64,000 nucleotides of DNA. It comes from an uncultured Opitutaceae bacterium. Its GTDB lineage: Bacteria; Verrucomicrobiota; Verrucomicrobiia; Opitutales; Opitutaceae. Within the stretch, counting starts at the first letter, position 1; each line of letters opens with the position of its first letter. A model generated the notes under the pieces. The model made no database searches, had not been told where the DNA came from, and saw nothing but the letters and a program-made list of their open reading frames with translations. This document shows, one piece after another, positions 1 through 64,000 of the stretch. The position numbers were made by a program, and so were the translations under genes. Location: contig CALFNN010000030.1 in NCBI GenBank assembly GCA_937902925.1, positions 1 through 64,000 of the forward strand, written 5' to 3'.

Positions 1-44
1 TCATAACCTGAAGGTCGCTGGTTCAAATCCAGCCCCTGCACCCA
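1..44 (+). tRNA. tRNA-Met (CAT), 3' half, initiator-like
   Basis: The window opens inside the anticodon loop: T33 is base 1 and the CAT anticodon occupies 2-4. A T arm follows at 17-33 (stem GCTGG/CCAGC, loop TTCAAAT), then the 3' acceptor strand and an encoded CCA at 42-44. The run CATAACC..GAAGGTCG resembles bacterial initiator tRNA. Acceptor position 72 reads A, as in the unpaired 1:72 of tRNA-fMet. Position 41 is T, where initiators usually have C, and position 73 is C rather than A, so initiator identity is probable but not certain. The 5' half lies outside the window. Confidence 0.8.
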
Positions 45-48
45 ATTT

Positions 49-78
49 GAAACCCTCCGAAATACTTCGGAGGGTTTC
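49..78 (+). terminator. Hairpin after the tRNA gene
   Basis: A perfect 13-bp inverted repeat (49-61 with 66-78) encloses the 4-base loop ATAC. It starts five bases after the tRNA CCA and ends twelve bases before the glgB stop codon, so it may end transcription from both sides. The A-rich start of the stem gives a TTT at its 3' end, but no long T tract follows. Confidence 0.65.
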
Positions 79-90
79 GGCTTTAGGGAG

Positions 91-2313
<2,223 letters not shown>

Positions 2314-2391
2314 CGTGCCGATGCGTCGTGAAATCGTCTAGCGCCAATTCATCCGCGCGGGTTCCCGCCCGCCCGCCACGCGGACGCGCGC

Positions 2392-4923
2392 CTATCTCGC
2401 GCCGTCAACCGCCGCCGGCGCGAAGATCACGAGGGCGAGCGGCGGCAGCGTGACGACGATCGAGTGCGCCTGGCCGGCCGCCGTGAGCGCCGCGGCGGCG
2501 ATCGGCCCGGCGTTGCGCACTCCGCTGCCGCCGAAGGCCGCCGCATCGCTGTTCAACAATTCGAAGTAATCGCCCGCCGCCGGCACGCCCAACCGGTAGC
2601 CTTCGCGCGGCACCGGCGTGAAATTCGCCACCACCACCAAAAAGCTCCCGGATTCGCGCCCGCGCCGGATGAACGACACGATGCTGCGCTCCGCGTCGCG
2701 GCAGTCGAGCCACTGGAATCCCGCCCAGCCAAAATCCACCTCGTGGAGCGCCGGCTGCGCGACATAGTGGCGGTTCAACTCCTTCACGAAGACCCGCAGC
2801 CGCCGGTGCGGCTCCTGGTCGAGCAGCGACCAGTCGAGTTCCGCGTCGAAATTCCATTCCACCCGCGGCCCGAACTCGCTGCCCATGAAGTGCAGTTTTT
2901 TCCCGGGATGCGCATACATGTAGCCGTAAAGCAGCCGCAGGTTCGCGAACTGCTGCCACGTGTCGCCGGGCATCTTTGCGAGCATCGAGCGTTTGCCGTG
3001 CACAACCTCGTCATGGGAAAACGGCAGCAGGAAGTTTTCGTTGAACGCGTAGACGAGCGAGAACGTGAGTTCGTCGTGGTGATGCCGGCGGTAGAACGGG
3101 TCCTTCTGCGCGTAGTCGAGCGTGTCGTGCATCCAGCCGAGATTCCACTTCAGGTCGAAGCCGAGGCTGTCGGGATTGTCGGACGCCGTGACGCGCGGCC
3201 ATGCGGTCGACTCCTCCGCGACCATCAGCACGCCGGGATATTCGCGATGCACGAGGGCGTTCAGCCGCCGCAGGAACGTCGCAGCCTCGAGGTTCTCGCG
3301 CCCGCCGAGCGCGTTCGGCAGCCAGTGTTGCCGCGAGTAATCCAGATAGATCATCGACGACACCGCGTCGACGCGGAAGCCGTCGATGTGAAATTGCTCG
3401 AGCCAAAACAGCGCGTTCGACAGCAGAAACGCGCAGACCTCCGCACGCTCGAGGTTGAATGACGATGTGCCCCACTCGAGGTTCTCGCTCCGGCGCGGGT
3501 CGGGATGTTCGTAGAGATGCGTGCCGTCGAACCGCGAGAGGCCATGCGCGTCCTTCGGAAAATGCCCCGGCACCCAGTCCATGATGACGCCCAGCCCCGC
3601 CTGGTGCGCGGCATCCACGAAGTAGCGGAAGTCGTCCGGCGTGCCAAATCGCGAGGTCACTGCAAAGAAACCCGCGACCTGATAGCCCCACGAACCGTCG
3701 AACGGATGCTCGGCGACTGGCATCGGCTCGATGTGGGTGTAACCCATCTCCTTCACGTAGGGGACGAGTTGATCCGCGAGTTCGCGGTAGGTCAGCCAGC
3801 GCGATCCACCCTGGCCATCCGCCGTCGGCGCCCGCCGCCACGAGCCAAAATGCACCTCGTAGATCGCGATCGGCCGGTCCAACGCCTGCCGTTCCTTGCG
3901 CGCCGCCATCCACACGGCGTCGCGCCACCGATAGCCGTCGAGATTGCAGACGACCGACGCCGTCCGCGGCCGCAGTTCCGCGGCGAAGGCATACGGATCG
4001 GCCTTGTCGAGCGGCTGCCCGTCCGCCGGCGGCATGATCCGGTATTTGTAAAGCCCGCCCTCGCGCAGTCCCGGCACAAAAAGCTCCCATACGCCCGTGA
4101 CGCCAACGCGCCGCATCGGGTGGCTGAGTGAATTCCATTGGTTGAAATCCCCGATGACGCCCACGTTTTTCGCGTTCGGCGCCCACACCGCAAATGCCAC
4201 TCCGCGCAGGCCGGCGTGCTCGACCACATGCGCGCCAAGCTTGCGGTAAAGCCGGTTGGCCTCCGGTGCAAAATCCACCGGCAGCTCGCCGCCGGAGCCG
4301 GGATCGACGAATGCGGGCAGGTCGCTCTCCGTCAGAGAGGCCGGCAGCCCATACGGACTGGCGGTCGCCACCGCCACACCTGCGCTACCCGTAACCTCCA
4401 GCCGATAATGAAACGGCTCCGTCTCGCCGGGAAACAGCGCCTCGAACACGCCCGCCGGATGGATCCGCTCCATCGGATGCAGCACCGGCGGTGGCGGTTC
4501 CGCTGGCGCCGGCTCCTTCGCCGCGCCCGGCTCGAGCGCCGGAAGCCATGCGCGCCCCGCCGGTGGTGGCGCCGGCAGCCGCTCGACCGCGACGCTTGTC
4601 GCCTCCGGCGCAAACGTGCGCACCGCGATCGCGGGCTGCCCGGCCCCGTTGGTGGCGTCGGGAAGGTTCACCACATGGGCGCCGTGCAAATCGAGCGGGG
4701 ATTTTTCCCGGATGGGCGAGTCCTCGCGCACCGCCTCGGCGGCAAATTTCAGCGCGGCCAGCACGCCCGCTGCCGTCAGCCCGCGATGGCCCTCGACCAC
4801 CGCGTCCACCGTCGCTCCGCCCGCCAGTTGATCCAGAACCTCGTCCACCGTGACGCGCGTGCCCGCGATGACAGGCCGGCCCAGTTTCACGGCCGGATCG
4901 GAAATGATGAGTGGCTCCTGCAA
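2392..4923 (-). CDS. glgB: 1,4-alpha-glucan branching enzyme with N-terminal DUF433 domain (copy 2)
   Basis: The core is a complete GlgB: N1 module, CBM48 module (AVWAPNAKNVGVIGDFNQW), GH13 barrel with DGFRVDAV (nucleophile near 518), AEEST (near 569) and SHDEVVHGK, then the C-terminal beta domain. Ahead of N1, about 60 residues carry the DUF433 pattern: GRPVIAGTRVTVDEVLDQL, a GATVDAVVEGHRGLT stretch and a helix LAALKFAAEAV. DUF433 usually stands alone as a small VapB-like antitoxin-type protein. Start choice: the frame is open up to TTG 5091 (ATG at 5079), overlapping the upstream GH57 stop. I prefer TTG 4923, because DUF433 proteins begin there and a promoter-like TTGACA lies just upstream. 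The fusion itself does not depend on the start chosen. Confidence 0.9.
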   Translation of the reverse strand: MQEPLIISDPAVKLGRPVIAGTRVTVDEVLDQLAGGATVDAVVEGHRGLTAAGVLAALKFAAEAVREDSPIREKSPLDLHGAHVVNLPDATNGAGQPAIAVRTFAPEATSVAVERLPAPPPAGRAWLPALEPGAAKEPAPAEPPPPVLHPMERIHPAGVFEALFPGETEPFHYRLEVTGSAGVAVATASPYGLPASLTESDLPAFVDPGSGGELPVDFAPEANRLYRKLGAHVVEHAGLRGVAFAVWAPNAKNVGVIGDFNQWNSLSHPMRRVGVTGVWELFVPGLREGGLYKYRIMPPADGQPLDKADPYAFAAELRPRTASVVCNLDGYRWRDAVWMAARKERQALDRPIAIYEVHFGSWRRAPTADGQGGSRWLTYRELADQLVPYVKEMGYTHIEPMPVAEHPFDGSWGYQVAGFFAVTSRFGTPDDFRYFVDAAHQAGLGVIMDWVPGHFPKDAHGLSRFDGTHLYEHPDPRRSENLEWGTSSFNLERAEVCAFLLSNALFWLEQFHIDGFRVDAVSSMIYLDYSRQHWLPNALGGRENLEAATFLRRLNALVHREYPGVLMVAEESTAWPRVTASDNPDSLGFDLKWNLGWMHDTLDYAQKDPFYRRHHHDELTFSLVYAFNENFLLPFSHDEVVHGKRSMLAKMPGDTWQQFANLRLLYGYMYAHPGKKLHFMGSEFGPRVEWNFDAELDWSLLDQEPHRRLRVFVKELNRHYVAQPALHEVDFGWAGFQWLDCRDAERSIVSFIRRGRESGSFLVVVANFTPVPREGYRLGVPAAGDYFELLNSDAAAFGGSGVRNAGPIAAAALTAAGQAHSIVVTLPPLALVIFAPAAVDGAR

Positions 4924-4974
4924 GTTGGCGTGGTGAAAGTTTGGGCCCGTCCCGGACAGCACGCGACAAGCCAC

Positions 4975-5016
4975 ATTAAAGACCGCCGATTTCGACGGCG
5001 CGGGTTGGTTTGTCAA
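4975..5016 (-). promoter_or_regulatory. Possible promoter ahead of the DUF433-glgB gene
   Basis: Read on the minus strand, an exact TTGACA (5016-5011) is followed after 17 bases by GAAATC (4993-4988) and then by TTTAAT (4980-4975). The patch is more AT-rich than its surroundings. It lies just 5' of the DUF433-coding segment, which supports internal initiation and the shorter GlgB start. The -10 match is weak. Confidence 0.3.
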
Positions 5017-5087
5017 CGGCGCGGGCCACCGGTCGACACCGGCGTGCACCGCTCCCGGGCGCGACGGACGCCCGGTCATGCCATCCG

Positions 5088-6563
5088 TCAAAAATCGTGG
5101 GTCAGGATCTCCAGCGCGCGCCGGCTGATCTCACGGCCGTAGTCGGTCCAGCGTCCCTGACCCCAATAGCGGAAGCAGCTCGTCTGCGCGGTGAGCAGGT
5201 GAAACAGCGCGTTGCGATAGCGGTGCTCGGCCGGCGGCACGCCGGGGCGCCGCACCTTTTCATGAAACAGCGCGCTCGCCTTCTCCATCGGCCCGAGGAC
5301 GTTTTCGTAGCCATAGACCCACGAGATGTCGTTGGTCCAACTCCCACCCTCGACGTGGAAGTGATAGTCCTCGCGGTGCAGATCCTCGATCGTCCGCGCG
5401 AGTTTCTCCGGCCCGTCGCCCGCACGGAAGCGTTCCCAGATTCGTTTCTGCCGCACCGGCTGGACCACCGGGAAGTCCTCCTCCCTCCAGCCGTCGGCCC
5501 AAAGGTATTCCAGGTATTCTGTCGGGTTGACGAGCGGCACATCGGTGCCCGAAGCACGGCGCACGACGTCGAGATACGTGTTGGGAAACTCGTTCATCAT
5601 CACGTGGCCGTTCTCGCCATCGGCAATCTGCGTGACCATCGGGAGAATTTTCCGTCCCTTGTAGTCCCATCGCGACTGGCTCGCCGCCTCGTCGTGCGGC
5701 TGCATGTGGCCGACGATCTTCGTGTCGCTGCCCCGGGTCTTGATCAGCACGAGGATGCTCGCCGTCTCGCCGTGGGAGTTCGTGCAAACCATCCGGTTCG
5801 GCAGGTGCAGATACGGCGAGCCCCAGCCCGTGTCCGGGTTTTCCACCGTGTGCTCCTGCACGATCAACCACTGGTAGCCGCAGTCCCTGAGCGTCTTCAC
5901 GAACTCGTAGGCGACATCCGGATGATTCGGCAGCGCCAGTTCCGACGGCATGAACCCGCGCACGCGGCTCAGCGCCTCCAGCCCGAAGAGCGATGCGAAG
6001 TGATTCTGCCACGCCGTCACGTGCAGGCGGAAATCCTGCGGCGGCGTCGACGGCGCAACGGTGTGGCCCCACGTCGTGCCGAGCCATTCCACGCAGCGCC
6101 GGTAGCGCGGATCGCACGTGACGCTCCGCAACGCATCGAGCACGTCGTTCGCATCCAGTTGCTGCAACCCGTGGAGCAGTGTGCCGGTGTAATCGAGCGT
6201 GAGGCGCGGCTGTTTGCCCTCGTGGACAAGCGGCGGAATGAATTCGCCCGGCCGGCGGTAACACCAGCGGTAAATCCCCGCGTTGTGGCGGTCCTCCTCG
6301 TAGGGACTCTCGAGCATGAACTCGAGATTGCCCACCAGCGGCTCGCGCCGCGGATCGCTCCCGCGACCCGGGCCGCCCGCGGGAATGAGCGGCTGGTGCA
6401 TGTGCAGCGCCACCGCGCAGCAGCCCCGTGCCCGGGCAAAATCGATGCCGCTCTCGTGCAGGAACACCGTGCGATCCCGCCCGCGCCGCGTCGCTTCCTC
6501 GCGCTCGCGGTCCCACCCGGAGATATTGGGCAGCCCGTCGATGAACTCCGGCAGCTCGCTCAT
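5088..6563 (-). CDS. Glycoside hydrolase family 57 protein (copy 1)
   Basis: GH57 enzymes act on alpha-glucans (amylase, 4-alpha-glucanotransferase, branching or pullulanase activities) by a retaining mechanism in an incomplete barrel. The 491 residues contain the first conserved GH57 region (ALHMHQPLIPAGG, about 50-63), the probable nucleophile region GFMPSELALPNHP (about 205-217) and a candidate acid region IADGENGHVMMNEFP (about 305-320). A conserved SWTNDISWVYGYENV stretch lies near 405-420. It follows its paralogue by 9 bases, and its stop overlaps the extreme open end of the glgB frame, so the genes are probably cotranscribed. The substrate cannot be read from sequence; genome context says glycogen or maltodextrin. 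Confidence 0.85.
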   Translation of the reverse strand: MSELPEFIDGLPNISGWDREREEATRRGRDRTVFLHESGIDFARARGCCAVALHMHQPLIPAGGPGRGSDPRREPLVGNLEFMLESPYEEDRHNAGIYRWCYRRPGEFIPPLVHEGKQPRLTLDYTGTLLHGLQQLDANDVLDALRSVTCDPRYRRCVEWLGTTWGHTVAPSTPPQDFRLHVTAWQNHFASLFGLEALSRVRGFMPSELALPNHPDVAYEFVKTLRDCGYQWLIVQEHTVENPDTGWGSPYLHLPNRMVCTNSHGETASILVLIKTRGSDTKIVGHMQPHDEAASQSRWDYKGRKILPMVTQIADGENGHVMMNEFPNTYLDVVRRASGTDVPLVNPTEYLEYLWADGWREEDFPVVQPVRQKRIWERFRAGDGPEKLARTIEDLHREDYHFHVEGGSWTNDISWVYGYENVLGPMEKASALFHEKVRRPGVPPAEHRYRNALFHLLTAQTSCFRYWGQGRWTDYGREISRRALEILTHDF

Positions 6564-6572
6564 CGCCGTGAC

Positions 6573-8036
6573 TCAGAAATCGTGCGTCAGGATTTCCTCC
6601 GCGCGCCGGCAGATCTCGCGCCCGTAGTCGGTCCACAACCCCTGCCCCCAGTAGCGATAGCAGCTCGTCTGCGAACACAGCAGGTGAAACAGCGCGTTGC
6701 GGAATCGCGGGTCGTCGTGGCGAATGCCCGGCTTGAGCACCTTCTCGTAGAACAGCGAACTCACGCGCTCCATCGGCCCGAGGACGTTGTCGTAGCCGCG
6801 AACCCACGAAATGTCGTTCGTCCAGCTCCCGCCGTCGACGTGGAACCGGTGGTCCTCTTTCTTCAACTGCCCGACCAGCTCGGCCATCTTCTCCGGGCCC
6901 GCGCCCGCCGCGAACCGATCCCAGATCTTTTTCTGGCAGATCGGCTGGATCGCGGGGAAATCCGACTCCTTGATGCCCAGGGCGAAGAGGTGCTCGAGAT
7001 ATTCGGTCGCGTTCATCGCCGGCGTTTCCGAGCCCGTCGCTTCGCGCATGCCTTCCATGAACTTCGACGGGAACTCGTTCATCATCACGCCGCCGTTCTC
7101 GCCATCGGCAATCTGCGTGACGAGCGGCGGCACCTGCCGGCCGGCCAGCTCCCAGCGCGCCAGGCTCTTTGCCTCGTAATACGGCTGCATCTGCGCCACG
7201 AGCTTCGTGTCGCTGCCCTGCGTCTTGATGATCGCGATGATGCTCGCCTCTTCCCCGCGCGAGTTGCGGCAGACGAGCCGGTGCGGCAGGTGCTTGCGCT
7301 CGAGGCCGCCGCCGTTTTCCGGCCGCTCGACGGTGTGCTCCTGCACGATCACCCAGAGATAACCGCAATCCTTCAAGGTCTTCACGAATTCGTAGGCGGT
7401 GTCCGGATGATTCGGCAGCGCCATCTCCGACGGCGAGAACCCGCGCACGCGCATCAGCGCCTCCATCCCGAAGATCGACGCGAAGTGATGCTGCCACGCC
7501 GTCACATGCAACCGGTAGTCCTGCACCGGCGTCGACGGCGCGACCGCGTGGCCCCACGGCGCGCCCAGCCACTCGACCGCGTGACGGTAGCGGGGCTCGC
7601 AGGTCACTCGCTTCAACGCGTCGAACACGTCGTTGAGCCCCATCTGCCGGAGGCCGTGGAACAGCGTTCCCGAATATTCCAGCATCACCCGCGGCTGCTT
7701 TCCCTCGTCGATGAGCTGCGGCACGAACTCGCCGATGCGCTTGTAACACCAATGGAAAACCGAGGCGTTGTGGTTGTCGCCGATCCCCGGGTGATCCATC
7801 ATGTATTTCAGGTTGCTGACGATCTCCGCCGTCCGGAGATCGCCGCCGCCCGCCGGGATGAGCGGCTGGTGCATGTGCAGGGCGATCGCGAACGCGCTCT
7901 TCGCGCGCCCGAAATCGATCCGGCTGTCGGGTAGGAAAACCGGCCGCGCCCGGCTGGCGCGCTGCGCCGCGACGATCTGCGCCTCCGCACCGCTGAGGTT
8001 GGGACGTTGGTCAATGGTTTCGAGCAGTTCGTTCAT
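6573..8036 (-). CDS. Glycoside hydrolase family 57 protein (copy 2)
   Basis: This is a close paralogue of the next gene and collinear throughout, with the same landmarks: ALHMHQPLIPAGG, GFSPSEMALPNHP, IADGENGGVMMNEFP and SWTNDISWVRGYDNV. I start it at ATG 8036 (MNELLETIDQ) because this aligns with MSELPEFIDG of the paralogue. The frame is open to 8171 but that extension has no counterpart. It is the first gene of the leftward run GH57-GH57-glgB-glgB and diverges from the GH13 gene across 8037-8290. Keeping two GH57 copies beside two GlgB copies suggests two processing branches, or different chain-length preferences, in alpha-glucan metabolism (inference). Confidence 0.85.
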   Translation of the reverse strand: MNELLETIDQRPNLSGAEAQIVAAQRASRARPVFLPDSRIDFGRAKSAFAIALHMHQPLIPAGGGDLRTAEIVSNLKYMMDHPGIGDNHNASVFHWCYKRIGEFVPQLIDEGKQPRVMLEYSGTLFHGLRQMGLNDVFDALKRVTCEPRYRHAVEWLGAPWGHAVAPSTPVQDYRLHVTAWQHHFASIFGMEALMRVRGFSPSEMALPNHPDTAYEFVKTLKDCGYLWVIVQEHTVERPENGGGLERKHLPHRLVCRNSRGEEASIIAIIKTQGSDTKLVAQMQPYYEAKSLARWELAGRQVPPLVTQIADGENGGVMMNEFPSKFMEGMREATGSETPAMNATEYLEHLFALGIKESDFPAIQPICQKKIWDRFAAGAGPEKMAELVGQLKKEDHRFHVDGGSWTNDISWVRGYDNVLGPMERVSSLFYEKVLKPGIRHDDPRFRNALFHLLCSQTSCYRYWGQGLWTDYGREICRRAEEILTHDF

Positions 8037-8290
8037 AAAGGAGGAGATTCTGGACAGCCGGCACCGGCCGCGGTGCGAAACTCGCGCGAGCCGGTCCCGC
8101 GCGCAAGCCGCGACGCAAATCGGTCCGAAAAAATAAAAATGCCCCTTGTTGCCGAAACCGGCGGTCGCCATCGTTCGAGATGCGCGACGGGGCTGCTACC
8201 CTTTGGTTCCGGCGCCCGTGAACCGATTCCATGGGTCCCGGCCAGGCTGGTCGCGCCTGCGTCCTTTTCCAACTTCCCCTCCACCTCCCG
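8037..8290. promoter_or_regulatory. Divergent intergenic region, GH57/glgB operon and GH13 gene
   Basis: This 254-base gap separates two divergent transcription units and should hold both promoters. An A/T-rich patch near 8123-8140 (GAAAAAATAAAAATG) stands out in GC-rich surroundings and could supply a -10 on either strand. No clear -35/-10 pair or operator palindrome is visible. Confidence 0.35.
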
Positions 8291-9562
8291 ATGATTCTTT
8301 ACGATCTCTTCCCCCTCCTGGCCGGCCCCTTTGCCCAATGGAAGCGCCATTTCACCCGTGCCGCCGGGATGAAATTCGAGTGGATCTTCCTGAATCCCAT
8401 CCAGCGAACGGGAAGCTCGGGCAGCCTTTATTCCATCGCCGACTATTTCGCGATCAACCCGGCCCTGCTCGATCCCGCCTCGCCCGCCGCGCCCGACGAG
8501 CAGGTGCGCCAGATGATCCGCGACGCCCGTGCGGCAGGCCTGCGCGTCATGATCGACCTCGTGATCAACCATTGCGCCGCCGATTCAGCCCTCACGCGCG
8601 AGCACCCGGAGTGGTTCGTCCGCGAATCCGACGGGCGCATTGTCAACCCGTCCTGCCAGCACAACGGCGAGACCGTCGTCTGGCGCGACCTTGCCCAGTT
8701 CGACCACCGGCACACCCGCGATCCCGAGGGCCTCTATCGCTACTGCCTCCGCGTCGTCGAACACCTCGTGTCACTCGGCTTCGAGGGCTTCCGCTGCGAC
8801 GCCGCCTATCAGATCCCTTCCGCCTTTTGGGGCCGGCTGCTGCGTGACGCCCAGGCGCGCCAGCCTCACCTCTGTTTCGTGGCCGAGACACTCGGCTGCT
8901 CCGCCGCCGAGACGCGGGAAACCGCGCGGGCCGGATTCGATTATGTCTTCAACAGTTCGAAATGGTGGAATTTCCACGATGCCTGGTTGATGGAAGGTCA
9001 CAATCAGGTGCGCGAGGCGGCGCCATCCATCAGCTTTCCCGAGAGCCACGACACCGCGCGCCTCGCCGAGGAGATGCACGGCAACGTCGACGCCCTCAAG
9101 CAACGCTATCTTTTCTCCGCGCTGTTTTCGTCGGGCGTGATGATCCCCGCCGGTTTCGAATACGGCTTCCGGAAGCCGCTGCATGTGATCCACACCACGC
9201 CGTCCGACTGGACGGTCAACGGCGTCGACCTCTGTCCCTACATTGCCCGCGTCAACACCATCAAGAAAGAGCACCCGGTGTTCGCCGAGGACGGTCCGAC
9301 GCACTTCGTGCCGTGCCATAACCCGAACATTTTGCTGATGCGGAAGCAGTCGGCGCGCCACGGCGGCGACGCGCTGCTGATCCTCAACAAGGACCCGTGG
9401 CATCATCAGGAATTTTATTCCGACCACCTGCGCCACTTTCTCCCCGGCGGAGTGCCGCTGCGCGACGTCTCACCCGAATACCCGCTCGAACAGGTGCACG
9501 AGCCGTTTCACTACGCCCTGCGGCCCGGGCAGGGCATCGTGCTCGTGGCGGGGCGGAACTAA
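8291..9562 (+). CDS. Compact GH13 alpha-amylase-family protein, GlgE-like barrel
   Basis: This is a 423-residue GH13 barrel without recognisable carbohydrate-binding modules. Visible motifs are a second-strand region GLRVMIDLVINHC (residues about 83-95), FRCDAAYQIP (nucleophile Asp), FVAETLG (acid/base Glu) and SFPESHDT (third catalytic Asp). The EHPEWF and AETLG contexts recall the barrel of maltosyltransferase GlgE. GlgE proteins are about 660 residues with N- and S-domains that are missing here. An alpha-glucan hydrolase or transferase is therefore the safe call. I start at ATG 8291 (MILYDLFPLL); the frame is open to 8231. It diverges from the GH57/glgB operon and converges on glgA, so it belongs to the same island. 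Confidence 0.75.
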   Translation: MILYDLFPLLAGPFAQWKRHFTRAAGMKFEWIFLNPIQRTGSSGSLYSIADYFAINPALLDPASPAAPDEQVRQMIRDARAAGLRVMIDLVINHCAADSALTREHPEWFVRESDGRIVNPSCQHNGETVVWRDLAQFDHRHTRDPEGLYRYCLRVVEHLVSLGFEGFRCDAAYQIPSAFWGRLLRDAQARQPHLCFVAETLGCSAAETRETARAGFDYVFNSSKWWNFHDAWLMEGHNQVREAAPSISFPESHDTARLAEEMHGNVDALKQRYLFSALFSSGVMIPAGFEYGFRKPLHVIHTTPSDWTVNGVDLCPYIARVNTIKKEHPVFAEDGPTHFVPCHNPNILLMRKQSARHGGDALLILNKDPWHHQEFYSDHLRHFLPGGVPLRDVSPEYPLEQVHEPFHYALRPGQGIVLVAGRN

Positions 9563-9582
9563 AGAACGAGCGGCTTGACGGT

Positions 9583-9662
9583 GGGGGCGGCTCTCCGAGC
9601 CGCCCTGAGTTATAGGGCGATTCGCCTGCGGGAACTCAGGCCGCCTCGGAGAGGCAGCCCTA
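9583..9662. repeat. REP/REPIN-like palindromic element between convergent genes
   Basis: The element has two outer GC-rich hairpins, GGGCGGCTC..GAGCCGCCC (9585-9605) and a GCCTC/GAGGC hairpin within 9641-9660. They flank a central arm in which CCTGAGTT (9604-9611) pairs with AACTCAGG (9633-9640), with a further inner GGCGA/CGCC hairpin. The outer halves are inverted relatives of each other. This is the organisation of paired REP sequences. It sits between convergent genes and could also terminate both transcripts. Confidence 0.55.
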
Positions 9663-9740
9663 CCTTGGCGCGCTCGCCTCCCGAGAATTGATTTTCGAAC
9701 CAGCCGTCCTTCTCCGCCGCTACCCGCACCCGCAATCTGC

Positions 9741-11213
9741 TCACTTCTCCCGGATATAGTCGTAGACGTTCAGGTAATTCTGCCCCGGGTGATTCCACGA
9801 ATAGTCCGTGCGCATGCCGTTGGCCATGAGTTCGCGGAAATGCTGCGGGAAGTTGTTCCACATGCCGATCGCCCGCTCGAGCGCCGACTCGATGCCCGCC
9901 GTGTTGAAATCGTTGAACACATAGCCGTTTCGTTCCCCATACGGCTTGTTCGCGTGGTTCGCGTCGAAGACCGTGTCCAGCAGTCCGCCCGTCGCGCGCA
10001 CGATCGGCACCGTCCCGTAGCGCAGCCCGATCATCTGCGTCAGCCCGCATGGCTCGAACAGGCTCGGGACGATGATCATGTCCGACCCCGCGTAGATCAG
10101 GTGCGAGAGGTCCTCGTTGAAGCCCAGCTCGAGGTGACAGTCCGGGTTGTCGTTGTAGAAGTGCTTCAACCCGGAGAAATGCTGCGCGATCCGGCTGTCG
10201 GGACTCGTGCCGAGGAGGACGAACTGGCACCCGTGCTGCAGGCAGTAGCCGATCGCGTGCGTGATCAGCGGCACGCCCTTCTGGTGATCGAGCCGGCCGA
10301 CGAAGCACACGATCGGCTTGAACACGTCCCGCAACCAAAACCGCTGCCGCAGCGCCTGCTTGTTGGCGTATTTCTGGTCGAGCGTCTCGACGGTGTAGTG
10401 CGCAGCGCTGCGCGGATCGGTCCCGGGATTCCACACCTCGTAGTCCAGCCCGTTGAGTATGCCGCCGACTTTCTGCCGGTGGACGTGCAGCGTGTGCCCG
10501 AGCCCGAAGCTCTGGTCCGTGTGCATGATTTCCCACGCGTAGCGCGGCGACACGGTCGTCACGAAATTCGAGTAGACGATCCCCCCCTTCATCAGGTTGA
10601 TCGCGCCGCGGTTGAAATTGTCCTGCAACCGGTCCGGGTGGAAAAAATACCCGGGCCGGTTCAATCCCGTCGCACGCAGGATGTGCTCGCGGGTGACGCC
10701 CTGGTGCGCGAGGTTGTGGAGCGTGTAACACACGCGCGGGTGGGTCATTCCCGCCTGTTTGTAGATTTCGTAGAGCAGCACCGGCACGAGGCCCGTCTGC
10801 CAGTCGTGGCAGTGGATCACGTCGGGGTGCTTGTTCGCCCGCAGCATGAACTCGAGCGTCGCCTTGTTGAAGAACGCGAAGCGCTGGTCGTCGTCCGCCG
10901 GGCCGTAAAACACGCCGCGATTGAAAAAATTCTCCGGCGAATGCGGCTCGATGAAAAAGCATTTCCGCCCGTGGACGAAACCGAAATACACCGTGCAGTG
11001 CACCGACCGGTCATGCCACGGCACCCACAGGTCCTGCAGCGAGACGGTCAGCCCGTAGATCTCGCCGTAGCGCAGGCAGTCGTATTTCGGCAGGATGATC
11101 TCGACCGAGTTACCCCGGATCTCGAGCTCGCGGCACAGCCCGAACACCACGTCGCCCAATCCGCCCACCTTGGCCACCGGCGCACACTCTGAGGCGATCA
11201 TTACGATATACAT
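9741..11213 (-). CDS. glgA: Glycogen synthase (ADP-glucose-dependent, GT5)
   Basis: GlgA transfers glucose from ADP-glucose to the non-reducing end of a growing alpha-1,4-glucan. The 490 residues fit the bacterial GT5 length. The ADP-binding KVGGLGDVV motif starts at Lys15. The C-terminal GT-B half has LFEPCGLTQM with the conserved Glu near 386, followed by a GTVPIVRATGGL stretch. The start is ATG 11213, and the ASECAPVAKVGG N-terminus is typical for the family. It is read towards the GH13 gene, with the REP-like element between them. It supplies the linear chains that the two GlgB enzymes would branch; glgC and glgP are not in the window. Confidence 0.95.
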   Translation of the reverse strand: MYIVMIASECAPVAKVGGLGDVVFGLCRELEIRGNSVEIILPKYDCLRYGEIYGLTVSLQDLWVPWHDRSVHCTVYFGFVHGRKCFFIEPHSPENFFNRGVFYGPADDDQRFAFFNKATLEFMLRANKHPDVIHCHDWQTGLVPVLLYEIYKQAGMTHPRVCYTLHNLAHQGVTREHILRATGLNRPGYFFHPDRLQDNFNRGAINLMKGGIVYSNFVTTVSPRYAWEIMHTDQSFGLGHTLHVHRQKVGGILNGLDYEVWNPGTDPRSAAHYTVETLDQKYANKQALRQRFWLRDVFKPIVCFVGRLDHQKGVPLITHAIGYCLQHGCQFVLLGTSPDSRIAQHFSGLKHFYNDNPDCHLELGFNEDLSHLIYAGSDMIIVPSLFEPCGLTQMIGLRYGTVPIVRATGGLLDTVFDANHANKPYGERNGYVFNDFNTAGIESALERAIGMWNNFPQHFRELMANGMRTDYSWNHPGQNYLNVYDYIREK

Positions 11214-11418
11214 GGCGGAGTTCCCGGAGGGTGGTGGTCCCGGCGAGCCGCTTCAATCCCTATGTGATTCCGCGCCGCTCCATCGCCCTTTCGGTGCGCC
11301 GCTCGGCGGACGCCCCGCCGAACCGCCATCGCTAGCTTGCGCCGGAGCCCGCACGGTCCTTGCATGCACCCCTTTCCCTTTATTCGGTCGTCGTTCACCT
11401 CCCTGTCCCCGCTCCGTC

Positions 11419-12441
11419 ATGAAGCTTCGGAAAATTCCCCTCGCCTCCCTCATCTGCATTCTCGTCGCCTTGCTCGCCGGTTGTTCGAAGTCCGCCGACT
11501 CGTCCGCGCCTGCCTCCGCGGCCGGCACCCGCATCAAGCTCGGCTTCCTCGTGAAGCAGCCGGAGGAGCCGTGGTTTCAATTCGAATGGAAGGGCGCGGA
11601 AAAGGCCGGGGCGCAATACGGCTTCGACGTCGTCAAGCTCGGCACGCAGGACGGCGAGAAGGTCGTCACCGCCCTCGACAATCTCGCCGCGCAGGGCGCG
11701 AAGGGCTTTGTCATTTGCACGCCCGATGTCCGTCTCGGGCCGGCCATCGTCACCAAGGCGAGGCAAAATGGCCTCAAGTTCATCACGGTCGACGACCAGT
11801 TCGTCGGCGCCGGCGGCAAATTCATGACCGACGTTCCCTACCTCGGCATGTCCGCGAGCAAGATCGGCGAATCGGTCGGTGCCGCGCTCTACGCCGAGAT
11901 GCAAAAGCGCCAGTGGCCCGCCGCCGAAACCGGCGCCTGCGTCGTGACCTTTGAGGAACTCGACACCGCCCGCAACCGCACCGACGGCGCTGTCGCCGCG
12001 CTCAAGGCCGCCGGGTTTCCCACCGACCATATTTTCAAGACCCCGCAGAAAACCACCGACGTCCCCGGCAGCTTCGACGCCGCCAACATCCTTCTCACCC
12101 AGCACCCCGGGATCAAACACTGGCTCATCTGCGCGCTCAACGACACCGGCGTCCTCGGCGCCGTGCGCGCGACGGAAGGTCGCGGTTTCACCGCCGACAA
12201 CGTCATCGGCATCGGCATCAACGGCACCGACTGCATCGACGAGCTGCGCAAGCCGAAGCCGACCGGTTTCTACGGTTCGATGCTCGTCTCCGCCCCCGGC
12301 GAGGGCTTCAAGACCGCCGAGCTGCTCTACCACTGGGTCAAGGACGGCACGCCGCCGCCGCTCGACACGCGCACGACCGGCATCTTCATCACCCGCGAAA
12401 ATTTCGAGCAGGTGCTGAGGAAAGAAGGCATCATCGAATAA
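11419..12441 (+). CDS. L-arabinose-type periplasmic binding lipoprotein (AraF-like)
   Basis: This 340-residue type I periplasmic binding protein is related to AraF. The N-terminus is a lipoprotein signal (hydrophobic run, then LLAGC with Cys22), so it should be anchored in a membrane. KLGFLVKQPEEPWFQFEWKGAEKA is followed by the alternating pattern of a two-lobe sugar-binding fold, with DDQFVGAGG and GIGINGTDC in the positions AraF uses for ligand contacts and the hinge. araB starts 19 bases downstream and araA follows, so arabinose is the likely ligand. No AraG ATPase or AraH permease gene is nearby. Upstream, TTGCAT (11360-11365) and TATTCG (11381-11386) with a short 15-base spacer are a weak promoter candidate. 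Confidence 0.85.
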   Translation: MKLRKIPLASLICILVALLAGCSKSADSSAPASAAGTRIKLGFLVKQPEEPWFQFEWKGAEKAGAQYGFDVVKLGTQDGEKVVTALDNLAAQGAKGFVICTPDVRLGPAIVTKARQNGLKFITVDDQFVGAGGKFMTDVPYLGMSASKIGESVGAALYAEMQKRQWPAAETGACVVTFEELDTARNRTDGAVAALKAAGFPTDHIFKTPQKTTDVPGSFDAANILLTQHPGIKHWLICALNDTGVLGAVRATEGRGFTADNVIGIGINGTDCIDELRKPKPTGFYGSMLVSAPGEGFKTAELLYHWVKDGTPPPLDTRTTGIFITRENFEQVLRKEGIIE

Positions 12442-12459
12442 TCCATCGCTCGTTTCTCC

Positions 12460-14121
12460 ATGTTCACCCTCGGCATCGACTACGGCACCAACTCCGTCCG
12501 CGCCCTCGTGGTGCGCTGCGCGGACGGCGCGGAGCTCGGCTCCTGCGTCGTCAACTATCCCTCCGGCAACCAGGGCGTCTTGCTCGACCCGAAGGACCAT
12601 CACCTCGCCCGCCAGCATCCCGGCGATTACCTCTTCGGCCTCGAGCGGAGCGTGAAGGGCGCACTGGCCGCGGCGAAAAAGAAACGCGGCTTCGCTTCCG
12701 CGAAAGTCATCGGCCTCGGCGTCGACACCACGGGTTCGAGTCCGCTTCCCGTCGACGCGAAAAACATCCCGCTCGCGCTCGACCGGAAATGGAAGAAACA
12801 CCTGGCCGCGCAATGCTGGCTCTGGAAGGACCACACGAGCTGGCGCGAGGCCGCGCGCATCACCGAACTCGCCGCGCGGCACCGGCCGCAATTCATCGCG
12901 AAATGCGGCAACACCTATTCTTCCGAGTGGTTCTGGTCGAAAATCTGGCACTGCCTCGCGGTCGCGCCGCAAGTGTTCGATGCTGCCTATTCGTGGGTCG
13001 AACTCGCCGATTGGGTTCCGTCCGTCCTCGCCGGCGTCACCGATCCGACGCAGATCAAGCGCGGTGTCTGCGCCGCCGGCCACAAGGCCCTCTACGCCGA
13101 GGATTGGGGCGGCCTGCCCGATCGGGAATTCCTCGCGCTGCTCAACCCGAAACTCGCCGCCCTTCGCGACCGCCTCTATACGCACGCCTTCGATGCGACC
13201 GAAGCCGCTGGCGCGCTGACTGCCGAGTGGGCCGCCAGGCTCGGCCTGTCCGCGGGCATTCCGATCGCCATCGGCGAATTCGATGTTCACTACGGCGCCA
13301 TCGCCTGCGGCGTCGCGGAAGGGACGCTCGTCAAGGTCATCGGCACGTCCACGTGCGACTGCGGCGTCGTTTCGGCCAGCAAGGTCGTCCCCGACATCCC
13401 CGGCATCTGCGGCATCGTGAAGGGCGCGATCCTTCCCGGCTACTACGGCATCGAGGCCGGCCAGTCCGCCGTCGGCGACATTTTCAAGTGGTGGGTCGAG
13501 GTCGTCTGCGAGGGCAACGACGCGCTCCACGTCCGCCTCACGAAGGAAGCCGCCCGTCTTGTGCCCGGCCAGAGCGGTCTCCTCGCGCTCGATTGGAACA
13601 ACGGCAACCGCACGATCCTCGTCGATCCGCTCCTCACCGGCCTCCTCGCCGGCCAGACACTGCACACGACCCGCGCCGAGATCTACCGCGCCCTCATCGA
13701 GGCCACCGCGTTCGGTGCGCGCGCGATCATCGAGCGCATCCGCGAATACGGTGTGCCGATCGACCGCGTCGTCTGCGCCGGCGGCATCGCGGAAAAGAAC
13801 CCGCTGCTCATGCAGATCTACGCGGACATCACCGGCTGCACGATGCACGTGTCGGGTTCGTCGCAAGCCTGCGCGCTCGGCTCCGCCATCTCTGCCGCCG
13901 TCCTCGCCGGCGCCCATCCGGATTTTGCCGCGGCGCAACGCCGGATGACCTCCCTGAAGCCCAAAAGCTACCGGCCGGTCGCGAAAAATCAAAAGGTCTA
14001 CGACCAGCTCTACGCGCTCTACCGCCAGCTTCACGACGCGCTCGGCGGCCGCAACCAGTCGGCCGATCTCGGTCGCGCAATGAAGGACTTGCTCGCGATC
14101 AAGGACGCCGCCTCCACCTGA
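12460..14121 (+). CDS. araB: Ribulokinase
   Basis: AraB phosphorylates L-ribulose to L-ribulose-5-phosphate using ATP, the second step of arabinose breakdown. The 553 residues match ribulokinase in the FGGY kinase family. The N-terminal phosphate loop [10 protein letters not shown] starts at residue 5 (Asp7). [17 protein letters not shown] region and the FGGY-type C-terminal nucleotide site ([20 protein letters not shown]) are clear. It sits 18 bases after the binding protein and 40 bases before araA, forming an araF-like/araB/araA unit. Confidence 0.95.
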
Positions 14122-14161
14122 TCGTCACCAGACTCAGAGCTCTCAGCTACGGACTCTTCTC

Positions 14162-15676
14162 ATGAACAACCTCGCCTCTCCCCAAATCTGGTTCGTCTGC
14201 GGTTCGCAGCACCTCTACGGCCCCGGCCCGCTCAAGCAGGTCGCGAACAACGCGCGCGCCGTCGCCGCCGCACTCGACGCGTCGAAAAGGCTCCCGCTGC
14301 GCACGACGTTCAAGGCGCTCCTCACCACGCCCGACGAAATCACGAAGGTCATGCTCGAGGCCAATGCCGACACCAACTGCGCCGGCCTCATCCTCTGGAT
14401 GCACACGTTCTCGCCGTCGAAGATGTGGATTCGCGGTTTGAGCGCGCTGCAGAAACCGTTCGCGCACCTCCACACCCAGTTCAACCGCGACCTGCCGTGG
14501 AGCACCATCGACATGGACTTCATGAACCTCAACCAGGCCGCGCACGGCGACCGCGAGGCGGGGTTCATCCACACGCGCCTGCGCCTCGGCCGCAAGGTCG
14601 TCGTCGGCCACTGGACCGACCCCGAGGTCCACGACCGCCTCGGCGCGTGGATGCGCGCCGTCCGCGCGTGGCACGACTGGCAGGGCGCGAAGTTCTGCCG
14701 CTTCGGCGACAACATGCGCCAGGTCGCCGTCACCGAGGGCGACAAGGTCGCGACCGAGCTGCGGTTCGGTTTCGCCACGAACGGCTACGGCGTCGGCGAT
14801 CTCGTCGCGAAAATGTCCGACCTCTCGATCGACCCGAAGCAGATCAACGCGCTCTGCGCCGAATACGAGGCGACCTACAACGTCGCGAAAGCGCTGCGCA
14901 AGGGCGGCGCCCGTCACGACGCGCTCCGCTACAGCGCGCGGATCGAACTCGGCCTGCGGGCGTTCCTCGAGGAGGGCGGCTTCAAGGGTTTCACGACGAC
15001 CTTCGAGGACCTGCACGGCCTCCGCCAGCTTCCCGGCGCCGCGCCGCAGCGGCTCATGGGCATGGGTTACGGTTTCGCCGGCGAGGGCGACTGGAAGACC
15101 GCCGCGCTCGTCCGCGCCATGAAGGTCATGGGCGAAGGCCTGAAGGGCGGCACCTCGTTCATGGAGGACTACACCTATCATCTGTCGCCGAAGGGCCACC
15201 AGGTGCTCGGCGCGCACATGCTCGAAATCTGCCCGACCATCGCCGCCACCAAACCGTCCATCGAAATCCATCCGCTCGGCATCGGCGGCAAGGAGGACCC
15301 GGTCCGCATGGTCTTCGACGCCGCCGCCGGCCCCGCGCTCAACGCCTCGCTCATCGACCTCGGCAATCGTTTCCGCCTGATCGTGAACGAGGTGAAGGCC
15401 GTGAAAACGCCGAAGCTCCCGAAGCTCCCCGTCGCCCGCGCCGTGTGGGAATGCCTGCCCGATTTCAAGACCGCCTGCGCCGCGTGGATCTACGCCGGCG
15501 GCGCGCACCATACCGGTTACAGCTACGCGGTGACGACCGAGATGCTCGAGGATTTCGCGACGATCGCCGGCATCGAGCTCGTCACGATCAAGGCCGACAC
15601 CAAGCTCGGCGATTTCAAGCAGACCCTCCGCAACAACGAAGTCTACTACCACCTCGCGCAAGGCATCCGGGTGTAA
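14162..15676 (+). CDS. araA: L-arabinose isomerase
   Basis: AraA converts L-arabinose to L-ribulose with a Mn(II)-type metal. The 504 residues match the family. The N-terminus [14 protein letters not shown] is diagnostic. Metal-site segments are visible: FMEDYTYHL and HMLEICPTI supply the glutamates, while [14 protein letters not shown] and GGAHHTGYS supply histidines. The start is ATG 14162. The gene ends 33 bases before the stop of a convergent VOC-family gene. Confidence 0.97.
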
Positions 15677-15709
15677 ACCCAAGCAGCAAGCTTGAGCCGC
15701 GCCCTGACC

Positions 15710-16078
15710 TCATTTCAAAAACGCCCGGCGCGAAATCTGGATCGGATTCTTCGCCGGGTCGCGCGCGTTCGCGAACTCATAGCCGTCGCCCTTGAACGTC
15801 TTCCCGAATTTCAACCCCTTCCGGAGGCTCTCTCGTTTGAAGCTTTCGATATCGTCGACGTCGAAGACGATCTTGATGCACGACTGTCCCGTCCGGTGAC
15901 CCTTGCTCGCCTGGTGCAGCAGCAAGGAAAACTGCGCCGCCGGCGACTTGAGCTCGATCAAGTCGCGATGCTTCCGCGGCACCTCGACGAAACCGAAGTG
16001 CCGGACATAGAAATCCGCGACCCGCGGCTGGTCACGCACGTAAAGCAGGATTCGCGAAATCGGCGGCGGCAGAGTCAT
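15710..16078 (-). CDS. VOC-superfamily (glyoxalase/dioxygenase-fold) protein
   Basis: This 122-residue protein consists of one vicinal-oxygen-chelate domain: ISRILLYVRDQPRVADFYV at the N-terminus, a central FSLLLHQ strand and IKIVFDVDDIESF opening the second beta-alpha-beta-beta-beta unit. Candidate metal ligands are His54-like and late Glu/Asp residues, but a full glyoxalase I ligand set is not obvious. The substrate is unknown. It lies on the opposite strand between araA and araD, with 33 bases between its stop and the next gene, so it may be cotranscribed with the two leftward hypothetical genes. Confidence 0.7.
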   Translation of the reverse strand: MTLPPPISRILLYVRDQPRVADFYVRHFGFVEVPRKHRDLIELKSPAAQFSLLLHQASKGHRTGQSCIKIVFDVDDIESFKRESLRKGLKFGKTFKGDGYEFANARDPAKNPIQISRRAFLK

Positions 16079-16111
16079 CGGTCGTGAGCTTCAGGTCACG
16101 GCCGGCGACGG

Positions 16112-16942
16112 TCAATCGATCGCCAACACGAAGCGACACATGACGAAATGCGATCCCGCCGGCTCGCCACCGAAATCCAGCGCGTAGGCCCACTCGAGCT
16201 CCGACATCCGCTCCGTTCGAATCGCCACCTGATAATTATCCGCGGGGGCGAGTCGGGGCGCACGCGCCAGCGGCCGCGAGGTCCGCACGACAATCCTCCG
16301 GGGAAGATTCTCGTCCATGCGATCGCCGACCGACTTCGCCCCGGGTTCCACCGCGATGGCAGCAACGATAGATTTCGCGCCCGCGTCGAAGATCACCGTT
16401 CCGCACTCGTCGAAGACGCAAGCCGGCCGGGCCAGCTCCGCGAATTCCCGGATCGCGGCGTCGCTCGCAAACTTCTCCTCGGGATGGAAAACGCGAACCG
16501 CCGCCACCGGCCGCCCGGTCCGCGCGTTCGGTTGGCGCACCTCAAGGTCGATCCGCACATTGAGCGGCACGGCGTTCAACACGGCCAGCCGCTCGGCCGG
16601 CGTCATGGTAGCAACCGGCCGGCCGGCCACGCTCATGAGTTCGTCGCCAGAGCGCAACGAGGCGGAGCGAAACTTCACCCGACCGCGCGAGCGTGACCGC
16701 GGCTGGTCGTCGACGCTCACAAATTTCAATCCCCCGCCCGCCCGCGGACCGACTGCTTCGAGCGTAAACTCGGGACCGACCGAATACGCCGGCAGCAGCG
16801 GAACCACCGGCGCCGACTCGCTCGCGGCGGCCGAAAGCACCACGCCGCCCAAAACGAATGCGCCGATTGCGACCCTCTGAAGCCAGCGCGCGGGTCTCCC
16901 ACGCACCTTGCCCGCTGTTGGAATCTGGTCGATGGGGTTCAC
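16112..16942 (-). CDS. Hypothetical exported or membrane-anchored protein with PDZ-like segment
   Basis: This 276-residue protein starts at GTG 16942. A basic N-terminus (KVRGRPARWLQR) and a hydrophobic helix (about 26-42) form a signal peptide or anchor. About residues 85-135 contain a PDZ-like core (FRSASLRSGDELMSVAGRPV) typical of loops that bind peptide C-termini. The remainder is beta-rich and shows no family I recognise. It carries no visible protease domain, so it would be a PDZ adaptor rather than an enzyme (inference). Confidence 0.55.
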   Translation of the reverse strand: MNPIDQIPTAGKVRGRPARWLQRVAIGAFVLGGVVLSAAASESAPVVPLLPAYSVGPEFTLEAVGPRAGGGLKFVSVDDQPRSRSRGRVKFRSASLRSGDELMSVAGRPVATMTPAERLAVLNAVPLNVRIDLEVRQPNARTGRPVAAVRVFHPEEKFASDAAIREFAELARPACVFDECGTVIFDAGAKSIVAAIAVEPGAKSVGDRMDENLPRRIVVRTSRPLARAPRLAPADNYQVAIRTERMSELEWAYALDFGGEPAGSHFVMCRFVLAID

Positions 16943-17099
16943 GCAATCGCCGGCTTGTCCGCAGCCGATGTCCCCAATCCCCGGGGATTAAACGTTTCGG
17001 CACGACCCCCGTAGTGGAACGGAGCGCAACTTTCGGTTCAACCTCTGAATCCCAGACTCCCGGTGCGTCCCCGGCCGCGACCAGGTGCCGCGTCCCAAC

Positions 17100-17495
17100 T
17101 CACTCCGGCTTGCTGCGCCAGATCACTTCCCGACTCGGTCCAAATTGCAGTTCCATCACCCCGGCCTTGAGTGGCACGCGCATGTCGATCGCCACCGGCG
17201 CCGCCTGTTGCTCCGCCATCGGGTAGATTTTCAGCCACATGGCGCCGCCGGGATGCAACAAGGAAACCTTCCGGACCACCAGCGTGCCATCGGCGATCGT
17301 GCCCGTGACGTGCAGATTCGGCCCCTTGGGCTGGGTCGCCAGCTCCACTTTCAGGCCCTGAACGTCGGCCACCTTGAGCGCGCCCAGCGGATAGCGCACA
17401 TCCGTGTAGAGGGCGTAGCCGGCGAAGCCGAGCGTGCCGATGCCAAGCAGCAGCAAAACCGTGGACAAAAAACTGCGGAGTCGTGCCTCAGTCAT
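17100..17495 (-). CDS. Hypothetical single-pass membrane protein
   Basis: The protein has 131 residues. One strong transmembrane helix (about 9-29, FLSTVLLLLGIGTLGFAGYAL) is followed by a soluble beta-rich domain of about 100 residues ending in SKPE. It starts at ATG 17495, upstream of the PDZ-like gene on the same strand with a 157-base gap. I do not recognise a family. The long hydrophobic helix and typical third-codon-position GC bias support a real gene. Confidence 0.55.
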   Translation of the reverse strand: MTEARLRSFLSTVLLLLGIGTLGFAGYALYTDVRYPLGALKVADVQGLKVELATQPKGPNLHVTGTIADGTLVVRKVSLLHPGGAMWLKIYPMAEQQAAPVAIDMRVPLKAGVMELQFGPSREVIWRSKPE

Positions 17496-17757
17496 GGGTG
17501 GGATCGATCAAGGACAAGCAACCATCGCAGCCGCCGGCACGGCAAACGCTTCCTGTCGCAAAACGCGAAACAGAATCGGGAGTGCTTGCCGGGGCATGCG
17601 GAAGAACTAAGCCGCGCGTCACAACCCGGTCGAGCAAAAGCGGTGCCTGCCGTCCTCTGCCGCGTTGCCCTCATCCCGCCGCGGCGCCAGCGAACGCGCC
17701 CGGCCAAACACGTGCATCGACTTTTTCGGGCCGGTCTGTTGCCTGTTCTCCCTCCCC

Positions 17758-18459
17758 ATGCTCACCGAATTGAAACGTGAAGCCTACGAGGCCAACATGG
17801 CCGTCCAGCGCCACGGCCTCATCAACCTCACCTTCGGCAACGCTTCCGCCGTCGACCGCCGCAAGGGGATCTTCGCCATCAAGCCCAGTGGCGTCGCCTA
17901 CGAGGCCCTCTCGCCTTCCGCCATGGTCCTCGTCGATCTCGCGGGCAAAAAAGTCGAGGGCGACCTGAAACCCTCCTCCGACGCGCCGACCCACCGCCGC
18001 CTCTATCTCGGCTTCAAGAAGATCGGCGGCGTCGTCCACACGCATTCGTCGCGCGCGACGGCGTTCGCGCAGGCCGGTCTCTCCATTCCCATCTTCGGCA
18101 CGACCCACGCGGACTATTTCAACGGCGACGTCCCCATCACCCGGAAGCTCACCTCGCTGGAAATCGAGGGCTCCTACGAATGGGAAACGGGCAACGTCAT
18201 CGTCGAGCGTTTCCTCGCCGACGACCTCGATCCGCTCGATTTTCCCGGCGTGCTCGTCAACCGCCACGGGCCGTTCTCGTGGGGTCCCACGGTCGCCAAG
18301 GCGGTCGAGGCCGCCGTCGCCATCGAGTGCATCGCGCACCTCGCCCAGATGACGCTCGAGCTCGCGCCGCGCCTCAAGACCATCGAGCCCGAGTTGCTCG
18401 ACAAGCATTTCGGCCGCAAGCACGGCGCCGGCGCCTACTACGGGCAGGGCAAGGGTTGA
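17758..18459 (+). CDS. araD: L-ribulose-5-phosphate 4-epimerase
   Basis: AraD epimerises L-ribulose-5-phosphate to D-xylulose-5-phosphate, ending the phosphorylative arabinose route. The 233 residues match the class II aldolase/epimerase family: LTFGNASAVD near 22-31, IKPSGV, and the zinc-site segment VVHTHSSRATAFAQAG with TTHADYF further on. KPSSDAPTHRRLY and VNRHGPFSWG are the usual AraD contacts. It is separated from araBA by three opposite-strand genes and leads directly into the dehydrogenase gene 20 bases later, linking two pentose pathways in one transcript. Confidence 0.92.
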   Translation: MLTELKREAYEANMAVQRHGLINLTFGNASAVDRRKGIFAIKPSGVAYEALSPSAMVLVDLAGKKVEGDLKPSSDAPTHRRLYLGFKKIGGVVHTHSSRATAFAQAGLSIPIFGTTHADYFNGDVPITRKLTSLEIEGSYEWETGNVIVERFLADDLDPLDFPGVLVNRHGPFSWGPTVAKAVEAAVAIECIAHLAQMTLELAPRLKTIEPELLDKHFGRKHGAGAYYGQGKG

Positions 18460-18479
18460 GCCGCGCGCGTTTCGGTTCG

Positions 18480-19937
18480 ATGCGCACTTACCTGAATTAC
18501 ATCGACGGCGCCTGGATTCCCGCGCTTGCGGGCAAGACCGTCCAGACCCGCAATCCCGCCGACACGCGCGAGATCGTCGCCGAATACGCCGCGGGCGGCG
18601 CGGACGACGCCCTCGCCGCGATCGCCGCCGCCCAGCGCGCCGCCTCCGCGTGGGCCGATACCACCGCCGTCGCACGCGGCCGCTTTCTCAGCAAGGCCTC
18701 GCAGCTCATCGAGGCGCGCAAGGCCGACCTCGCCGAGCTGCTCACCCGCGAGGAGGGCAAGACCCTCGCCGAGTCGACCGGCGAGGTGCAGCGCGCCGCC
18801 GATATTTTTCGTTTTTATGGCGGCCTCAGCTACACGCTCGGCGGGCGCACCATCCCGCACGACTTGCCCGGCAATTTGCTCTACACCGTCCGCCGCCCGC
18901 TCGGCGTCGTCGGGCTGATCACGCCGTGGAATTTTCCCGTCGCAATCCCCGCCTGGAAACTTGCGCCCGCGCTCGTCGCCGGCAACGCCGTCGTCCTCAA
19001 GCCCGCCGGCGCCGCGCCCGCCCTCGCACTTGAACTCGCCCGCGCGCTCCACGACGCGGGCCTGCCGAAGGGCGTGCTCAACGTCGTCCAGGGCGACGGT
19101 CGCGCCGTCGGCAATGCCATCGCGACACATCCCGCCGTCGCCGCCGTCTCGTTCACCGGTTCCTACACCGTGGGCCACGCGATTTACCAGCAGCTCGCGC
19201 CGCGGATGGCCCGCGCGCAGATGGAGATGGGCGGCAAGAATCCGACCATCGTGCTCGCCGATGCCGACCTCGATCTCGCCGCGACACTCGTCGCCCGCGC
19301 CGGCTTCGGTCTCACCGGCCAGGCGTGCACCGCCACCAGCCGCGTCATCGTCGATCGTTCGGTTGCCGCGGCTTTCACCGAGAAACTCGTGGCGAAAGCC
19401 CGCGCGCTGAAGGTCGGCAACGGCCTCGCCGCCGGCATCGACATGGGGCCGGCCGTCAGCGAGACGCAGCTCCTCGGCAACTTGAAATGGGTCGAGTCCG
19501 CCGTTGCCGGCGGCGCGAAGCTGGTCTGCGGCGGCCGCCGGCTTGCCAACGGCGATTTTGCGCACGGCTGGTTCATGGAGCCGACCGTGCTCGGCGACGT
19601 GACGCCCTCGATGCCGATCGCGTGCGAGGAAGTCTTCGGCCCGGTGATCGCCATCATCGCCGCGGAAAACTTCGATGACGCGCTGCGAATCGCGAACGGC
19701 GTCGACGTCGGCCTCTCCGCCTCGCTCGTCACGCGTGACTTTAAGAACGCCCTGCGCTACACCGAGCGGATCGAGGCCGGCGTGGTGAAGGTCAACCAAG
19801 TTTCCACCGGCCTCGCCTTGCAGGCCCCGTTCGGCGGCGTGAAGCAGTCCAGCACCGACTCGTTCAAGGAACAGGGCGTCGAGGCGCTCGATTTCTACAC
19901 ACGCACGAAGACGGTCTATCTCGATTACTCCGGATGA
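18480..19937 (+). CDS. Aldehyde dehydrogenase, probable 2,5-dioxovalerate (alpha-ketoglutarate semialdehyde) dehydrogenase
   Basis: This 485-residue NAD(P)-dependent aldehyde dehydrogenase shows TPWNFPVAIPAWKLAPAL (cofactor fold), VSFTGSYTVGHAI, EMGGKNP (general base Glu near 255) and a QACTATSR segment with the catalytic Cys near 288. It closes with EVFGPVIAI and QAPFGGVKQS. The specific activity is inferred from neighbours: its stop overlaps the KdaD-like gene (ATGA at 19934-19937), and a pentonate dehydratase follows. Together these convert a pentonate to 2-oxoglutarate. Other semialdehyde substrates cannot be excluded by sequence. Confidence 0.85.
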   Translation: MRTYLNYIDGAWIPALAGKTVQTRNPADTREIVAEYAAGGADDALAAIAAAQRAASAWADTTAVARGRFLSKASQLIEARKADLAELLTREEGKTLAESTGEVQRAADIFRFYGGLSYTLGGRTIPHDLPGNLLYTVRRPLGVVGLITPWNFPVAIPAWKLAPALVAGNAVVLKPAGAAPALALELARALHDAGLPKGVLNVVQGDGRAVGNAIATHPAVAAVSFTGSYTVGHAIYQQLAPRMARAQMEMGGKNPTIVLADADLDLAATLVARAGFGLTGQACTATSRVIVDRSVAAAFTEKLVAKARALKVGNGLAAGIDMGPAVSETQLLGNLKWVESAVAGGAKLVCGGRRLANGDFAHGWFMEPTVLGDVTPSMPIACEEVFGPVIAIIAAENFDDALRIANGVDVGLSASLVTRDFKNALRYTERIEAGVVKVNQVSTGLALQAPFGGVKQSSTDSFKEQGVEALDFYTRTKTVYLDYSG

Positions 19938-20797
19938 AACTCTGCCGCTTCCGCCATGGCGACGCCCGGCCCCGGGTCGGCCTTTTGTCCGGAAACTCCC
20001 GTCACGTCATCGATCTCACCGGCGCCGGCATCGCGCGACTCGACGATCTGCTCGAATCGCCCGGCCTCTCCGACCGACTCGCAAAATTGTCCGCCGACAC
20101 CACCCTGCCGCACCACGCCCTCGCGTCGGTGGGGTTGCTGCCGCCCGTCGACCAACAGGAGATCTGGGCCGTGGGCGTGACTTATCTCCGCAGCAAGGCC
20201 GCCCGCATGGAGGAGTCGGATTTCAGTGCGACCGCCTACGATCGCGTCTACGACGCGCCGCGGCCCGAACTATTTTTCAAGTCGCAGCCGGAAAAAGTCG
20301 TTGGCTCCGGCGACGCCGTCGGCATCCGGCGCGACGCCAAATGGAACGTCCCCGAACCCGAACTCGCGCTCGTCTTCAATTCCCGCGGCACGCTGGTCGG
20401 TTTCACCATCGGCAACGACATGAGCTCGCGCGACATCGAGGGCGAGAACCTCCTCTACCTGCCGCAAGCCAAGATCTACGACCGCGCCTGCGCGCTCGGC
20501 CCGTGGATCGTCGTCGGCGCGGATGAAGCCATCGCGCGCGCCTGGACGATTGCCATCAGCATCCGGCGCGCCGGTCGCGAGGTCTTCCACGGCGCCACGC
20601 GCATCGACCGCATCAAGCGCCCGTTCGCGCAACTTCGCGACTACCTGTTTCGCTCGCAGACTTTTCCCCGCGGCACCGTGCTGCTCACCGGCACGGGCAT
20701 CGTGCCCGGCGACGATTTCACCCTCCGTCGCGGCGACGAGATCGCGATCACGGTCCCGGCCATCGGCACCTTGACGAACACCGTGGTGATCGTCTGA
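19934..20797 (+). CDS. FAH-family 2-keto-3-deoxy-pentonate dehydratase (KdaD-like)
   Basis: This 287-residue fumarylacetoacetate-hydrolase-fold protein resembles archaeal 2-keto-3-deoxy-D-arabinonate dehydratase: [25 protein letters not shown] (metal-binding Glu pair), [34 protein letters not shown] and a late [12 protein letters not shown]. KdaD-type enzymes turn 2-keto-3-deoxy-pentonate into 2,5-dioxopentanoate, the substrate of the upstream dehydrogenase. Its ATG overlaps the dehydrogenase stop, implying coupled translation, and the dehydratase gene starts 10 bases downstream. Confidence 0.85.
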
Positions 20798-20807
20798 GCC
20801 GCCCCGC

Positions 20808-22733
20808 GTGAGCGACGACATCTATCGCCTCGACACCAAGGCCGCCGGCCCCGTCGGCGCGCTGCCGCTCAGCGGCGAAATGCTGCTCACGCAGCCCAGC
20901 GGCAATATTTTCGGCCTGACCCAAAATGCCGGCATGGGCTGGAAGCCCGAGGAGCTCTGGCGGAAACAGTTTCTCATCCTCTCGACCCAAGGCGGCCTCC
21001 GCGCCCCCGACGGCGCCCCGATCGCCCTCGGTTACCACACCGGCCATTGGGAAATCGGCGAACTCGTCCGCGCCGCCGCGGAGGAGATCCGCGCGCGCGG
21101 CGCGATTCCGTTTGCCGGTTATTGCTCCGACCCCTGCGACGGCCGCACGCAAGGAACCACAGGCATGTTCGACTCGCTGCCCTACCGCAACGACGCCGCG
21201 ACGCTCTTCCGCCGTCTTGCCCGTTCGCTGCCCACGCGCCGCGGCGTGCTCGGCGTCGCCACGTGCGACAAGGGCCTTCCCGCGATGATGATGGCGCTGG
21301 CCGGCCTGCGCGACCTGCCGTGCGTGCTCGTCCCCGGCGGGGTCACCCTGCCCCCGGAAACGGGTGAGGACGCCGGCGCCGTCCAAACGCTCGGTGCCCG
21401 CTACGCACACAAGCTGATCACGCTCGAGCAGGCCGCCGAGCTCGGCTGCCGCGCCTGCGCATCGCCCGGCGGCGGCTGCCAGTTCCTCGGCACCGCCGCG
21501 ACTTCACAGGTGGTCGCCGAGGCGCTGGGGCTCGCCTTGCCGCACACTGCGCTCGCGCCGTCCGGCCAGCCCGTGTGGCTCGACATGGCCCGCCGCTCCG
21601 CCGCCGCGCTCCTATCGCTCGAAAAACGCGGCCTCGCCTCGCGCGACATCCTCACCGACGCCGCGATCGCCAATGCCATGGCCGTCCACGCTGCGTTCGG
21701 CGGCTCGACCAATCTTCTCCTCCACATCCCGGCCATCGCCCACGCCGCGGGCCTGCGCCGGCCGACGGTCGACGACTGGATCGCCGTCAACCAGAAGGTT
21801 TCCCGGCTCGTCGACGCGCTGCCCAACGGCCCGCAGCACCACCCCACCGTCCGCGTCTTTCTCGCGGGCGGCGTGCCCGAGGTCATGCTGCACCTTCGCA
21901 CGCTCGGCGTCCTTCATCTCGACGCGCTCACCGCCACCGGCCGCACGTGGGGCGAGGAGCTCGACCTCTGGGAAAACTCCGAGCGCCGCCGCCGTTTTTG
22001 CGAACTTCTCCGTTCGCAGGACGGCGTCGATCCGGAGGACGTTATCATGGCGCCGACCGTCGCCCGCACCCGCGGCCTCACGAGCACGGTCGTGTTTCCG
22101 CGCGGCAATCTCGCGCCCGAGGGCTCGGTCATCAAGGCCACCGCCCTCGCGCCCGACACGGTCGGCGCCGACGGCGTCTACCGCCACGAAGGCCCGGTGA
22201 AGATTTTCTTCCGCGAACCCGACTCGATCGCCGCAATCAAGGATGGCCGCATCGTTGCCGGCGACGTGCTGGTCCTCGCCGGCCGCGGGCCGATGGGCAG
22301 CGGCATGGAGGAAACCTACCAGCTCACCTCGGCGCTCAAGTTCCTGCCCTTCGGCAAACACGTCGCGCTGCTCACCGACGCGCGTTTTTCCGGCGTCTCG
22401 ACGGGCGCCTGCATCGGCCACATCGGCCCGGAAGCGCTGGCCGGCGGTCCCCTCGGCCGGTTGCGCGATGGCGACCGCGTGATGATCGTCGTCGATCGCG
22501 TAAAACTCACCGGTTCGGTCGATTTCACCGGCGAAGCGGGCGAAACGTTTTCGCCGTCCGAAGGCGCCCGCCGGCTCGCCGCCCGGACGCCCAATCCCGC
22601 CCTAGCGCCCGACCCGAACCTCCCGGCCGACACGCGCCTCTGGGCGGCGCTCCAGCAGGCCAGCGGCGGCACCTGGGGCGGGTGCGTTTACGACGCTGAC
22701 GCCATCGCGAACCGGCTCAGCCTACAGGGTTGA
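20808..22733 (+). CDS. Pentonate (xylonate-type) dehydratase, YjhG/YagF family of IlvD/EDD
   Basis: This 641-residue protein aligns by eye from end to end with E. coli Yjh[17 protein letters not shown] near 28-43, [68 protein letters not shown] and [15 protein letters not shown]. The three cysteines in DPCDG, TCDKG and GGGCQ are the expected Fe-S ligands. The enzyme dehydrates D-xylonate or a related pentonate to the 2-keto-3-deoxy acid, the first of three steps encoded here in reverse gene order. It starts at GTG 20808. The sugar dehydrogenase and lactonase that make the pentonate are not in the window. Confidence 0.9.
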
Positions 22734-22862
22734 TTCCTCACCCGGCCGGCCGGCGTTGGAATCGGCGCAACAAAATTGAACACTTTTGCCGCGGCACGCG
22801 TCTTTCCGTTCGTTAGTTACCCGTTCTTTTTGGTAAGTTCATAGTTTGCAGTTCAAGTCGGC

Positions 22863-22892
22863 AAGGGCGCTGGGGTCACTCCCGGCGCCCTT
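22863..22892 (+). terminator. GC-rich hairpin followed by TTTT
   Basis: AAGGGCGC (22863-22870) pairs with GCGCCCTT (22885-22892) and is extended inward by GGG/CCC. ACTGTTTT follows. It lies 130 bases after the dehydratase stop and 74 bases before rsmE, so it probably ends the pentose operon. The rest of the 232-base gap has lower GC and a short TTACC/GGTAA arm but no clear promoter. Confidence 0.6.
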
Positions 22893-22965
22893 ACTGTTTT
22901 CGGGATGACGCACCGGTGCGAAGCCCGGACTTGTCACTCGGCACTCGTCACTCTCCACTTTTTTC

Positions 22966-23724
22966 ATGCCCGATTTCCGCGCCTTCTGCCAGCCGACCAC
23001 CGCCGAGCCCGCCGAACTCACGCTCTCGCCGGAGGAGTCGCACCATCTGGTCGTCGTCAACCGCGCCCGCGCCGGCGACACCGTGGTGGCTTTCGACGGC
23101 CACGGCACCGAGTGGATCTGCAAGCTCACCAGCGAGCGCAAGAACGCCGCCGTGCTTCAGGTGCGGTTCAAGCAGAAGATCAAGCCGCTGCCGTATGAGA
23201 TCACGCTCGGCCAGGCGCTGCCCAAGGGGCAGTTCATGGACGCCATTGTCCGCAAGGCCACCGAGATCGGCACGGCCCACATCGTGCCGCTCGAGAGCGA
23301 ACGCACCCAGGTCCACCTCGATGGCGACCGCTCCGACAAGAAGATTGAAAAGTGGCAGACCGCCGCGCTCGAGGCCGCGAAGCAATGTGGCAACGCGTTC
23401 CTTCCGGAAATCCAGCCGGTGCAAAACGCCACCGCGTTCATGGAATCGGCCCGCGGCTACGACCTGAAGCTCATCGCCAGTCTCCAGCCGGGCGCCAAGT
23501 CGTTGAAGACGGTGCTGGCCGCGTTCCAAGCGGCCCAGGGTCGCGCGCCCCGGAAAGTTCTCTGGCTGATCGGACCCGAGGGCGACTTTACGCCGGCCGA
23601 GATGAGTTCGTCGAAGACGTGCGGCTTCGAGCCCGTGACGCTCGGGCCGCTCGTCTTGCGCTGCGAGACGGCGGCCGCCTACGCGTTGAGCGTGCTCAGC
23701 TACGAGCTGCAAAACGCGGGCTGA
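22966..23724 (+). CDS. rsmE: 16S rRNA (uracil(1498)-N(3))-methyltransferase
   Basis: RsmE methylates N3 of U1498 in 16S rRNA using S-adenosylmethionine. The 252 residues contain an N-terminal PUA-like domain (SPEESHHLVVVNRARAGD) and a C-terminal SPOUT domain. The trefoil-knot signatures are LGQALPKGQFMDAIVRKATEIG, WLIGPEGDFTPAEM and LGPLVLRCETAAAYAL. It is a stand-alone housekeeping gene after the pentose operon terminator. Confidence 0.93.
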   Translation: MPDFRAFCQPTTAEPAELTLSPEESHHLVVVNRARAGDTVVAFDGHGTEWICKLTSERKNAAVLQVRFKQKIKPLPYEITLGQALPKGQFMDAIVRKATEIGTAHIVPLESERTQVHLDGDRSDKKIEKWQTAALEAAKQCGNAFLPEIQPVQNATAFMESARGYDLKLIASLQPGAKSLKTVLAAFQAAQGRAPRKVLWLIGPEGDFTPAEMSSSKTCGFEPVTLGPLVLRCETAAAYALSVLSYELQNAG

Positions 23725-23809
23725 GGAATTTTCCCGGGGGCGATCGCGGCCGGTTCCGCCTAAATTTTTCGGCGGGAGCGCCGATAAGTGGCGGAGAATC
23801 CCCACCGTC

Positions 23810-24757
23810 ATGCGCTTTGCCTTATTCCGCCTTGTTGCCGGTTTTGTTGTCGCCAGCCTCGTCAGTCCGCTGACTTCGTCCGCCGCGCCGAAGATCGGCG
23901 TGTTGCTCAAGGGCCACTCCGCCTTCTGGAGCGCCGTCGAGAAAGGCGCCGTCGAAGCCGGGGCCCAACTGGGCGTCGACGTTATCGTCAAGTCCCCGCT
24001 GGCCGAGTCCGACGTCTCCGTGCAAATCCAGTTGCTCAACGCGCTCGGCGCCGCGGGCATCGACGCCCTCGTGATCGCCCCGTGCAGCACCGACGCCCTC
24101 GCCGCGCCGGCCGCCGCACTCGCCGCGAAGGGCGTCAAGGTCGTCGTCATCGATACCGAACTCGCAGGCAAAGCCTCCCATGTTTTCGTCGGCACGGACC
24201 AACAGGCCGCGGGCGAAGCCGCCGGCCGGCTCCTTGCCACGCTGGTCAGCGAAAAGGACGAGGTGAGTTTCCTGAAACATTCCCAGACCAGCGGAGCGAC
24301 CGCGCTGCGCGAAGCCGGGGCGCTGACCGTGCTGCGCGAGGCCCACCCGAAGGTCGTGGTGCACGGCGATATCTACGCGAGCGCCGAGAAGGACGCCGAG
24401 CCGCAAAAAGCGAACCTTCTCCTGACGACTTATCCCGCCACCAAGGCCATCCTCGCGTCCGGCACGCCGGGCACGATGGCGATGCTGCACACGCTCGAGC
24501 AGAAAAAACTCGCGGGCGCGATCAAGCTCGTCGGCTTCGGTTTCAATCTCAACCCCGAGGTCGCGACTGCCATCGAACAGGGCGCGCTCGAGGGCTGGGT
24601 CGCGCAACTGCCAAAGGACGTCGGCGCCAAGGGCGTCGCCTCCGCGCTGGCGCTGATCAAGGGGGAAACCGTGGCGCCGGTCGTCCACACCGACTTCATC
24701 GCGATCACGAAAAGCAACCTCAAGGACCCGCAGGTCCAGGCATTGCTCGCGCTGTGA
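23810..24757 (+). CDS. Sugar-type periplasmic substrate-binding protein (RbsB-like)
   Basis: This 315-residue type I periplasmic binding protein has a Sec signal peptide (about 1-25, ending SSAA). The mature part starts KIGVLLKGHSAFWSAVEKGA and has the Rossmann-like lobe repeats of ribose/galactose-type proteins: IDALVIAPCSTDAL, VVVIDTELAG and FVGTDQQAAGEAAG. It lacks a lipobox, unlike the arabinose-type protein upstream. No ABC ATPase or permease genes adjoin it, so its ligand and partner are unknown. A GGAG at 23793 lies 13 bases before the ATG, a weak ribosome-binding site. Confidence 0.8.
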   Translation: MRFALFRLVAGFVVASLVSPLTSSAAPKIGVLLKGHSAFWSAVEKGAVEAGAQLGVDVIVKSPLAESDVSVQIQLLNALGAAGIDALVIAPCSTDALAAPAAALAAKGVKVVVIDTELAGKASHVFVGTDQQAAGEAAGRLLATLVSEKDEVSFLKHSQTSGATALREAGALTVLREAHPKVVVHGDIYASAEKDAEPQKANLLLTTYPATKAILASGTPGTMAMLHTLEQKKLAGAIKLVGFGFNLNPEVATAIEQGALEGWVAQLPKDVGAKGVASALALIKGETVAPVVHTDFIAITKSNLKDPQVQALLAL

Positions 24758-24841
24758 GGCGCGCTCCGCGCGCCGTTGAGAGTTGACCGTTGAAAGAAGC
24801 GAACGAACGCGGATGCGGCCCCGCTTCGCTCAACTTTCAAC
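24758..24841. terminator. Inverted repeats between convergent genes
   Basis: GGCGCG/CGCGCC (24758-24774) abuts the binding-protein stop codon. A second imperfect arm pairs GTTGAAAG (24789-24796) with CTTTCAAC (24834-24841), extended inward by GAAGCG/CGCTTC. The position between convergent genes suits a bidirectional terminator, although no T tract is present. TCAACTTTCAAC recurs at 54091-54102. Confidence 0.4.
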
Positions 24842-24859
24842 CGGCGTGCCGGGCCCGCG

Positions 24860-25897
24860 CTACCAAACCAGCAGTCCACCGGCGAACGTCAGGCCGGCGC
24901 CGACGCTGCAGAAGATGATCTTGTCGCCGTCGCTGAAGATCCCCTCCTCGGCCGCCCAACCGAGCGCCATCGAGACGCTCGCTGCGCTCGTGTTGCCGTA
25001 TTTCGAGATCGTCACGACGAACTTGTCGTAGGGAATCCCCACGCGCTTGCTCACCGCGGTGAGAATGCGGGCGTTCGCCTGATGCGGCACGATCCACGCG
25101 ATGTCCTCGGGCTTCAGGTTTTCGCGCGCCAGCGTCTGGTCGATCATCTCGGCGAACCCGACCACCGCATGCTTGAAAACCGAGGTGCCGTTCATCTGGA
25201 GATAGAAATGCTCCATCCCGCCGCCCTCCTGTTCGGGCCAGGGCATCTGCGCACCGCCGCCCGTCCGTTGGATCGATTCGAACTGGTCGGCGTCGCCACT
25301 CAGGCCCATCCGGTGCAACCGGTGCCCGCCCCCGCCACCCGTGAGAATCGCCGCTCCGGCGCCGTCGCCAAAAAGGAACGCCGTCTCATGGTCCTGTGGA
25401 TTCGTGATCCGCGACAGCAGCTCGGCCGTGACCACGATCACGTTTTTCGCCGTGCCCGACAGGATGAACGACCGCCCGACTTCGAGCGCGTAGAGCCACC
25501 CCGAGCAGGCCGCGTTGAGGTCGAACGCCAGCGCCCGCGGAATCCCCAGTCGCCGCGCTAGGGCGCTCGCCGCCGCCGGCACCGGCTGGTCGGGGAGAAT
25601 CGTCGCCATGATGACGCTGTCGATCTGGCTCGCGGTCATCCCCGCCTGCGCCAGCGCGTGCTGCACCGCCGTGACGGCCAGGTCGGTCGCACTCTCATCC
25701 TCGGCCGCATGGCGCCGCTCCTTGATCCCGGTCAGCCGGACAATCTCGGCCTCGGTGCGATGCGGAAACGCTTTGAGGATTTCGCTGTTGGCGCGAATGG
25801 TGGACGGCGCCGCGTGGCCCACCCCCGCGATGCAAACCGTATCGGAATTTGTGCTCAATCGACGGGGAGGAAAACCGGGCGCGGGGTGGGCGTCCAC
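24860..25897 (-). CDS. fabH: Beta-ketoacyl-ACP synthase III family protein
   Basis: FabH condenses an acyl-CoA primer with malonyl-ACP to start fatty-acid synthesis. The catalytic triad context is complete in 345 residues: LNAACSGWLYAL (Cys near 130), VPHQANARIL (His) and KYGNTSAASV (Asn). GDGAGAAIL and a GLTFAGGLLVW C-terminus fit the family. It starts at GTG 25897, directly after the TGA of the lipoyl-domain gene; a TTG about 15 codons in is possible. Being last in a run with a stand-alone lipoyl/E3-binding protein is unusual for fabH, which normally sits with plsX, fabD and fabG. A specialised acyl primer is possible (inference). Confidence 0.88.
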   Translation of the reverse strand: MDAHPAPGFPPRRLSTNSDTVCIAGVGHAAPSTIRANSEILKAFPHRTEAEIVRLTGIKERRHAAEDESATDLAVTAVQHALAQAGMTASQIDSVIMATILPDQPVPAAASALARRLGIPRALAFDLNAACSGWLYALEVGRSFILSGTAKNVIVVTAELLSRITNPQDHETAFLFGDGAGAAILTGGGGGHRLHRMGLSGDADQFESIQRTGGGAQMPWPEQEGGGMEHFYLQMNGTSVFKHAVVGFAEMIDQTLARENLKPEDIAWIVPHQANARILTAVSKRVGIPYDKFVVTISKYGNTSAASVSMALGWAAEEGIFSDGDKIIFCSVGAGLTFAGGLLVW

Positions 25898-26371
25898 TCA
25901 AGACTTCCGGGCCGCGAGGTAGGCGGTCACGTCGTCGCCTGACACGCGCCCGCCCGGGCCGGTCGCGGCGATATCGGTGATCTTGGCCGGATCGAGCCCG
26001 GCCTCCTGCACGAGCTTGGTGGCGCGGGGCGTCCATACCAGCGCGGCGGCCGGCTTGGACGCGGCGGCAGCCGACGCGGACCCCACGGCGCCTCCCTTGC
26101 TTTCGAGATGCCGGAGCGAGGCGTCCGCCGTCTCGAGTCGCAGGAACAAGGCGCCCGGCTGCAGGGTTTCGCCAGGTTTGACCGGCAAGGCGATCACCGT
26201 GCCATCGGCGGGCGCCTCGTATTCGAAGATCGATTTGTCGCTTTCGAGCTCGGCAATCTTCTGCCCCTTGGTAACCCGGTCGCCGGGGTTGGTCTTGAGG
26301 GAGACGACAATGAGTTCGTTCACGGTGGCACCCATGGAAGGCACGGGCACGTCGATGATAAAGGTTTCCAT
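25898..26371 (-). CDS. Stand-alone lipoyl domain plus E3-binding domain protein (truncated E2 type)
   Basis: This 157-residue protein looks like the first part of a 2-oxoacid dehydrogenase E2 subunit. Residues about 5-80 form a lipoyl/biotinyl domain with the modification lysine in ELESDKSIFEYEAPADG. An Ala-rich linker follows. Residues about 113-155 are a peripheral-subunit-binding domain (TPRATKLVQEAGLDPAKI, then GPGGRVSGDDVTAYL). The catalytic acyltransferase domain is absent and the frame ends cleanly. Its stop touches the fabH start codon (TGAGTG), so the two are coupled. Role unknown: it may carry a lipoyl arm for a dehydrogenase encoded elsewhere or act as an acyl-transfer partner. ATG 26371 is preceded by an in-frame GTG. 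Confidence 0.82.
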   Translation of the reverse strand: METFIIDVPVPSMGATVNELIVVSLKTNPGDRVTKGQKIAELESDKSIFEYEAPADGTVIALPVKPGETLQPGALFLRLETADASLRHLESKGGAVGSASAAAASKPAAALVWTPRATKLVQEAGLDPAKITDIAATGPGGRVSGDDVTAYLAARKS

Positions 26372-26489
26372 CACAGCAGGGTTTTGAATGCCGCGAGTGT
26401 GCGGGGTCGGGCGACTTGGTCAAGGTGCGGCGCGACCGGGCGATGGCTCCAGCGCAAGGCCGCGCCGGCCCGCACGCCGGCGACGCGCC

Positions 26490-27311
26490 TCACCCGCGGA
26501 CCGTCTTCCAAACCGCGAGGCACGACGCCAGCAGCGCGGGCAGTTCGGCGAGCGGGATCATGTTCGGGCCGTCGCTGATGGCCTTGGCCGGATTGGGATG
26601 CGTCTCGATGAACAATCCGTCCGCACCCGCGGCGAGCGCGGCCTTTGCCAGCGGCGGCACAAATTCGCGTTCCCCCGTGCTCTTGCCGCCACCGGCGCCG
26701 GGGAGCTGGACGGCGTGCGTCGCGTCGAAGATCGTCGGCAAGCCGCTGCGCTTCATGATCGCGAACGAGCGCATGTCGACCACGAGGTTTTGATAACCGA
26801 ACGTCGTGCCGCGCTCCGTCTGCCAGATCTCGCGCGCCTTTCCCTGGCGGAGCTTGCCCGTCACGTGCACCATTTCCTGCGGCGAGAGAAACTGGCCCTT
26901 CTTCACGTTCACGATGCGCCCGGTCGCGGCGGCCGCGAGCAGCAGGTCGGTCTGGCGCGAAAGGAACGCGGGGATTTGCACCACGTCGCACACCGCCGCG
27001 ACCGCGGGAACCTGCACGGACTCGTGGACGTCCGTCAGCACCGGAAACCCGAAGTCGCGCTTCACCATCGCGAGGAGTTTCAGCCCGGCCTCGAGTCCGG
27101 TGCCGCGCGCGCCGGCGAGCGAGGTGCGGTTGGCCTTGTCGAACGAGCCCTTGAACACGAACTGCAGTTCGCGGTGCCGGCGGCCGATTTTCACGAGCGC
27201 ACCGGCAACCGCGCGGCACACGCGCTCGTTCTCCAGCGAGCACGGCCCGGCGATGACGAGGAGTTTTTTGGGATTGAAGAGCATCGGTCCGAATCGGAAG
27301 TCAGAAGCCAT
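26490..27311 (-). CDS. kdsA: 3-deoxy-8-phosphooctulonate (KDO-8-P) synthase
   Basis: KdsA condenses phosphoenolpyruvate with arabinose-5-phosphate to make KDO-8-phosphate for lipopolysaccharide, which implies an LPS-bearing outer membrane. The 273 residues include [73 protein letters not shown] and [18 protein letters not shown], all family hallmarks. The start is ATG 27311 (MASDFRFG); MLFNPKK nine codons on is an alternative. It lies 31 bases after pyrG, a common pairing. Confidence 0.95.
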
Positions 27312-27342
27312 GAAGCCGGAAATCAACCCGCGGCTTCCGAAT

Positions 27343-28986
<1,644 letters not shown>

Positions 28987-29089
28987 CTAGGTTGAAGGGC
29001 CGTGTTTTACCCCTGCAAGACAAAGTTGGAAAATCGGGCGTCGCCCCACGGGAAAAATGCCGCCCGACCCGGCGCCATCGGCCGGCCGG

Positions 29090-29326
29090 TCAGGAATTCA
29101 CCAGCAGCCACGCCGTCACCACCACGCCGCCGACCAGCACGGCCACGAGCAGCGCCAGCAGCGTCCACTTCAGTAATTTCGACAACAGCCAGAGGGCCGC
29201 CGCCAGCACCACTGTCGCACCGGCGGCCAGCAGCCAGCGCGGATGGGAGTCGAGCGAGTGGACCAAAGGGGTCGATTTGGCGAGTGCCGCGAGCAACACG
29301 CCCCCACCAAGTCGTTCCCGGAGCAT
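29090..29326 (-). CDS. Small membrane protein
   Basis: This 78-residue protein from ATG 29326 has two hydrophobic helices, about 31-47 (WLLAAGATVVLAAALWLL) and 51-75 (KWTLLALLVAVLVGG onward), separated by a short polar turn. I do not recognise a family. The frame is open further upstream, but that part overlaps the oppositely oriented conserved gene at 29412. The gene lies 109 bases upstream of pyrG on the same strand and shares an 85-base divergent region with the rightward gene. Confidence 0.5.
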   Translation of the reverse strand: MLRERLGGGVLLAALAKSTPLVHSLDSHPRWLLAAGATVVLAAALWLLSKLLKWTLLALLVAVLVGGVVVTAWLLVNS

Positions 29327-29411
29327 CGTTCCAAGCAAATAAGAAAACCCGCCCGCCCCACGCGCCGGAAAATGAATTGCCCCGCGCCGGGCCGGCCGCC
29401 CTGCTGGCGCC

Positions 29412-29798
29412 GTGCATTCGAAACCGCAACTCCTGGCCTGGGTCACCTGCGACGGCGTGCACATCGACCCCGGCTCGGGCAAGCACACGCTGCTGGGGAT
29501 ATTCTCGAATGTCCACGCGATGCAGTTTCCTTTCATCCACCCCTTCATGATCTGGTTTCTGACGCTCACCGACTGCTCGCCGGGAGTGCACCGGATGAAA
29601 ATCTCGCTGGGTTTCGGCAACGGCAATCCGCAGCCCCTGCTCGAGCGGCCGTTCGAATCGCGCAGCCCGCTGGACCGGATCAATCTCATCAACGAAATCC
29701 GCGACTTGCCGTTCCCCGCCCCGGGCGAGTATGCGCTCCTGGTCGAGATCGATGACGAACCGCTGCTCGCGACGAACATCACGATCACCACCAGCTAG
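29412..29798 (+). CDS. Conserved hypothetical protein (DUF6941-like)
   Basis: This 128-residue protein starts at GTG 29412. The N-terminus LLAWVTCDGVHIDPGSGKHT and LLGIFSNVHAMQFP, followed by beta-strand-rich sequence ending in PAPGEYALLVEIDDEPL, match small conserved proteins I associate with DUF6941; the family name is from memory. The pattern suggests a single beta-sandwich domain, and no catalytic motif is visible. It is 14 bases upstream of the PfkB kinase gene, so the pair is probably an operon. Confidence 0.6.
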   Translation: MHSKPQLLAWVTCDGVHIDPGSGKHTLLGIFSNVHAMQFPFIHPFMIWFLTLTDCSPGVHRMKISLGFGNGNPQPLLERPFESRSPLDRINLINEIRDLPFPAPGEYALLVEIDDEPLLATNITITTS

Positions 29799-29812
29799 CC
29801 CCTCTTACCTGC

Positions 29813-30829
29813 ATGGCTCAATCCGCTCCCTCGCTCGACCTCATCGGGGTCGGTGCCCCCATCATGGATGTCGTCGCCCCCGTGCCCGACTCGTTTCTCG
29901 CCCATACCGCCGGCGAGAAGGGCGGCATGGTCATGGTCGAAGCCGCCGAGATGGCGCGGCTCGTCGCGCTGCTCCCGACCCCGCCCACCCTCACGCCCGG
30001 CGGCTCGGCGGCCAACACCACCTTCAACGCCACGCGGCTCGGCCTCCGCACGGCGTTCGTCGGCAAGCTCGGCGGCGACGAACTCGCGCGCGTCTACCGC
30101 GAACGCTTCGCCGGCGCCGGGGTCGGCACCGATCGCTTCAAGGCCGGCGACCTGCCGAACGCCCGCTGCCTCATCCTCACCACGCCCGATGCCCAGCGCA
30201 CCATGCGCACGTGCCTCGGCGCCGTCCTGTCGTTCTCGCCCGACGAACTCCGCCCCGCGGATTTCGCCGGCAGCCGCCATGTCCACATCGAGGGCTACGT
30301 CGTCTTCAACCGCGCCCTCGCCGACGCCATCCTCGGGGCCGCCCGCGCCGCCGGTTGCACGATCAGCCTCGACCTCGCCTCGTTCGAGGTCGTGCGCGAA
30401 TCGCGCGACTGGCTCCTCGCCCAACTGGCCACGGGCCTCGATCTGGTGTTCGCCAACGAGGACGAGATCCGCGCCCTGTTTCCCGACCACGCCGGCGCGG
30501 ATTACGCGGCCCTCGCGCGACGCCTCGCCAGCCACGGTTGCACGGCCGCCGTGAAGCTCGGGCGCGATGGCGCGTGGGTCGCACGGGGCGACGAGTTGCA
30601 CCGCATCGCGCCCCTTGTCGTCACCGACGCCATCGACAGCAACGGCGCCGGCGATGCGTGGGCGGCGGGATTTCTCTCCGCTTATCTTCGCGGCCGTCCA
30701 CTGCCAGTCTGTGGCGCGGTGGCCTCGATTCTCGGGGCCGAGACGGTGCGCCACCTCGGCGCGATCATTCCCGATCCGGTCTGGCCGGAAGTAGCCGCCC
30801 GCGTGCAGCGACTGGCCGACGCGCGCTGA
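29813..30829 (+). CDS. PfkB-family carbohydrate/nucleoside kinase
   Basis: This 338-residue ribokinase-fold kinase has LDLIGVGAPIMDVVAPV at the N-terminus, GGSAANTTFNATRLGL (substrate/lid region, first PfkB signature), VFANEDEIRALF, and the second signature TDAIDSNGAGDAWAAGF with the catalytic Asp in NGAGD. The usual DTTGAGD reads DSNGAGD. The overall look is closest to adenosine-kinase-like PfkB proteins, but substrate cannot be fixed. 2-keto-3-deoxygluconate, which the pectin island would produce, is an alternative, although the gene is not within that island. Confidence 0.85.
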   Translation: MAQSAPSLDLIGVGAPIMDVVAPVPDSFLAHTAGEKGGMVMVEAAEMARLVALLPTPPTLTPGGSAANTTFNATRLGLRTAFVGKLGGDELARVYRERFAGAGVGTDRFKAGDLPNARCLILTTPDAQRTMRTCLGAVLSFSPDELRPADFAGSRHVHIEGYVVFNRALADAILGAARAAGCTISLDLASFEVVRESRDWLLAQLATGLDLVFANEDEIRALFPDHAGADYAALARRLASHGCTAAVKLGRDGAWVARGDELHRIAPLVVTDAIDSNGAGDAWAAGFLSAYLRGRPLPVCGAVASILGAETVRHLGAIIPDPVWPEVAARVQRLADAR

Positions 30830-30856
30830 GTTCTGGCCGACGGCCGGCCGGAGCCG

Positions 30857-31915
30857 TCACGCCTTGCGGACCGGACCGGTCGATTCGCGAACCACGAGCC
30901 GCGGCGAGATCAACCGGATGATCGGTTTCGATCCCGGGGGCGAGCCGAGTTGCGCCAGCACCACCTCCGCTGCCGCCGCGACCGTGTCCTCGATGTTCTG
31001 GTCGATGGTCGTCAGGGCGGGCGCGCTCATGAGGCTGACCGGCTGGTTGTTGAATCCCGTCACCGACATGTCGCGCGGGATTTTCATCCCGGCCTCCTGC
31101 AGGCCGCGCAACGCCCCGATGCCGATTTCGTCGTTGAGCGCAAGCAGCGCCGTCGGCGGTTGCGGTTGCTGGGCGAAGCTGGCGGCCAGCTTGAGGCCGT
31201 AGTCGAAATCGACGCGCCGTTCGTGCAGATGATCGAGCACCAGCGTGGAAGTGCCGAAGTCCAGTCCGCGGGCGCGCAACGCCGCGTGGATGCCCGTGAG
31301 ACGGTCGTGGCGGCTCACCGGTGCCTTCGCGACGCCGAGCAGCCCGAAGGAACGGTGCCCGAGATCGAGCAGGTGACGCAGCAACTCCTCCATGCCGGCG
31401 GCGCGGTCGAGCGAGATCGTGTTGGCGTTCTTCAGCCCGAAATGGTCGATGACGAGGTGCGGCGTGCCGTGGTTGATCAGCTCCCCGATTCGCGCCTCGA
31501 TCTCCTCGCGGTGAAAGTGGCCGATGAACACGACCGCCTCGACCCGCATCGAGAGAAAATGCCGCACCACCTCGCGCCCCGTGCCCGGCGTGAACACCTC
31601 GATGAGCGACGAGAAGCCGCGATCCCGCAGGAGGCGCTGCAACGTGGCGAGTTTGCGCACGGCGGGCGGCGTGAGCAGGTCCTCCATGCAGATGCCGACC
31701 ATCGTGGTGCGTTTGCCCTTCAGGTGCAGCGCGTGGGCGTTGGGCGTGAACCCGGTCTCGGCCAGCGCCCGCTGCACCCGGTCGATCGTCTTTTGCTTGA
31801 GGCCCGGCTGCCCGTTGAGCACGCGCGACACCGTGGTGCGCGCCAGGCCGACATGCCGGGCGAAATCCGCCGTCGAACGGATCGGGGACGGTTGAAGTTT
31901 GGACGATTTCGGCAC
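30857..31915 (-). CDS. LacI-family transcriptional regulator (leftward)
   Basis: This 352-residue repressor-type regulator has an N-terminal helix-turn-helix (STADFARHVGLARTTVSRVLNGQPG, about 14-38) with the LacI hinge region after it (FTPNAHALHLKGKRTTMVG). A periplasmic-binding-like effector domain follows (ALLALNDEIGIGALRGLQ, VTGFNNQPVSLM). GTG 31915 gives an N-terminus (PKSSKLQPSPIRS) just ahead of the helix-turn-helix, whereas the frame is open to 32158 with non-conserved sequence. It is divergent from a second LacI gene across about 170 bases. The effector is probably a sugar. Confidence 0.88.
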   Translation of the reverse strand: MPKSSKLQPSPIRSTADFARHVGLARTTVSRVLNGQPGLKQKTIDRVQRALAETGFTPNAHALHLKGKRTTMVGICMEDLLTPPAVRKLATLQRLLRDRGFSSLIEVFTPGTGREVVRHFLSMRVEAVVFIGHFHREEIEARIGELINHGTPHLVIDHFGLKNANTISLDRAAGMEELLRHLLDLGHRSFGLLGVAKAPVSRHDRLTGIHAALRARGLDFGTSTLVLDHLHERRVDFDYGLKLAASFAQQPQPPTALLALNDEIGIGALRGLQEAGMKIPRDMSVTGFNNQPVSLMSAPALTTIDQNIEDTVAAAAEVVLAQLGSPPGSKPIIRLISPRLVVRESTGPVRKA

Positions 31916-32087
31916 GGCGCGACGGACGTTGCAAAAACCATGGAGCCGCGCGCCGAGTCCTGTCAACGGCCCGCCACGGCCCGGGGTCGCCCTTCGCCGC
32001 CGCCGGCCGCGCCACCGCGCGGGTGCGTCCATCGGCCCGGCGTGCGGCCCGGCGCACAAAATCCTCGACTGCCGTCCGCTTTCTCCG

Positions 32088-33131
32088 GTGACTCGCCACG
32101 TGCCGGCCAACGCCACCCTGCAGGACGTAGCGATCCGCGCCGGAGTGCATCGCACCACCGTGTCGCTCGCACTCCGCGATCATCCGCGCATTCCCGCCGC
32201 CACCCGCGCGCGCGTGAAGGCGATCGCGGCGAAACTCGGCTATCGCATCAATCCGCTCGTGTCGGCCTTGATGCGGTCCCGCCGCAGCGGCCGGGCGGTG
32301 AAACACGTTTCCCTGGCCTACGTGACCGGCTACCCGACGCGCTTCGGCTGGCGCCCGCCCCACCACGACCGGCCGGATTTTTTTCCCGGGGCCGTCGCCC
32401 GCGCCCGCGATTTCGGCTACAAGCTCGAGCACTTCTGGCTCGCCGAGCCGGGCATGACGCCGGAGCGCTTTTGCGACATCCTGACGGCCCGCGGCATCAA
32501 CGGCCTCATCGTCGGCCGCCTCCCGCCCGGCCAGCACGCCATGCGGCTGCTGTGGGAGCGTTTTTCCTGCGTGGCGCTCGGCCTGACGCTGCGCTCGCCG
32601 CTGCTGCATCACGTGACGGAAAACCATTTCGATGCCGCGTGGCAGGGCGTGCGGCGCTGCCGCGAGCGCGGCTACCGGCGCGTGGGCTTCGTCTTCTCGG
32701 AGGCCAACGACAGCCCGCGCGTGGGCGACCGCTGGCTCGGCGCCTACCTGGCGCAACAACTCCAATTTCCACGGGCCGACCGGCTGCCAGCCTGCCCGGC
32801 TGTGCCGGCGGACGAGCGCTCGTTTCGCGAGTGGTTCCTGCGGATCCGCCCGGACGCGCTGCTCGCCAGCCACGGCCGCCCCGTGCTGGCCTGGCTGGAA
32901 CGCCTGGGTCGCCGCGTGCCACGCGACGTCGGCTTGATCGATCTCGCCGGCGATCATCCGGAGCTGGCTTGCGCCGGCGTCTACTGCGACCCCGCCAACC
33001 TCGGCGCGCTCGCCGTCGAGATGCTCGTCGGCCTCATGCACCGCAATGAAACCGGCGTGCCCGACGACCAGCACGAGATTTTGCTCACGGGCGAATGGCG
33101 CGACGGGAAGACGCTGCCGCCGCGCGGTTGA
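32088..33131 (+). CDS. LacI-family transcriptional regulator (rightward)
   Basis: This 347-residue protein has a LacI helix-turn-helix right at the N-terminus (ATLQDVAIRAGVHRTTVSLAL) and then RIPAATRARVKAIAAKLGYRINPLVSALM. The effector domain is of the DUF-like LacI/GalR type with less standard motifs (GINGLIVGRLPPG, RRVGFVFSEANDSPR, DVGLIDLAGDHPELACAGVY). GTG 32088 is preferred; GTG 32100 is also possible, and the frame is open to 31899. It is followed 126 bases later by the TonB-dependent receptor, which is its likely target (inference). Confidence 0.85.
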   Translation: MTRHVPANATLQDVAIRAGVHRTTVSLALRDHPRIPAATRARVKAIAAKLGYRINPLVSALMRSRRSGRAVKHVSLAYVTGYPTRFGWRPPHHDRPDFFPGAVARARDFGYKLEHFWLAEPGMTPERFCDILTARGINGLIVGRLPPGQHAMRLLWERFSCVALGLTLRSPLLHHVTENHFDAAWQGVRRCRERGYRRVGFVFSEANDSPRVGDRWLGAYLAQQLQFPRADRLPACPAVPADERSFREWFLRIRPDALLASHGRPVLAWLERLGRRVPRDVGLIDLAGDHPELACAGVYCDPANLGALAVEMLVGLMHRNETGVPDDQHEILLTGEWRDGKTLPPRG

Positions 33132-33158
33132 CCGGTGGCGCGGGACGGTTTGGTCAAC
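33127..33158. promoter_or_regulatory. Inverted repeat GTTGACC-N18-GGTCAAC upstream of the receptor gene
   Basis: Perfect 7-base arms (33127-33133 and 33152-33158) flank an 18-base spacer. The first arm overlaps the lacI stop codon, and the second lies about 100 bases before the TonB receptor start. It could be a regulator-binding site or a weak hairpin; no T tract follows. Confidence 0.3.
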
Positions 33159-33257
33159 GATGAGCGCAAGCTGAATCTCGGATGGGGCGGAGAGCGGGCG
33201 CAGGTTGGCGGCACTGCGTTGGCCGGGTGCCGGCACGCACGACCACCCCCAACCACC

Positions 33258-36200
33258 ATGAACCACCCGTTGCCTCTGCTCCGGCGGCGCCTCGCCCTCG
33301 TGGCGCCCGCCAGCCTGTTCCTCCTCGTTTTCGCGCCGGCCCGCGCCCAGCTCGCCCCGGCGGCCGCGCCCGACGCCGCCACCCTCGCGAAATACGATAC
33401 GAACCATGACGGCAAACTCGATCCGGACGAAATCGCCGCAATGACTGCCGCGCAGCGCTCCGTGCCGGTAACCACGACGCCCGCGGCGGCGCCCGAGAGC
33501 GGCGAGGTCGTCGCGTTGTCGCCGTTCGAAGTGACCTCCGACAGCAACCGGGGCTACTTCCAGTCGAACACGATGTCCGGCACGCGCCTGAACTCGAAGA
33601 TCGAGGACCTGGGCCAGTCGATCACCGTGATGACCAAGGAGCAGATGACCGACTTCGCGATGCTCGATATCAACGACGTGTTCGACTACATGGCGAGCAC
33701 TGAGGGCACCAGTTCCTTCTCCCAGTTCGATACCGACCGCACGGGCGCGGTGGTCGATCAGGTGAGCCTCAGTCCGAACACTGCCAACCGCGTGCGCGGC
33801 ATCGGCAACGCGAACATCGCGTTCAACAATATCGCGATGAGCGGTCGCGTGCCCGTGGATCCGCTCTGGCTGGATTCGCTCGAGCTGAGTCGCGGGCCGA
33901 ACGCCAACATCTTTGGCTTGGGCAACGCTTCCGGCACCGTGAACCAGGTCCCGGCCACCGCCAACCTCAGCCGTGATTTCTCGAAGGTGGAATTGCGCGG
34001 CGACAGCTACGGCGGCTGGCGCACCTCGCTGGACGTGAACCGCAAGGTGACGGACAAGATTGCCCTGCGCGCGAGCTATGCCGACCAGCACACCGCCTTC
34101 GTCCGCAAGCCTTCCGGCGAAGACGCCCGCCGTCTCAGTTTTCAGCTCAAGGCCCGGCCCTTCAAAAACACCACGGTGTCGCTCTCGTGGTATAACTACA
34201 AGAATGCGTCCAACCGGCCGAACTTCACGACCCCGCGCGACTACTACACAGATTGGTTCCGGGCCGGGAAGCCGGGTTGGAATCCCGTCACCCGCCTTGT
34301 GACCCTCGGCAACGGACAGGTCTTGGGCAATCTCAACGTCGTCGGCTCCACCACGCCGTATGCCGCCGCGCCGACCATCATCACCGGCGGCGCGGAGAGC
34401 CGGTCGCCGTTCCAGATCGGCGGCCCGGGCGAAGCCCCTTACTGGACCATGGCGCGATACACGGCCAATCCTGCCACACCGGTCGGGAATACTTTCTCGA
34501 CCACGGACCCCTTTGCGTCGTCGGCCTCGGGGATCGGCCTTTTGACGATGGGCCCGTCGGAAACCTACACCGCCGCGCAACAGCCGCTCTACAATTCCGT
34601 GGCCCGGCCCATCAACGACAAATCCATCTACGACTGGACCAGCATCAATCTGGCGGGCAACGGCAAGGCTTGGGACGACGTCGACACCTACATGGCCCAG
34701 CTCGACCAGATCATCCTCAATTCCCCCAAGCAGACCCTGGCGGCCCAGTTCACCTTCATGCGCGAGGATTCCAAGCGGGTGGAAAACCAGCCCATGGGTC
34801 CCGCGAGTGTGAACAGCAACGTCGGCCAGCTCCAGGTCGACGTGAACCAGGTTTACCTGGACGGCACCCCGAACCCCTATTTCGGCCGGCCTTACCTGCG
34901 GAGCAGCGAACCCTTCCTGAGGATCAAGCCCTTGCTGTGGGACACGTCGCGCGCCCAAGCCGCCTACAAGCTCGATTTCTCCCACGACGAAGGCTGGACC
35001 AAGTGGATCGGCACCCAGCAGCTCCTGGGCTATTACGAATACAAGGATCAGAAGAATTACACTTGGACCTATCGGCACACCGCGCTGGGCAAGGACAAAG
35101 GTTGGGAGCAAAAATATGCTGGCAACCTCCTGGCCCTTCAAACGGTGACAAACACCGACCCCAGATATCTGATCAATGGCAATGCCCTTGTCCCCGGCAA
35201 CTATGACCGGCTCAACGAACAATACTATGTCGGCAGCACGCCCGGTGGCGGCATTGAATACGCCCCGAGTCTTTTCCCGGAAGGGGCCAGCGTGCCTTAT
35301 GTGTGGGGCCCCTCGTCCGGCGCGATGATCAAGGATGTGTCCGCCGTCGGCTTCACCCCGGGGCAGGGTGGCGGCCTCAGCAACCTGAATGAAGTCGTCA
35401 AGACCACGGGCGGCGTGCTCCAGAGCACCTTCCTCACCGGCAAACTGGTTGGCACCTTCGGTCTGCGCCAGGACGTCGTGAACGACCGCAATTCCCCGCT
35501 CGCCTTGCTGACCTCGGACCTCCGGGACTACGACTTCGCGCAGGCCGAGCAATGGGTGGGCCCCTGGCGCGTGGCCAAAGGCAAGACGAAGACCTCCTCC
35601 GTCGTGGCCCGTCCGTTCCAGGACCTCAAGTTCCTCCGCCCCGAGGGCAAAAGCGGCGTCGGCCGGTTCCTGGCCGAAGCGGTCAGCAGCCTCGGCCTCA
35701 CCTACAACCAATCGGATAATTTTATCGCACAGGGTCCGGCCTATGACCTGTTCCTCAACCAACTGCCCAATCAAACCGGCACCAGCAAGGATATCGGGTT
35801 CTGGATGACGTTGCTGGATGGAAGACTGTCCATCCATTACACCCACTTCGATACGAAGCAGCTCGACCTCCGCAACGGCGACATCTCCACGATGGCCCAG
35901 CGTATTTTGCGGTATGAGGGATTTGTCGCGACCGATTCCTATAATCTTAGAAGCCAGTCAACCGCATGGCTGAGCGGCCTCGGCACCGGCGGAACTGCGA
36001 CCAATGACCAGATTGCCGCGGCCATCAAGATGCCCGTCGCGCAGTATAATGGGCTGCAAGCCATAGCCACTGCTGGCACTTATGCCGCGGTCAATGACGC
36101 GGAGTCGAAGGGCCATGAGCTGGAAATCAACTTCAATCCCACCAGGAATTGGACCGTCAGTGCATCCGTCACCGAGACCAAATCGATCAACACGGCGGCG

Positions 36201-36920
36201 GGCGCCGCGGTGGACAATTATATCGCCTCGCGCATGCCCATCTGGACGACGCTTGAAGACCCGCGCTTCACCCAGACCACGCAAACCATCAACGGCGTGA
36301 CCACGCCCTATGCGACGGGTCCGGTTACCATCCCGACCGGAGCCACCGGCCACTTGCTCTGGTGGTATATCAAGGGCACGCCCTTCAGCACGGTGTCCGG
36401 CTACAACGGCAGCCAGTCGCCCGCGGACAACTTCGCCGTGAACGTCGACGCGCCCATGGCCGTGTTCCGCGCGCTGATCGGCCGCCCCCGGCCCCAGATC
36501 CGCGAATACTCCGGCAAATTCAACACCCGGTATAACCTTTCCGGCATCACCGAGAATCGGATTCTCAAGAACATGACCGTGGGCGGCTCGCTGCGCTACG
36601 AAAGCAAGGGGTCCATCGGTTTCTATGGCCTCGGATATACTCCGGGCATGGACCTCACCCTGCCGCAAAACAAGATCCTGCAGCTCGATCCAAACCGGCC
36701 GATCTACTCGCCGGGACAAGCCTATGTCGACCTCTTCGCCAGCTACCGGATGAAACTTTTCGCCGACAAGGTCAGGGCGAACTTCCAGCTCAATGTGAAG
36801 AACGTGCAGGAAGACGGTGGCGGCCTGCTGAAGACGGCGGCTTTCTTCGACGGGCGGGCAGCGACCTATCGCATCGTCGATCCACGACAGTTTATCCTGA
36901 CGGCTTCATTCGACCTGTAA
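33258..36920 (+). CDS. TonB-dependent receptor with N-terminal EF-hand loop
   Basis: This 1220-residue outer-membrane transporter has a Sec signal at about 1-30 (ARAQ cleavage). Residues 47-58, DTNHDGKLDPDE, fit the canonical EF-hand calcium loop exactly (Asp1, Asn3, Asp5, Gly6, Asp9, Glu12). Next comes VVALSPFEVTSDSNRGYFQ, the segment that precedes the plug domain in verrucomicrobial receptors, a plug (GTRLNSKIEDLGQSITVMT through LSRGPNANIFGLGNASGTV), and a long beta-barrel region ending in QFILTASFDL, typical of a terminal strand. It follows a LacI regulator and ends with a strong terminator. Substrate unknown; uptake of plant-sugar oligomers fits the wider context. Confidence 0.92.
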   Translation: MNHPLPLLRRRLALVAPASLFLLVFAPARAQLAPAAAPDAATLAKYDTNHDGKLDPDEIAAMTAAQRSVPVTTTPAAAPESGEVVALSPFEVTSDSNRGYFQSNTMSGTRLNSKIEDLGQSITVMTKEQMTDFAMLDINDVFDYMASTEGTSSFSQFDTDRTGAVVDQVSLSPNTANRVRGIGNANIAFNNIAMSGRVPVDPLWLDSLELSRGPNANIFGLGNASGTVNQVPATANLSRDFSKVELRGDSYGGWRTSLDVNRKVTDKIALRASYADQHTAFVRKPSGEDARRLSFQLKARPFKNTTVSLSWYNYKNASNRPNFTTPRDYYTDWFRAGKPGWNPVTRLVTLGNGQVLGNLNVVGSTTPYAAAPTIITGGAESRSPFQIGGPGEAPYWTMARYTANPATPVGNTFSTTDPFASSASGIGLLTMGPSETYTAAQQPLYNSVARPINDKSIYDWTSINLAGNGKAWDDVDTYMAQLDQIILNSPKQTLAAQFTFMREDSKRVENQPMGPASVNSNVGQLQVDVNQVYLDGTPNPYFGRPYLRSSEPFLRIKPLLWDTSRAQAAYKLDFSHDEGWTKWIGTQQLLGYYEYKDQKNYTWTYRHTALGKDKGWEQKYAGNLLALQTVTNTDPRYLINGNALVPGNYDRLNEQYYVGSTPGGGIEYAPSLFPEGASVPYVWGPSSGAMIKDVSAVGFTPGQGGGLSNLNEVVKTTGGVLQSTFLTGKLVGTFGLRQDVVNDRNSPLALLTSDLRDYDFAQAEQWVGPWRVAKGKTKTSSVVARPFQDLKFLRPEGKSGVGRFLAEAVSSLGLTYNQSDNFIAQGPAYDLFLNQLPNQTGTSKDIGFWMTLLDGRLSIHYTHFDTKQLDLRNGDISTMAQRILRYEGFVATDSYNLRSQSTAWLSGLGTGGTATNDQIAAAIKMPVAQYNGLQAIATAGTYAAVNDAESKGHELEINFNPTRNWTVSASVTETKSINTAAGAAVDNYIASRMPIWTTLEDPRFTQTTQTINGVTTPYATGPVTIPTGATGHLLWWYIKGTPFSTVSGYNGSQSPADNFAVNVDAPMAVFRALIGRPRPQIREYSGKFNTRYNLSGITENRILKNMTVGGSLRYESKGSIGFYGLGYTPGMDLTLPQNKILQLDPNRPIYSPGQAYVDLFASYRMKLFADKVRANFQLNVKNVQEDGGGLLKTAAFFDGRAATYRIVDPRQFILTASFDL

Positions 36921-36974
36921 CGGTCGTCGGGACCACCGGCGTCACCTGACCGCCGCGTGCCTGATCCCTCTCCT

Positions 36975-37008
36975 CGCCGTCACCCGCAAGAGTGGCGGCG
37001 ATTTTTTT
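36975..37008 (+). terminator. Intrinsic terminator of the TonB receptor gene
   Basis: CGCCGTCAC (36975-36983) pairs with GTGGCGGCG (36992-37000), with one T-G wobble and an 8-base loop, and is followed by seven T residues (37002-37008). It starts 55 bases after the receptor stop codon. This is the clearest rho-independent terminator in the window. Confidence 0.85.
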
Positions 37009-37098
37009 CCCATGAAACCGGCCGATGACCTCGTCACCCTGCCGCTTCTCGTTCCGCAGACGGCTCGCCCGGGAACGGCGGAGACCGTTCGCTCGCCC

Positions 37099-39039
37099 AT
37101 GACGATGAAGCAGCCAAAACGCCCCATCTCGCCCCGCGCGGTTTCCGCGGCCCCATCGGATTCGGGCCGATGGCCGATGGGCGCAGTGTTTGCCATGATC
37201 TTCGTCGTCACGCTCGTCGCCTACTTCCCGGCCTTGACCGGGGATTTTCTGTGGGATGATGCGGGGCACGTCACGGCCCCCGCCCTGCAATCATGGTCCG
37301 GGCTCAGGCGGATCTGGTTCGAGCCCGGCGTGACGCAGCAGTATTATCCGCTCCTGCACACGGCGTTTTGGCTCGAGCATCGGCTCTGGGGCGACGCCAC
37401 CTTCGGCTACCATTTGATCAACGTGCTGTGGCATGCCACGTCGGCATGTCTCTTGGTCGCGATCCTGCGGCGACTCGCCGTCCCGGGTGCGCTGCTCGCG
37501 GGGTTCCTGTTCGCCCTGCATCCCGTGGGCGTCGAATCGGTGGCTTGGATCGCGGAGCAGAAGAACACGCTCTCGACGGTGTTCGCCCTCTCCGCCGTGC
37601 TCGCGTGGCTGCGATTCGAAGACGAGCGGCGGCCGGCGCGTTACGCGATCGCGACGCTCTGGTTTGTGGCGGCGCTGCTGACCAAGACCGTGACCGCGAC
37701 GCTGCCGGGGGCCTTGCTCGTCGTGGCGTGGTGGCGGCGCGGCCGGTTGTCGTGGCCGGCCGATGTGCTGCCGTTGTCGCCCTGGTTGGCATCCGGTTTG
37801 GCGGCCGGCCTTGGCACCTCGTGGCTCGAGCGCGCACAAATTGGCGCCACGGGCGGCGATTTCTCGCTGGACGCGATGGGCCGCGTCCTGCTCGCCGGTC
37901 GCGTCGTCTGGTTCTATCTCGGCAAACTGCTCTGGCCGGCCGGGCTGGCCTTTTTTTATCCCCGCTGGACGATCGACGCAACGATCGCCTGGCAGTGGCT
38001 GTTCCTCGTCGCGGCCCTGGCCCTCCTCGGCGGGCTCTTTCAACTGCGGCAGCGCAGCCGGGCGCCGCTCGCGGCCGCCCTGTTGTTCGGCGGCACGCTG
38101 TTTCCGGCGCTCGGGTTCGTGAACGCCTATCCGTTCGTGTTCTCCTACGTCGCGGACCATTTCCAGTATCTCGCGAGTCTCGGCCTGATCGCGTTTCTCG
38201 CCGCGGCGGCGACGCGCGGGTTCGCCCTTTTGTCCCGGCCGCGCTGGAGCGGGCCCGCGATGGCGGCCGCCGTGCTCCTGATCTTCGGCGATCTCACCTG
38301 GCGGCAGAGCGGCATGTATCGCGACATCTTCACGCTCTACGAGGCCACGCTCGCGCGCAATCCCGCGAGCTGGGTCGCCCACCTCAATCTCGGCACGGCG
38401 CTGGACGAAGCCGGTCGACCGGCGGCGGCCTTGCCGCATCTGCAGCGGGCACTCGAGTTAAAGCCCGGATTTCCCGAAACCCTCAACAGTCTCGGCAACG
38501 TGTTGAACCGGCTCGGGCGCCCGCGCGAAGCGCTGCCGTTGCTTGAGCAGGCCGTGCGGATCCAGCCGCGCTTCGCCGGCGCGCACAATACGCTCGGCGC
38601 CGCCCTGATGAGTCTCGGTCGCGCCGGCGACGGGATTGCGGAGTTTGGGCGGGCGATCGAACTCGACCCGAGGCTCGCCCTCGCGCACGTGAACCTCGGT
38701 TGGGCCTCGGCCAACAGCGGACGCGTCGCCGAAGCGGTCGCGCAGTTCGAGCAAGCGCTGCGTCTCCAGCCGGACCTGGCCGACGCGCAGGTCAAGTGGG
38801 GCCTCACGTTGGCCATGCACGGCGACATGACCGCGGCCATGCCCCATCTGGAGCGGGCCGTTGAACTCCGGCCCGAGGACGCGGACACGCGATACGTCCT
38901 GGGCGGCGCCCTTCTGGAGGTTGGGCGGCGCGTGGCCGCCATCGAGCAATTCGAGGAAACGCTGCGCCTCAACCCGAATCACACCGGTGCCCGGGAAGCT
39001 CTTGAGCGCCTCGGTCGCGCTGGAGCAGGCGCGCCATGA
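37099..39039 (+). CDS. GT-C-like multi-pass membrane protein with C-terminal TPR repeats (TMTC-like)
   Basis: This 646-residue protein begins with about ten transmembrane helices. GDFLWDDAGHV after the first helix supplies the paired Asp typical of GT-C glycosyltransferases. Further landmarks are HPVGVESVAWIAEQKN and YPFVFSYVADHFQYLASLG, which recur in TMTC/PMT-like bacterial proteins. From about residue 385 there are seven tetratricopeptide repeats (for example AWVAHLNLGTALDEAGRPAAAL onwards). A lipid-linked sugar transferase with a TPR partner-binding tail is plausible. Start: ATG 37012 lies only four bases after the terminator T tract, so I prefer ATG 37099 (or 37105). Confidence 0.75.
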   Translation: MTMKQPKRPISPRAVSAAPSDSGRWPMGAVFAMIFVVTLVAYFPALTGDFLWDDAGHVTAPALQSWSGLRRIWFEPGVTQQYYPLLHTAFWLEHRLWGDATFGYHLINVLWHATSACLLVAILRRLAVPGALLAGFLFALHPVGVESVAWIAEQKNTLSTVFALSAVLAWLRFEDERRPARYAIATLWFVAALLTKTVTATLPGALLVVAWWRRGRLSWPADVLPLSPWLASGLAAGLGTSWLERAQIGATGGDFSLDAMGRVLLAGRVVWFYLGKLLWPAGLAFFYPRWTIDATIAWQWLFLVAALALLGGLFQLRQRSRAPLAAALLFGGTLFPALGFVNAYPFVFSYVADHFQYLASLGLIAFLAAAATRGFALLSRPRWSGPAMAAAVLLIFGDLTWRQSGMYRDIFTLYEATLARNPASWVAHLNLGTALDEAGRPAAALPHLQRALELKPGFPETLNSLGNVLNRLGRPREALPLLEQAVRIQPRFAGAHNTLGAALMSLGRAGDGIAEFGRAIELDPRLALAHVNLGWASANSGRVAEAVAQFEQALRLQPDLADAQVKWGLTLAMHGDMTAAMPHLERAVELRPEDADTRYVLGGALLEVGRRVAAIEQFEETLRLNPNHTGAREALERLGRAGAGAP

Positions 39040-39415
39040 AGTCACCGATGTGGCGTCAAAATACGATCGCGGCTAGCCGGCGATCCTCGCGAGCTGGACG
39101 GCGTTGGCCATCCGTTGGCGCCGCGGGCGCAATCGGCCCTCCGTGGGTCCCGCGGAATCCCCGCACCAGGGCTGCTCGGCCAAACTCGTCCGCGGCGCAT
39201 CCGATACCATGCCCCAAGAGGCGATCGGTTCGGTGTCGGGCCCGGCGGTTTCATGGCTTATTTCACGGGCGGGTTGGTCGCGGTCGTGCCCGAATGATCC
39301 TGCTAAAAGCGGAGAACCACCCCTGATGGCACCGTCGTCTGACGCTCCGCTGTCTCGGCGTCGGGCCAGCCTTGAATAACCTCCCGATCCACGCCTTGCT
39401 CGTTGGTCCCGGACT
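39040..39415. other. 376-base intergenic region before the pectin operon
   Basis: It presumably holds the promoter of the GH43-to-PL22 operon. Small open frames exist on both strands but have no recognisable protein features. No hairpin with T tract, repeat or RNA gene stands out. The string GTCAAAATACG (39055-39065) recurs near 53055, upstream of the leftward pectin operon. Confidence 0.4.
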
Positions 39416-41101
39416 ATGCGCCTGCCGCTCTTATTCATGTCGCTCCTCGCCTTCACCCTCGATCAAGCCGTCGCCGCCAATTCGACGGCGCCATGGCACC
39501 CCGATCTCGGCAACGGCTCCTACCAGAATCCCGTTCTTTTCGCCGACTATTCCGATCCCGACGTGGTGCGCGCCGGCAACGATTTCTGGCTCGTCTCCTC
39601 CAGTTTCAATCACACGCCCGGCCTGCCGATCCTCCATTCCCGCGATCTTGTCAACTGGACCCTCGTCAACCACGCGCTGCCCGAACAGATTCCGGTCGAT
39701 CACTTCAGCGTGCCGCGTCACGGCGAGGGCGTGTGGGCGCCTTCCATCCGGTTTCACGGCGGTAAATTCTGGATCTTTTATCCCGACCCCGACTTCGGCA
39801 TCTACGTTGTCACCGCCCCCGATCCGCGCCGCCCGTGGTCGGCGCCGGTTCTCGTCAAGCCCGGCAGGGGCCTCATCGATCCGTGTCCGCTCTGGGACGA
39901 CGACGGCAAGGTTTACCTCATCCACGGCTGGGCGCGCAGCCGTTCCGGGAAAAACAACCAGATCACGCTCAACGAACTCTCGGCCAACGCCACGCACGTG
40001 CTCGATGGCGACGGCCGGGTGATCGTCGATGAAAATACCTCCGGCCGCGGCTGGACGACGCTCGAGGGCCCGAAATTCTACAAGCGCGACGGAATCTACT
40101 GGATCTTCGCTCCCGTCGGCGGCGTGACCGGCGGTTCGCAGGCCGTCTATCGCGCGAAGGAGATCCGCGGTCCCTACGAGGCGCGCATCGTCCTCGCGCA
40201 GGGCAAGACCAGCGTCAACGGCCCCCACCAAGGCGGCTGGGTCGACACGCCCGCGGGCGAGGATTGGTTCATCCACTTCCAGGACCGCGGTCCGTTCGGC
40301 CGGGTCGTGCACCTCGAGCCCATGGCGTGGCGCGACGGCTGGCCGGTCATGGGCACCGGCGTCGAAACCGGTGCCGCCGTCGGCGAACCCGTGCTCTCCT
40401 ACCGAAAGCCCGCCGTGCCGCCGCCGGCGCCCACCGAACCCGCCACGTCCGACGAGTTCGACTCGCCCCCGCTCGGCCTGCAGTGGCAGTGGCAGGCCAA
40501 TCCGCGCCCGGATTTTCTCTCGCTCTCCGCGCGCCCGGGTTCTCTCCGCCTCGCGTGCCTCCCGGCTCCCAGCGCTCGCGGCCTCTACAACGCGCCGAAT
40601 CTCCTCCTGCAAAAATTCCCCGCCCCGGCCTTCAGCGGCACCACGACGCTGAGTTTCGCCGCCGCGGCGGATGGCGACGAGGCCGGCCTCATCGTTTTCG
40701 GTTACAGTTACGCCTGGATCGGCCTGCGGAAAACCGCCGCGGGCTTGCGCCTCGTGCAGATGACGAACAAGGACGCGAACAAGGATGGCGCGGAGATCGA
40801 AACCGCCGCGCTCGAAGCCCCCGCCGAAACCGTCCAGCTCCGCGTGGCCGTCGCGCCCGACGGCAGGTGCCGCTTCGCCTACAGCGTCGACGGAATCTCG
40901 TTCACGAATCTCGGCGCCGAATTCCAGTCGACCGTCGGCCGCTGGGTCGGCGCCACGTTCGGGGTCTTTGCTTCCGCGGCGCCGGCGCCAGGCACGGCTG
41001 AAAATCCGGTCGGCGCAAAGTCCGGGCCCTCCGCCATCGCCGCCGGGAAATCGGGCCACGCAGATTTTGATTGGTTCCACGTCGCTCCAGTGATTCCGTG
41101 A
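39416..41101 (+). CDS. Glycoside hydrolase family 43 protein with C-terminal beta-sandwich
   Basis: GH43 enzymes are inverting beta-xylosidases, alpha-L-arabinofuranosidases or arabinanases. The 561 residues have a signal peptide (about 1-20). The five-bladed propeller carries the catalytic Asp in ADYSDPDVV (near 47), the pKa-modulating Asp in GLIDPCPLWDDDG and the catalytic Glu in TTLEGPKFYKRDG. A linker rich in Pro/Ala (about 340) leads to a C-terminal beta-sandwich like that of larger GH43 xylosidases. As first gene of a pectin operon it probably trims arabinan or xylan-type side chains. Released arabinose would suit the araBAD genes in this window (inference). Confidence 0.88.
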   Translation: MRLPLLFMSLLAFTLDQAVAANSTAPWHPDLGNGSYQNPVLFADYSDPDVVRAGNDFWLVSSSFNHTPGLPILHSRDLVNWTLVNHALPEQIPVDHFSVPRHGEGVWAPSIRFHGGKFWIFYPDPDFGIYVVTAPDPRRPWSAPVLVKPGRGLIDPCPLWDDDGKVYLIHGWARSRSGKNNQITLNELSANATHVLDGDGRVIVDENTSGRGWTTLEGPKFYKRDGIYWIFAPVGGVTGGSQAVYRAKEIRGPYEARIVLAQGKTSVNGPHQGGWVDTPAGEDWFIHFQDRGPFGRVVHLEPMAWRDGWPVMGTGVETGAAVGEPVLSYRKPAVPPPAPTEPATSDEFDSPPLGLQWQWQANPRPDFLSLSARPGSLRLACLPAPSARGLYNAPNLLLQKFPAPAFSGTTTLSFAAAADGDEAGLIVFGYSYAWIGLRKTAAGLRLVQMTNKDANKDGAEIETAALEAPAETVQLRVAVAPDGRCRFAYSVDGISFTNLGAEFQSTVGRWVGATFGVFASAAPAPGTAENPVGAKSGPSAIAAGKSGHADFDWFHVAPVIP

Positions 41102-41117
41102 GGTTCTCTTTCCTCCC

Positions 41118-42335
41118 ATGAGAACCCCTCGTTTCATCGGCGTCGCCGCCCTCCTCGTGCTCACGCCGCTGGCGCTGTCGGCGGCCGAAAAGCTCGTGAT
41201 CACGGCCACCAACGATCTGGCGATCGCCCGGCCCGCCGAGACGATCGCCGTTCCGTGGACCGCGGTGAACCAGGCCCTCCCGCACGCGCGCGTCGAGCAT
41301 CTGGTCGTCAAGGATGCCGCCGGCCGGAGCCTCGCCTACCAGGTCACCAACCTCGAACCGGAGGCCAAGGATCCGAAACGCGTGGGCGTCGCCTATGGCG
41401 TGTTGCTGTTCCAGCACGATTTCGCCGCGGGCGAAAAATCCGCGGCCTTCACCGTCGAGAAGATCGAGGCGCTCGCGCCCGTTTTCCCGACGAAGGCCTT
41501 TGCCCGCTACGTGCCGGAGCGCCTCGACGACTTCGCCTGGGAGAACGACCGGATCGCCCACCGCACCTACGGTCCCGCGCTCGGCGCGCCGGATTCCGAG
41601 CATCGCGGCAAGGAAGTCCTCGTCACCAGCGGCCTCGACATCTGGAGCAAGAGCGTCCGCTACCCCATCGTCGACCGCTGGTATAACGTCGGCCACGATC
41701 ACTACCACGTCGACGAGGGTGAAGGGATGGACATGTATAACGTCGGCACTTCGCGCGGCTGCGGCGGCACCGGCGTCTGGGATGGCCAGAAACTTTATGC
41801 CGGCCGGAACTACAAGACGTGGAAGGTCCTCGCGAACGGTCCGATCCGCGCGATCTTCGAACTCACCTACGACGCCTGGGACGCCAACGGCGTAAAGGTT
41901 TCCGAGGTCAAGCGCTTCACCGTCGATGCCGGCCACAACCTCGACCAGATCGACAGCACGTTCAAGATCGACGGCGCCAGCGAGGCCACGGTGGGCATCG
42001 GCATTTTCAACAACAGCGCCGACAAGGGGCAGGACCCCAAGATCGACTTCATCAAGGATGAGGCCGGCGGCTACCTCGCCCAGTGGGAGGCCCAAAAGAC
42101 CAACGGTTCGCTCGGCGAGGCCATTATCGCGCCGACCGGATTCGCCGGTTTCGCCGAGGACAGCGTCAACCGTCTCGTCCTCGTCAAGGTCGCCTCCGGC
42201 CAGCCCGTCCGCTACTACGTCGGCGCCGGCTGGACGAAGAGCGGCGACTTCTCCTCGCAAGCCGACTGGAACGCCTACGTCGCCGCCTGCGCCGCCTGCG
42301 CGAAGTCCCCGATCAAGGTGAGCGTTTCGCCATGA
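41118..42335 (+). CDS. DUF4861 family exported protein
   Basis: This 405-residue protein has a signal peptide (about 1-22). RYPIVDRWYNVGHDHYHVDEGEG, YNVGTSRGCGGTGVWDG and FTVDAGHNLDQIDSTFKI match what I know as DUF4861, a family found in pectin and alginate degradation clusters of Bacteroidota and Verrucomicrobiota. The His-rich HDHYHVDEGEG could bind a metal or form a lyase-type active site (inference). It starts 16 bases after the GH43 stop and precedes kduI, so it is in the middle of the pathway. Activity unknown. Confidence 0.75.
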   Translation: MRTPRFIGVAALLVLTPLALSAAEKLVITATNDLAIARPAETIAVPWTAVNQALPHARVEHLVVKDAAGRSLAYQVTNLEPEAKDPKRVGVAYGVLLFQHDFAAGEKSAAFTVEKIEALAPVFPTKAFARYVPERLDDFAWENDRIAHRTYGPALGAPDSEHRGKEVLVTSGLDIWSKSVRYPIVDRWYNVGHDHYHVDEGEGMDMYNVGTSRGCGGTGVWDGQKLYAGRNYKTWKVLANGPIRAIFELTYDAWDANGVKVSEVKRFTVDAGHNLDQIDSTFKIDGASEATVGIGIFNNSADKGQDPKIDFIKDEAGGYLAQWEAQKTNGSLGEAIIAPTGFAGFAEDSVNRLVLVKVASGQPVRYYVGAGWTKSGDFSSQADWNAYVAACAACAKSPIKVSVSP

Positions 42336-42397
42336 ATTAGTCCGGCCGGCAAATCTCCGGCCGCGCCCATCCGTCAACTCCCTTATCCGTCCTTTTC

Positions 42398-43222
42398 ATG
42401 AAACTGCATTACTTCCCGACCCCTGAGGCCACCAACACGCTTTCAACGGACCAGCTCCGCGAGCGTTTCCTCATCGGTGAACTTTTCCAGCCCGGCACCG
42501 TCGTCGCCCATTACACCGACCTCGATCGCATGGTCGTCGGCGGCGCGGTCCCGACGAGTTCGCCGCTCGGCCTCCCGGCCGACAAGGAGCTCGGCACCTC
42601 GTTTTTCCTCGAGCGCCGCGAGATCGGCATCCTCAACCTCGGCGCACCCGGCGTCGTGCGCGCCGGTGCCACGAGATACCAGCTTGCCACCCTCGACTGC
42701 CTCTACATCGGCCTCGGCGAAAAGGACGTCGCCTTCGAGAACGGCACCGCCGGCCAGGCGCAGTTCTACTTCGTCAGCACGCCCGCCCACGCCAAATATC
42801 CGACCGCCCACGCCACCCGCGAGCAGGCGAAGTCCGATCCCATCGGCGATCCCGCCAAGGCGAACCGCCGCCGCATCGCGAAATACATCCACCTCGACGG
42901 CATCAAGAGCTGCCAGCTCGTCCTCGGTTTCACCGAGTTCGAACCCGGCAGCGTTTGGAACACGATGCCCGCGCATGTCCACAGCCGGCGCACGGAGGTC
43001 TACCTTTACTTCGACCTTGGCGACAACCTCGTCATCCACCTCATGGGCGAGCCGACCGCGACGCGCCACCTCGTCGTCCGCGACCGCGAGGCCGTGCTCT
43101 CGCCCGCGTGGTCGATCCACAGCGGCGCCGGCACCGGCAGCTACCGGTTCGTCTGGGCCATGGGCGGCGACAACCAGGTCTTCTCCGACATGGACGCCGT
43201 GCCGATGGCCCAACTCCGCTGA
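42398..43222 (+). CDS. kduI: 5-dehydro-4-deoxy-D-glucuronate isomerase
   Basis: KduI isomerises 5-keto-4-deoxyuronate (DKI), formed from unsaturated galacturonate, to 3-deoxy-D-glycero-2,5-hexodiulosonate. The 274 residues match the family. The cupin zinc ligands are visible in MPAHVHSRRTEVYLYF (His-x-His and Glu) and in SIHSGAGTGSYRFVWAMGG. It lies 62 bases after the DUF4861 gene and 34 bases before kduD, the classical pair in pectin catabolism. Confidence 0.96.
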   Translation: MKLHYFPTPEATNTLSTDQLRERFLIGELFQPGTVVAHYTDLDRMVVGGAVPTSSPLGLPADKELGTSFFLERREIGILNLGAPGVVRAGATRYQLATLDCLYIGLGEKDVAFENGTAGQAQFYFVSTPAHAKYPTAHATREQAKSDPIGDPAKANRRRIAKYIHLDGIKSCQLVLGFTEFEPGSVWNTMPAHVHSRRTEVYLYFDLGDNLVIHLMGEPTATRHLVVRDREAVLSPAWSIHSGAGTGSYRFVWAMGGDNQVFSDMDAVPMAQLR

Positions 43223-43256
43223 TCCTTTTTCCACCGCCCAAATCCCTCCTCCCATC

Positions 43257-44024
43257 ATGAGCAACATCCTCGATTCCTTTAAACTGAACGGAAAAACCGC
43301 CATCGTCACCGGCGCCGCCCGCGGCCTCGGCCAGGGCATGTCGCTCGCGCTCGCCGAGGCCGGCGCCGACATCGTCGCGGTCGACATCCTCCCCGCCGAC
43401 GACACCAAGAAGCAGGTCGAGGCCATGGGCCGCAAATGCCTCACCGTCGCCGGCAACCTCGGTGATCGCGCGCAGATCCCCGGCGTCATCGAGCAGGCGA
43501 AGAAATTCTCCAGCCATCTCGACATCCTGGTGAACTGCGCCGGCATCATCCGCCGCGAGGATTTCGAAAAATTCACCGAGAAGGACTGGGACGATGTGAT
43601 GGGCATCAACATCAACGCCGTGTTTTTCCTCAGCCAGCAATTCGTCCGCGAGGCGCTCGCGCGCAAAGGCACGGCCAAGATCATCAACATCGCCTCGATG
43701 CTTTCCTTCCAGGGCGGCATCCGCGTGCCGTCCTACACCGCCTCGAAGAGCGCCGTGCAGGGCCTCACGCGGCTCATCGCCAGCGAGCTGGGCGGCAAGG
43801 GCATCAACTGCAACGCCATCGCGCCCGGCTACATGGCGACCGACAACACCGCCCCGCTCCGCGCCGACGCCGATCGCAGCGCCTCGATCCTCGCACGCAT
43901 CCCCGCCGGCCGCTGGGGCACGCCCGACGATCTCAAGGGCGCAGTCGTCTTCCTCGCCTCGCCCGCTTCCGACTACGTCAACGGCTACACGGTCGCCGTC
44001 GACGGCGGCTGGCTGGCGCGGTAG
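43257..44024 (+). CDS. kduD: 2-dehydro-3-deoxy-D-gluconate 5-dehydrogenase
   Basis: KduD reduces 3-deoxy-D-glycero-2,5-hexodiulosonate to 2-keto-3-deoxygluconate with NADH. This 255-residue classical short-chain dehydrogenase has the cofactor motif TGAARGLGQG (near 18-27), the NCAG structural motif, catalytic Ser in INIASMLS and YTASKSA (Tyr/Lys). The family-type ending is GYTVAVDGGWLAR. The start is ATG 43257 (MSNILDSFKLNGK), although the frame is open far upstream over kduI. The following step (KDG kinase and aldolase) is not in the operon. Confidence 0.94.
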   Translation: MSNILDSFKLNGKTAIVTGAARGLGQGMSLALAEAGADIVAVDILPADDTKKQVEAMGRKCLTVAGNLGDRAQIPGVIEQAKKFSSHLDILVNCAGIIRREDFEKFTEKDWDDVMGININAVFFLSQQFVREALARKGTAKIINIASMLSFQGGIRVPSYTASKSAVQGLTRLIASELGGKGINCNAIAPGYMATDNTAPLRADADRSASILARIPAGRWGTPDDLKGAVVFLASPASDYVNGYTVAVDGGWLAR

Positions 44025-44108
44025 TTCGGGTCCGCCGAAAACCGCGGCCCGGCTAATTGCCGGCATCGCGCATCAATTCGTGGGCTCGCGCGTCTTGCCG
44101 CGCACCCC

Positions 44109-45401
44109 ATGAAAACGAACCTCCGTTTCCTGCTGCTCGCGTTGGTCGTTCCAGGCTGGACCGCCCGCGCCGCCGATCCGCTCCCGCGCGAATGGATCGA
44201 TCCCGACACCGGTCACCGCGTCGTCCAGCTCTCGACCGAGCCCGGCACCAACAGCCTCTACTTCACCCAATACGCCTACACCGCCGGCGGCACGAAGCTG
44301 CTCATGACCACGCGCGGCGGCATCGATCTGGTCACGATCGCCACCGGTGAAATCGAGCACGTCGTCAAGGGTCGCATCGGCCGCGTCCTGCAAACCGGCC
44401 GGAAGACCGGCTCGATCTTTTATACGCAAAACGGCGCCGTCTACGCGTTCGATCCCGCCACCCGGCAATCGCGCGAACTCGCCAAGCTCCCGCCCGGCGG
44501 ATCCGTGGTCACCATCAACTCCGACGAGACGCTCGCCGCCGGTTCCATCACCGAGGGCGAGGGCCAGCGCAGTGGCGTTGCCCCGCGCCGCCCCGTCCAG
44601 ACGGCCGTGCCGACGACCGAAACCGCGAGTCCCGAAACCGTCCAGCGCGGCGGCGACAACTACCCCGACAAGCACGCGATGATGGACCGCCGTCTCGCCG
44701 CCCGGCTGCCGATGACGCTGTTCACCGTCAACCTCCAGACCGGCGAGACGAAGGAGTGGCTGCACACGACCGACTGGATCAATCACTTTCAATTCTCCCC
44801 CACCGACCCGACGCTGCTCCTCTACGCGCACGAGGGCCGCCAGTGGAAAGTCGATCGCGTGTGGCTGCTCCGCACCGACGGCAAGTCCGAGCCGAAACTC
44901 GTCCACCAGCGCACGATGAAGATGGAAATCGCCGTCCACGAATACTGGAGCAACGACGGCCAGTGGGTCTGGTATGACCTGCAGACGCCCCTCTCCGAGG
45001 ACTGCTGGGTCGCCGGCTACAACGTCTACGATGGCCGCCGCATCTGGTATCACGTCCCGCCCAACCACTGGTCCGTCCACTACAACACTTCACCCGATGG
45101 CACGCTTTTCTCCGGTGACGGCAGCGACGAGCAGTTGCACTACGCGAAGGCGAAAGACGCCAAGTGGATGTTCCTCTTTCATCCGGAGCTCGTGCCGAAC
45201 GAGGACGGCGAAACGCCGGACCAGGCGCACATGATCCAGGCGGGGCGCTTCGTCCCCGAGCGGCTCGTCAATCTCGGCAAGCACGACTACTCGCTCGAAC
45301 CCAACGGCACGTTCACCCCCGACGGCAAATGGGTCGTCTTCCGCTCGAACATGCGCGGCCCGATCCACGTCTACGCCGTCGAGGTCGCAAAGGCGAAATA
45401 A
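44109..45401 (+). CDS. Oligogalacturonate lyase (PL22)
   Basis: PL22 enzymes cleave unsaturated and saturated digalacturonate to give the DKI precursor. The 430 residues have a signal peptide (about 1-22). The seven-bladed propeller matches oligogalacturonate lyases: REWIDPDTGHRVVQLS, SLYFTQYAYT, HEYWSNDGQWVWYD, HYNTSPDG, and a C-terminal LGKHDYSLEPNGTFTPDG followed by FRSNMRGPIHVY with candidate Mn-ligand histidines. The predicted export places it in the periplasm, whereas enterobacterial Ogl is cytoplasmic. It ends the rightward pectin operon. Confidence 0.9.
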   Translation: MKTNLRFLLLALVVPGWTARAADPLPREWIDPDTGHRVVQLSTEPGTNSLYFTQYAYTAGGTKLLMTTRGGIDLVTIATGEIEHVVKGRIGRVLQTGRKTGSIFYTQNGAVYAFDPATRQSRELAKLPPGGSVVTINSDETLAAGSITEGEGQRSGVAPRRPVQTAVPTTETASPETVQRGGDNYPDKHAMMDRRLAARLPMTLFTVNLQTGETKEWLHTTDWINHFQFSPTDPTLLLYAHEGRQWKVDRVWLLRTDGKSEPKLVHQRTMKMEIAVHEYWSNDGQWVWYDLQTPLSEDCWVAGYNVYDGRRIWYHVPPNHWSVHYNTSPDGTLFSGDGSDEQLHYAKAKDAKWMFLFHPELVPNEDGETPDQAHMIQAGRFVPERLVNLGKHDYSLEPNGTFTPDGKWVVFRSNMRGPIHVYAVEVAKAK

Positions 45402-45403
45402 GA

Positions 45404-45429
45404 TCCGCGCGCGCAGCGCCGCGCGCGGA
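45404..45429. terminator. Hairpin between convergent pectin and coiled-coil genes
   Basis: TCCGCGCGCG (45404-45413) pairs perfectly with CGCGCGCGGA (45420-45429) around a 6-base loop. It starts two bases after the PL22 stop codon. A second GGCCGG/CCGGCC arm lies around 45444-45462. No T tract is present, but the location between convergent genes suits a bidirectional terminator. Confidence 0.5.
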
Positions 45430-45477
45430 CCGGATGTCGATCGCCGGCCGGATCCTCCCGGCCGCGCGAGGTGGCGG

Positions 45478-46065
45478 CTATTTGCCTTTCTTCGGCGCCT
45501 GAAGCTGGGCGAGCTGTCCCTGGGCCTGGTCCAGCTTTCCCTGCAGCTCGGCCGATTTGCCCATGGCGTCTTTCAATTGGAGCTGCACTCGGGCCGCATC
45601 GGCCTTGGTCTGATCGAGTTCGGCCTGCAAACTGCCCGTCGTCGCCTTCGCCTGGTTCACCTGGCTCAGCAGCGTGGTCGTGGCCTCCTTGGCCCGATCC
45701 ACCTCCATCTGCAACTCGGCCGAGCTCGATTTCTCCTGCGCCAGTTGCGTCCGCAGCTTCGCCGCGTCCGCCTTGGCCAGATCCACCTGCGGTTGCAGCT
45801 TGGCCGACTCGGCTTTCGCCTGTTCCGACTCGGCCTGCAATTTGGCCGATTCTGCCTTCGCTTGATCCAACTGGGTTTGCAGCGCGGCCGAACTGGCCTT
45901 GGCCTGCGTCAATTGCATGAGCAAGTCGGCGGCCTTGGCGTTCTTGGCACTGACGGTCGTGCCAAAGTCGACGGCGACGACGCCAAGTGCGACCGCGAGG
46001 ATTCCTGCGATAATCCAGGCGGTGGTGCTTTTCGATTCTGCGGGAGGGGTGAGTAAGTCTGTCAT
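45478..46065 (-). CDS. Membrane-anchored coiled-coil protein made of 14-residue repeats
   Basis: This 195-residue protein has a short cytoplasmic N-terminus and one transmembrane helix (about 16-33, AWIIAGILAVALGVVAV). Residues 48-187 consist of ten consecutive 14-residue units (two heptads each) with consensus L-Q-x-Q-L-D-Q-A-K-A-x-S-A-K, and a basic tail PKKGK follows. It has no cysteine, proline appears only at the edges of the repeat, and the composition is almost all A, Q, K, L, E, S and T. The helix would project about 20 nm into the periplasm as a parallel coiled coil (inference). It resembles Lpp-type spacers or membrane tethers more than any enzyme. It sits between the two convergent pectin operons but need not be functionally tied to them. 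Confidence 0.7.
   Translation of the reverse strand: MTDLLTPPAESKSTTAWIIAGILAVALGVVAVDFGTTVSAKNAKAADLLMQLTQAKASSAALQTQLDQAKAESAKLQAESEQAKAESAKLQPQVDLAKADAAKLRTQLAQEKSSSAELQMEVDRAKEATTTLLSQVNQAKATTGSLQAELDQTKADAARVQLQLKDAMGKSAELQGKLDQAQGQLAQLQAPKKGK
45505..45924 (-). repeat. Ten tandem 42-bp units inside the coiled-coil gene
   Basis: The frame for residues 48-187 divides exactly into ten 42-base units. The first units are the most alike (CAKAESAK-type segments at residues 70-75 and 84-89), and later units have diverged. This points to growth by unit duplication with no insertions out of register. Confidence 0.7.
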
Positions 46066-46301
46066 GTTGATGGCTGGTTGGGGTAATGAAGCGACTCCGT
46101 CTCGATGATCATCGTTCAGTAGACAAACTCAAGATTGGATTACTCAGGATTAGCAGCGTCCCCACCCTCTGGAGAAACCGCCGTTTCCAAGGCGGGTGGG
46201 TCTGTCTCCCCGGCGAAACGCCAGCAAGCAACGCCCGACCGCGTCCGGGCTCGACCGCCTGCACGCCGGGCTGCTTGCCCGCCGCGGCCCGCGCCCGTCT
46301 T
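46066..46301. other. 236-base intergenic region with nested hairpin
   Basis: Between the coiled-coil gene start and the beta-helix gene stop, CCCACCC (46161-46167) can pair with GGGTGGG (46194-46200), and a competing inner arm CCGCC (46178-46182) pairs with GGCGG (46191-46195). It may terminate the leftward pectin operon. AT-richer sequence at 46105-46145 probably carries the coiled-coil gene promoter, although no clear hexamers are seen. Confidence 0.35.
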
Positions 46302-49262
46302 TTACGAGCCGCGCACCAACAGCAGCCACGCCTCGGCACTCGGCTTCGCGATCGAGCTTCCACCGTCGAGCTTTGCCGCCGTCGTCTCGCCGCTGCGCGG
46401 ATTGAACCACGTCGCCGCGGTCGCCCCGAGCGGTTGCGTCAGCGCGATTGTTCCCCCCGTTGCCGAATAAATCAACACGGTCGCCCGTTTCGCATCGGCG
46501 AGACACCACGCGCCGGTCGCGAATCCGTCCAGCGGCTTCATCTGCGGCAGCACGTCCGCCACCCGCTCGCTCACGAAGCGCATCAACGCCCGGTCGTTGT
46601 GCGGCGCCCCCGCCTGGCCCGCCTGCGATTCGGCCGCCACTGGCGACGCGCCGCCGGCCAGCAGGACCGGAATTCCTCCGAAGCCCGCGTGCCCGCCAAC
46701 GACCGCCTTGTCGGGAAACTTGTCGCGATACTCGCGCACCTGCCGGTAGACGAACTCCGGTTTGCTCGGCATGATCGCATCCCGCCCGAACGCCTCCGTC
46801 CGCAATTCGCGAAACGCCAGCTTCGCCTGCCCGTCGGGCGCGAAGAGTTTGCCGTCGGGCAGATACTGCCAGTAGCGCGTGTCGATGACGTCGACCAACG
46901 CCGCCCGCGCCGGATCGGCGAGGATCGCATCCGTCACCGCCTTGCTCGTCTGCAACTGCAGCCGCACGTGCCGGCCGTGCGCCTTTTCCCACGCCGCCAC
47001 GGTGTCGATGAAGAACTGCTGGAACGGCAGCGGCCCCGCGAACTGGTAGCCGAGCGTCAGCACGAAATTGGGCGAGTCACCGAGGACGTCGAGGATGTGA
47101 TTGATATAGAGTTCGTGCAGCGGGCGCCGCACGGGATTCGTCACATCGTAGAACCGGTCCGCGATGTGATGCCGGCTTTGCGTGGCGCCCTCCCAGTTCG
47201 GCGGCTCGGGGAAGCCGACGTCGTTGATGTTGTTCGCCGCGCGCCACGCATATTCCGCCCAGTGCGCCGCCGCTTCCTCGACGTTGTGATTGTCGTAAGC
47301 CTGGCAGACGAAGACCAATCCTTTCGCCGCGCAGTCGTCGGCCAGTTCGCGCAGCCGCGCAAAATACCACGGGTTGAATTTCGTCAGGTCGTATTTGCTC
47401 AGCCCGTCCCACGCCTTGCCCTGCCCGCTGCGGGCCCACGGCGACTCGAAGAACGGCCCCCAAACCTCGCCATCCTCCCAGCGGGTGATGATGTGGCCCT
47501 CACGCCGCCGGTCATACCAGAGGCCGGGGAATGCGTAGTAAAACGGAGTGCCCCGATCGATCATCGTATTGGTGAGAACATCGAGATTCTCGGTTGCCGT
47601 CGGCCCCTCGCGCCCCGGCGCCCAGCGGGTCGGGCTCGAGGCCGGCCGCGCGCGAGCCGGGATCAACTGGCCCTGCCACAACGCGCTGTTCATCGCGTCG
47701 CCGAAGAGCGCCCGGCCGCCCACGACGAAATAGCCGCCCACGATCGAAACCGCTTTCACCGGTCGCGCGGCCGGCGCCGCCACCGGCCCGGAAAGCGCCG
47801 GCATGGTCGCCGGATCGCGCGGCGCGCTCGACGCCGCCAGCGCCGCGACCGCCGCCCCGCCCGCCCGGGTGGCGAGCTGCTGGCGATACAGCGACGGCGT
47901 GTCCGCGTTGACGGTGACCCGGTTCGGTGCGCCGGGCGGATTGTCCACCGCGATGCGGCCGGCGGACGCGCAGTTCCACAGCACACAATTCGCCGCGGTC
48001 CACGCCGCGCCCTGCGTCTTCTCGCGGAGATTCGCCAGCGCGAGCGCGGCCCCCTGGATCGACACGCGGTCGTAGAGCGCCCCGCTCGCCCAGCTCTCGA
48101 ACGGGCCGCTGTCGGCATTCGCGCGCAGCGCCGTGCACTCGAGGAACACATTCGGCCCCGCCGAACAATGGCCCACCACGAAATCTCGCCAGCCATCCTC
48201 GGCCGTGCAGCGCTGCACGAGCACCTGCTGGCCGCCGACGTAAAAACTCACGCGCCGCCAGCCGCCGATCTCGGACACCGGCTCAAGGCTCGCACAATCC
48301 TCGACCGTCACCGCCCGCGCGGTGTCGCTCACCCAGACGCAGGAACTCACGAATTTTTTCGCCGTCACCCGGCGCACCCAGGCGTTCTCCGCGTCAGCGA
48401 CCGCCACGCAGATCCACGCGTGTTCCTCGTCGAGCGGATTGCCCGCGCTGACTTCGCTGATGCACGTCAGGTTTTCGACGCCGACATTCCGCAGGCGGTC
48501 GGGCCATGCGAGCGGATGCACCGTCGCGCCGCCGAATTTCGCCTCGAGCGCCGTCGTGATCGGCGCGTCGAGCGTGACCTGGTTTGCCGCCGCGTCGACC
48601 GCCGCGACCGTTCGCTCCCACTCGATATCGCGCGAGCCGGGCGTCCAGTCGAGGCGCGCCTCGCGATACTGCCCGACCACGGGATAGTCGTTCGCCTTGA
48701 TCGCCTCGATCCATTCGCGCGTGCTGGGCCGGCGCACGAGCACGCGGGCGCCGGGCGCGAGGCCGGCCACATTGGAAAGCGTGAGGCCGGTCGCACCGGC
48801 GGGGACCGTTTCGTCGGCGACTTTCAACCCGGTCCCGACCACGCGCGATTGGGTGTCGCCACGCACCTGGATCAAGGTCCGCCGCGAGTTTCCGGCGGCG
48901 ATCAGCGTCGAGTCGTTGCCGCGCAACACCACGCCCGAGGCGTCCATCCGCAATTGCCCCGCGATCCGATACGTGCCGCGCTGCAGCGCCACCGCTCCCC
49001 GGAACCCATTCGCATCGAGCGGCAGCTTCGCCACCGCATCGAGCGCCGCCTGCACCAGCGCCGTGTCGTCGCCGCCCGTGGGCGCGACGGTGTAGCGTGC
49101 CGCCACCGCCGGCACTGGCACGCCGCCTCCACCATAACCCGCCCGCGAAAAGTCCATCGGCGGCGGGGCCGCCGCCGCGGCATCCGACCGATCGCTGCCC
49201 GCCAGGAGCAACGCCGCGCCAAGGACGAGCGAGCCGAGTTTCCGACCGGGGAATTTATTCAT
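46302..49262 (-). CDS. Exported beta-helix protein with C-terminal barrel-like domain (pectate-lyase-like, DUF6298-type)
   Basis: The protein has 986 residues. After a signal peptide (about 1-30), residues about 40-480 look like a right-handed parallel beta-helix of the pectate-lyase/GH28 type: a TGGDDTALVQAALDAVAKLP opening, LQRGTYRIAGQLRMDASGVVLRG, and repeated short strands such as VEDCASLEPV and VLVQRCTAEDGW. A Pro/Ala-rich linker (about 485-520) leads to a second half with NSALWQGQLIP, FYYAFPGLWYDRRREGH, WGPFFESPWARSG and LVFVCQAYDNHNVEE, resembling a TIM-barrel hydrolase-like domain that I associate with DUF6298. ATG 49262 overlaps the GH105 stop by 8 bases, so translation is coupled. 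Substrate presumably pectic; activity unknown. Confidence 0.72.
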   Translation of the reverse strand: MNKFPGRKLGSLVLGAALLLAGSDRSDAAAAAPPPMDFSRAGYGGGGVPVPAVAARYTVAPTGGDDTALVQAALDAVAKLPLDANGFRGAVALQRGTYRIAGQLRMDASGVVLRGNDSTLIAAGNSRRTLIQVRGDTQSRVVGTGLKVADETVPAGATGLTLSNVAGLAPGARVLVRRPSTREWIEAIKANDYPVVGQYREARLDWTPGSRDIEWERTVAAVDAAANQVTLDAPITTALEAKFGGATVHPLAWPDRLRNVGVENLTCISEVSAGNPLDEEHAWICVAVADAENAWVRRVTAKKFVSSCVWVSDTARAVTVEDCASLEPVSEIGGWRRVSFYVGGQQVLVQRCTAEDGWRDFVVGHCSAGPNVFLECTALRANADSGPFESWASGALYDRVSIQGAALALANLREKTQGAAWTAANCVLWNCASAGRIAVDNPPGAPNRVTVNADTPSLYRQQLATRAGGAAVAALAASSAPRDPATMPALSGPVAAPAARPVKAVSIVGGYFVVGGRALFGDAMNSALWQGQLIPARARPASSPTRWAPGREGPTATENLDVLTNTMIDRGTPFYYAFPGLWYDRRREGHIITRWEDGEVWGPFFESPWARSGQGKAWDGLSKYDLTKFNPWYFARLRELADDCAAKGLVFVCQAYDNHNVEEAAAHWAEYAWRAANNINDVGFPEPPNWEGATQSRHHIADRFYDVTNPVRRPLHELYINHILDVLGDSPNFVLTLGYQFAGPLPFQQFFIDTVAAWEKAHGRHVRLQLQTSKAVTDAILADPARAALVDVIDTRYWQYLPDGKLFAPDGQAKLAFRELRTEAFGRDAIMPSKPEFVYRQVREYRDKFPDKAVVGGHAGFGGIPVLLAGGASPVAAESQAGQAGAPHNDRALMRFVSERVADVLPQMKPLDGFATGAWCLADAKRATVLIYSATGGTIALTQPLGATAATWFNPRSGETTAAKLDGGSSIAKPSAEAWLLLVRGS

Positions 49263-50655
49263 GTTCGCGATAGCTGGTCGCGCCGCCATCCTTCGGCACG
49301 TAGTGGTAGGTGCGGAGCTTGATCTGGATGTCGACCGCCGGATTCTTGAGCAGCTTGATCATCTCGGAACCCGCCAGGAGCGTCGGGCCGTAGCCGTGCA
49401 ACGCGTAGACGCTCGCCGGCCGGTTGTAATAATAGATCGGGTCGCTCGCGAACGTCGTGCCGACGCACGTGCCCTCGACCTGGCCCTTGGCGTTGATCCG
49501 CGTCGAGAGGCCGACCCAGCCGGCCTGCGCGATCGAGCCGTAGGTCGTCGGGCTGATCCAGCCTTGGTTGATCGCGTGGGCGTAGCCGTAAACGAACATC
49601 GCCGTGCAGGACGTTTCGAGATAAGTGTCGTTGCGGTCGAGCAATTGGTGCCAGAGCCCGAGGCCCGACTGATATTGGGCGACGCCACGCAACACGGCCC
49701 GCAGTTGCGCCATCACCGGCGCGTAACCGGGATGATCCTTCGGCAGCACGTCGAGCAGGTCGCACATCGCCAGCACCGCCCAGCCGTTGGCCCGGCCCCA
49801 GTAGAATTGCGGCGCGTCAGGGTTGTTCGCGTTCCAGCCGTGCGTATAAATATTGAGCTGCTTGTTGAAAAGGTAACCGGACATCTGGACGACATTCTTC
49901 ACCGCGTCGTCGAACCACGCCCGGTCGCCGGTCAGGTGGCCCATTTCCGCGAGCGCGGGCACGCCCATGTAGATGTCGTCGGCCCAGAGCGACTGCGCCT
50001 GCGGGCGCTGGCGGGCGAGCGTGCCGTCGGCGAGCCGGTATTGCTTGTGCCCCACCCAGTCGCTCCACCGGTCGATGACGGGCTTCAGCTCCGGCCCGAT
50101 CTTCGCCAGTCGCGCACGGATGAGCGCTGCGCACATCGAGCCGCAATCGTCGAGCGCGCGCGGCTCGAGCAGTCCGCGAACCGGACTGCGATCGACGCCG
50201 AATTTCTCCGCCTGCGCCTGAAAATACGGCAGCGTCCGGCCGATGAAATCGAGGTGTCGCGCCGTGAACGCCGTGAACGCCTTGTCGCCGGTGACCGCGG
50301 CGGCCCGCAGCATGCCGGCGTGCACCACGCCCATCTCGTAGGCGAGCAGGCTGAAATTCGCCTCGGTGCGCTCCATCACCGCGTCGGCCACCGGCGTCGT
50401 TAAATCGGTGATTGCCTTGCCCGTCGTCCGGCTGACCACGCGCGTCGGCGTGGCGGACTCCAAAAATCCACGGACGCGTTCGAGCGTCTCCGTGATCTCG
50501 CCGACGGTCGGCAGCTGATACGGGACCGGATAGGTCGGTTCGCCGGAATCGTTGGGATCCTTGTTGTCGCGATTGTGGTAGGGGCCGTCGGCCCGAAGCG
50601 AGGCAGTGGCCATGGTCAAGGCAATGAGGGGAAGACGATAACGACGCGTATTCAT
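49255..50655 (-). CDS. GH105 unsaturated rhamnogalacturonyl/galacturonyl hydrolase
   Basis: GH105 enzymes remove the unsaturated uronic acid from the non-reducing end of pectin-lyase products. The 466 residues include a signal peptide (about 1-23). The (alpha/alpha)6 barrel carries the catalytic region SLWADDIYMGVPALAEMG, then YWGRANGWAVLAMCDLLDVLP and CTAMFVYGYAHAINQG, which are family hallmarks. I use ATG 50655 (MNTRRYRLPL); a GTG eight codons upstream is less likely. It lies between the six-hairpin glycosidase and the beta-helix gene, and its product would be the DKI used by KduI. Confidence 0.92.
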   Translation of the reverse strand: MNTRRYRLPLIALTMATASLRADGPYHNRDNKDPNDSGEPTYPVPYQLPTVGEITETLERVRGFLESATPTRVVSRTTGKAITDLTTPVADAVMERTEANFSLLAYEMGVVHAGMLRAAAVTGDKAFTAFTARHLDFIGRTLPYFQAQAEKFGVDRSPVRGLLEPRALDDCGSMCAALIRARLAKIGPELKPVIDRWSDWVGHKQYRLADGTLARQRPQAQSLWADDIYMGVPALAEMGHLTGDRAWFDDAVKNVVQMSGYLFNKQLNIYTHGWNANNPDAPQFYWGRANGWAVLAMCDLLDVLPKDHPGYAPVMAQLRAVLRGVAQYQSGLGLWHQLLDRNDTYLETSCTAMFVYGYAHAINQGWISPTTYGSIAQAGWVGLSTRINAKGQVEGTCVGTTFASDPIYYYNRPASVYALHGYGPTLLAGSEMIKLLKNPAVDIQIKLRTYHYVPKDGGATSYREHE

Positions 50656-50758
50656 GAGAGGTGCGAGAGCGGAATTCACCCGATGCGGAACGACGGGTGA
50701 CCGAATGAGGCCGGGCGCGCGAACACCGAACCGGACGTGGAAAATCTTTCCGCAACCA

Positions 50759-52966
50759 TCACGGCAATGGATGCAGGCCTTCGCTGCGCACGACCCAGGT
50801 GCCGTCGTGCGGGAATCCCGGGGCGTCGTGCGTCGGCGCGCCGTCCCAGCCTGCCGCCATCATGGCCACCGCGGAAAGCAGCGCGCCATTGCCCGGCAGA
50901 TAAATCGGAAGGTCGTCGCGTTGCTTGTTGTGGCCGGCGGCGGTGTAGCTGTTGTTCGGGCCGTCGCTCTTCAGCAGCACGTCGATCGCCTTCTTTGGTT
51001 CGCCCAGCCGCGCCGCGGTCATCGCGATCATCGGGTAGTCCCAGCCCCAGATTTTCGTCTCCCAGTCCCACGTCGTGAGCACGGCATCGAGCGTCCGCGC
51101 CATCGTCGCGCGATCGACGCCGTCGCCCGGGAGTTGCCCCAGCGCCATCAGGAACGACGGATGGTCGTGCCGGCTGTCCTTGTTGTCCCACGTGTCGGGG
51201 TTCGACTCGAGCGCGACATACTTGCCGTCCTTCTGCGGCAAAGGCGCGAGGTGCGCGATCATCCGGTCCCACTCGGGATCGCGTTTCATCCCGAGGCGCT
51301 CGCGCCACTGCTGCGCGATCTGCAGCCCGCGCGACCAGTAGCTCAGCTCGTAGCACGGGTTCATGCTCGTCGCCTGGCTGTAGATTTCCTGGGCGATCCA
51401 CAGCGGCGGACCGAGGTTGTAACACTGCCGCGCCTCGTCCCAGTGCAGCATCGACGCCATGCAATCCGCCGTGTCGAGCACGAGTTCGCGATAGTGTTCG
51501 AGCGTCTCCTTCGTCGGCGTGTTACGGTAGAGCAGCTCCGCGAGATGGATCGGGTGCGGCTGGTTCCAGACGATGAGCGGATTGCCGCCCGGGCTCTCGC
51601 GGAAGTCCGGCCCGATCATCTTCGGCCAGCGCGCGCCGCGCAGATCGCGGCCCTTCGCGATTTCGCGCGCGATCGGCAGTGCCCGCACGAACGCTTCCAG
51701 GTTTCGCGCCAGCAACGCCTCGCGTCCCCACAGCGCGAAATGCGCCGTGTGCCACCAGATCATCTCCGTGTGGTGCTTGTTATACCACGTGCTGATCGTC
51801 AGCCCGCTCTCCGACGGCGGAAAGTCGCCCGCGCACTGGATCGCCGTCAAATACTGCGAAAGCACCACGCGCCGCTCGAGTTCGGCGGCTCGCGGATCGG
51901 TGCTGCCCGTGAAATCGACCGCGCCGCCGCTTTGCCAGAATTTCTCCCAGTTCGCCGCGCTGGCCGCGCGCACGGCGGCGGCCCCGGGTGGCACAGCGGG
52001 CGGATCAGCCGCGAACGCGATCGTAAACTCCAGGACACCGCTGTTGGCTGAAATCGTGAACACATGCGGGCCCGCCGCCACGATTTCGACCGGCTCGGCG
52101 GAGGAAAGGAGGGCGAAGTAACGCGAACCATCCCGCACGTGCTCGAACGCCGCGAGCTTCTGGCCGCCCGGCACCAGCTTGACGTTCGTCGTGTGCGAGT
52201 CCGGCTCCGACCAGTCCAGCGCCGGATTGTTTTTCGTCTTCAGCACGTAGCCGCGCGGAAACGCGATCCGAACGCCCAGCCGGTGTCGCGCGATGAGCGG
52301 CGACTCGATCCGCACCGCCAGCTTGTCCGGCGCAGGCGTTTCGAGTCCGCCCCGGTCGTCGACCATGCCGCTGCCGGTCGACGGCGCCACCGCCACGACG
52401 ACCGTCACGAGTGCGCCGTCGAGCGTGTAGCGACTCGTGAGCGTGCCCGTCCACAGGTCGAGCGTCTGGTCGATATCGCGCACATCGGCCGTTGCGATCG
52501 GCGCCGCACCTTCCCCGAGACGCACGAGCGCGATCTGCGGCAGTGGCAGCTCCTGCGGATTCTCGCGCAGCCACTGGCCGGCCGGACTGCGCTCGTTCGT
52601 CGGATAGCCCAGCGTCTTGCCATAGGCCGTGAACGGACGATCCGCGTCGCTCAGCTTGTAGCCGTTGGGATTCGGGTTCGTATGCCACGACCACCGGGCC
52701 TGCGTCTCGGTCTCGATCCCGTGCGCGTGATAATAATCGGTGAACGTCTGCAGCCCCGTCACGTCGGCGGTGAAGCAGAACTCCCCGTTCCCGACCGAGA
52801 GTGGCGCCCAGGGGTCGACCGCCGTGAGGTGCGGGTTGTGCCGCGTCACGAGCGCGTGCCGGTCGATTTTGCCCGCGGCCTCGGCGGCTTGGGCCAGGGG
52901 CGCGGTCACGGCGACGACGCCGGCCAGTGTCACGGTGACGGAAAAACGAAGAAGGAAGGCAACCAT
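50759..52966 (-). CDS. Exported (alpha/alpha)6 glycosidase-like protein (GH65/GH95-like, uncharacterised)
   Basis: This 735-residue protein has a signal peptide (about 1-28, ending in PLAQA). An N-terminal beta-sandwich contains APLSVGNGEFCFTADVTGLQ. The helical barrel contains TISTWYNKHHTEMIWWHTAHF, GNPLIVWNQPHPIHLAELLYR and TTWDWETKIWGWDYPMIA. This two-domain layout resembles GH65, GH95 and related six-hairpin enzymes. Candidate acids are Glu in HTEMIWW and Asp/Glu in WDWETK. I start at ATG 52966 (MVAFLLRFSV); the frame is open 28 codons further without a signal-peptide fit. It is first in the leftward pectin operon. Substrate unknown; rhamnogalacturonan fragments are plausible. Confidence 0.7.
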   Translation of the reverse strand: MVAFLLRFSVTVTLAGVVAVTAPLAQAAEAAGKIDRHALVTRHNPHLTAVDPWAPLSVGNGEFCFTADVTGLQTFTDYYHAHGIETETQARWSWHTNPNPNGYKLSDADRPFTAYGKTLGYPTNERSPAGQWLRENPQELPLPQIALVRLGEGAAPIATADVRDIDQTLDLWTGTLTSRYTLDGALVTVVVAVAPSTGSGMVDDRGGLETPAPDKLAVRIESPLIARHRLGVRIAFPRGYVLKTKNNPALDWSEPDSHTTNVKLVPGGQKLAAFEHVRDGSRYFALLSSAEPVEIVAAGPHVFTISANSGVLEFTIAFAADPPAVPPGAAAVRAASAANWEKFWQSGGAVDFTGSTDPRAAELERRVVLSQYLTAIQCAGDFPPSESGLTISTWYNKHHTEMIWWHTAHFALWGREALLARNLEAFVRALPIAREIAKGRDLRGARWPKMIGPDFRESPGGNPLIVWNQPHPIHLAELLYRNTPTKETLEHYRELVLDTADCMASMLHWDEARQCYNLGPPLWIAQEIYSQATSMNPCYELSYWSRGLQIAQQWRERLGMKRDPEWDRMIAHLAPLPQKDGKYVALESNPDTWDNKDSRHDHPSFLMALGQLPGDGVDRATMARTLDAVLTTWDWETKIWGWDYPMIAMTAARLGEPKKAIDVLLKSDGPNNSYTAAGHNKQRDDLPIYLPGNGALLSAVAMMAAGWDGAPTHDAPGFPHDGTWVVRSEGLHPLP

Positions 52967-53145
52967 AAGAGGGTAAGCCCGCCACCGGCGTTCGGAGCGG
53001 GAAGATAGATTTGTGGCGGTCGGCGCGCCTCGCGCAACGCCAAAGGACACGTGTCAAAATACGTTCCGGGACCGACCGACCGCCGATTTCCTGTAACGAA
53101 CCGAATCCGGTCGAGTTTATTCACCGCACCTCCACAACTGATTCC

Positions 53146-54063
53146 ATGCTTCATCTTCGCTCCGTCACCAAGCGCTACGGTTCGCTGGTCGCGCTCGACG
53201 ACGTGTCGCTCGACATCGCCCGCGGTGAGTTCTTCGGCCTGCTCGGGCCGAACGGCGCCGGCAAGTCCACCCTGATGTCGCTCGTCGCCGGCCTGCGCGC
53301 GCCCGATTCCGGCACGCTCACGCTCGACGGCGCACCGCTCACCGCCGCCAACGCCGCCTCGCGCACGTCGCTCGGGCTCGTGCCCCAGCACATCGCGCTC
53401 TACCCCGAGCTTACCGCGCCCGAAAACCTCCGCATCTTCGGCGCGCTCTACGGCCTGCGCGGAGGCGACCTTCGCGCCCGCATCGACGCCGCCCTCGAGG
53501 CCGTGCAACTCGCCGACCGCCGCCGCGATGCCGTGAAGACGTTTTCCGGCGGCATGCAGCGCCGGCTCAACCTCGTCGCGGCCCTCCTCCACCGGCCCAA
53601 GCTCCTCCTCTGCGACGAGCCCACCGTCGGCGTCGATCCGCAATCCCGCCTCGCCATCTTCGAATACCTCGAGGCCCTCAACCGCGACGGGCTCACGATC
53701 ATCTACTCCACGCACTACATGGAGGAGGCCACGCGTCTCTGCTCGCGCATCGGCATCATCGACCACGGCCGGCTCCACGCCCTCGGCACGCTCGACGAAC
53801 TGCTCGCGCAACTGCCCTTCGAGGAGGAAATCCGCTTCCCCGCCACGCCCGCGACCGCCGCGCTCGCCGCCGACCTTCCGGTCCACGGCGAACTCGCCAC
53901 GGCAGACGCCATCCACCGTTTCCGCCCGCGCCCCGATTTCAAGCTCTCGGCCTTTTTCGGCGCCGCGGAGTCGCATGCGCTCCCCGGCCGCCTTTTTACC
54001 AGTCAGCGCCCCACCCTCGAAGCGCTCTTCCTCCACCTCACCGGCCGCACCCTCCGGGAGTAA
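53146..54063 (+). CDS. ABC transporter ATP-binding protein
   Basis: This 305-residue ATPase has Walker A GPNGAGKS (34-41), signature FSGGMQRRLN (near 131), Walker B LLLCDEPTVGVD (near 155) and the switch His in YSTHYMEEA. The C-terminal 80 residues form the extra domain common in ABC-2 exporter ATPases (DRA/NodI/CcmA type). ATG 53146 is used, although the frame is open upstream. It is paired with the permease 61 bases downstream. The region upstream (52967-53145) is divergent with the leftward pectin operon and holds both promoters. Confidence 0.92.
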   Translation: MLHLRSVTKRYGSLVALDDVSLDIARGEFFGLLGPNGAGKSTLMSLVAGLRAPDSGTLTLDGAPLTAANAASRTSLGLVPQHIALYPELTAPENLRIFGALYGLRGGDLRARIDAALEAVQLADRRRDAVKTFSGGMQRRLNLVAALLHRPKLLLCDEPTVGVDPQSRLAIFEYLEALNRDGLTIIYSTHYMEEATRLCSRIGIIDHGRLHALGTLDELLAQLPFEEEIRFPATPATAALAADLPVHGELATADAIHRFRPRPDFKLSAFFGAAESHALPGRLFTSQRPTLEALFLHLTGRTLRE

Positions 54064-54124
54064 ATCGCCCGGTCGTTCAACTCCCCGCCTTCAACTTTCA
54101 ACTGCGCCGCCCGCGGCTCCCCTC

Positions 54125-55564
54125 ATGCGCTCCATCCTCGTTCTCCTCCGCAAGGATTTCACCAATTTCCTGCGCAACAAGGCGGCCGTTTCCCTCACGT
54201 TCCTCATCCCGTTCGTGATGATCTGGCTGTTCGGAATCATCTTCGGCGTGAACAAGAAGGACTCCGGCCCCAACGGCATTCCGCTCGCCGTCGTCAACGC
54301 CAGCGACAACCCCGCCGCGCAGAAACTCGTCGACGCCCTGAAGACCGAGAAAAGTTTCCGCGTCATCACCGAGTTCGTCAGTCCCGACAAATCCCGGCGC
54401 CCCCTCACCGAGGCCGATCTCCGCCCGCTGATGCAGGCACCCGACGCCCCCTTCCGCTTCGCCCTCGTCATCCCACCCGATCTCGTGCGCACGAAGGATT
54501 TCGGGCTGCACCTGAAAATCTTCTCCAACCCGCGCAACGAGATCGAAACGCAGACCGTGAACGGCATCCTGCAGAAGACGATTTTTACCAATGTTCCCCA
54601 GCTCCTCGGCGAATCCCTGCAGGCCAGCGCGAAGGACTATCTCGGCAGTCCCGCCTTCAAACAGTTCAACGGCACGATCGCCGGCGCCGTCGCCGACGCC
54701 TTCGGTGGCGACAAGGAGAAAATCCAGCAGCGGATCGAGGCGGGCGATTTCGGCCTCGGCCGCGTCATCGGCCCGGCCAAGCCCGCCGATCCCTCGCTCC
54801 GCCGCCTCGATAACAACCCCACGCCCGCGCCGGCGGGCTCGGCCCAATCGACCAGCGCGTCCGCGGCCCCCGCCCCTGCGGCCTCCAACGCCGCCGCCGA
54901 CACCCTCGCCCGCATCGTCCGCCTCGAAACCGTTCAGGTCGTCGGCGCCAACGTGAAGAGTCCCGCCGCCACCAGCATCGTCGGCGGCTGGGCGATTCAG
55001 TTCCTGCTGTTCGCCCTTAGCGCCTCCGCCACGAGCCTTTTCCGCGAGCGCGACGCCGGCCTCTTCCAGCGGCTGCTCGCCTCGCCGGTCACCCGCGCCC
55101 AGATCCTTTGGAGCAAATTCCTCTACGGCGTCTGCCTTGGCATCATCCAACTCATGGTGCTGTTCTTCGCCGGCCGCGTGCTCTTCGGCATCGAGATCGA
55201 GCGCCACGTCGGCCTGCTCTTGATCGTCTGCACCTTCGCCGCATCCGCGTGCACCTCCTTCGGCATGCTCCTCGCCGCCATCGCGCCGAACGCCGAGGCC
55301 GCTCAGGGTCTCGCGACGTTTCTGATCATGATGATGAGCTCCCTCGGCGGCGCGTGGTTCCCCATCACGCTCATGCCCGTGTTCATCCAGCAATTCAGCA
55401 AGCTCACCCTCGTCTATTGGTCGATGGAGGGCTTCAGCTCCGTGCTGTGGGCCGGCCAGTCGTTCCTCCAAATTCTTCCCATCCTCGGCATCCTTGCCGG
55501 CATCACCGCGGTCGTCATGAGCATCGCCATCTGGCGGTTCAACCGCGGCCGGATTTTCGAGTGA
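54125..55564 (+). CDS. ABC-2 type transporter permease
   Basis: This 479-residue permease has one N-terminal transmembrane helix (about 20-39, VSLTFLIPFVMIWLFGIIFG) and a large extracytoplasmic region of about 240 residues including a Pro/Ala/Ser-rich linker near 235-260. Five or six helices at the C-terminus carry the ABC-2 core: SLFRERDAGLFQRLLASPVTRAQIL, then GLATFLIMMMSSLGGAWFPI. This is the layout of NatB/YhfH-type exporters. With the upstream ATPase it should form a homodimeric exporter. Substrate unknown. TTCAACTTTCAACT lies at 54090-54103 just before the start. Confidence 0.9.
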   Translation: MRSILVLLRKDFTNFLRNKAAVSLTFLIPFVMIWLFGIIFGVNKKDSGPNGIPLAVVNASDNPAAQKLVDALKTEKSFRVITEFVSPDKSRRPLTEADLRPLMQAPDAPFRFALVIPPDLVRTKDFGLHLKIFSNPRNEIETQTVNGILQKTIFTNVPQLLGESLQASAKDYLGSPAFKQFNGTIAGAVADAFGGDKEKIQQRIEAGDFGLGRVIGPAKPADPSLRRLDNNPTPAPAGSAQSTSASAAPAPAASNAAADTLARIVRLETVQVVGANVKSPAATSIVGGWAIQFLLFALSASATSLFRERDAGLFQRLLASPVTRAQILWSKFLYGVCLGIIQLMVLFFAGRVLFGIEIERHVGLLLIVCTFAASACTSFGMLLAAIAPNAEAAQGLATFLIMMMSSLGGAWFPITLMPVFIQQFSKLTLVYWSMEGFSSVLWAGQSFLQILPILGILAGITAVVMSIAIWRFNRGRIFE

Positions 55565-55598
55565 CAACGTTGCGCAAACTCGCCGCGATGTCGGGCGT

Positions 55599-57857
55599 TT
55601 GAACCGGCCCATCTACGCCTCGCCCCGCTTTGGCCTGCTCGTCGCCATCGCCGTGCTGCTCGGTGCATTCGTGTTGGAAGCGATCGGCACGACGGCGGCG
55701 GGCGTGATCTATGGCATCGGCGTCGTTTACGGATCCCACGCGTGGGCTGGCGCCAATTCGGGCACGGCGGCGGTGCTCACGATGATCGGCAAGCTGACGG
55801 GCGCCGTCACCATTGCTGCGCTGGTCCTGCACCGCTCGCGCGAATCGTGGCGCAGCGTGGGGCGCGCCGGCTTCACCCCGGTCACCCTCGTCGTGCTGTT
55901 CGTGCCGATTGTCGCCGGCATCACGATCGTCCTGTCGGAACTGGACAACCTGCTGCGCGCCTTCTTGCCGGCGCGCGTCGAGCCGTTCTGGAACCTCGCC
56001 CCGACCTTGAATGCCACGCTGGCGTTTTCGTGGACCGGCCCGCTCCTCGCCATCGTCGTCGGCCCGGTGTGCGAAGAACTGGTTTTTCGCGGCCTGGTCC
56101 TGCGCGGCCTGCTCGGTCGCTACCGGCCGTGGACCGCGGTCGTTGTCTCGGCGGCGTCGTTCGCAGCGATGCATCTCAACCCCGCGCAGATGCCGATCGC
56201 CCTCGGGCTCGGCGCCTTGCTGGGGTGGATTTATATGCGCACCCGCTCGCTCGGCCTGTGTGTCCTCGGCCACGCGCTCAACAACTCGGCCAGTTACGTC
56301 GTCGGGTTCGTGCCGTTCGAGATCGACGGTTTCAACCGTGTGCCCGAGGTCGCGGGCAATGTCTTTCAACCGTGGTGGTTCGACGGCATCGGGTTCGCCC
56401 TGATCGCTGCCGGCATCTGGTTCATTCATCGCCTCGCGCCCGCCGCCGAACCGTGGGCGGTGGCGCCGTCGCCCGAGCCGCCTCCGCTGGAGCCGCCGCT
56501 CCTTGAACCTCCGCTCCTGTCACCCGCCCCGACTGCAAATGACGGTTGTCAGCCCGCAATTCCTGAGGATGCTTCGGCTTTCATGTCCGCCGATCTCGCT
56601 CGTCTCGTCACGTCCCTCGCCCAGCGCGCCCGCGCTGCGTCGCTCGTGCTCGCCACGGTGCCGACGGCCGCCAAGAACGCCGCGCTGGCGAAACTCGCCG
56701 ACCTGATCGACGCCTCCCACGCCGCGCTCCTCGCAGCCAACGCCCGCGACCTCGCCTCGCCCGAGGCCGCCGCCCTCGCGCCCGCTGCGCGCGACCGCCT
56801 GAAGGTCGACCCGGCCCGCCTGCAGCATCTCGCCGCGTCAGTGCGCGACGTCATCGCGCTCCCCGATCCCGTCGGCGCCGAACTCGAGGCGTGGACGCGC
56901 CCCAACGGCCTCCGCATCCGCAAGGTCCGCGTGCCCATCGGCGTCATCGGCATCATCTACGAGTCGCGCCCCAACGTCACCGTCGACTGCGCCATCCTCT
57001 GCCTGAAGAGCGGCAACGCCGCCATTCTCCGCGGCGGCAAGGAGAGTTTCCACACCAACACCGCTCTCGCCGCGCTCATCGCGCAGGCGCTCACCGCGAC
57101 CGGCCTGCCCCCGGATGCCGTCCAGCTCATCCCCACCACGGATCGCGCCGCGCTCACCACGCTGCTCAAGCTCGACACGCTCGTCCACTGCATCATCCCC
57201 CGCGGCGGCGAGAGCCTCATCCGCTACGTCGCGCAGAACTCCACCATCCCGGTCATCAAGCATTACAAGGGCGTGTGCTTCGTCTACGTCGACCAAGCCG
57301 CCGACCTCGCGATGGCGGAGCAGATCACCGTCAACGCCAAGACCTCGAAGCCCAGCGTCTGCAACGCCGCCGAGCAACTCCTCGTCCATCGCGACGTCGC
57401 CGAAAAATTCCTGCCCGCCGTCGCCCGCGCGCTCACCGCGAAGAACGTCCAGCTCCGCTGCGACGCCGCCAGCGCCGCCCTCCTCGCCCGGGAAAGCATC
57501 GCCACCACGCCCGCGACCGATGCCGACTACTCGGCGGAATTCCTCGACTACATCATCGCCGTCCGCGTGGTCGATTCGCTCGACGCCGCCATCGCCACGA
57601 TCAACCGCGACAGCTCCAATCACAGCGACGCCATCGTGACCGCCGACGAAACCGCCGCGCGCCGCTTCCTCGCCGAGATCGACAGCGCCACCGTGTTCTG
57701 GAACGCGAGCACACGCTTCGACGACGGTTTCGAGTTCGGCTTCGGCGCCGAGATCGGCATCAGCACGGATCGGCTCCACGCCCGCGGCCCGATGGGCCTG
57801 CCCGAACTCTGCTCCTACAAGTATCTCATCGAGGGCACCGGACAGGTTCGGGGTTGA
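55599..57857 (+). CDS. proA: CPBP intramembrane protease fused in frame to gamma-glutamyl phosphate reductase ProA
   Basis: One uninterrupted 752-residue frame. Residues about 1-290 form a multi-helix CPBP (CAAX protease/bacteriocin-processing) domain with the EExxxR motif at Glu159-Glu160..Arg164 (CEELVFRG), AAMHLNP and GHALNNSA as the histidine motifs. A proline-rich linker with PPLLEPPLL repeats spans about 295-315. From Met329 (ATG 56583) a complete ProA follows, with ESRPNVTVDCAILCLKSGNAAI, IPRGGESLIRYV, catalytic Cys588 in KPSVCNAAEQ and the ELCSYKYLIEGTGQ ending. ProA reduces gamma-glutamyl phosphate in proline synthesis. Either ProA is membrane-tethered, or internal initiation at 56583 gives normal 424-residue ProA. 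TGA codons at 56540 and 56564, two bases out of frame, hint that a small indel may have joined two genes. Confidence 0.85.
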   Translation: MNRPIYASPRFGLLVAIAVLLGAFVLEAIGTTAAGVIYGIGVVYGSHAWAGANSGTAAVLTMIGKLTGAVTIAALVLHRSRESWRSVGRAGFTPVTLVVLFVPIVAGITIVLSELDNLLRAFLPARVEPFWNLAPTLNATLAFSWTGPLLAIVVGPVCEELVFRGLVLRGLLGRYRPWTAVVVSAASFAAMHLNPAQMPIALGLGALLGWIYMRTRSLGLCVLGHALNNSASYVVGFVPFEIDGFNRVPEVAGNVFQPWWFDGIGFALIAAGIWFIHRLAPAAEPWAVAPSPEPPPLEPPLLEPPLLSPAPTANDGCQPAIPEDASAFMSADLARLVTSLAQRARAASLVLATVPTAAKNAALAKLADLIDASHAALLAANARDLASPEAAALAPAARDRLKVDPARLQHLAASVRDVIALPDPVGAELEAWTRPNGLRIRKVRVPIGVIGIIYESRPNVTVDCAILCLKSGNAAILRGGKESFHTNTALAALIAQALTATGLPPDAVQLIPTTDRAALTTLLKLDTLVHCIIPRGGESLIRYVAQNSTIPVIKHYKGVCFVYVDQAADLAMAEQITVNAKTSKPSVCNAAEQLLVHRDVAEKFLPAVARALTAKNVQLRCDAASAALLARESIATTPATDADYSAEFLDYIIAVRVVDSLDAAIATINRDSSNHSDAIVTADETAARRFLAEIDSATVFWNASTRFDDGFEFGFGAEIGISTDRLHARGPMGLPELCSYKYLIEGTGQVRG

Positions 57858-57902
57858 AGCGGCCGGCCGTTGGTGATTTCAACGGCGGTCCATTCAACTC
57901 CG

Positions 57903-60062
57903 ATGTTTTCCTCCCCGTCGTCCACGCGGCTGAAGATCGTTGGCACCGAGGGCCATTCCCCGGAGAGCCTGCGCCAGGAAGTCGACCGCGGCGCGCGGTT
58001 CGTGATCTACAGCTACAACGTCTCGCTGCTCGTCGTCAGCTTCAAGCGCCCGACGGACATCTACTTCATCCGCCCGGGGGAGAGCCGCATCCTCAAGGCC
58101 CTGCCGTTCACGCTGATTTCGCTCGTGTGCGGCTGGTGGGGCATTCCGTGGGGCATCATCTACACGTTTCAATCGCTCCACCAGAATCTCACCGGCGGCA
58201 AGGACGTGACCGAGTCGCTCCTCGCGACACTTAACCCGCCACCCGTCGCGCCGGGCGAAGCCGCCCCGCCCGCCCCGCCGCCGCCTCCGCCGCGAAAACC
58301 CGTTTCGCCGCGCCGCGTCTTCGCCACGATCGGCGTCGTCGCTGCGGTTGCCGCCATCGTCTACCCGTGCGTCTGCTACTTTTACGGGCAGAATCTTTCT
58401 GTCGCGCTGATCTCTGGCCTCAAGGCTCCCTATTCCGTCGAGCTCAACGGCACCGCCCACCAGCTCCGGCCCGGCCACCCTGAAGTGGTGACGCTCGCCG
58501 AGGGCGACTTCGTTCTCCGCGGCGCGCCCGGTGCGAAGGACGAGCAGCACTTCACCGCCGAAACGAGTTTCTTTTCCCGGCCGTTCGACCGCCACGTCCT
58601 CGTGGTCAATCCCGACCGCACCGCCGTCGTTTACCGGGAGACGATCGCCTATCATCCGACCGGCGCCACGGCCGACCCGAACGAAAAAGCCACCTTCGAT
58701 CTCCACGCCAATCAACTTTCGTATTTCCTCCCGGAGCCGGACTACTTCATCGAGGAATTTCCGAAGACCATTTCGATGCCGTCCGACTCCAGCGCGGTCA
58801 GCAAAACCCGCATCGCGGCGCTGGAAGACCTGCCGCTCGAGCAAACGACATCGCTGCTCACCGAAAAGCTCGGCTACGATGCCACCCGCAATTTTCTCGC
58901 CAACCAGGCCCGCGTCGACCCCGAGAACGAACGCCTCCAGCGCCTCGTCATTTCCGTGCTCAAGCCCGCTGACTGCCGCGCCCTCCTCGAGTCGCACCTG
59001 GCGGACCGCCCGCTGCTGGTCGAATGGCACCGCGCCTACCAGTATTTCATGGACCGGAGTTTCCCGGCCGTGGACCTCGCCACCAGCTACCGCCAGCAGA
59101 TGGAGACCGATCCCGGGGACGGCACCTTGATTTACCTCTACGCCCGGTTGTTGCTCAACCCCGCCGAGGCCGCCCCGTTTTACGCGCGGGCCTTGCACGT
59201 CCAGCATCCGAGTTTCTATGCGGCCTATGCGCTCGGCTTCGACGCGTTTGTCGCCGGGCACTATGCCGCCAGTCTCGATTTCATCGAGCGCGCCAAACGC
59301 GGCGGCGTGAATGTCGAAGCCCTTCGCCTCTGCGAACGCGACGACCTCCTCGCCCTCGGCCGGAAGGCCGACGCCCTGGCGAACGTCCGGGAGCTCCGTC
59401 GCAAGGATCCCGCCGACAGTGAACTCTGCGCGGACGAACTGCTGCTCACGCAAAGCCAGGCGCCCGACCGCGTGGGCGGGCAGCGCGCCATCGCCGCATT
59501 TGTCGCCACGCTGCGCAGCCGGTTCGGGGCCGGCGACTATTCGGCCGTGGAAGGTTATCTCAACGCCCGCCTGAGCTACGGGCTCGGCGAGGAACGCGAA
59601 GCCGCCGGCTTCAGCGCGAAGCTCCAGGGCCCGATGAACCAGTTCGAATCCGCCGTCGCCCGCCGCGATCACGCCGCCGCCGCCAAGGCGCTCGCCCCGG
59701 TGCCGGAGCTGCCGTCGCACTACAGCTGGCTCCTGATGTTGACCGCCCACGCCGCCGGCGACACCGCGGCGGCCGACGGCTACTTCAAGCAGGCCGTCGC
59801 CCGCCTCGCCGCCGAGGACAAATCCTCGCGCGCCGCGGCCCGGCACATCGCCGGCGGCTCCGCGGCGGATCACGCCGCGCTGCTGCTGACACCGAACTAC
59901 GCGGAGGAGCTGCGCATCCTCTTCACCGCGCTCGGCGTCCGCTTCCCCGCGCAACGCGAAGCCTATTTCGCCCGCGCCCGCGAGCTCGACCACGACCCGT
60001 CGTTCCCGCACCTCCTGCTCACCGCCGTCCGCAAGGATCCAGTATCTGGGTCGAAGCTCTGA
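57903..60062 (+). CDS. Large membrane protein with TPR-like helical region, function unknown
   Basis: The protein has 719 residues. The N-terminal domain (about 1-110) includes a long hydrophobic stretch near 67-95 (LPFTLISLVCGWWGIPWGII). It then has a Pro/Ala linker (residues about 110-135, PPAPPPPPP), a second transmembrane helix near 142-162 (VFATIGVVAAVAAIVYPCVCY), a beta-rich segment and about 450 residues of helical repeats of TPR/Sel1-like character. I recognise no enzyme motif. ATG 57903 (MFSSPSSTRLK) lies 45 bases after the ProA stop. The last few codons overlap a remnant on the other strand, so the original C-terminus may have been altered. Confidence 0.6.
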   Translation: MFSSPSSTRLKIVGTEGHSPESLRQEVDRGARFVIYSYNVSLLVVSFKRPTDIYFIRPGESRILKALPFTLISLVCGWWGIPWGIIYTFQSLHQNLTGGKDVTESLLATLNPPPVAPGEAAPPAPPPPPPRKPVSPRRVFATIGVVAAVAAIVYPCVCYFYGQNLSVALISGLKAPYSVELNGTAHQLRPGHPEVVTLAEGDFVLRGAPGAKDEQHFTAETSFFSRPFDRHVLVVNPDRTAVVYRETIAYHPTGATADPNEKATFDLHANQLSYFLPEPDYFIEEFPKTISMPSDSSAVSKTRIAALEDLPLEQTTSLLTEKLGYDATRNFLANQARVDPENERLQRLVISVLKPADCRALLESHLADRPLLVEWHRAYQYFMDRSFPAVDLATSYRQQMETDPGDGTLIYLYARLLLNPAEAAPFYARALHVQHPSFYAAYALGFDAFVAGHYAASLDFIERAKRGGVNVEALRLCERDDLLALGRKADALANVRELRRKDPADSELCADELLLTQSQAPDRVGGQRAIAAFVATLRSRFGAGDYSAVEGYLNARLSYGLGEEREAAGFSAKLQGPMNQFESAVARRDHAAAAKALAPVPELPSHYSWLLMLTAHAAGDTAAADGYFKQAVARLAAEDKSSRAAARHIAGGSAADHAALLLTPNYAEELRILFTALGVRFPAQREAYFARARELDHDPSFPHLLLTAVRKDPVSGSKL

Positions 60063-60228
60063 GCCTCTCCATCTTCTGCCGGGGCCAGCACCAGAGCTCA
60101 TCGCCCTCGGCGAAGGGGTGCGCAACAAGGCGCTCGAAAGGGTCGAGCAGTATTCTCTGCTCACCCGCAGAGCATGCGGAGAATTCCACGACTGCTTCGC
60201 GATCGGGCGAGTAATCGTAACCGGCCAT
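60019..60228 (-). pseudogene. Possible truncated RelE/ParE-like toxin gene
   Basis: From ATG 60228 the minus strand encodes AGYDYSPDREAVVEFSAC, then SAGEQRILLDPFERLVAHPF and AEGDELW. The pattern (hydrophobic helix, then a LVAHPFAEGD-type turn) resembles the N-terminal half of small RelE/ParE-fold toxins. The second half, with its usual basic beta-strands, is missing and the frame instead runs to an unrelated basic end inside the oppositely oriented membrane-protein gene. It looks like a remnant. The similarity is by eye only, and an intact short unknown gene is the alternative. Confidence 0.3.
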
Positions 60229-60401
60229 TATCTGGCCGCGACCGAACCGAGTGGTTTCAACATGGGGCGAAGCTACGTCGACCTCACCCTTTAACCGATC
60301 CAATCTTTTCGCCACGAATCAGCTTGTCGCTCTACGAGAAAAATCATCATTTGTCTTCAGTCACAGATGCAAGAAATCGTGGGATCGTTTCACTGGACCG
60401 A

Positions 60402-60926
60402 ATGGCTGCCATGAGCGACATCAGCCTGTCTCCCACTGAACCGATACCACCCGAAGGGCTGGCCCTTTGGAATTTTCGACGGAAAGTCATAAAGGAAATT
60501 CAAAATTCGGTCGCTCGTTCAATCAATTCTCCTCTCGTTGCCATCGAGCAACAGACCGTCATTCTCAAGGCTCTCAAATCTACGCTAGCGGTTGATGTGA
60601 ACGAGCTTGGATTTGTCCATGAAAATACCTTGTCGACCATTATTCTTGCGGAACTGCGCGATAAAATTCTGCGGGCTGAAAAAGTCGGACGCCAATGTGC
60701 CGCCACGGAATTGGCAAAGAAGCCAAGATTGCCGATGATGAGTAAGAAATTGAAGATTCTGGCAGTAATTTCCACTGTTTGGATTGTTGCTATTTGTGCA
60801 GTGGCGTCTCCCGGCCACGGCGCCTTTATGTTAGGGCCCTTCCTGAATCAGTTTTGCATAATCGGAATCTTGCCGATCGTGATAGTGTGGGGCGGTGTAT
60901 GGATTTTCCAAAAAGACGGAAAATAA
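60402..60926 (+). CDS. Orphan AT-rich gene, putative two-TM membrane protein
   Basis: This 174-residue protein starts at ATG 60402 (MAAMSDISLSP) or three codons later. A charged helical N-terminal half (FRRKVIKEIQNSVARSIN, ALKSTLAVDVNELG, IILAELRDKILRAEK) precedes two hydrophobic helices at about 124-142 and 150-168 (LKILAVISTVWIVAICAVA; FCIIGILPIVIVWGGVWIF). Base composition is clearly lower in GC than every neighbour, with frequent A/T third positions, which suggests recent transfer. It sits between a possible toxin remnant and the xanthine dehydrogenase gene, whose stop is 19 bases away on the other strand. I recognise no family. Confidence 0.55.
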   Translation: MAAMSDISLSPTEPIPPEGLALWNFRRKVIKEIQNSVARSINSPLVAIEQQTVILKALKSTLAVDVNELGFVHENTLSTIILAELRDKILRAEKVGRQCAATELAKKPRLPMMSKKLKILAVISTVWIVAICAVASPGHGAFMLGPFLNQFCIIGILPIVIVWGGVWIFQKDGK

Positions 60927-60945
60927 TCCCCTCTAGACTGCCAGA

Positions 60946-63900
60946 TCAGGCGATTCGTCCCTGAATCGCCCGCCACACCGCCTCGCTGGTCGCCGGTGAC
61001 GCCAGCGGCACCTGGCCGCCGGCCTGGCCAAAGCTCGCCACGGCGTCGCGGATCGCCTCGCGCACCGAGAACGCCAGCATCAGCGGCGGCTCGCCCACGG
61101 CCTTGCTGCCGTGCACCGCCTTGTCGTTCGCCGCGTCGGGCATCAGCGTGATGTTGAATTCCATCGGCGCGTCGCTGATCGCCGGAATTTGATAAGTGCT
61201 CGCGCTGTGCGTGAGCAGGCGGCCCTGCGGATCCCACTTCAACTCCTCGCTCGTCAGCCAGCCCATCCCCTGCACGAAGCCGCCCTCGATCTGGCCGCGA
61301 TCGACGCCCGGGTTGAGCGAGTTGCCGACGTCGTGCACGATGTCCACGCGCCGCACGCGGCTCATGCCGGTGTAGCCGTCGACCTCCACCTCCGCGACCG
61401 CCGCGCCACACGCGTAGTAGGCGAACGGCCGGCCCGAGACCGTTTTCCAGTCCCAGTGAATCCCCGGCGTCGCGTAGTAACCCGTCGTCGAGAGGCTGAC
61501 CCGCTCCGCATAGCACTGCTGCGCGACCTGCTTGAACGACACCCGCACAAACGGCGCATGCGCCAGGAAAACCTCGCCGTCCTCGAACCGCACCTGTTCC
61601 TCCGGCGCCACCGCCCCGTCCGCCGGCCCTTTCCCGCCGCTCCGGCCGGTCGTCAGGTCGACCTTGATATCGCCCCGCATCCCTCCGACGGCCGCGGCCG
61701 CCAGCAGCTTCGCGGCCACCGGCTTCATCCGGTCGCGCAGCGTCACGCACGCCGCGCGCACCGCCGCCCCGTTCAAGTCCGCCCCGGAGCTCGCCGCCGT
61801 CGCCGAGGTGTTCGGCACCTTGTCGGTGCTCGTCCGCATCATCCGGATCGCCGCCGCCGGCAGCCCCAGCTCGCGCATCGCCACGCCGAGGATCTTCGTG
61901 TTCAACCCCTGCCCCATCTCCGTGCCGCCGTGGTTCACCTGCACCGTGCCGTCCTGATAAATGTGGAGCAGCGCACCCGCCTGGTTGTAGTGGGTGAGCG
62001 TGAACGAAATCCCGAACTTCACCGGCGTGACCGCCAGCCCGCGTTTCACGCGCGCGTGCGTGCGGTTCCAGGCCGCGATCTCGAGGCGGCGGTCGATGAA
62101 CTTCGCCTGGTCCTGCACCGTCCGCCACATTTTCTGCACGCGGTTGTCGCCGACGTCCTCGCCGTAGTGCGTCGTGTTTGTCCGCCCCATGCCGCGGTAG
62201 AGATTGCGCTCCCGCACGATCTCCGGCGGCAATCGCAATGTCCGCGCCACCCGGTCGACGATCTCCTCGATCACCAGCATGCCCTGCGGCCCGCCGAAGC
62301 CGCGGAACGCCGTGTTCGACGCCACGTTTGTCTTCGCAATCTTGCCCGTCAGTCGCACCGCCGGCAGGTAGTAGGCGTTGTCGATATGGAACAGCGCGCG
62401 GTCGAGCACCGGCTGGGATAAATCGAGCGACCAGCCGCCGTCCGACACCAAGTCCGCCTGCACCGCGAGCAACTTTCCCTCCGCATCGAAGCCGACCTCG
62501 AACTTCGCGTAAAACGGATGCCGCTTCCCGGTGAGCGCCATGTCGAGGTCGCGGTCGAACTGCACGCGCACCGGCCGCCCGGTCTTCAACGCCGCGAGCG
62601 CGACGAGCGCCGCCGGCGTGTTGCCCTGCGTCTCCTTCCCGCCGAATCCGCCGCCCATCCGCGGCGCCTGGACGACGACCTTGTGGCGCGGCAGGCGCAG
62701 CACCTCGCTCACGATCGCCTGGATTTCCGACGGATGCTGCGTGGACGAGCAGATGGTCACGTCGCCGTCGTCCCCGCACTCCGCCCACGCCGCCTGCGTC
62801 TCGAGGTAAAAATGCTCCTGCCCGCCAAACTCGAACTCGCCCGCCAGCCGGTGCGGCGCCTCGGCCAGCGCCTTCGCGCAATCGCCACGCTTCATCAGCC
62901 GCGGCTCCGTGTGAAAACTGTTCTGCGCGATCGCGTCTGCGATCGAGACGATCGGTGGCAACGGCTCATACTCTACCTGCACGAGCGCCGCCGCCGCCCG
63001 GCACGCCGCCACCGACTCGCCCGCGACCAGCGCCACGATGTGTCCGTGATAAAGCACCTCGTCCGCCGCGAACAACGTCTCGTCGTGCCGCGATACCCCC
63101 ACGTTGTTCTGTCCCGGCACGTCCTCGGCCATCAGCACGGCCGCGATCCCCGGCATCGCCAGCGCGCCGTTCGCATCGCGCCGCGTGATCTTCGCGCGGG
63201 CATGCGGCGCCATCACCGGCCAGACTTCGAGCATCGGACGCTGCTGCGCGATGTCGTCCACGTAGTGCGCCCGCCCGGTCACGTGACCTACCGCGCTTTC
63301 GTGTCGCAGTTGTTTCGACGCCTCCTCCACCGGCCACGGCGCGCTGCCGGTAAACGCCGGCGGCGCATCGACCGCGAGGCTGGCTTCGCCCGAAACGAAT
63401 TTTTCCCAGAGCGAAACGATCACACCGCGCCGATACTCGGCGCTCCCGCGCACGTCGTCGATCGGCTTGAATTCGCCGCGCAAAATCTCCGCCACGTCCT
63501 TCGCCGCCACGGCGAGGGTCCGGCCTTCCAGCGCCGCCTCCGCCCGCCTTGCCCGCAACGGCATCGCCGCCACGCCGCCATAAGCGATCCGCGCCTTGCG
63601 CACCACGCCGCCGGCATCGCATTCCACGGTGAACGCCCCCGCGACGATGCTGATGTCCAGCTCGCGCCGGTGGGATACTTTTTGGAAATCCACCCGGCGG
63701 GTGAACCCCTTCGCCACTCCGCCGCGCGGCAACACGATTTCCTGCATGATCTCGTCCGGCCGGAGCTGGGTCTGCCGGTAACCCGTGAAGAACCCGTCGA
63801 GCGGGACCGTGCGCTCCCCGAGCGTCGACGCGAGCACGACACTCGCGTCGAGCGTCAGCAGCACCGGCGCGCTGTCGCCGATCGGCGACGCTGTCACCAG

Positions 63901-64000
63901 GTTGCCGCCGAGCGTTGCGCGGTTGCGGATCTGCCGCGACGCGAACACCGCGAGCATCTTCGCCACGGACGGGTATTCGCCCGCCAGGCCTTCCTCGACC
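60946..64000 (-). CDS. Xanthine dehydrogenase, fused FAD and molybdopterin subunits (5' end beyond window)
   Basis: The frame is open to the right edge, so at least 1018 codons are present and the N-terminus is cut off. The upstream end encodes the FAD domain (SRQIRNRATLGGNL, GDSAPVLLTLDASV). It continues without a stop into the molybdopterin domains: AVGHVTGRAHYVDD, PRMGGGFGGKETQGN, TAFRGFGGPQGML, and the catalytic Glu in GSKAVGEPPLMLAFS. Eukaryotic XDH has this one-chain order, whereas most bacteria split XdhA (Fe-S/FAD) from XdhB (Mo). The enzyme oxidises hypoxanthine and xanthine to urate. Whether the two Fe-S domains are also on this chain lies outside the window. Related aldehyde oxidases are an alternative. 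Confidence 0.88.
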   Translation of the reverse strand, partial: VEEGLAGEYPSVAKMLAVFASRQIRNRATLGGNLVTASPIGDSAPVLLTLDASVVLASTLGERTVPLDGFFTGYRQTQLRPDEIMQEIVLPRGGVAKGFTRRVDFQKVSHRRELDISIVAGAFTVECDAGGVVRKARIAYGGVAAMPLRARRAEAALEGRTLAVAAKDVAEILRGEFKPIDDVRGSAEYRRGVIVSLWEKFVSGEASLAVDAPPAFTGSAPWPVEEASKQLRHESAVGHVTGRAHYVDDIAQQRPMLEVWPVMAPHARAKITRRDANGALAMPGIAAVLMAEDVPGQNNVGVSRHDETLFAADEVLYHGHIVALVAGESVAACRAAAALVQVEYEPLPPIVSIADAIAQNSFHTEPRLMKRGDCAKALAEAPHRLAGEFEFGGQEHFYLETQAAWAECGDDGDVTICSSTQHPSEIQAIVSEVLRLPRHKVVVQAPRMGGGFGGKETQGNTPAALVALAALKTGRPVRVQFDRDLDMALTGKRHPFYAKFEVGFDAEGKLLAVQADLVSDGGWSLDLSQPVLDRALFHIDNAYYLPAVRLTGKIAKTNVASNTAFRGFGGPQGMLVIEEIVDRVARTLRLPPEIVRERNLYRGMGRTNTTHYGEDVGDNRVQKMWRTVQDQAKFIDRRLEIAAWNRTHARVKRGLAVTPVKFGISFTLTHYNQAGALLHIYQDGTVQVNHGGTEMGQGLNTKILGVAMRELGLPAAAIRMMRTSTDKVPNTSATAASSGADLNGAAVRAACVTLRDRMKPVAAKLLAAAAVGGMRGDIKVDLTTGRSGGKGPADGAVAPEEQVRFEDGEVFLAHAPFVRVSFKQVAQQCYAERVSLSTTGYYATPGIHWDWKTVSGRPFAYYACGAAVAEVEVDGYTGMSRVRRVDIVHDVGNSLNPGVDRGQIEGGFVQGMGWLTSEELKWDPQGRLLTHSASTYQIPAISDAPMEFNITLMPDAANDKAVHGSKAVGEPPLMLAFSVREAIRDAVASFGQAGGQVPLASPATSEAVWRAIQGRIA

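Follow-up and report, generated by a model that had tools for sequence, protein, structure and literature searches.

An in-frame fusion of a CPBP membrane protease to ProA in Opitutaceae, with a candidate promoter for free ProA inside the linker

Membrane proteases of the CPBP or Rce1-like family (PF02517) are recognized by three motifs, which we take to be EExxxR, FxxxH and HxxxN, and we know of no member that carries a biosynthetic enzyme at its C-terminus. A CPBP–ProA fusion was not found among the matches listed in the literature that we searched. In the ABC permease/CPBP fusions represented by NF041647, the CPBP domain is tied to an ABC-2 type permease. In P5CS, the eukaryotic ProB–ProA fusion, ProA is the C-terminal partner (excerpted text of PMC11061531). 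Caulobacter ftsW, as presented in an excerpt of PMC4117421, gives long and short proteins from one frame through two messages, as shown there by RNA and ribosome mapping, in a bacterium in which leaderless messages are common.

Here we describe a gene that lies within the window, the whole stretch of 64,000 nucleotides of an uncultured Opitutaceae genome that was analysed, and that reads through a CPBP domain, a proline-rich linker and ProA on the + strand (55599..57857). The open frame extends from a TTG at 55599 to a stop ending at 57857, giving 752 codons, and the same architecture is present in 33 other genomes of the family, in most of which a GTG, TTG or ATG is aligned with this start. 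The original prediction of a CPBP domain with all its motifs, followed by a complete ProA, is borne out for both halves. The protease half (55599..56450, +, approximately residues 1–284) matches the Pfam Rce1-like family at residues 147–230 (E 4e-21, 75.5 bits against a cut-off of 22.4), and its seven motif residues, E159, E160 and R164, F188 and H192, and H225 and N229, are kept in all 34 fused genomes, as expected for a candidate active membrane protease. The ProA half (56583..57857, +) gives a full-length match to the NCBIfam glutamate-5-semialdehyde dehydrogenase (proA) at residues 335–751 (E 5e-175, 582 bits), well above the curated cut-off of 289; the TIGR00407 cut-off is exceeded in 34 of 34 fused genomes, including G107 and G133, where the copies are incomplete. 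C588, which is presumably the active-site cysteine of ProA, is kept in 33 of the 34, the remaining case being an alignment gap. The gene thus shares family and motif residues with other CPBP proteases but has a biosynthetic enzyme added at the C-terminus. It differs from the NF041647 proteins (85 bits against a cut-off of 435) in that the permease is encoded by a neighbouring gene and the fused partner is ProA; as in P5CS, ProA is C-terminal, but a protease takes the place of glutamate 5-kinase (P5CS model score 333 against a cut-off of 797; the Pfam scan gave no kinase domain).

The predicted structure of the fused protein (mean pLDDT 79.5, pTM 0.43) has long helices as far as residue 279, very low confidence in the linker at about residues 290–329, and a folded ProA, matched best by bacterial ProA enzymes of solved structure at 43–48% identity. 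The protease fold was absent from the best 50 of 975 fold matches, all of which lay on the dehydrogenase side, and its assignment therefore rests on sequence and predicted helices. ProA needs NADPH, and basic residues, which mark the cytosolic side, follow the last helix; on these grounds ProA most likely lies on the cytosolic side of the membrane.

The original prediction had also drawn attention to TGA triplets at 56540 and 56564 in the repetitive linker DNA, and had asked whether a sequencing error, an indel, had joined two genes. Both triplets are present and both are out of frame, but as traces of an indel they carry no weight: in a contig scan of 47 loci, 16 had both domains, and together with the locus of the window and L002 all 18 had them in the same frame with no stop between, a pattern subsequently extended to 34 genomes. 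Because the identical in-frame architecture recurs in 33 other genomes, from assemblies of several projects, a sequencing or assembly error is refuted for the group and is virtually out of the question, and the frame at 55599–57857 is strongly supported as a genuine fusion. An open frame alone would be weak proof, since long chance frames upstream of proA occur in GC-rich genomes. Such frames, of 686–1376 codons, precede unfused proA in L126, L134, L135, L136, L137 and L138, and a comparison limited to the window's CPBP, ProA, ABC ATPase, permease and downstream protein gave no in-frame match upstream of ProA in them. In L126, L134, L135 and L136 the unfused proA itself lies within a chance frame of 804–1376 codons, a trap for fusion calling in GC-rich genomes. 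For the window, a chance open frame is ruled out by in-frame homology of both halves.

The census covered 252 genomes of the window's family, by the matches listed for a full-protein search and by a CPBP alignment (E up to 1e-24). The CPBP subfamily was found in 48 of them and was fused to ProA in 34 (one in g1, 17 in g7, nine in g26, one in g62 and six in g21). Some of these are imperfect: contig ends truncate G101 and G107, the CPBP half of G062 contains a TAA, and ProA of G133, close to the end of its contig, is broken by two stops. A phylum-level sample of 387 genomes, family members included, contained the subfamily in 11 and the fusion in two, G000 and G025. Linker length in the fused genomes ranges from 27 to 51 codons. 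In the 14 genomes with an unfused member of the subfamily, the CPBP gene adjoins proA in G057, precedes the cluster ATPase in G197, and has no proA in the stretch examined in the other 12. In the short (3.5 kb) contig of G115 (L180), a partial second CPBP copy, approximately residues 5–181, lies at 482–1012.

In the CPBP tree, one clade (94/97), hereafter the main clade, unites 28 fused rows, and the six fused rows of g21 fall in another, which includes the unfused G057 (100/100). On the ProA tree (33 fused and 42 unfused rows) the fused state needs eight changes, at least five of them on well-supported branches, so that it must have been gained, lost or transferred more than once.

Upstream of the fusion in the window lie genes for an ABC transporter ATPase (53146..54063, +; Pfam ABC_tran) and an ABC-2 type permease (54125..55564, +; Pfam ABC2_membrane_3 and synteny), the latter ending 34 bases before the protease start. 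This pair, or the permease only at contig ends, precedes the fusion in the window, G105, G159, G111, G058, G060 and G063; many main-clade fusions have no ABC pair in the stretches examined. The pair, and its ATPase, also lie close upstream of unfused proA, for example in L046, L053, L060, L126, L127, L134, L142 and L144. The gene that follows the fusion (57870–60062, 730 codons) had no match in the Pfam and NCBIfam scans. Genome G057, the only one in which CPBP and proA are adjacent yet separate, has the order ATPase–permease–CPBP–proA, with the CPBP gene ending 46 nt before proA in a different frame. The stop between the domains that had been proposed as a sign of error was therefore seen once, in G057, where it reflects a separate arrangement and casts no doubt on the fused genomes.

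Because of this gene order, and because several stand-alone CPBP proteins of the subfamily have proline-rich tails of their own, the linker (56451..56582, +; 44 codons from residue 285) most plausibly consists of a CPBP tail followed by an old proA leader. We propose that the CPBP gene belonged to an ABC-exporter cluster (ATPase, permease, CPBP) and was the immediate upstream neighbour of proA, an order that G057 still has. Loss of the CPBP stop codon would then have let the proline-rich tail read through the old proA leader into ProA.

We judge it most likely, with a probability of about 0.6, that such a gene would have two products, a membrane-tethered CPBP–ProA and a free ProA. Full-length translation would give a membrane protease that carries ProA. 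Free ProA would begin at the internal ATG at 56583, which is present in 34 of 34 fused genomes (displaced by three codons in G058). The ProA half exceeds the 424 residues of the window's by about 50 in G121 (L125) and by about 20 in several g26 genomes (L033 and L042 among the loci). No second complete proA was found in any fused genome; in G107, G121 and G133 proA lies in two pieces, which in G133 overlap in profile, so that a second copy is possible there. In the window's genome the fused gene is the only proA found and proB lies on another contig, and ProA activity should therefore come from the fused gene.

In 34 fused genomes the linker takes 14 different lengths, which differ by whole codons. 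The main clade requires a minimum of 13 length changes and g21 a minimum of three, hence at least 16, every one in frame; random indel lengths would give a probability of about 6e-7 for the 13 main-clade changes, although repeated proline codons could themselves favour multiples of three. Linker amino acids are held loosely, with 7.4 changes per codon where ProA has 2.1. This looseness, the patchy occurrence on the ProA tree with its at least five changes, and the retention of a promoter-like element for proA (see below) would suit a near-neutral fusion in which ProA is a harmless passenger on CPBP and free ProA does the work. A passenger would not, however, require every length change to be in frame, and a stop in the linker would be free of cost, yet none is found in the 34 genomes, which is weak evidence by itself (0.014). 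We regard this explanation as unlikely.

Another reading, raised in the original prediction, is regulated release, in which the CPBP half would cut the linker or a neighbouring segment and so free ProA. The catalytic residues are kept in 34 of 34 and the linker is predicted to be flexible, which would favour it; nevertheless, no cleavage motif common to both clades was seen, and CPBP-type proteases usually cut within or near the membrane. The linker does have a conserved Cys codon, in 27 of the 28 main-clade genomes, but this codon coincides with the TTG element described below and is missing from most g21 linkers. The Cys was also considered as a cleavage or lipid site and set aside, given that overlap and given that the codon before it keeps T as its third base although the amino acid differs between genomes. 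Nothing specific supports release by the protease half; what is conserved in the linker lies at the DNA level and resembles a promoter, and we consider such release highly improbable.

That feature comprises a −35-like TTGTCA (56546..56551, +), at −37 to −32 from the internal ATG, and, 16 bases after it, a −10-like GATGCT (56568..56573, +), at −15 to −10, which in the window has three of the six consensus bases. Set against the sigma-70 consensus, the linker fits TTGNCN, 16 bases and NANNNT, a placement that would start transcription at about the ATG. When the main clade is aligned on the ProA ATG, its bases are conserved at T−37 (28/28), T−36 (27/28), G−35 (28/28), A−14 (28/28) and T−10 (28/28), and parsimony on the CPBP tree requires a single change at −36 and none at −37, −35, −14 and −10. 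Two of these bases stand at third codon positions. Codons −13 and −4 have undergone 10 and eight amino-acid changes, respectively, and no third-base change in either, against a mean of 6.3 third-base changes over the 20 codons before the ATG; in all 45 ProA codons at which at least five residues occur the third base has changed, and only about 7% of ProA codons end in T. When the alignment is gapped, codon −4 is the sole codon of 150 with at least eight amino-acid changes to lack a third-base change, and at codon −13 a single genome departs from T (27 T, 1 A); ProA codons 578 and 644, with seven and six amino-acid changes, also lack one.

The pattern TTGNNN-N16..18-NANNNT, which was picked after viewing the alignment, occurs in 28 of 28 main-clade leaders (shuffled mean 0.12) and in nine of 41 chosen unfused leaders, that of G057 among them (shuffled mean 0.55). 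It is absent from the other 32 unfused proA leaders and from all six g21 fusions (shuffled mean 0.05), and for the g21 clade the promoter part of our proposal is therefore not claimed. On these sequence comparisons, the linker element looks like an old proA promoter, a candidate caught inside a reading frame, which would give a leaderless message.

The alternative is that only the fused protein is made, ProA working solely within it at the membrane, and that the conserved bases of the linker have some other function, for instance in a regulator site or an RNA feature. It accords with the continuous frame in 34 genomes, the lack of a second complete proA among those found, the g21 fusions without the pattern, and a strict E. 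coli-type sigma-70 scan that returned no promoter at 55400–58100, a result that also counts against the promoter reading. It is hard to square with third codon bases that do not vary and are spaced as in a promoter, or with the retention of the internal ATG in all 34 genomes, and we consider it unlikely.

To judge whether leaderless transcription is plausible here, we examined 218 gene models, namely those with a relative in another family locus, with near-copies and ProA/CPBP removed. TTG starts at −36 in 12 of them and at −35 in 17, against 2.8 per position elsewhere, the position range for this excess having been set after a first look; with one gene per family (58 genes) the counts are none at −36 and seven at −35, against 0.6. 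TTG-N16..18-NANNNT precedes 15 of the 218 starts (shuffled mean 2.0, maximum 7), and TANNNT showed no peak before other genes of the family loci. The excess of TTG 35–36 bases before other genes may be a sign that leaderless messages are widespread in these bacteria. Shine–Dalgarno-like words are no more frequent before the internal ATG or proA than in shuffled sequence: they occur in two of 28 main-clade genomes (shuffled mean 1.3), in none of six in g21 and in one of 41 unfused genomes. We take Verrucomicrobia bacterium IMCC26134 to be close to the Opitutaceae. It appears among the SD-scarce organisms of a survey, in the portion of PMC10783764 that was consulted.

In the two-product reading, then, the main clade would have kept the proA promoter inside the linker, and a leaderless message starting at or next to the internal ATG would give free ProA. 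Given the promoter-like conservation of the linker DNA, free ProA is more likely to come from its own message than from cleavage. Genome G062, which has an in-frame TAA within the CPBP half, counts against two products. Main-clade loci (L034, L125, L121 and others) share a conserved DNA block, a T run followed by CTGACGCCCCG, which lies approximately 45 to 25 bases ahead of the start of CPBP and is present even in loci with no ABC pair found upstream. This block may act as promoter for the long form, or it may be what is left of the permease 3′ end. The proposal resembles the Caulobacter ftsW case in its logic; ours comes from sequence, however, and the two products would differ in function.

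The suggestion that ProA is tethered to the membrane stands for any full-length product, there being no stop between the halves, while the benefit of such a tether is conjecture. According to the title of 8zok, E. coli ProA is tetrameric; mixed tetramers of tethered and free subunits could therefore form, which would place part of the enzyme at the membrane in a ratio set by two promoters. A fuller version, in which tethered ProA from an upstream promoter and free ProA from the leaderless linker promoter both work and as a pair set proline synthesis at the membrane beside the ABC exporter, is one that we put forward tentatively, at clearly less than even odds.

A membrane protease and a housekeeping biosynthetic enzyme have thus been kept as one frame in several lineages of this family, in which a promoter seemingly dictates the letters of a protein linker. 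The fusion offers a clean way to ask why a membrane protease should carry an enzyme of proline synthesis, and annotation will give one 752-residue protein where cells may make two.
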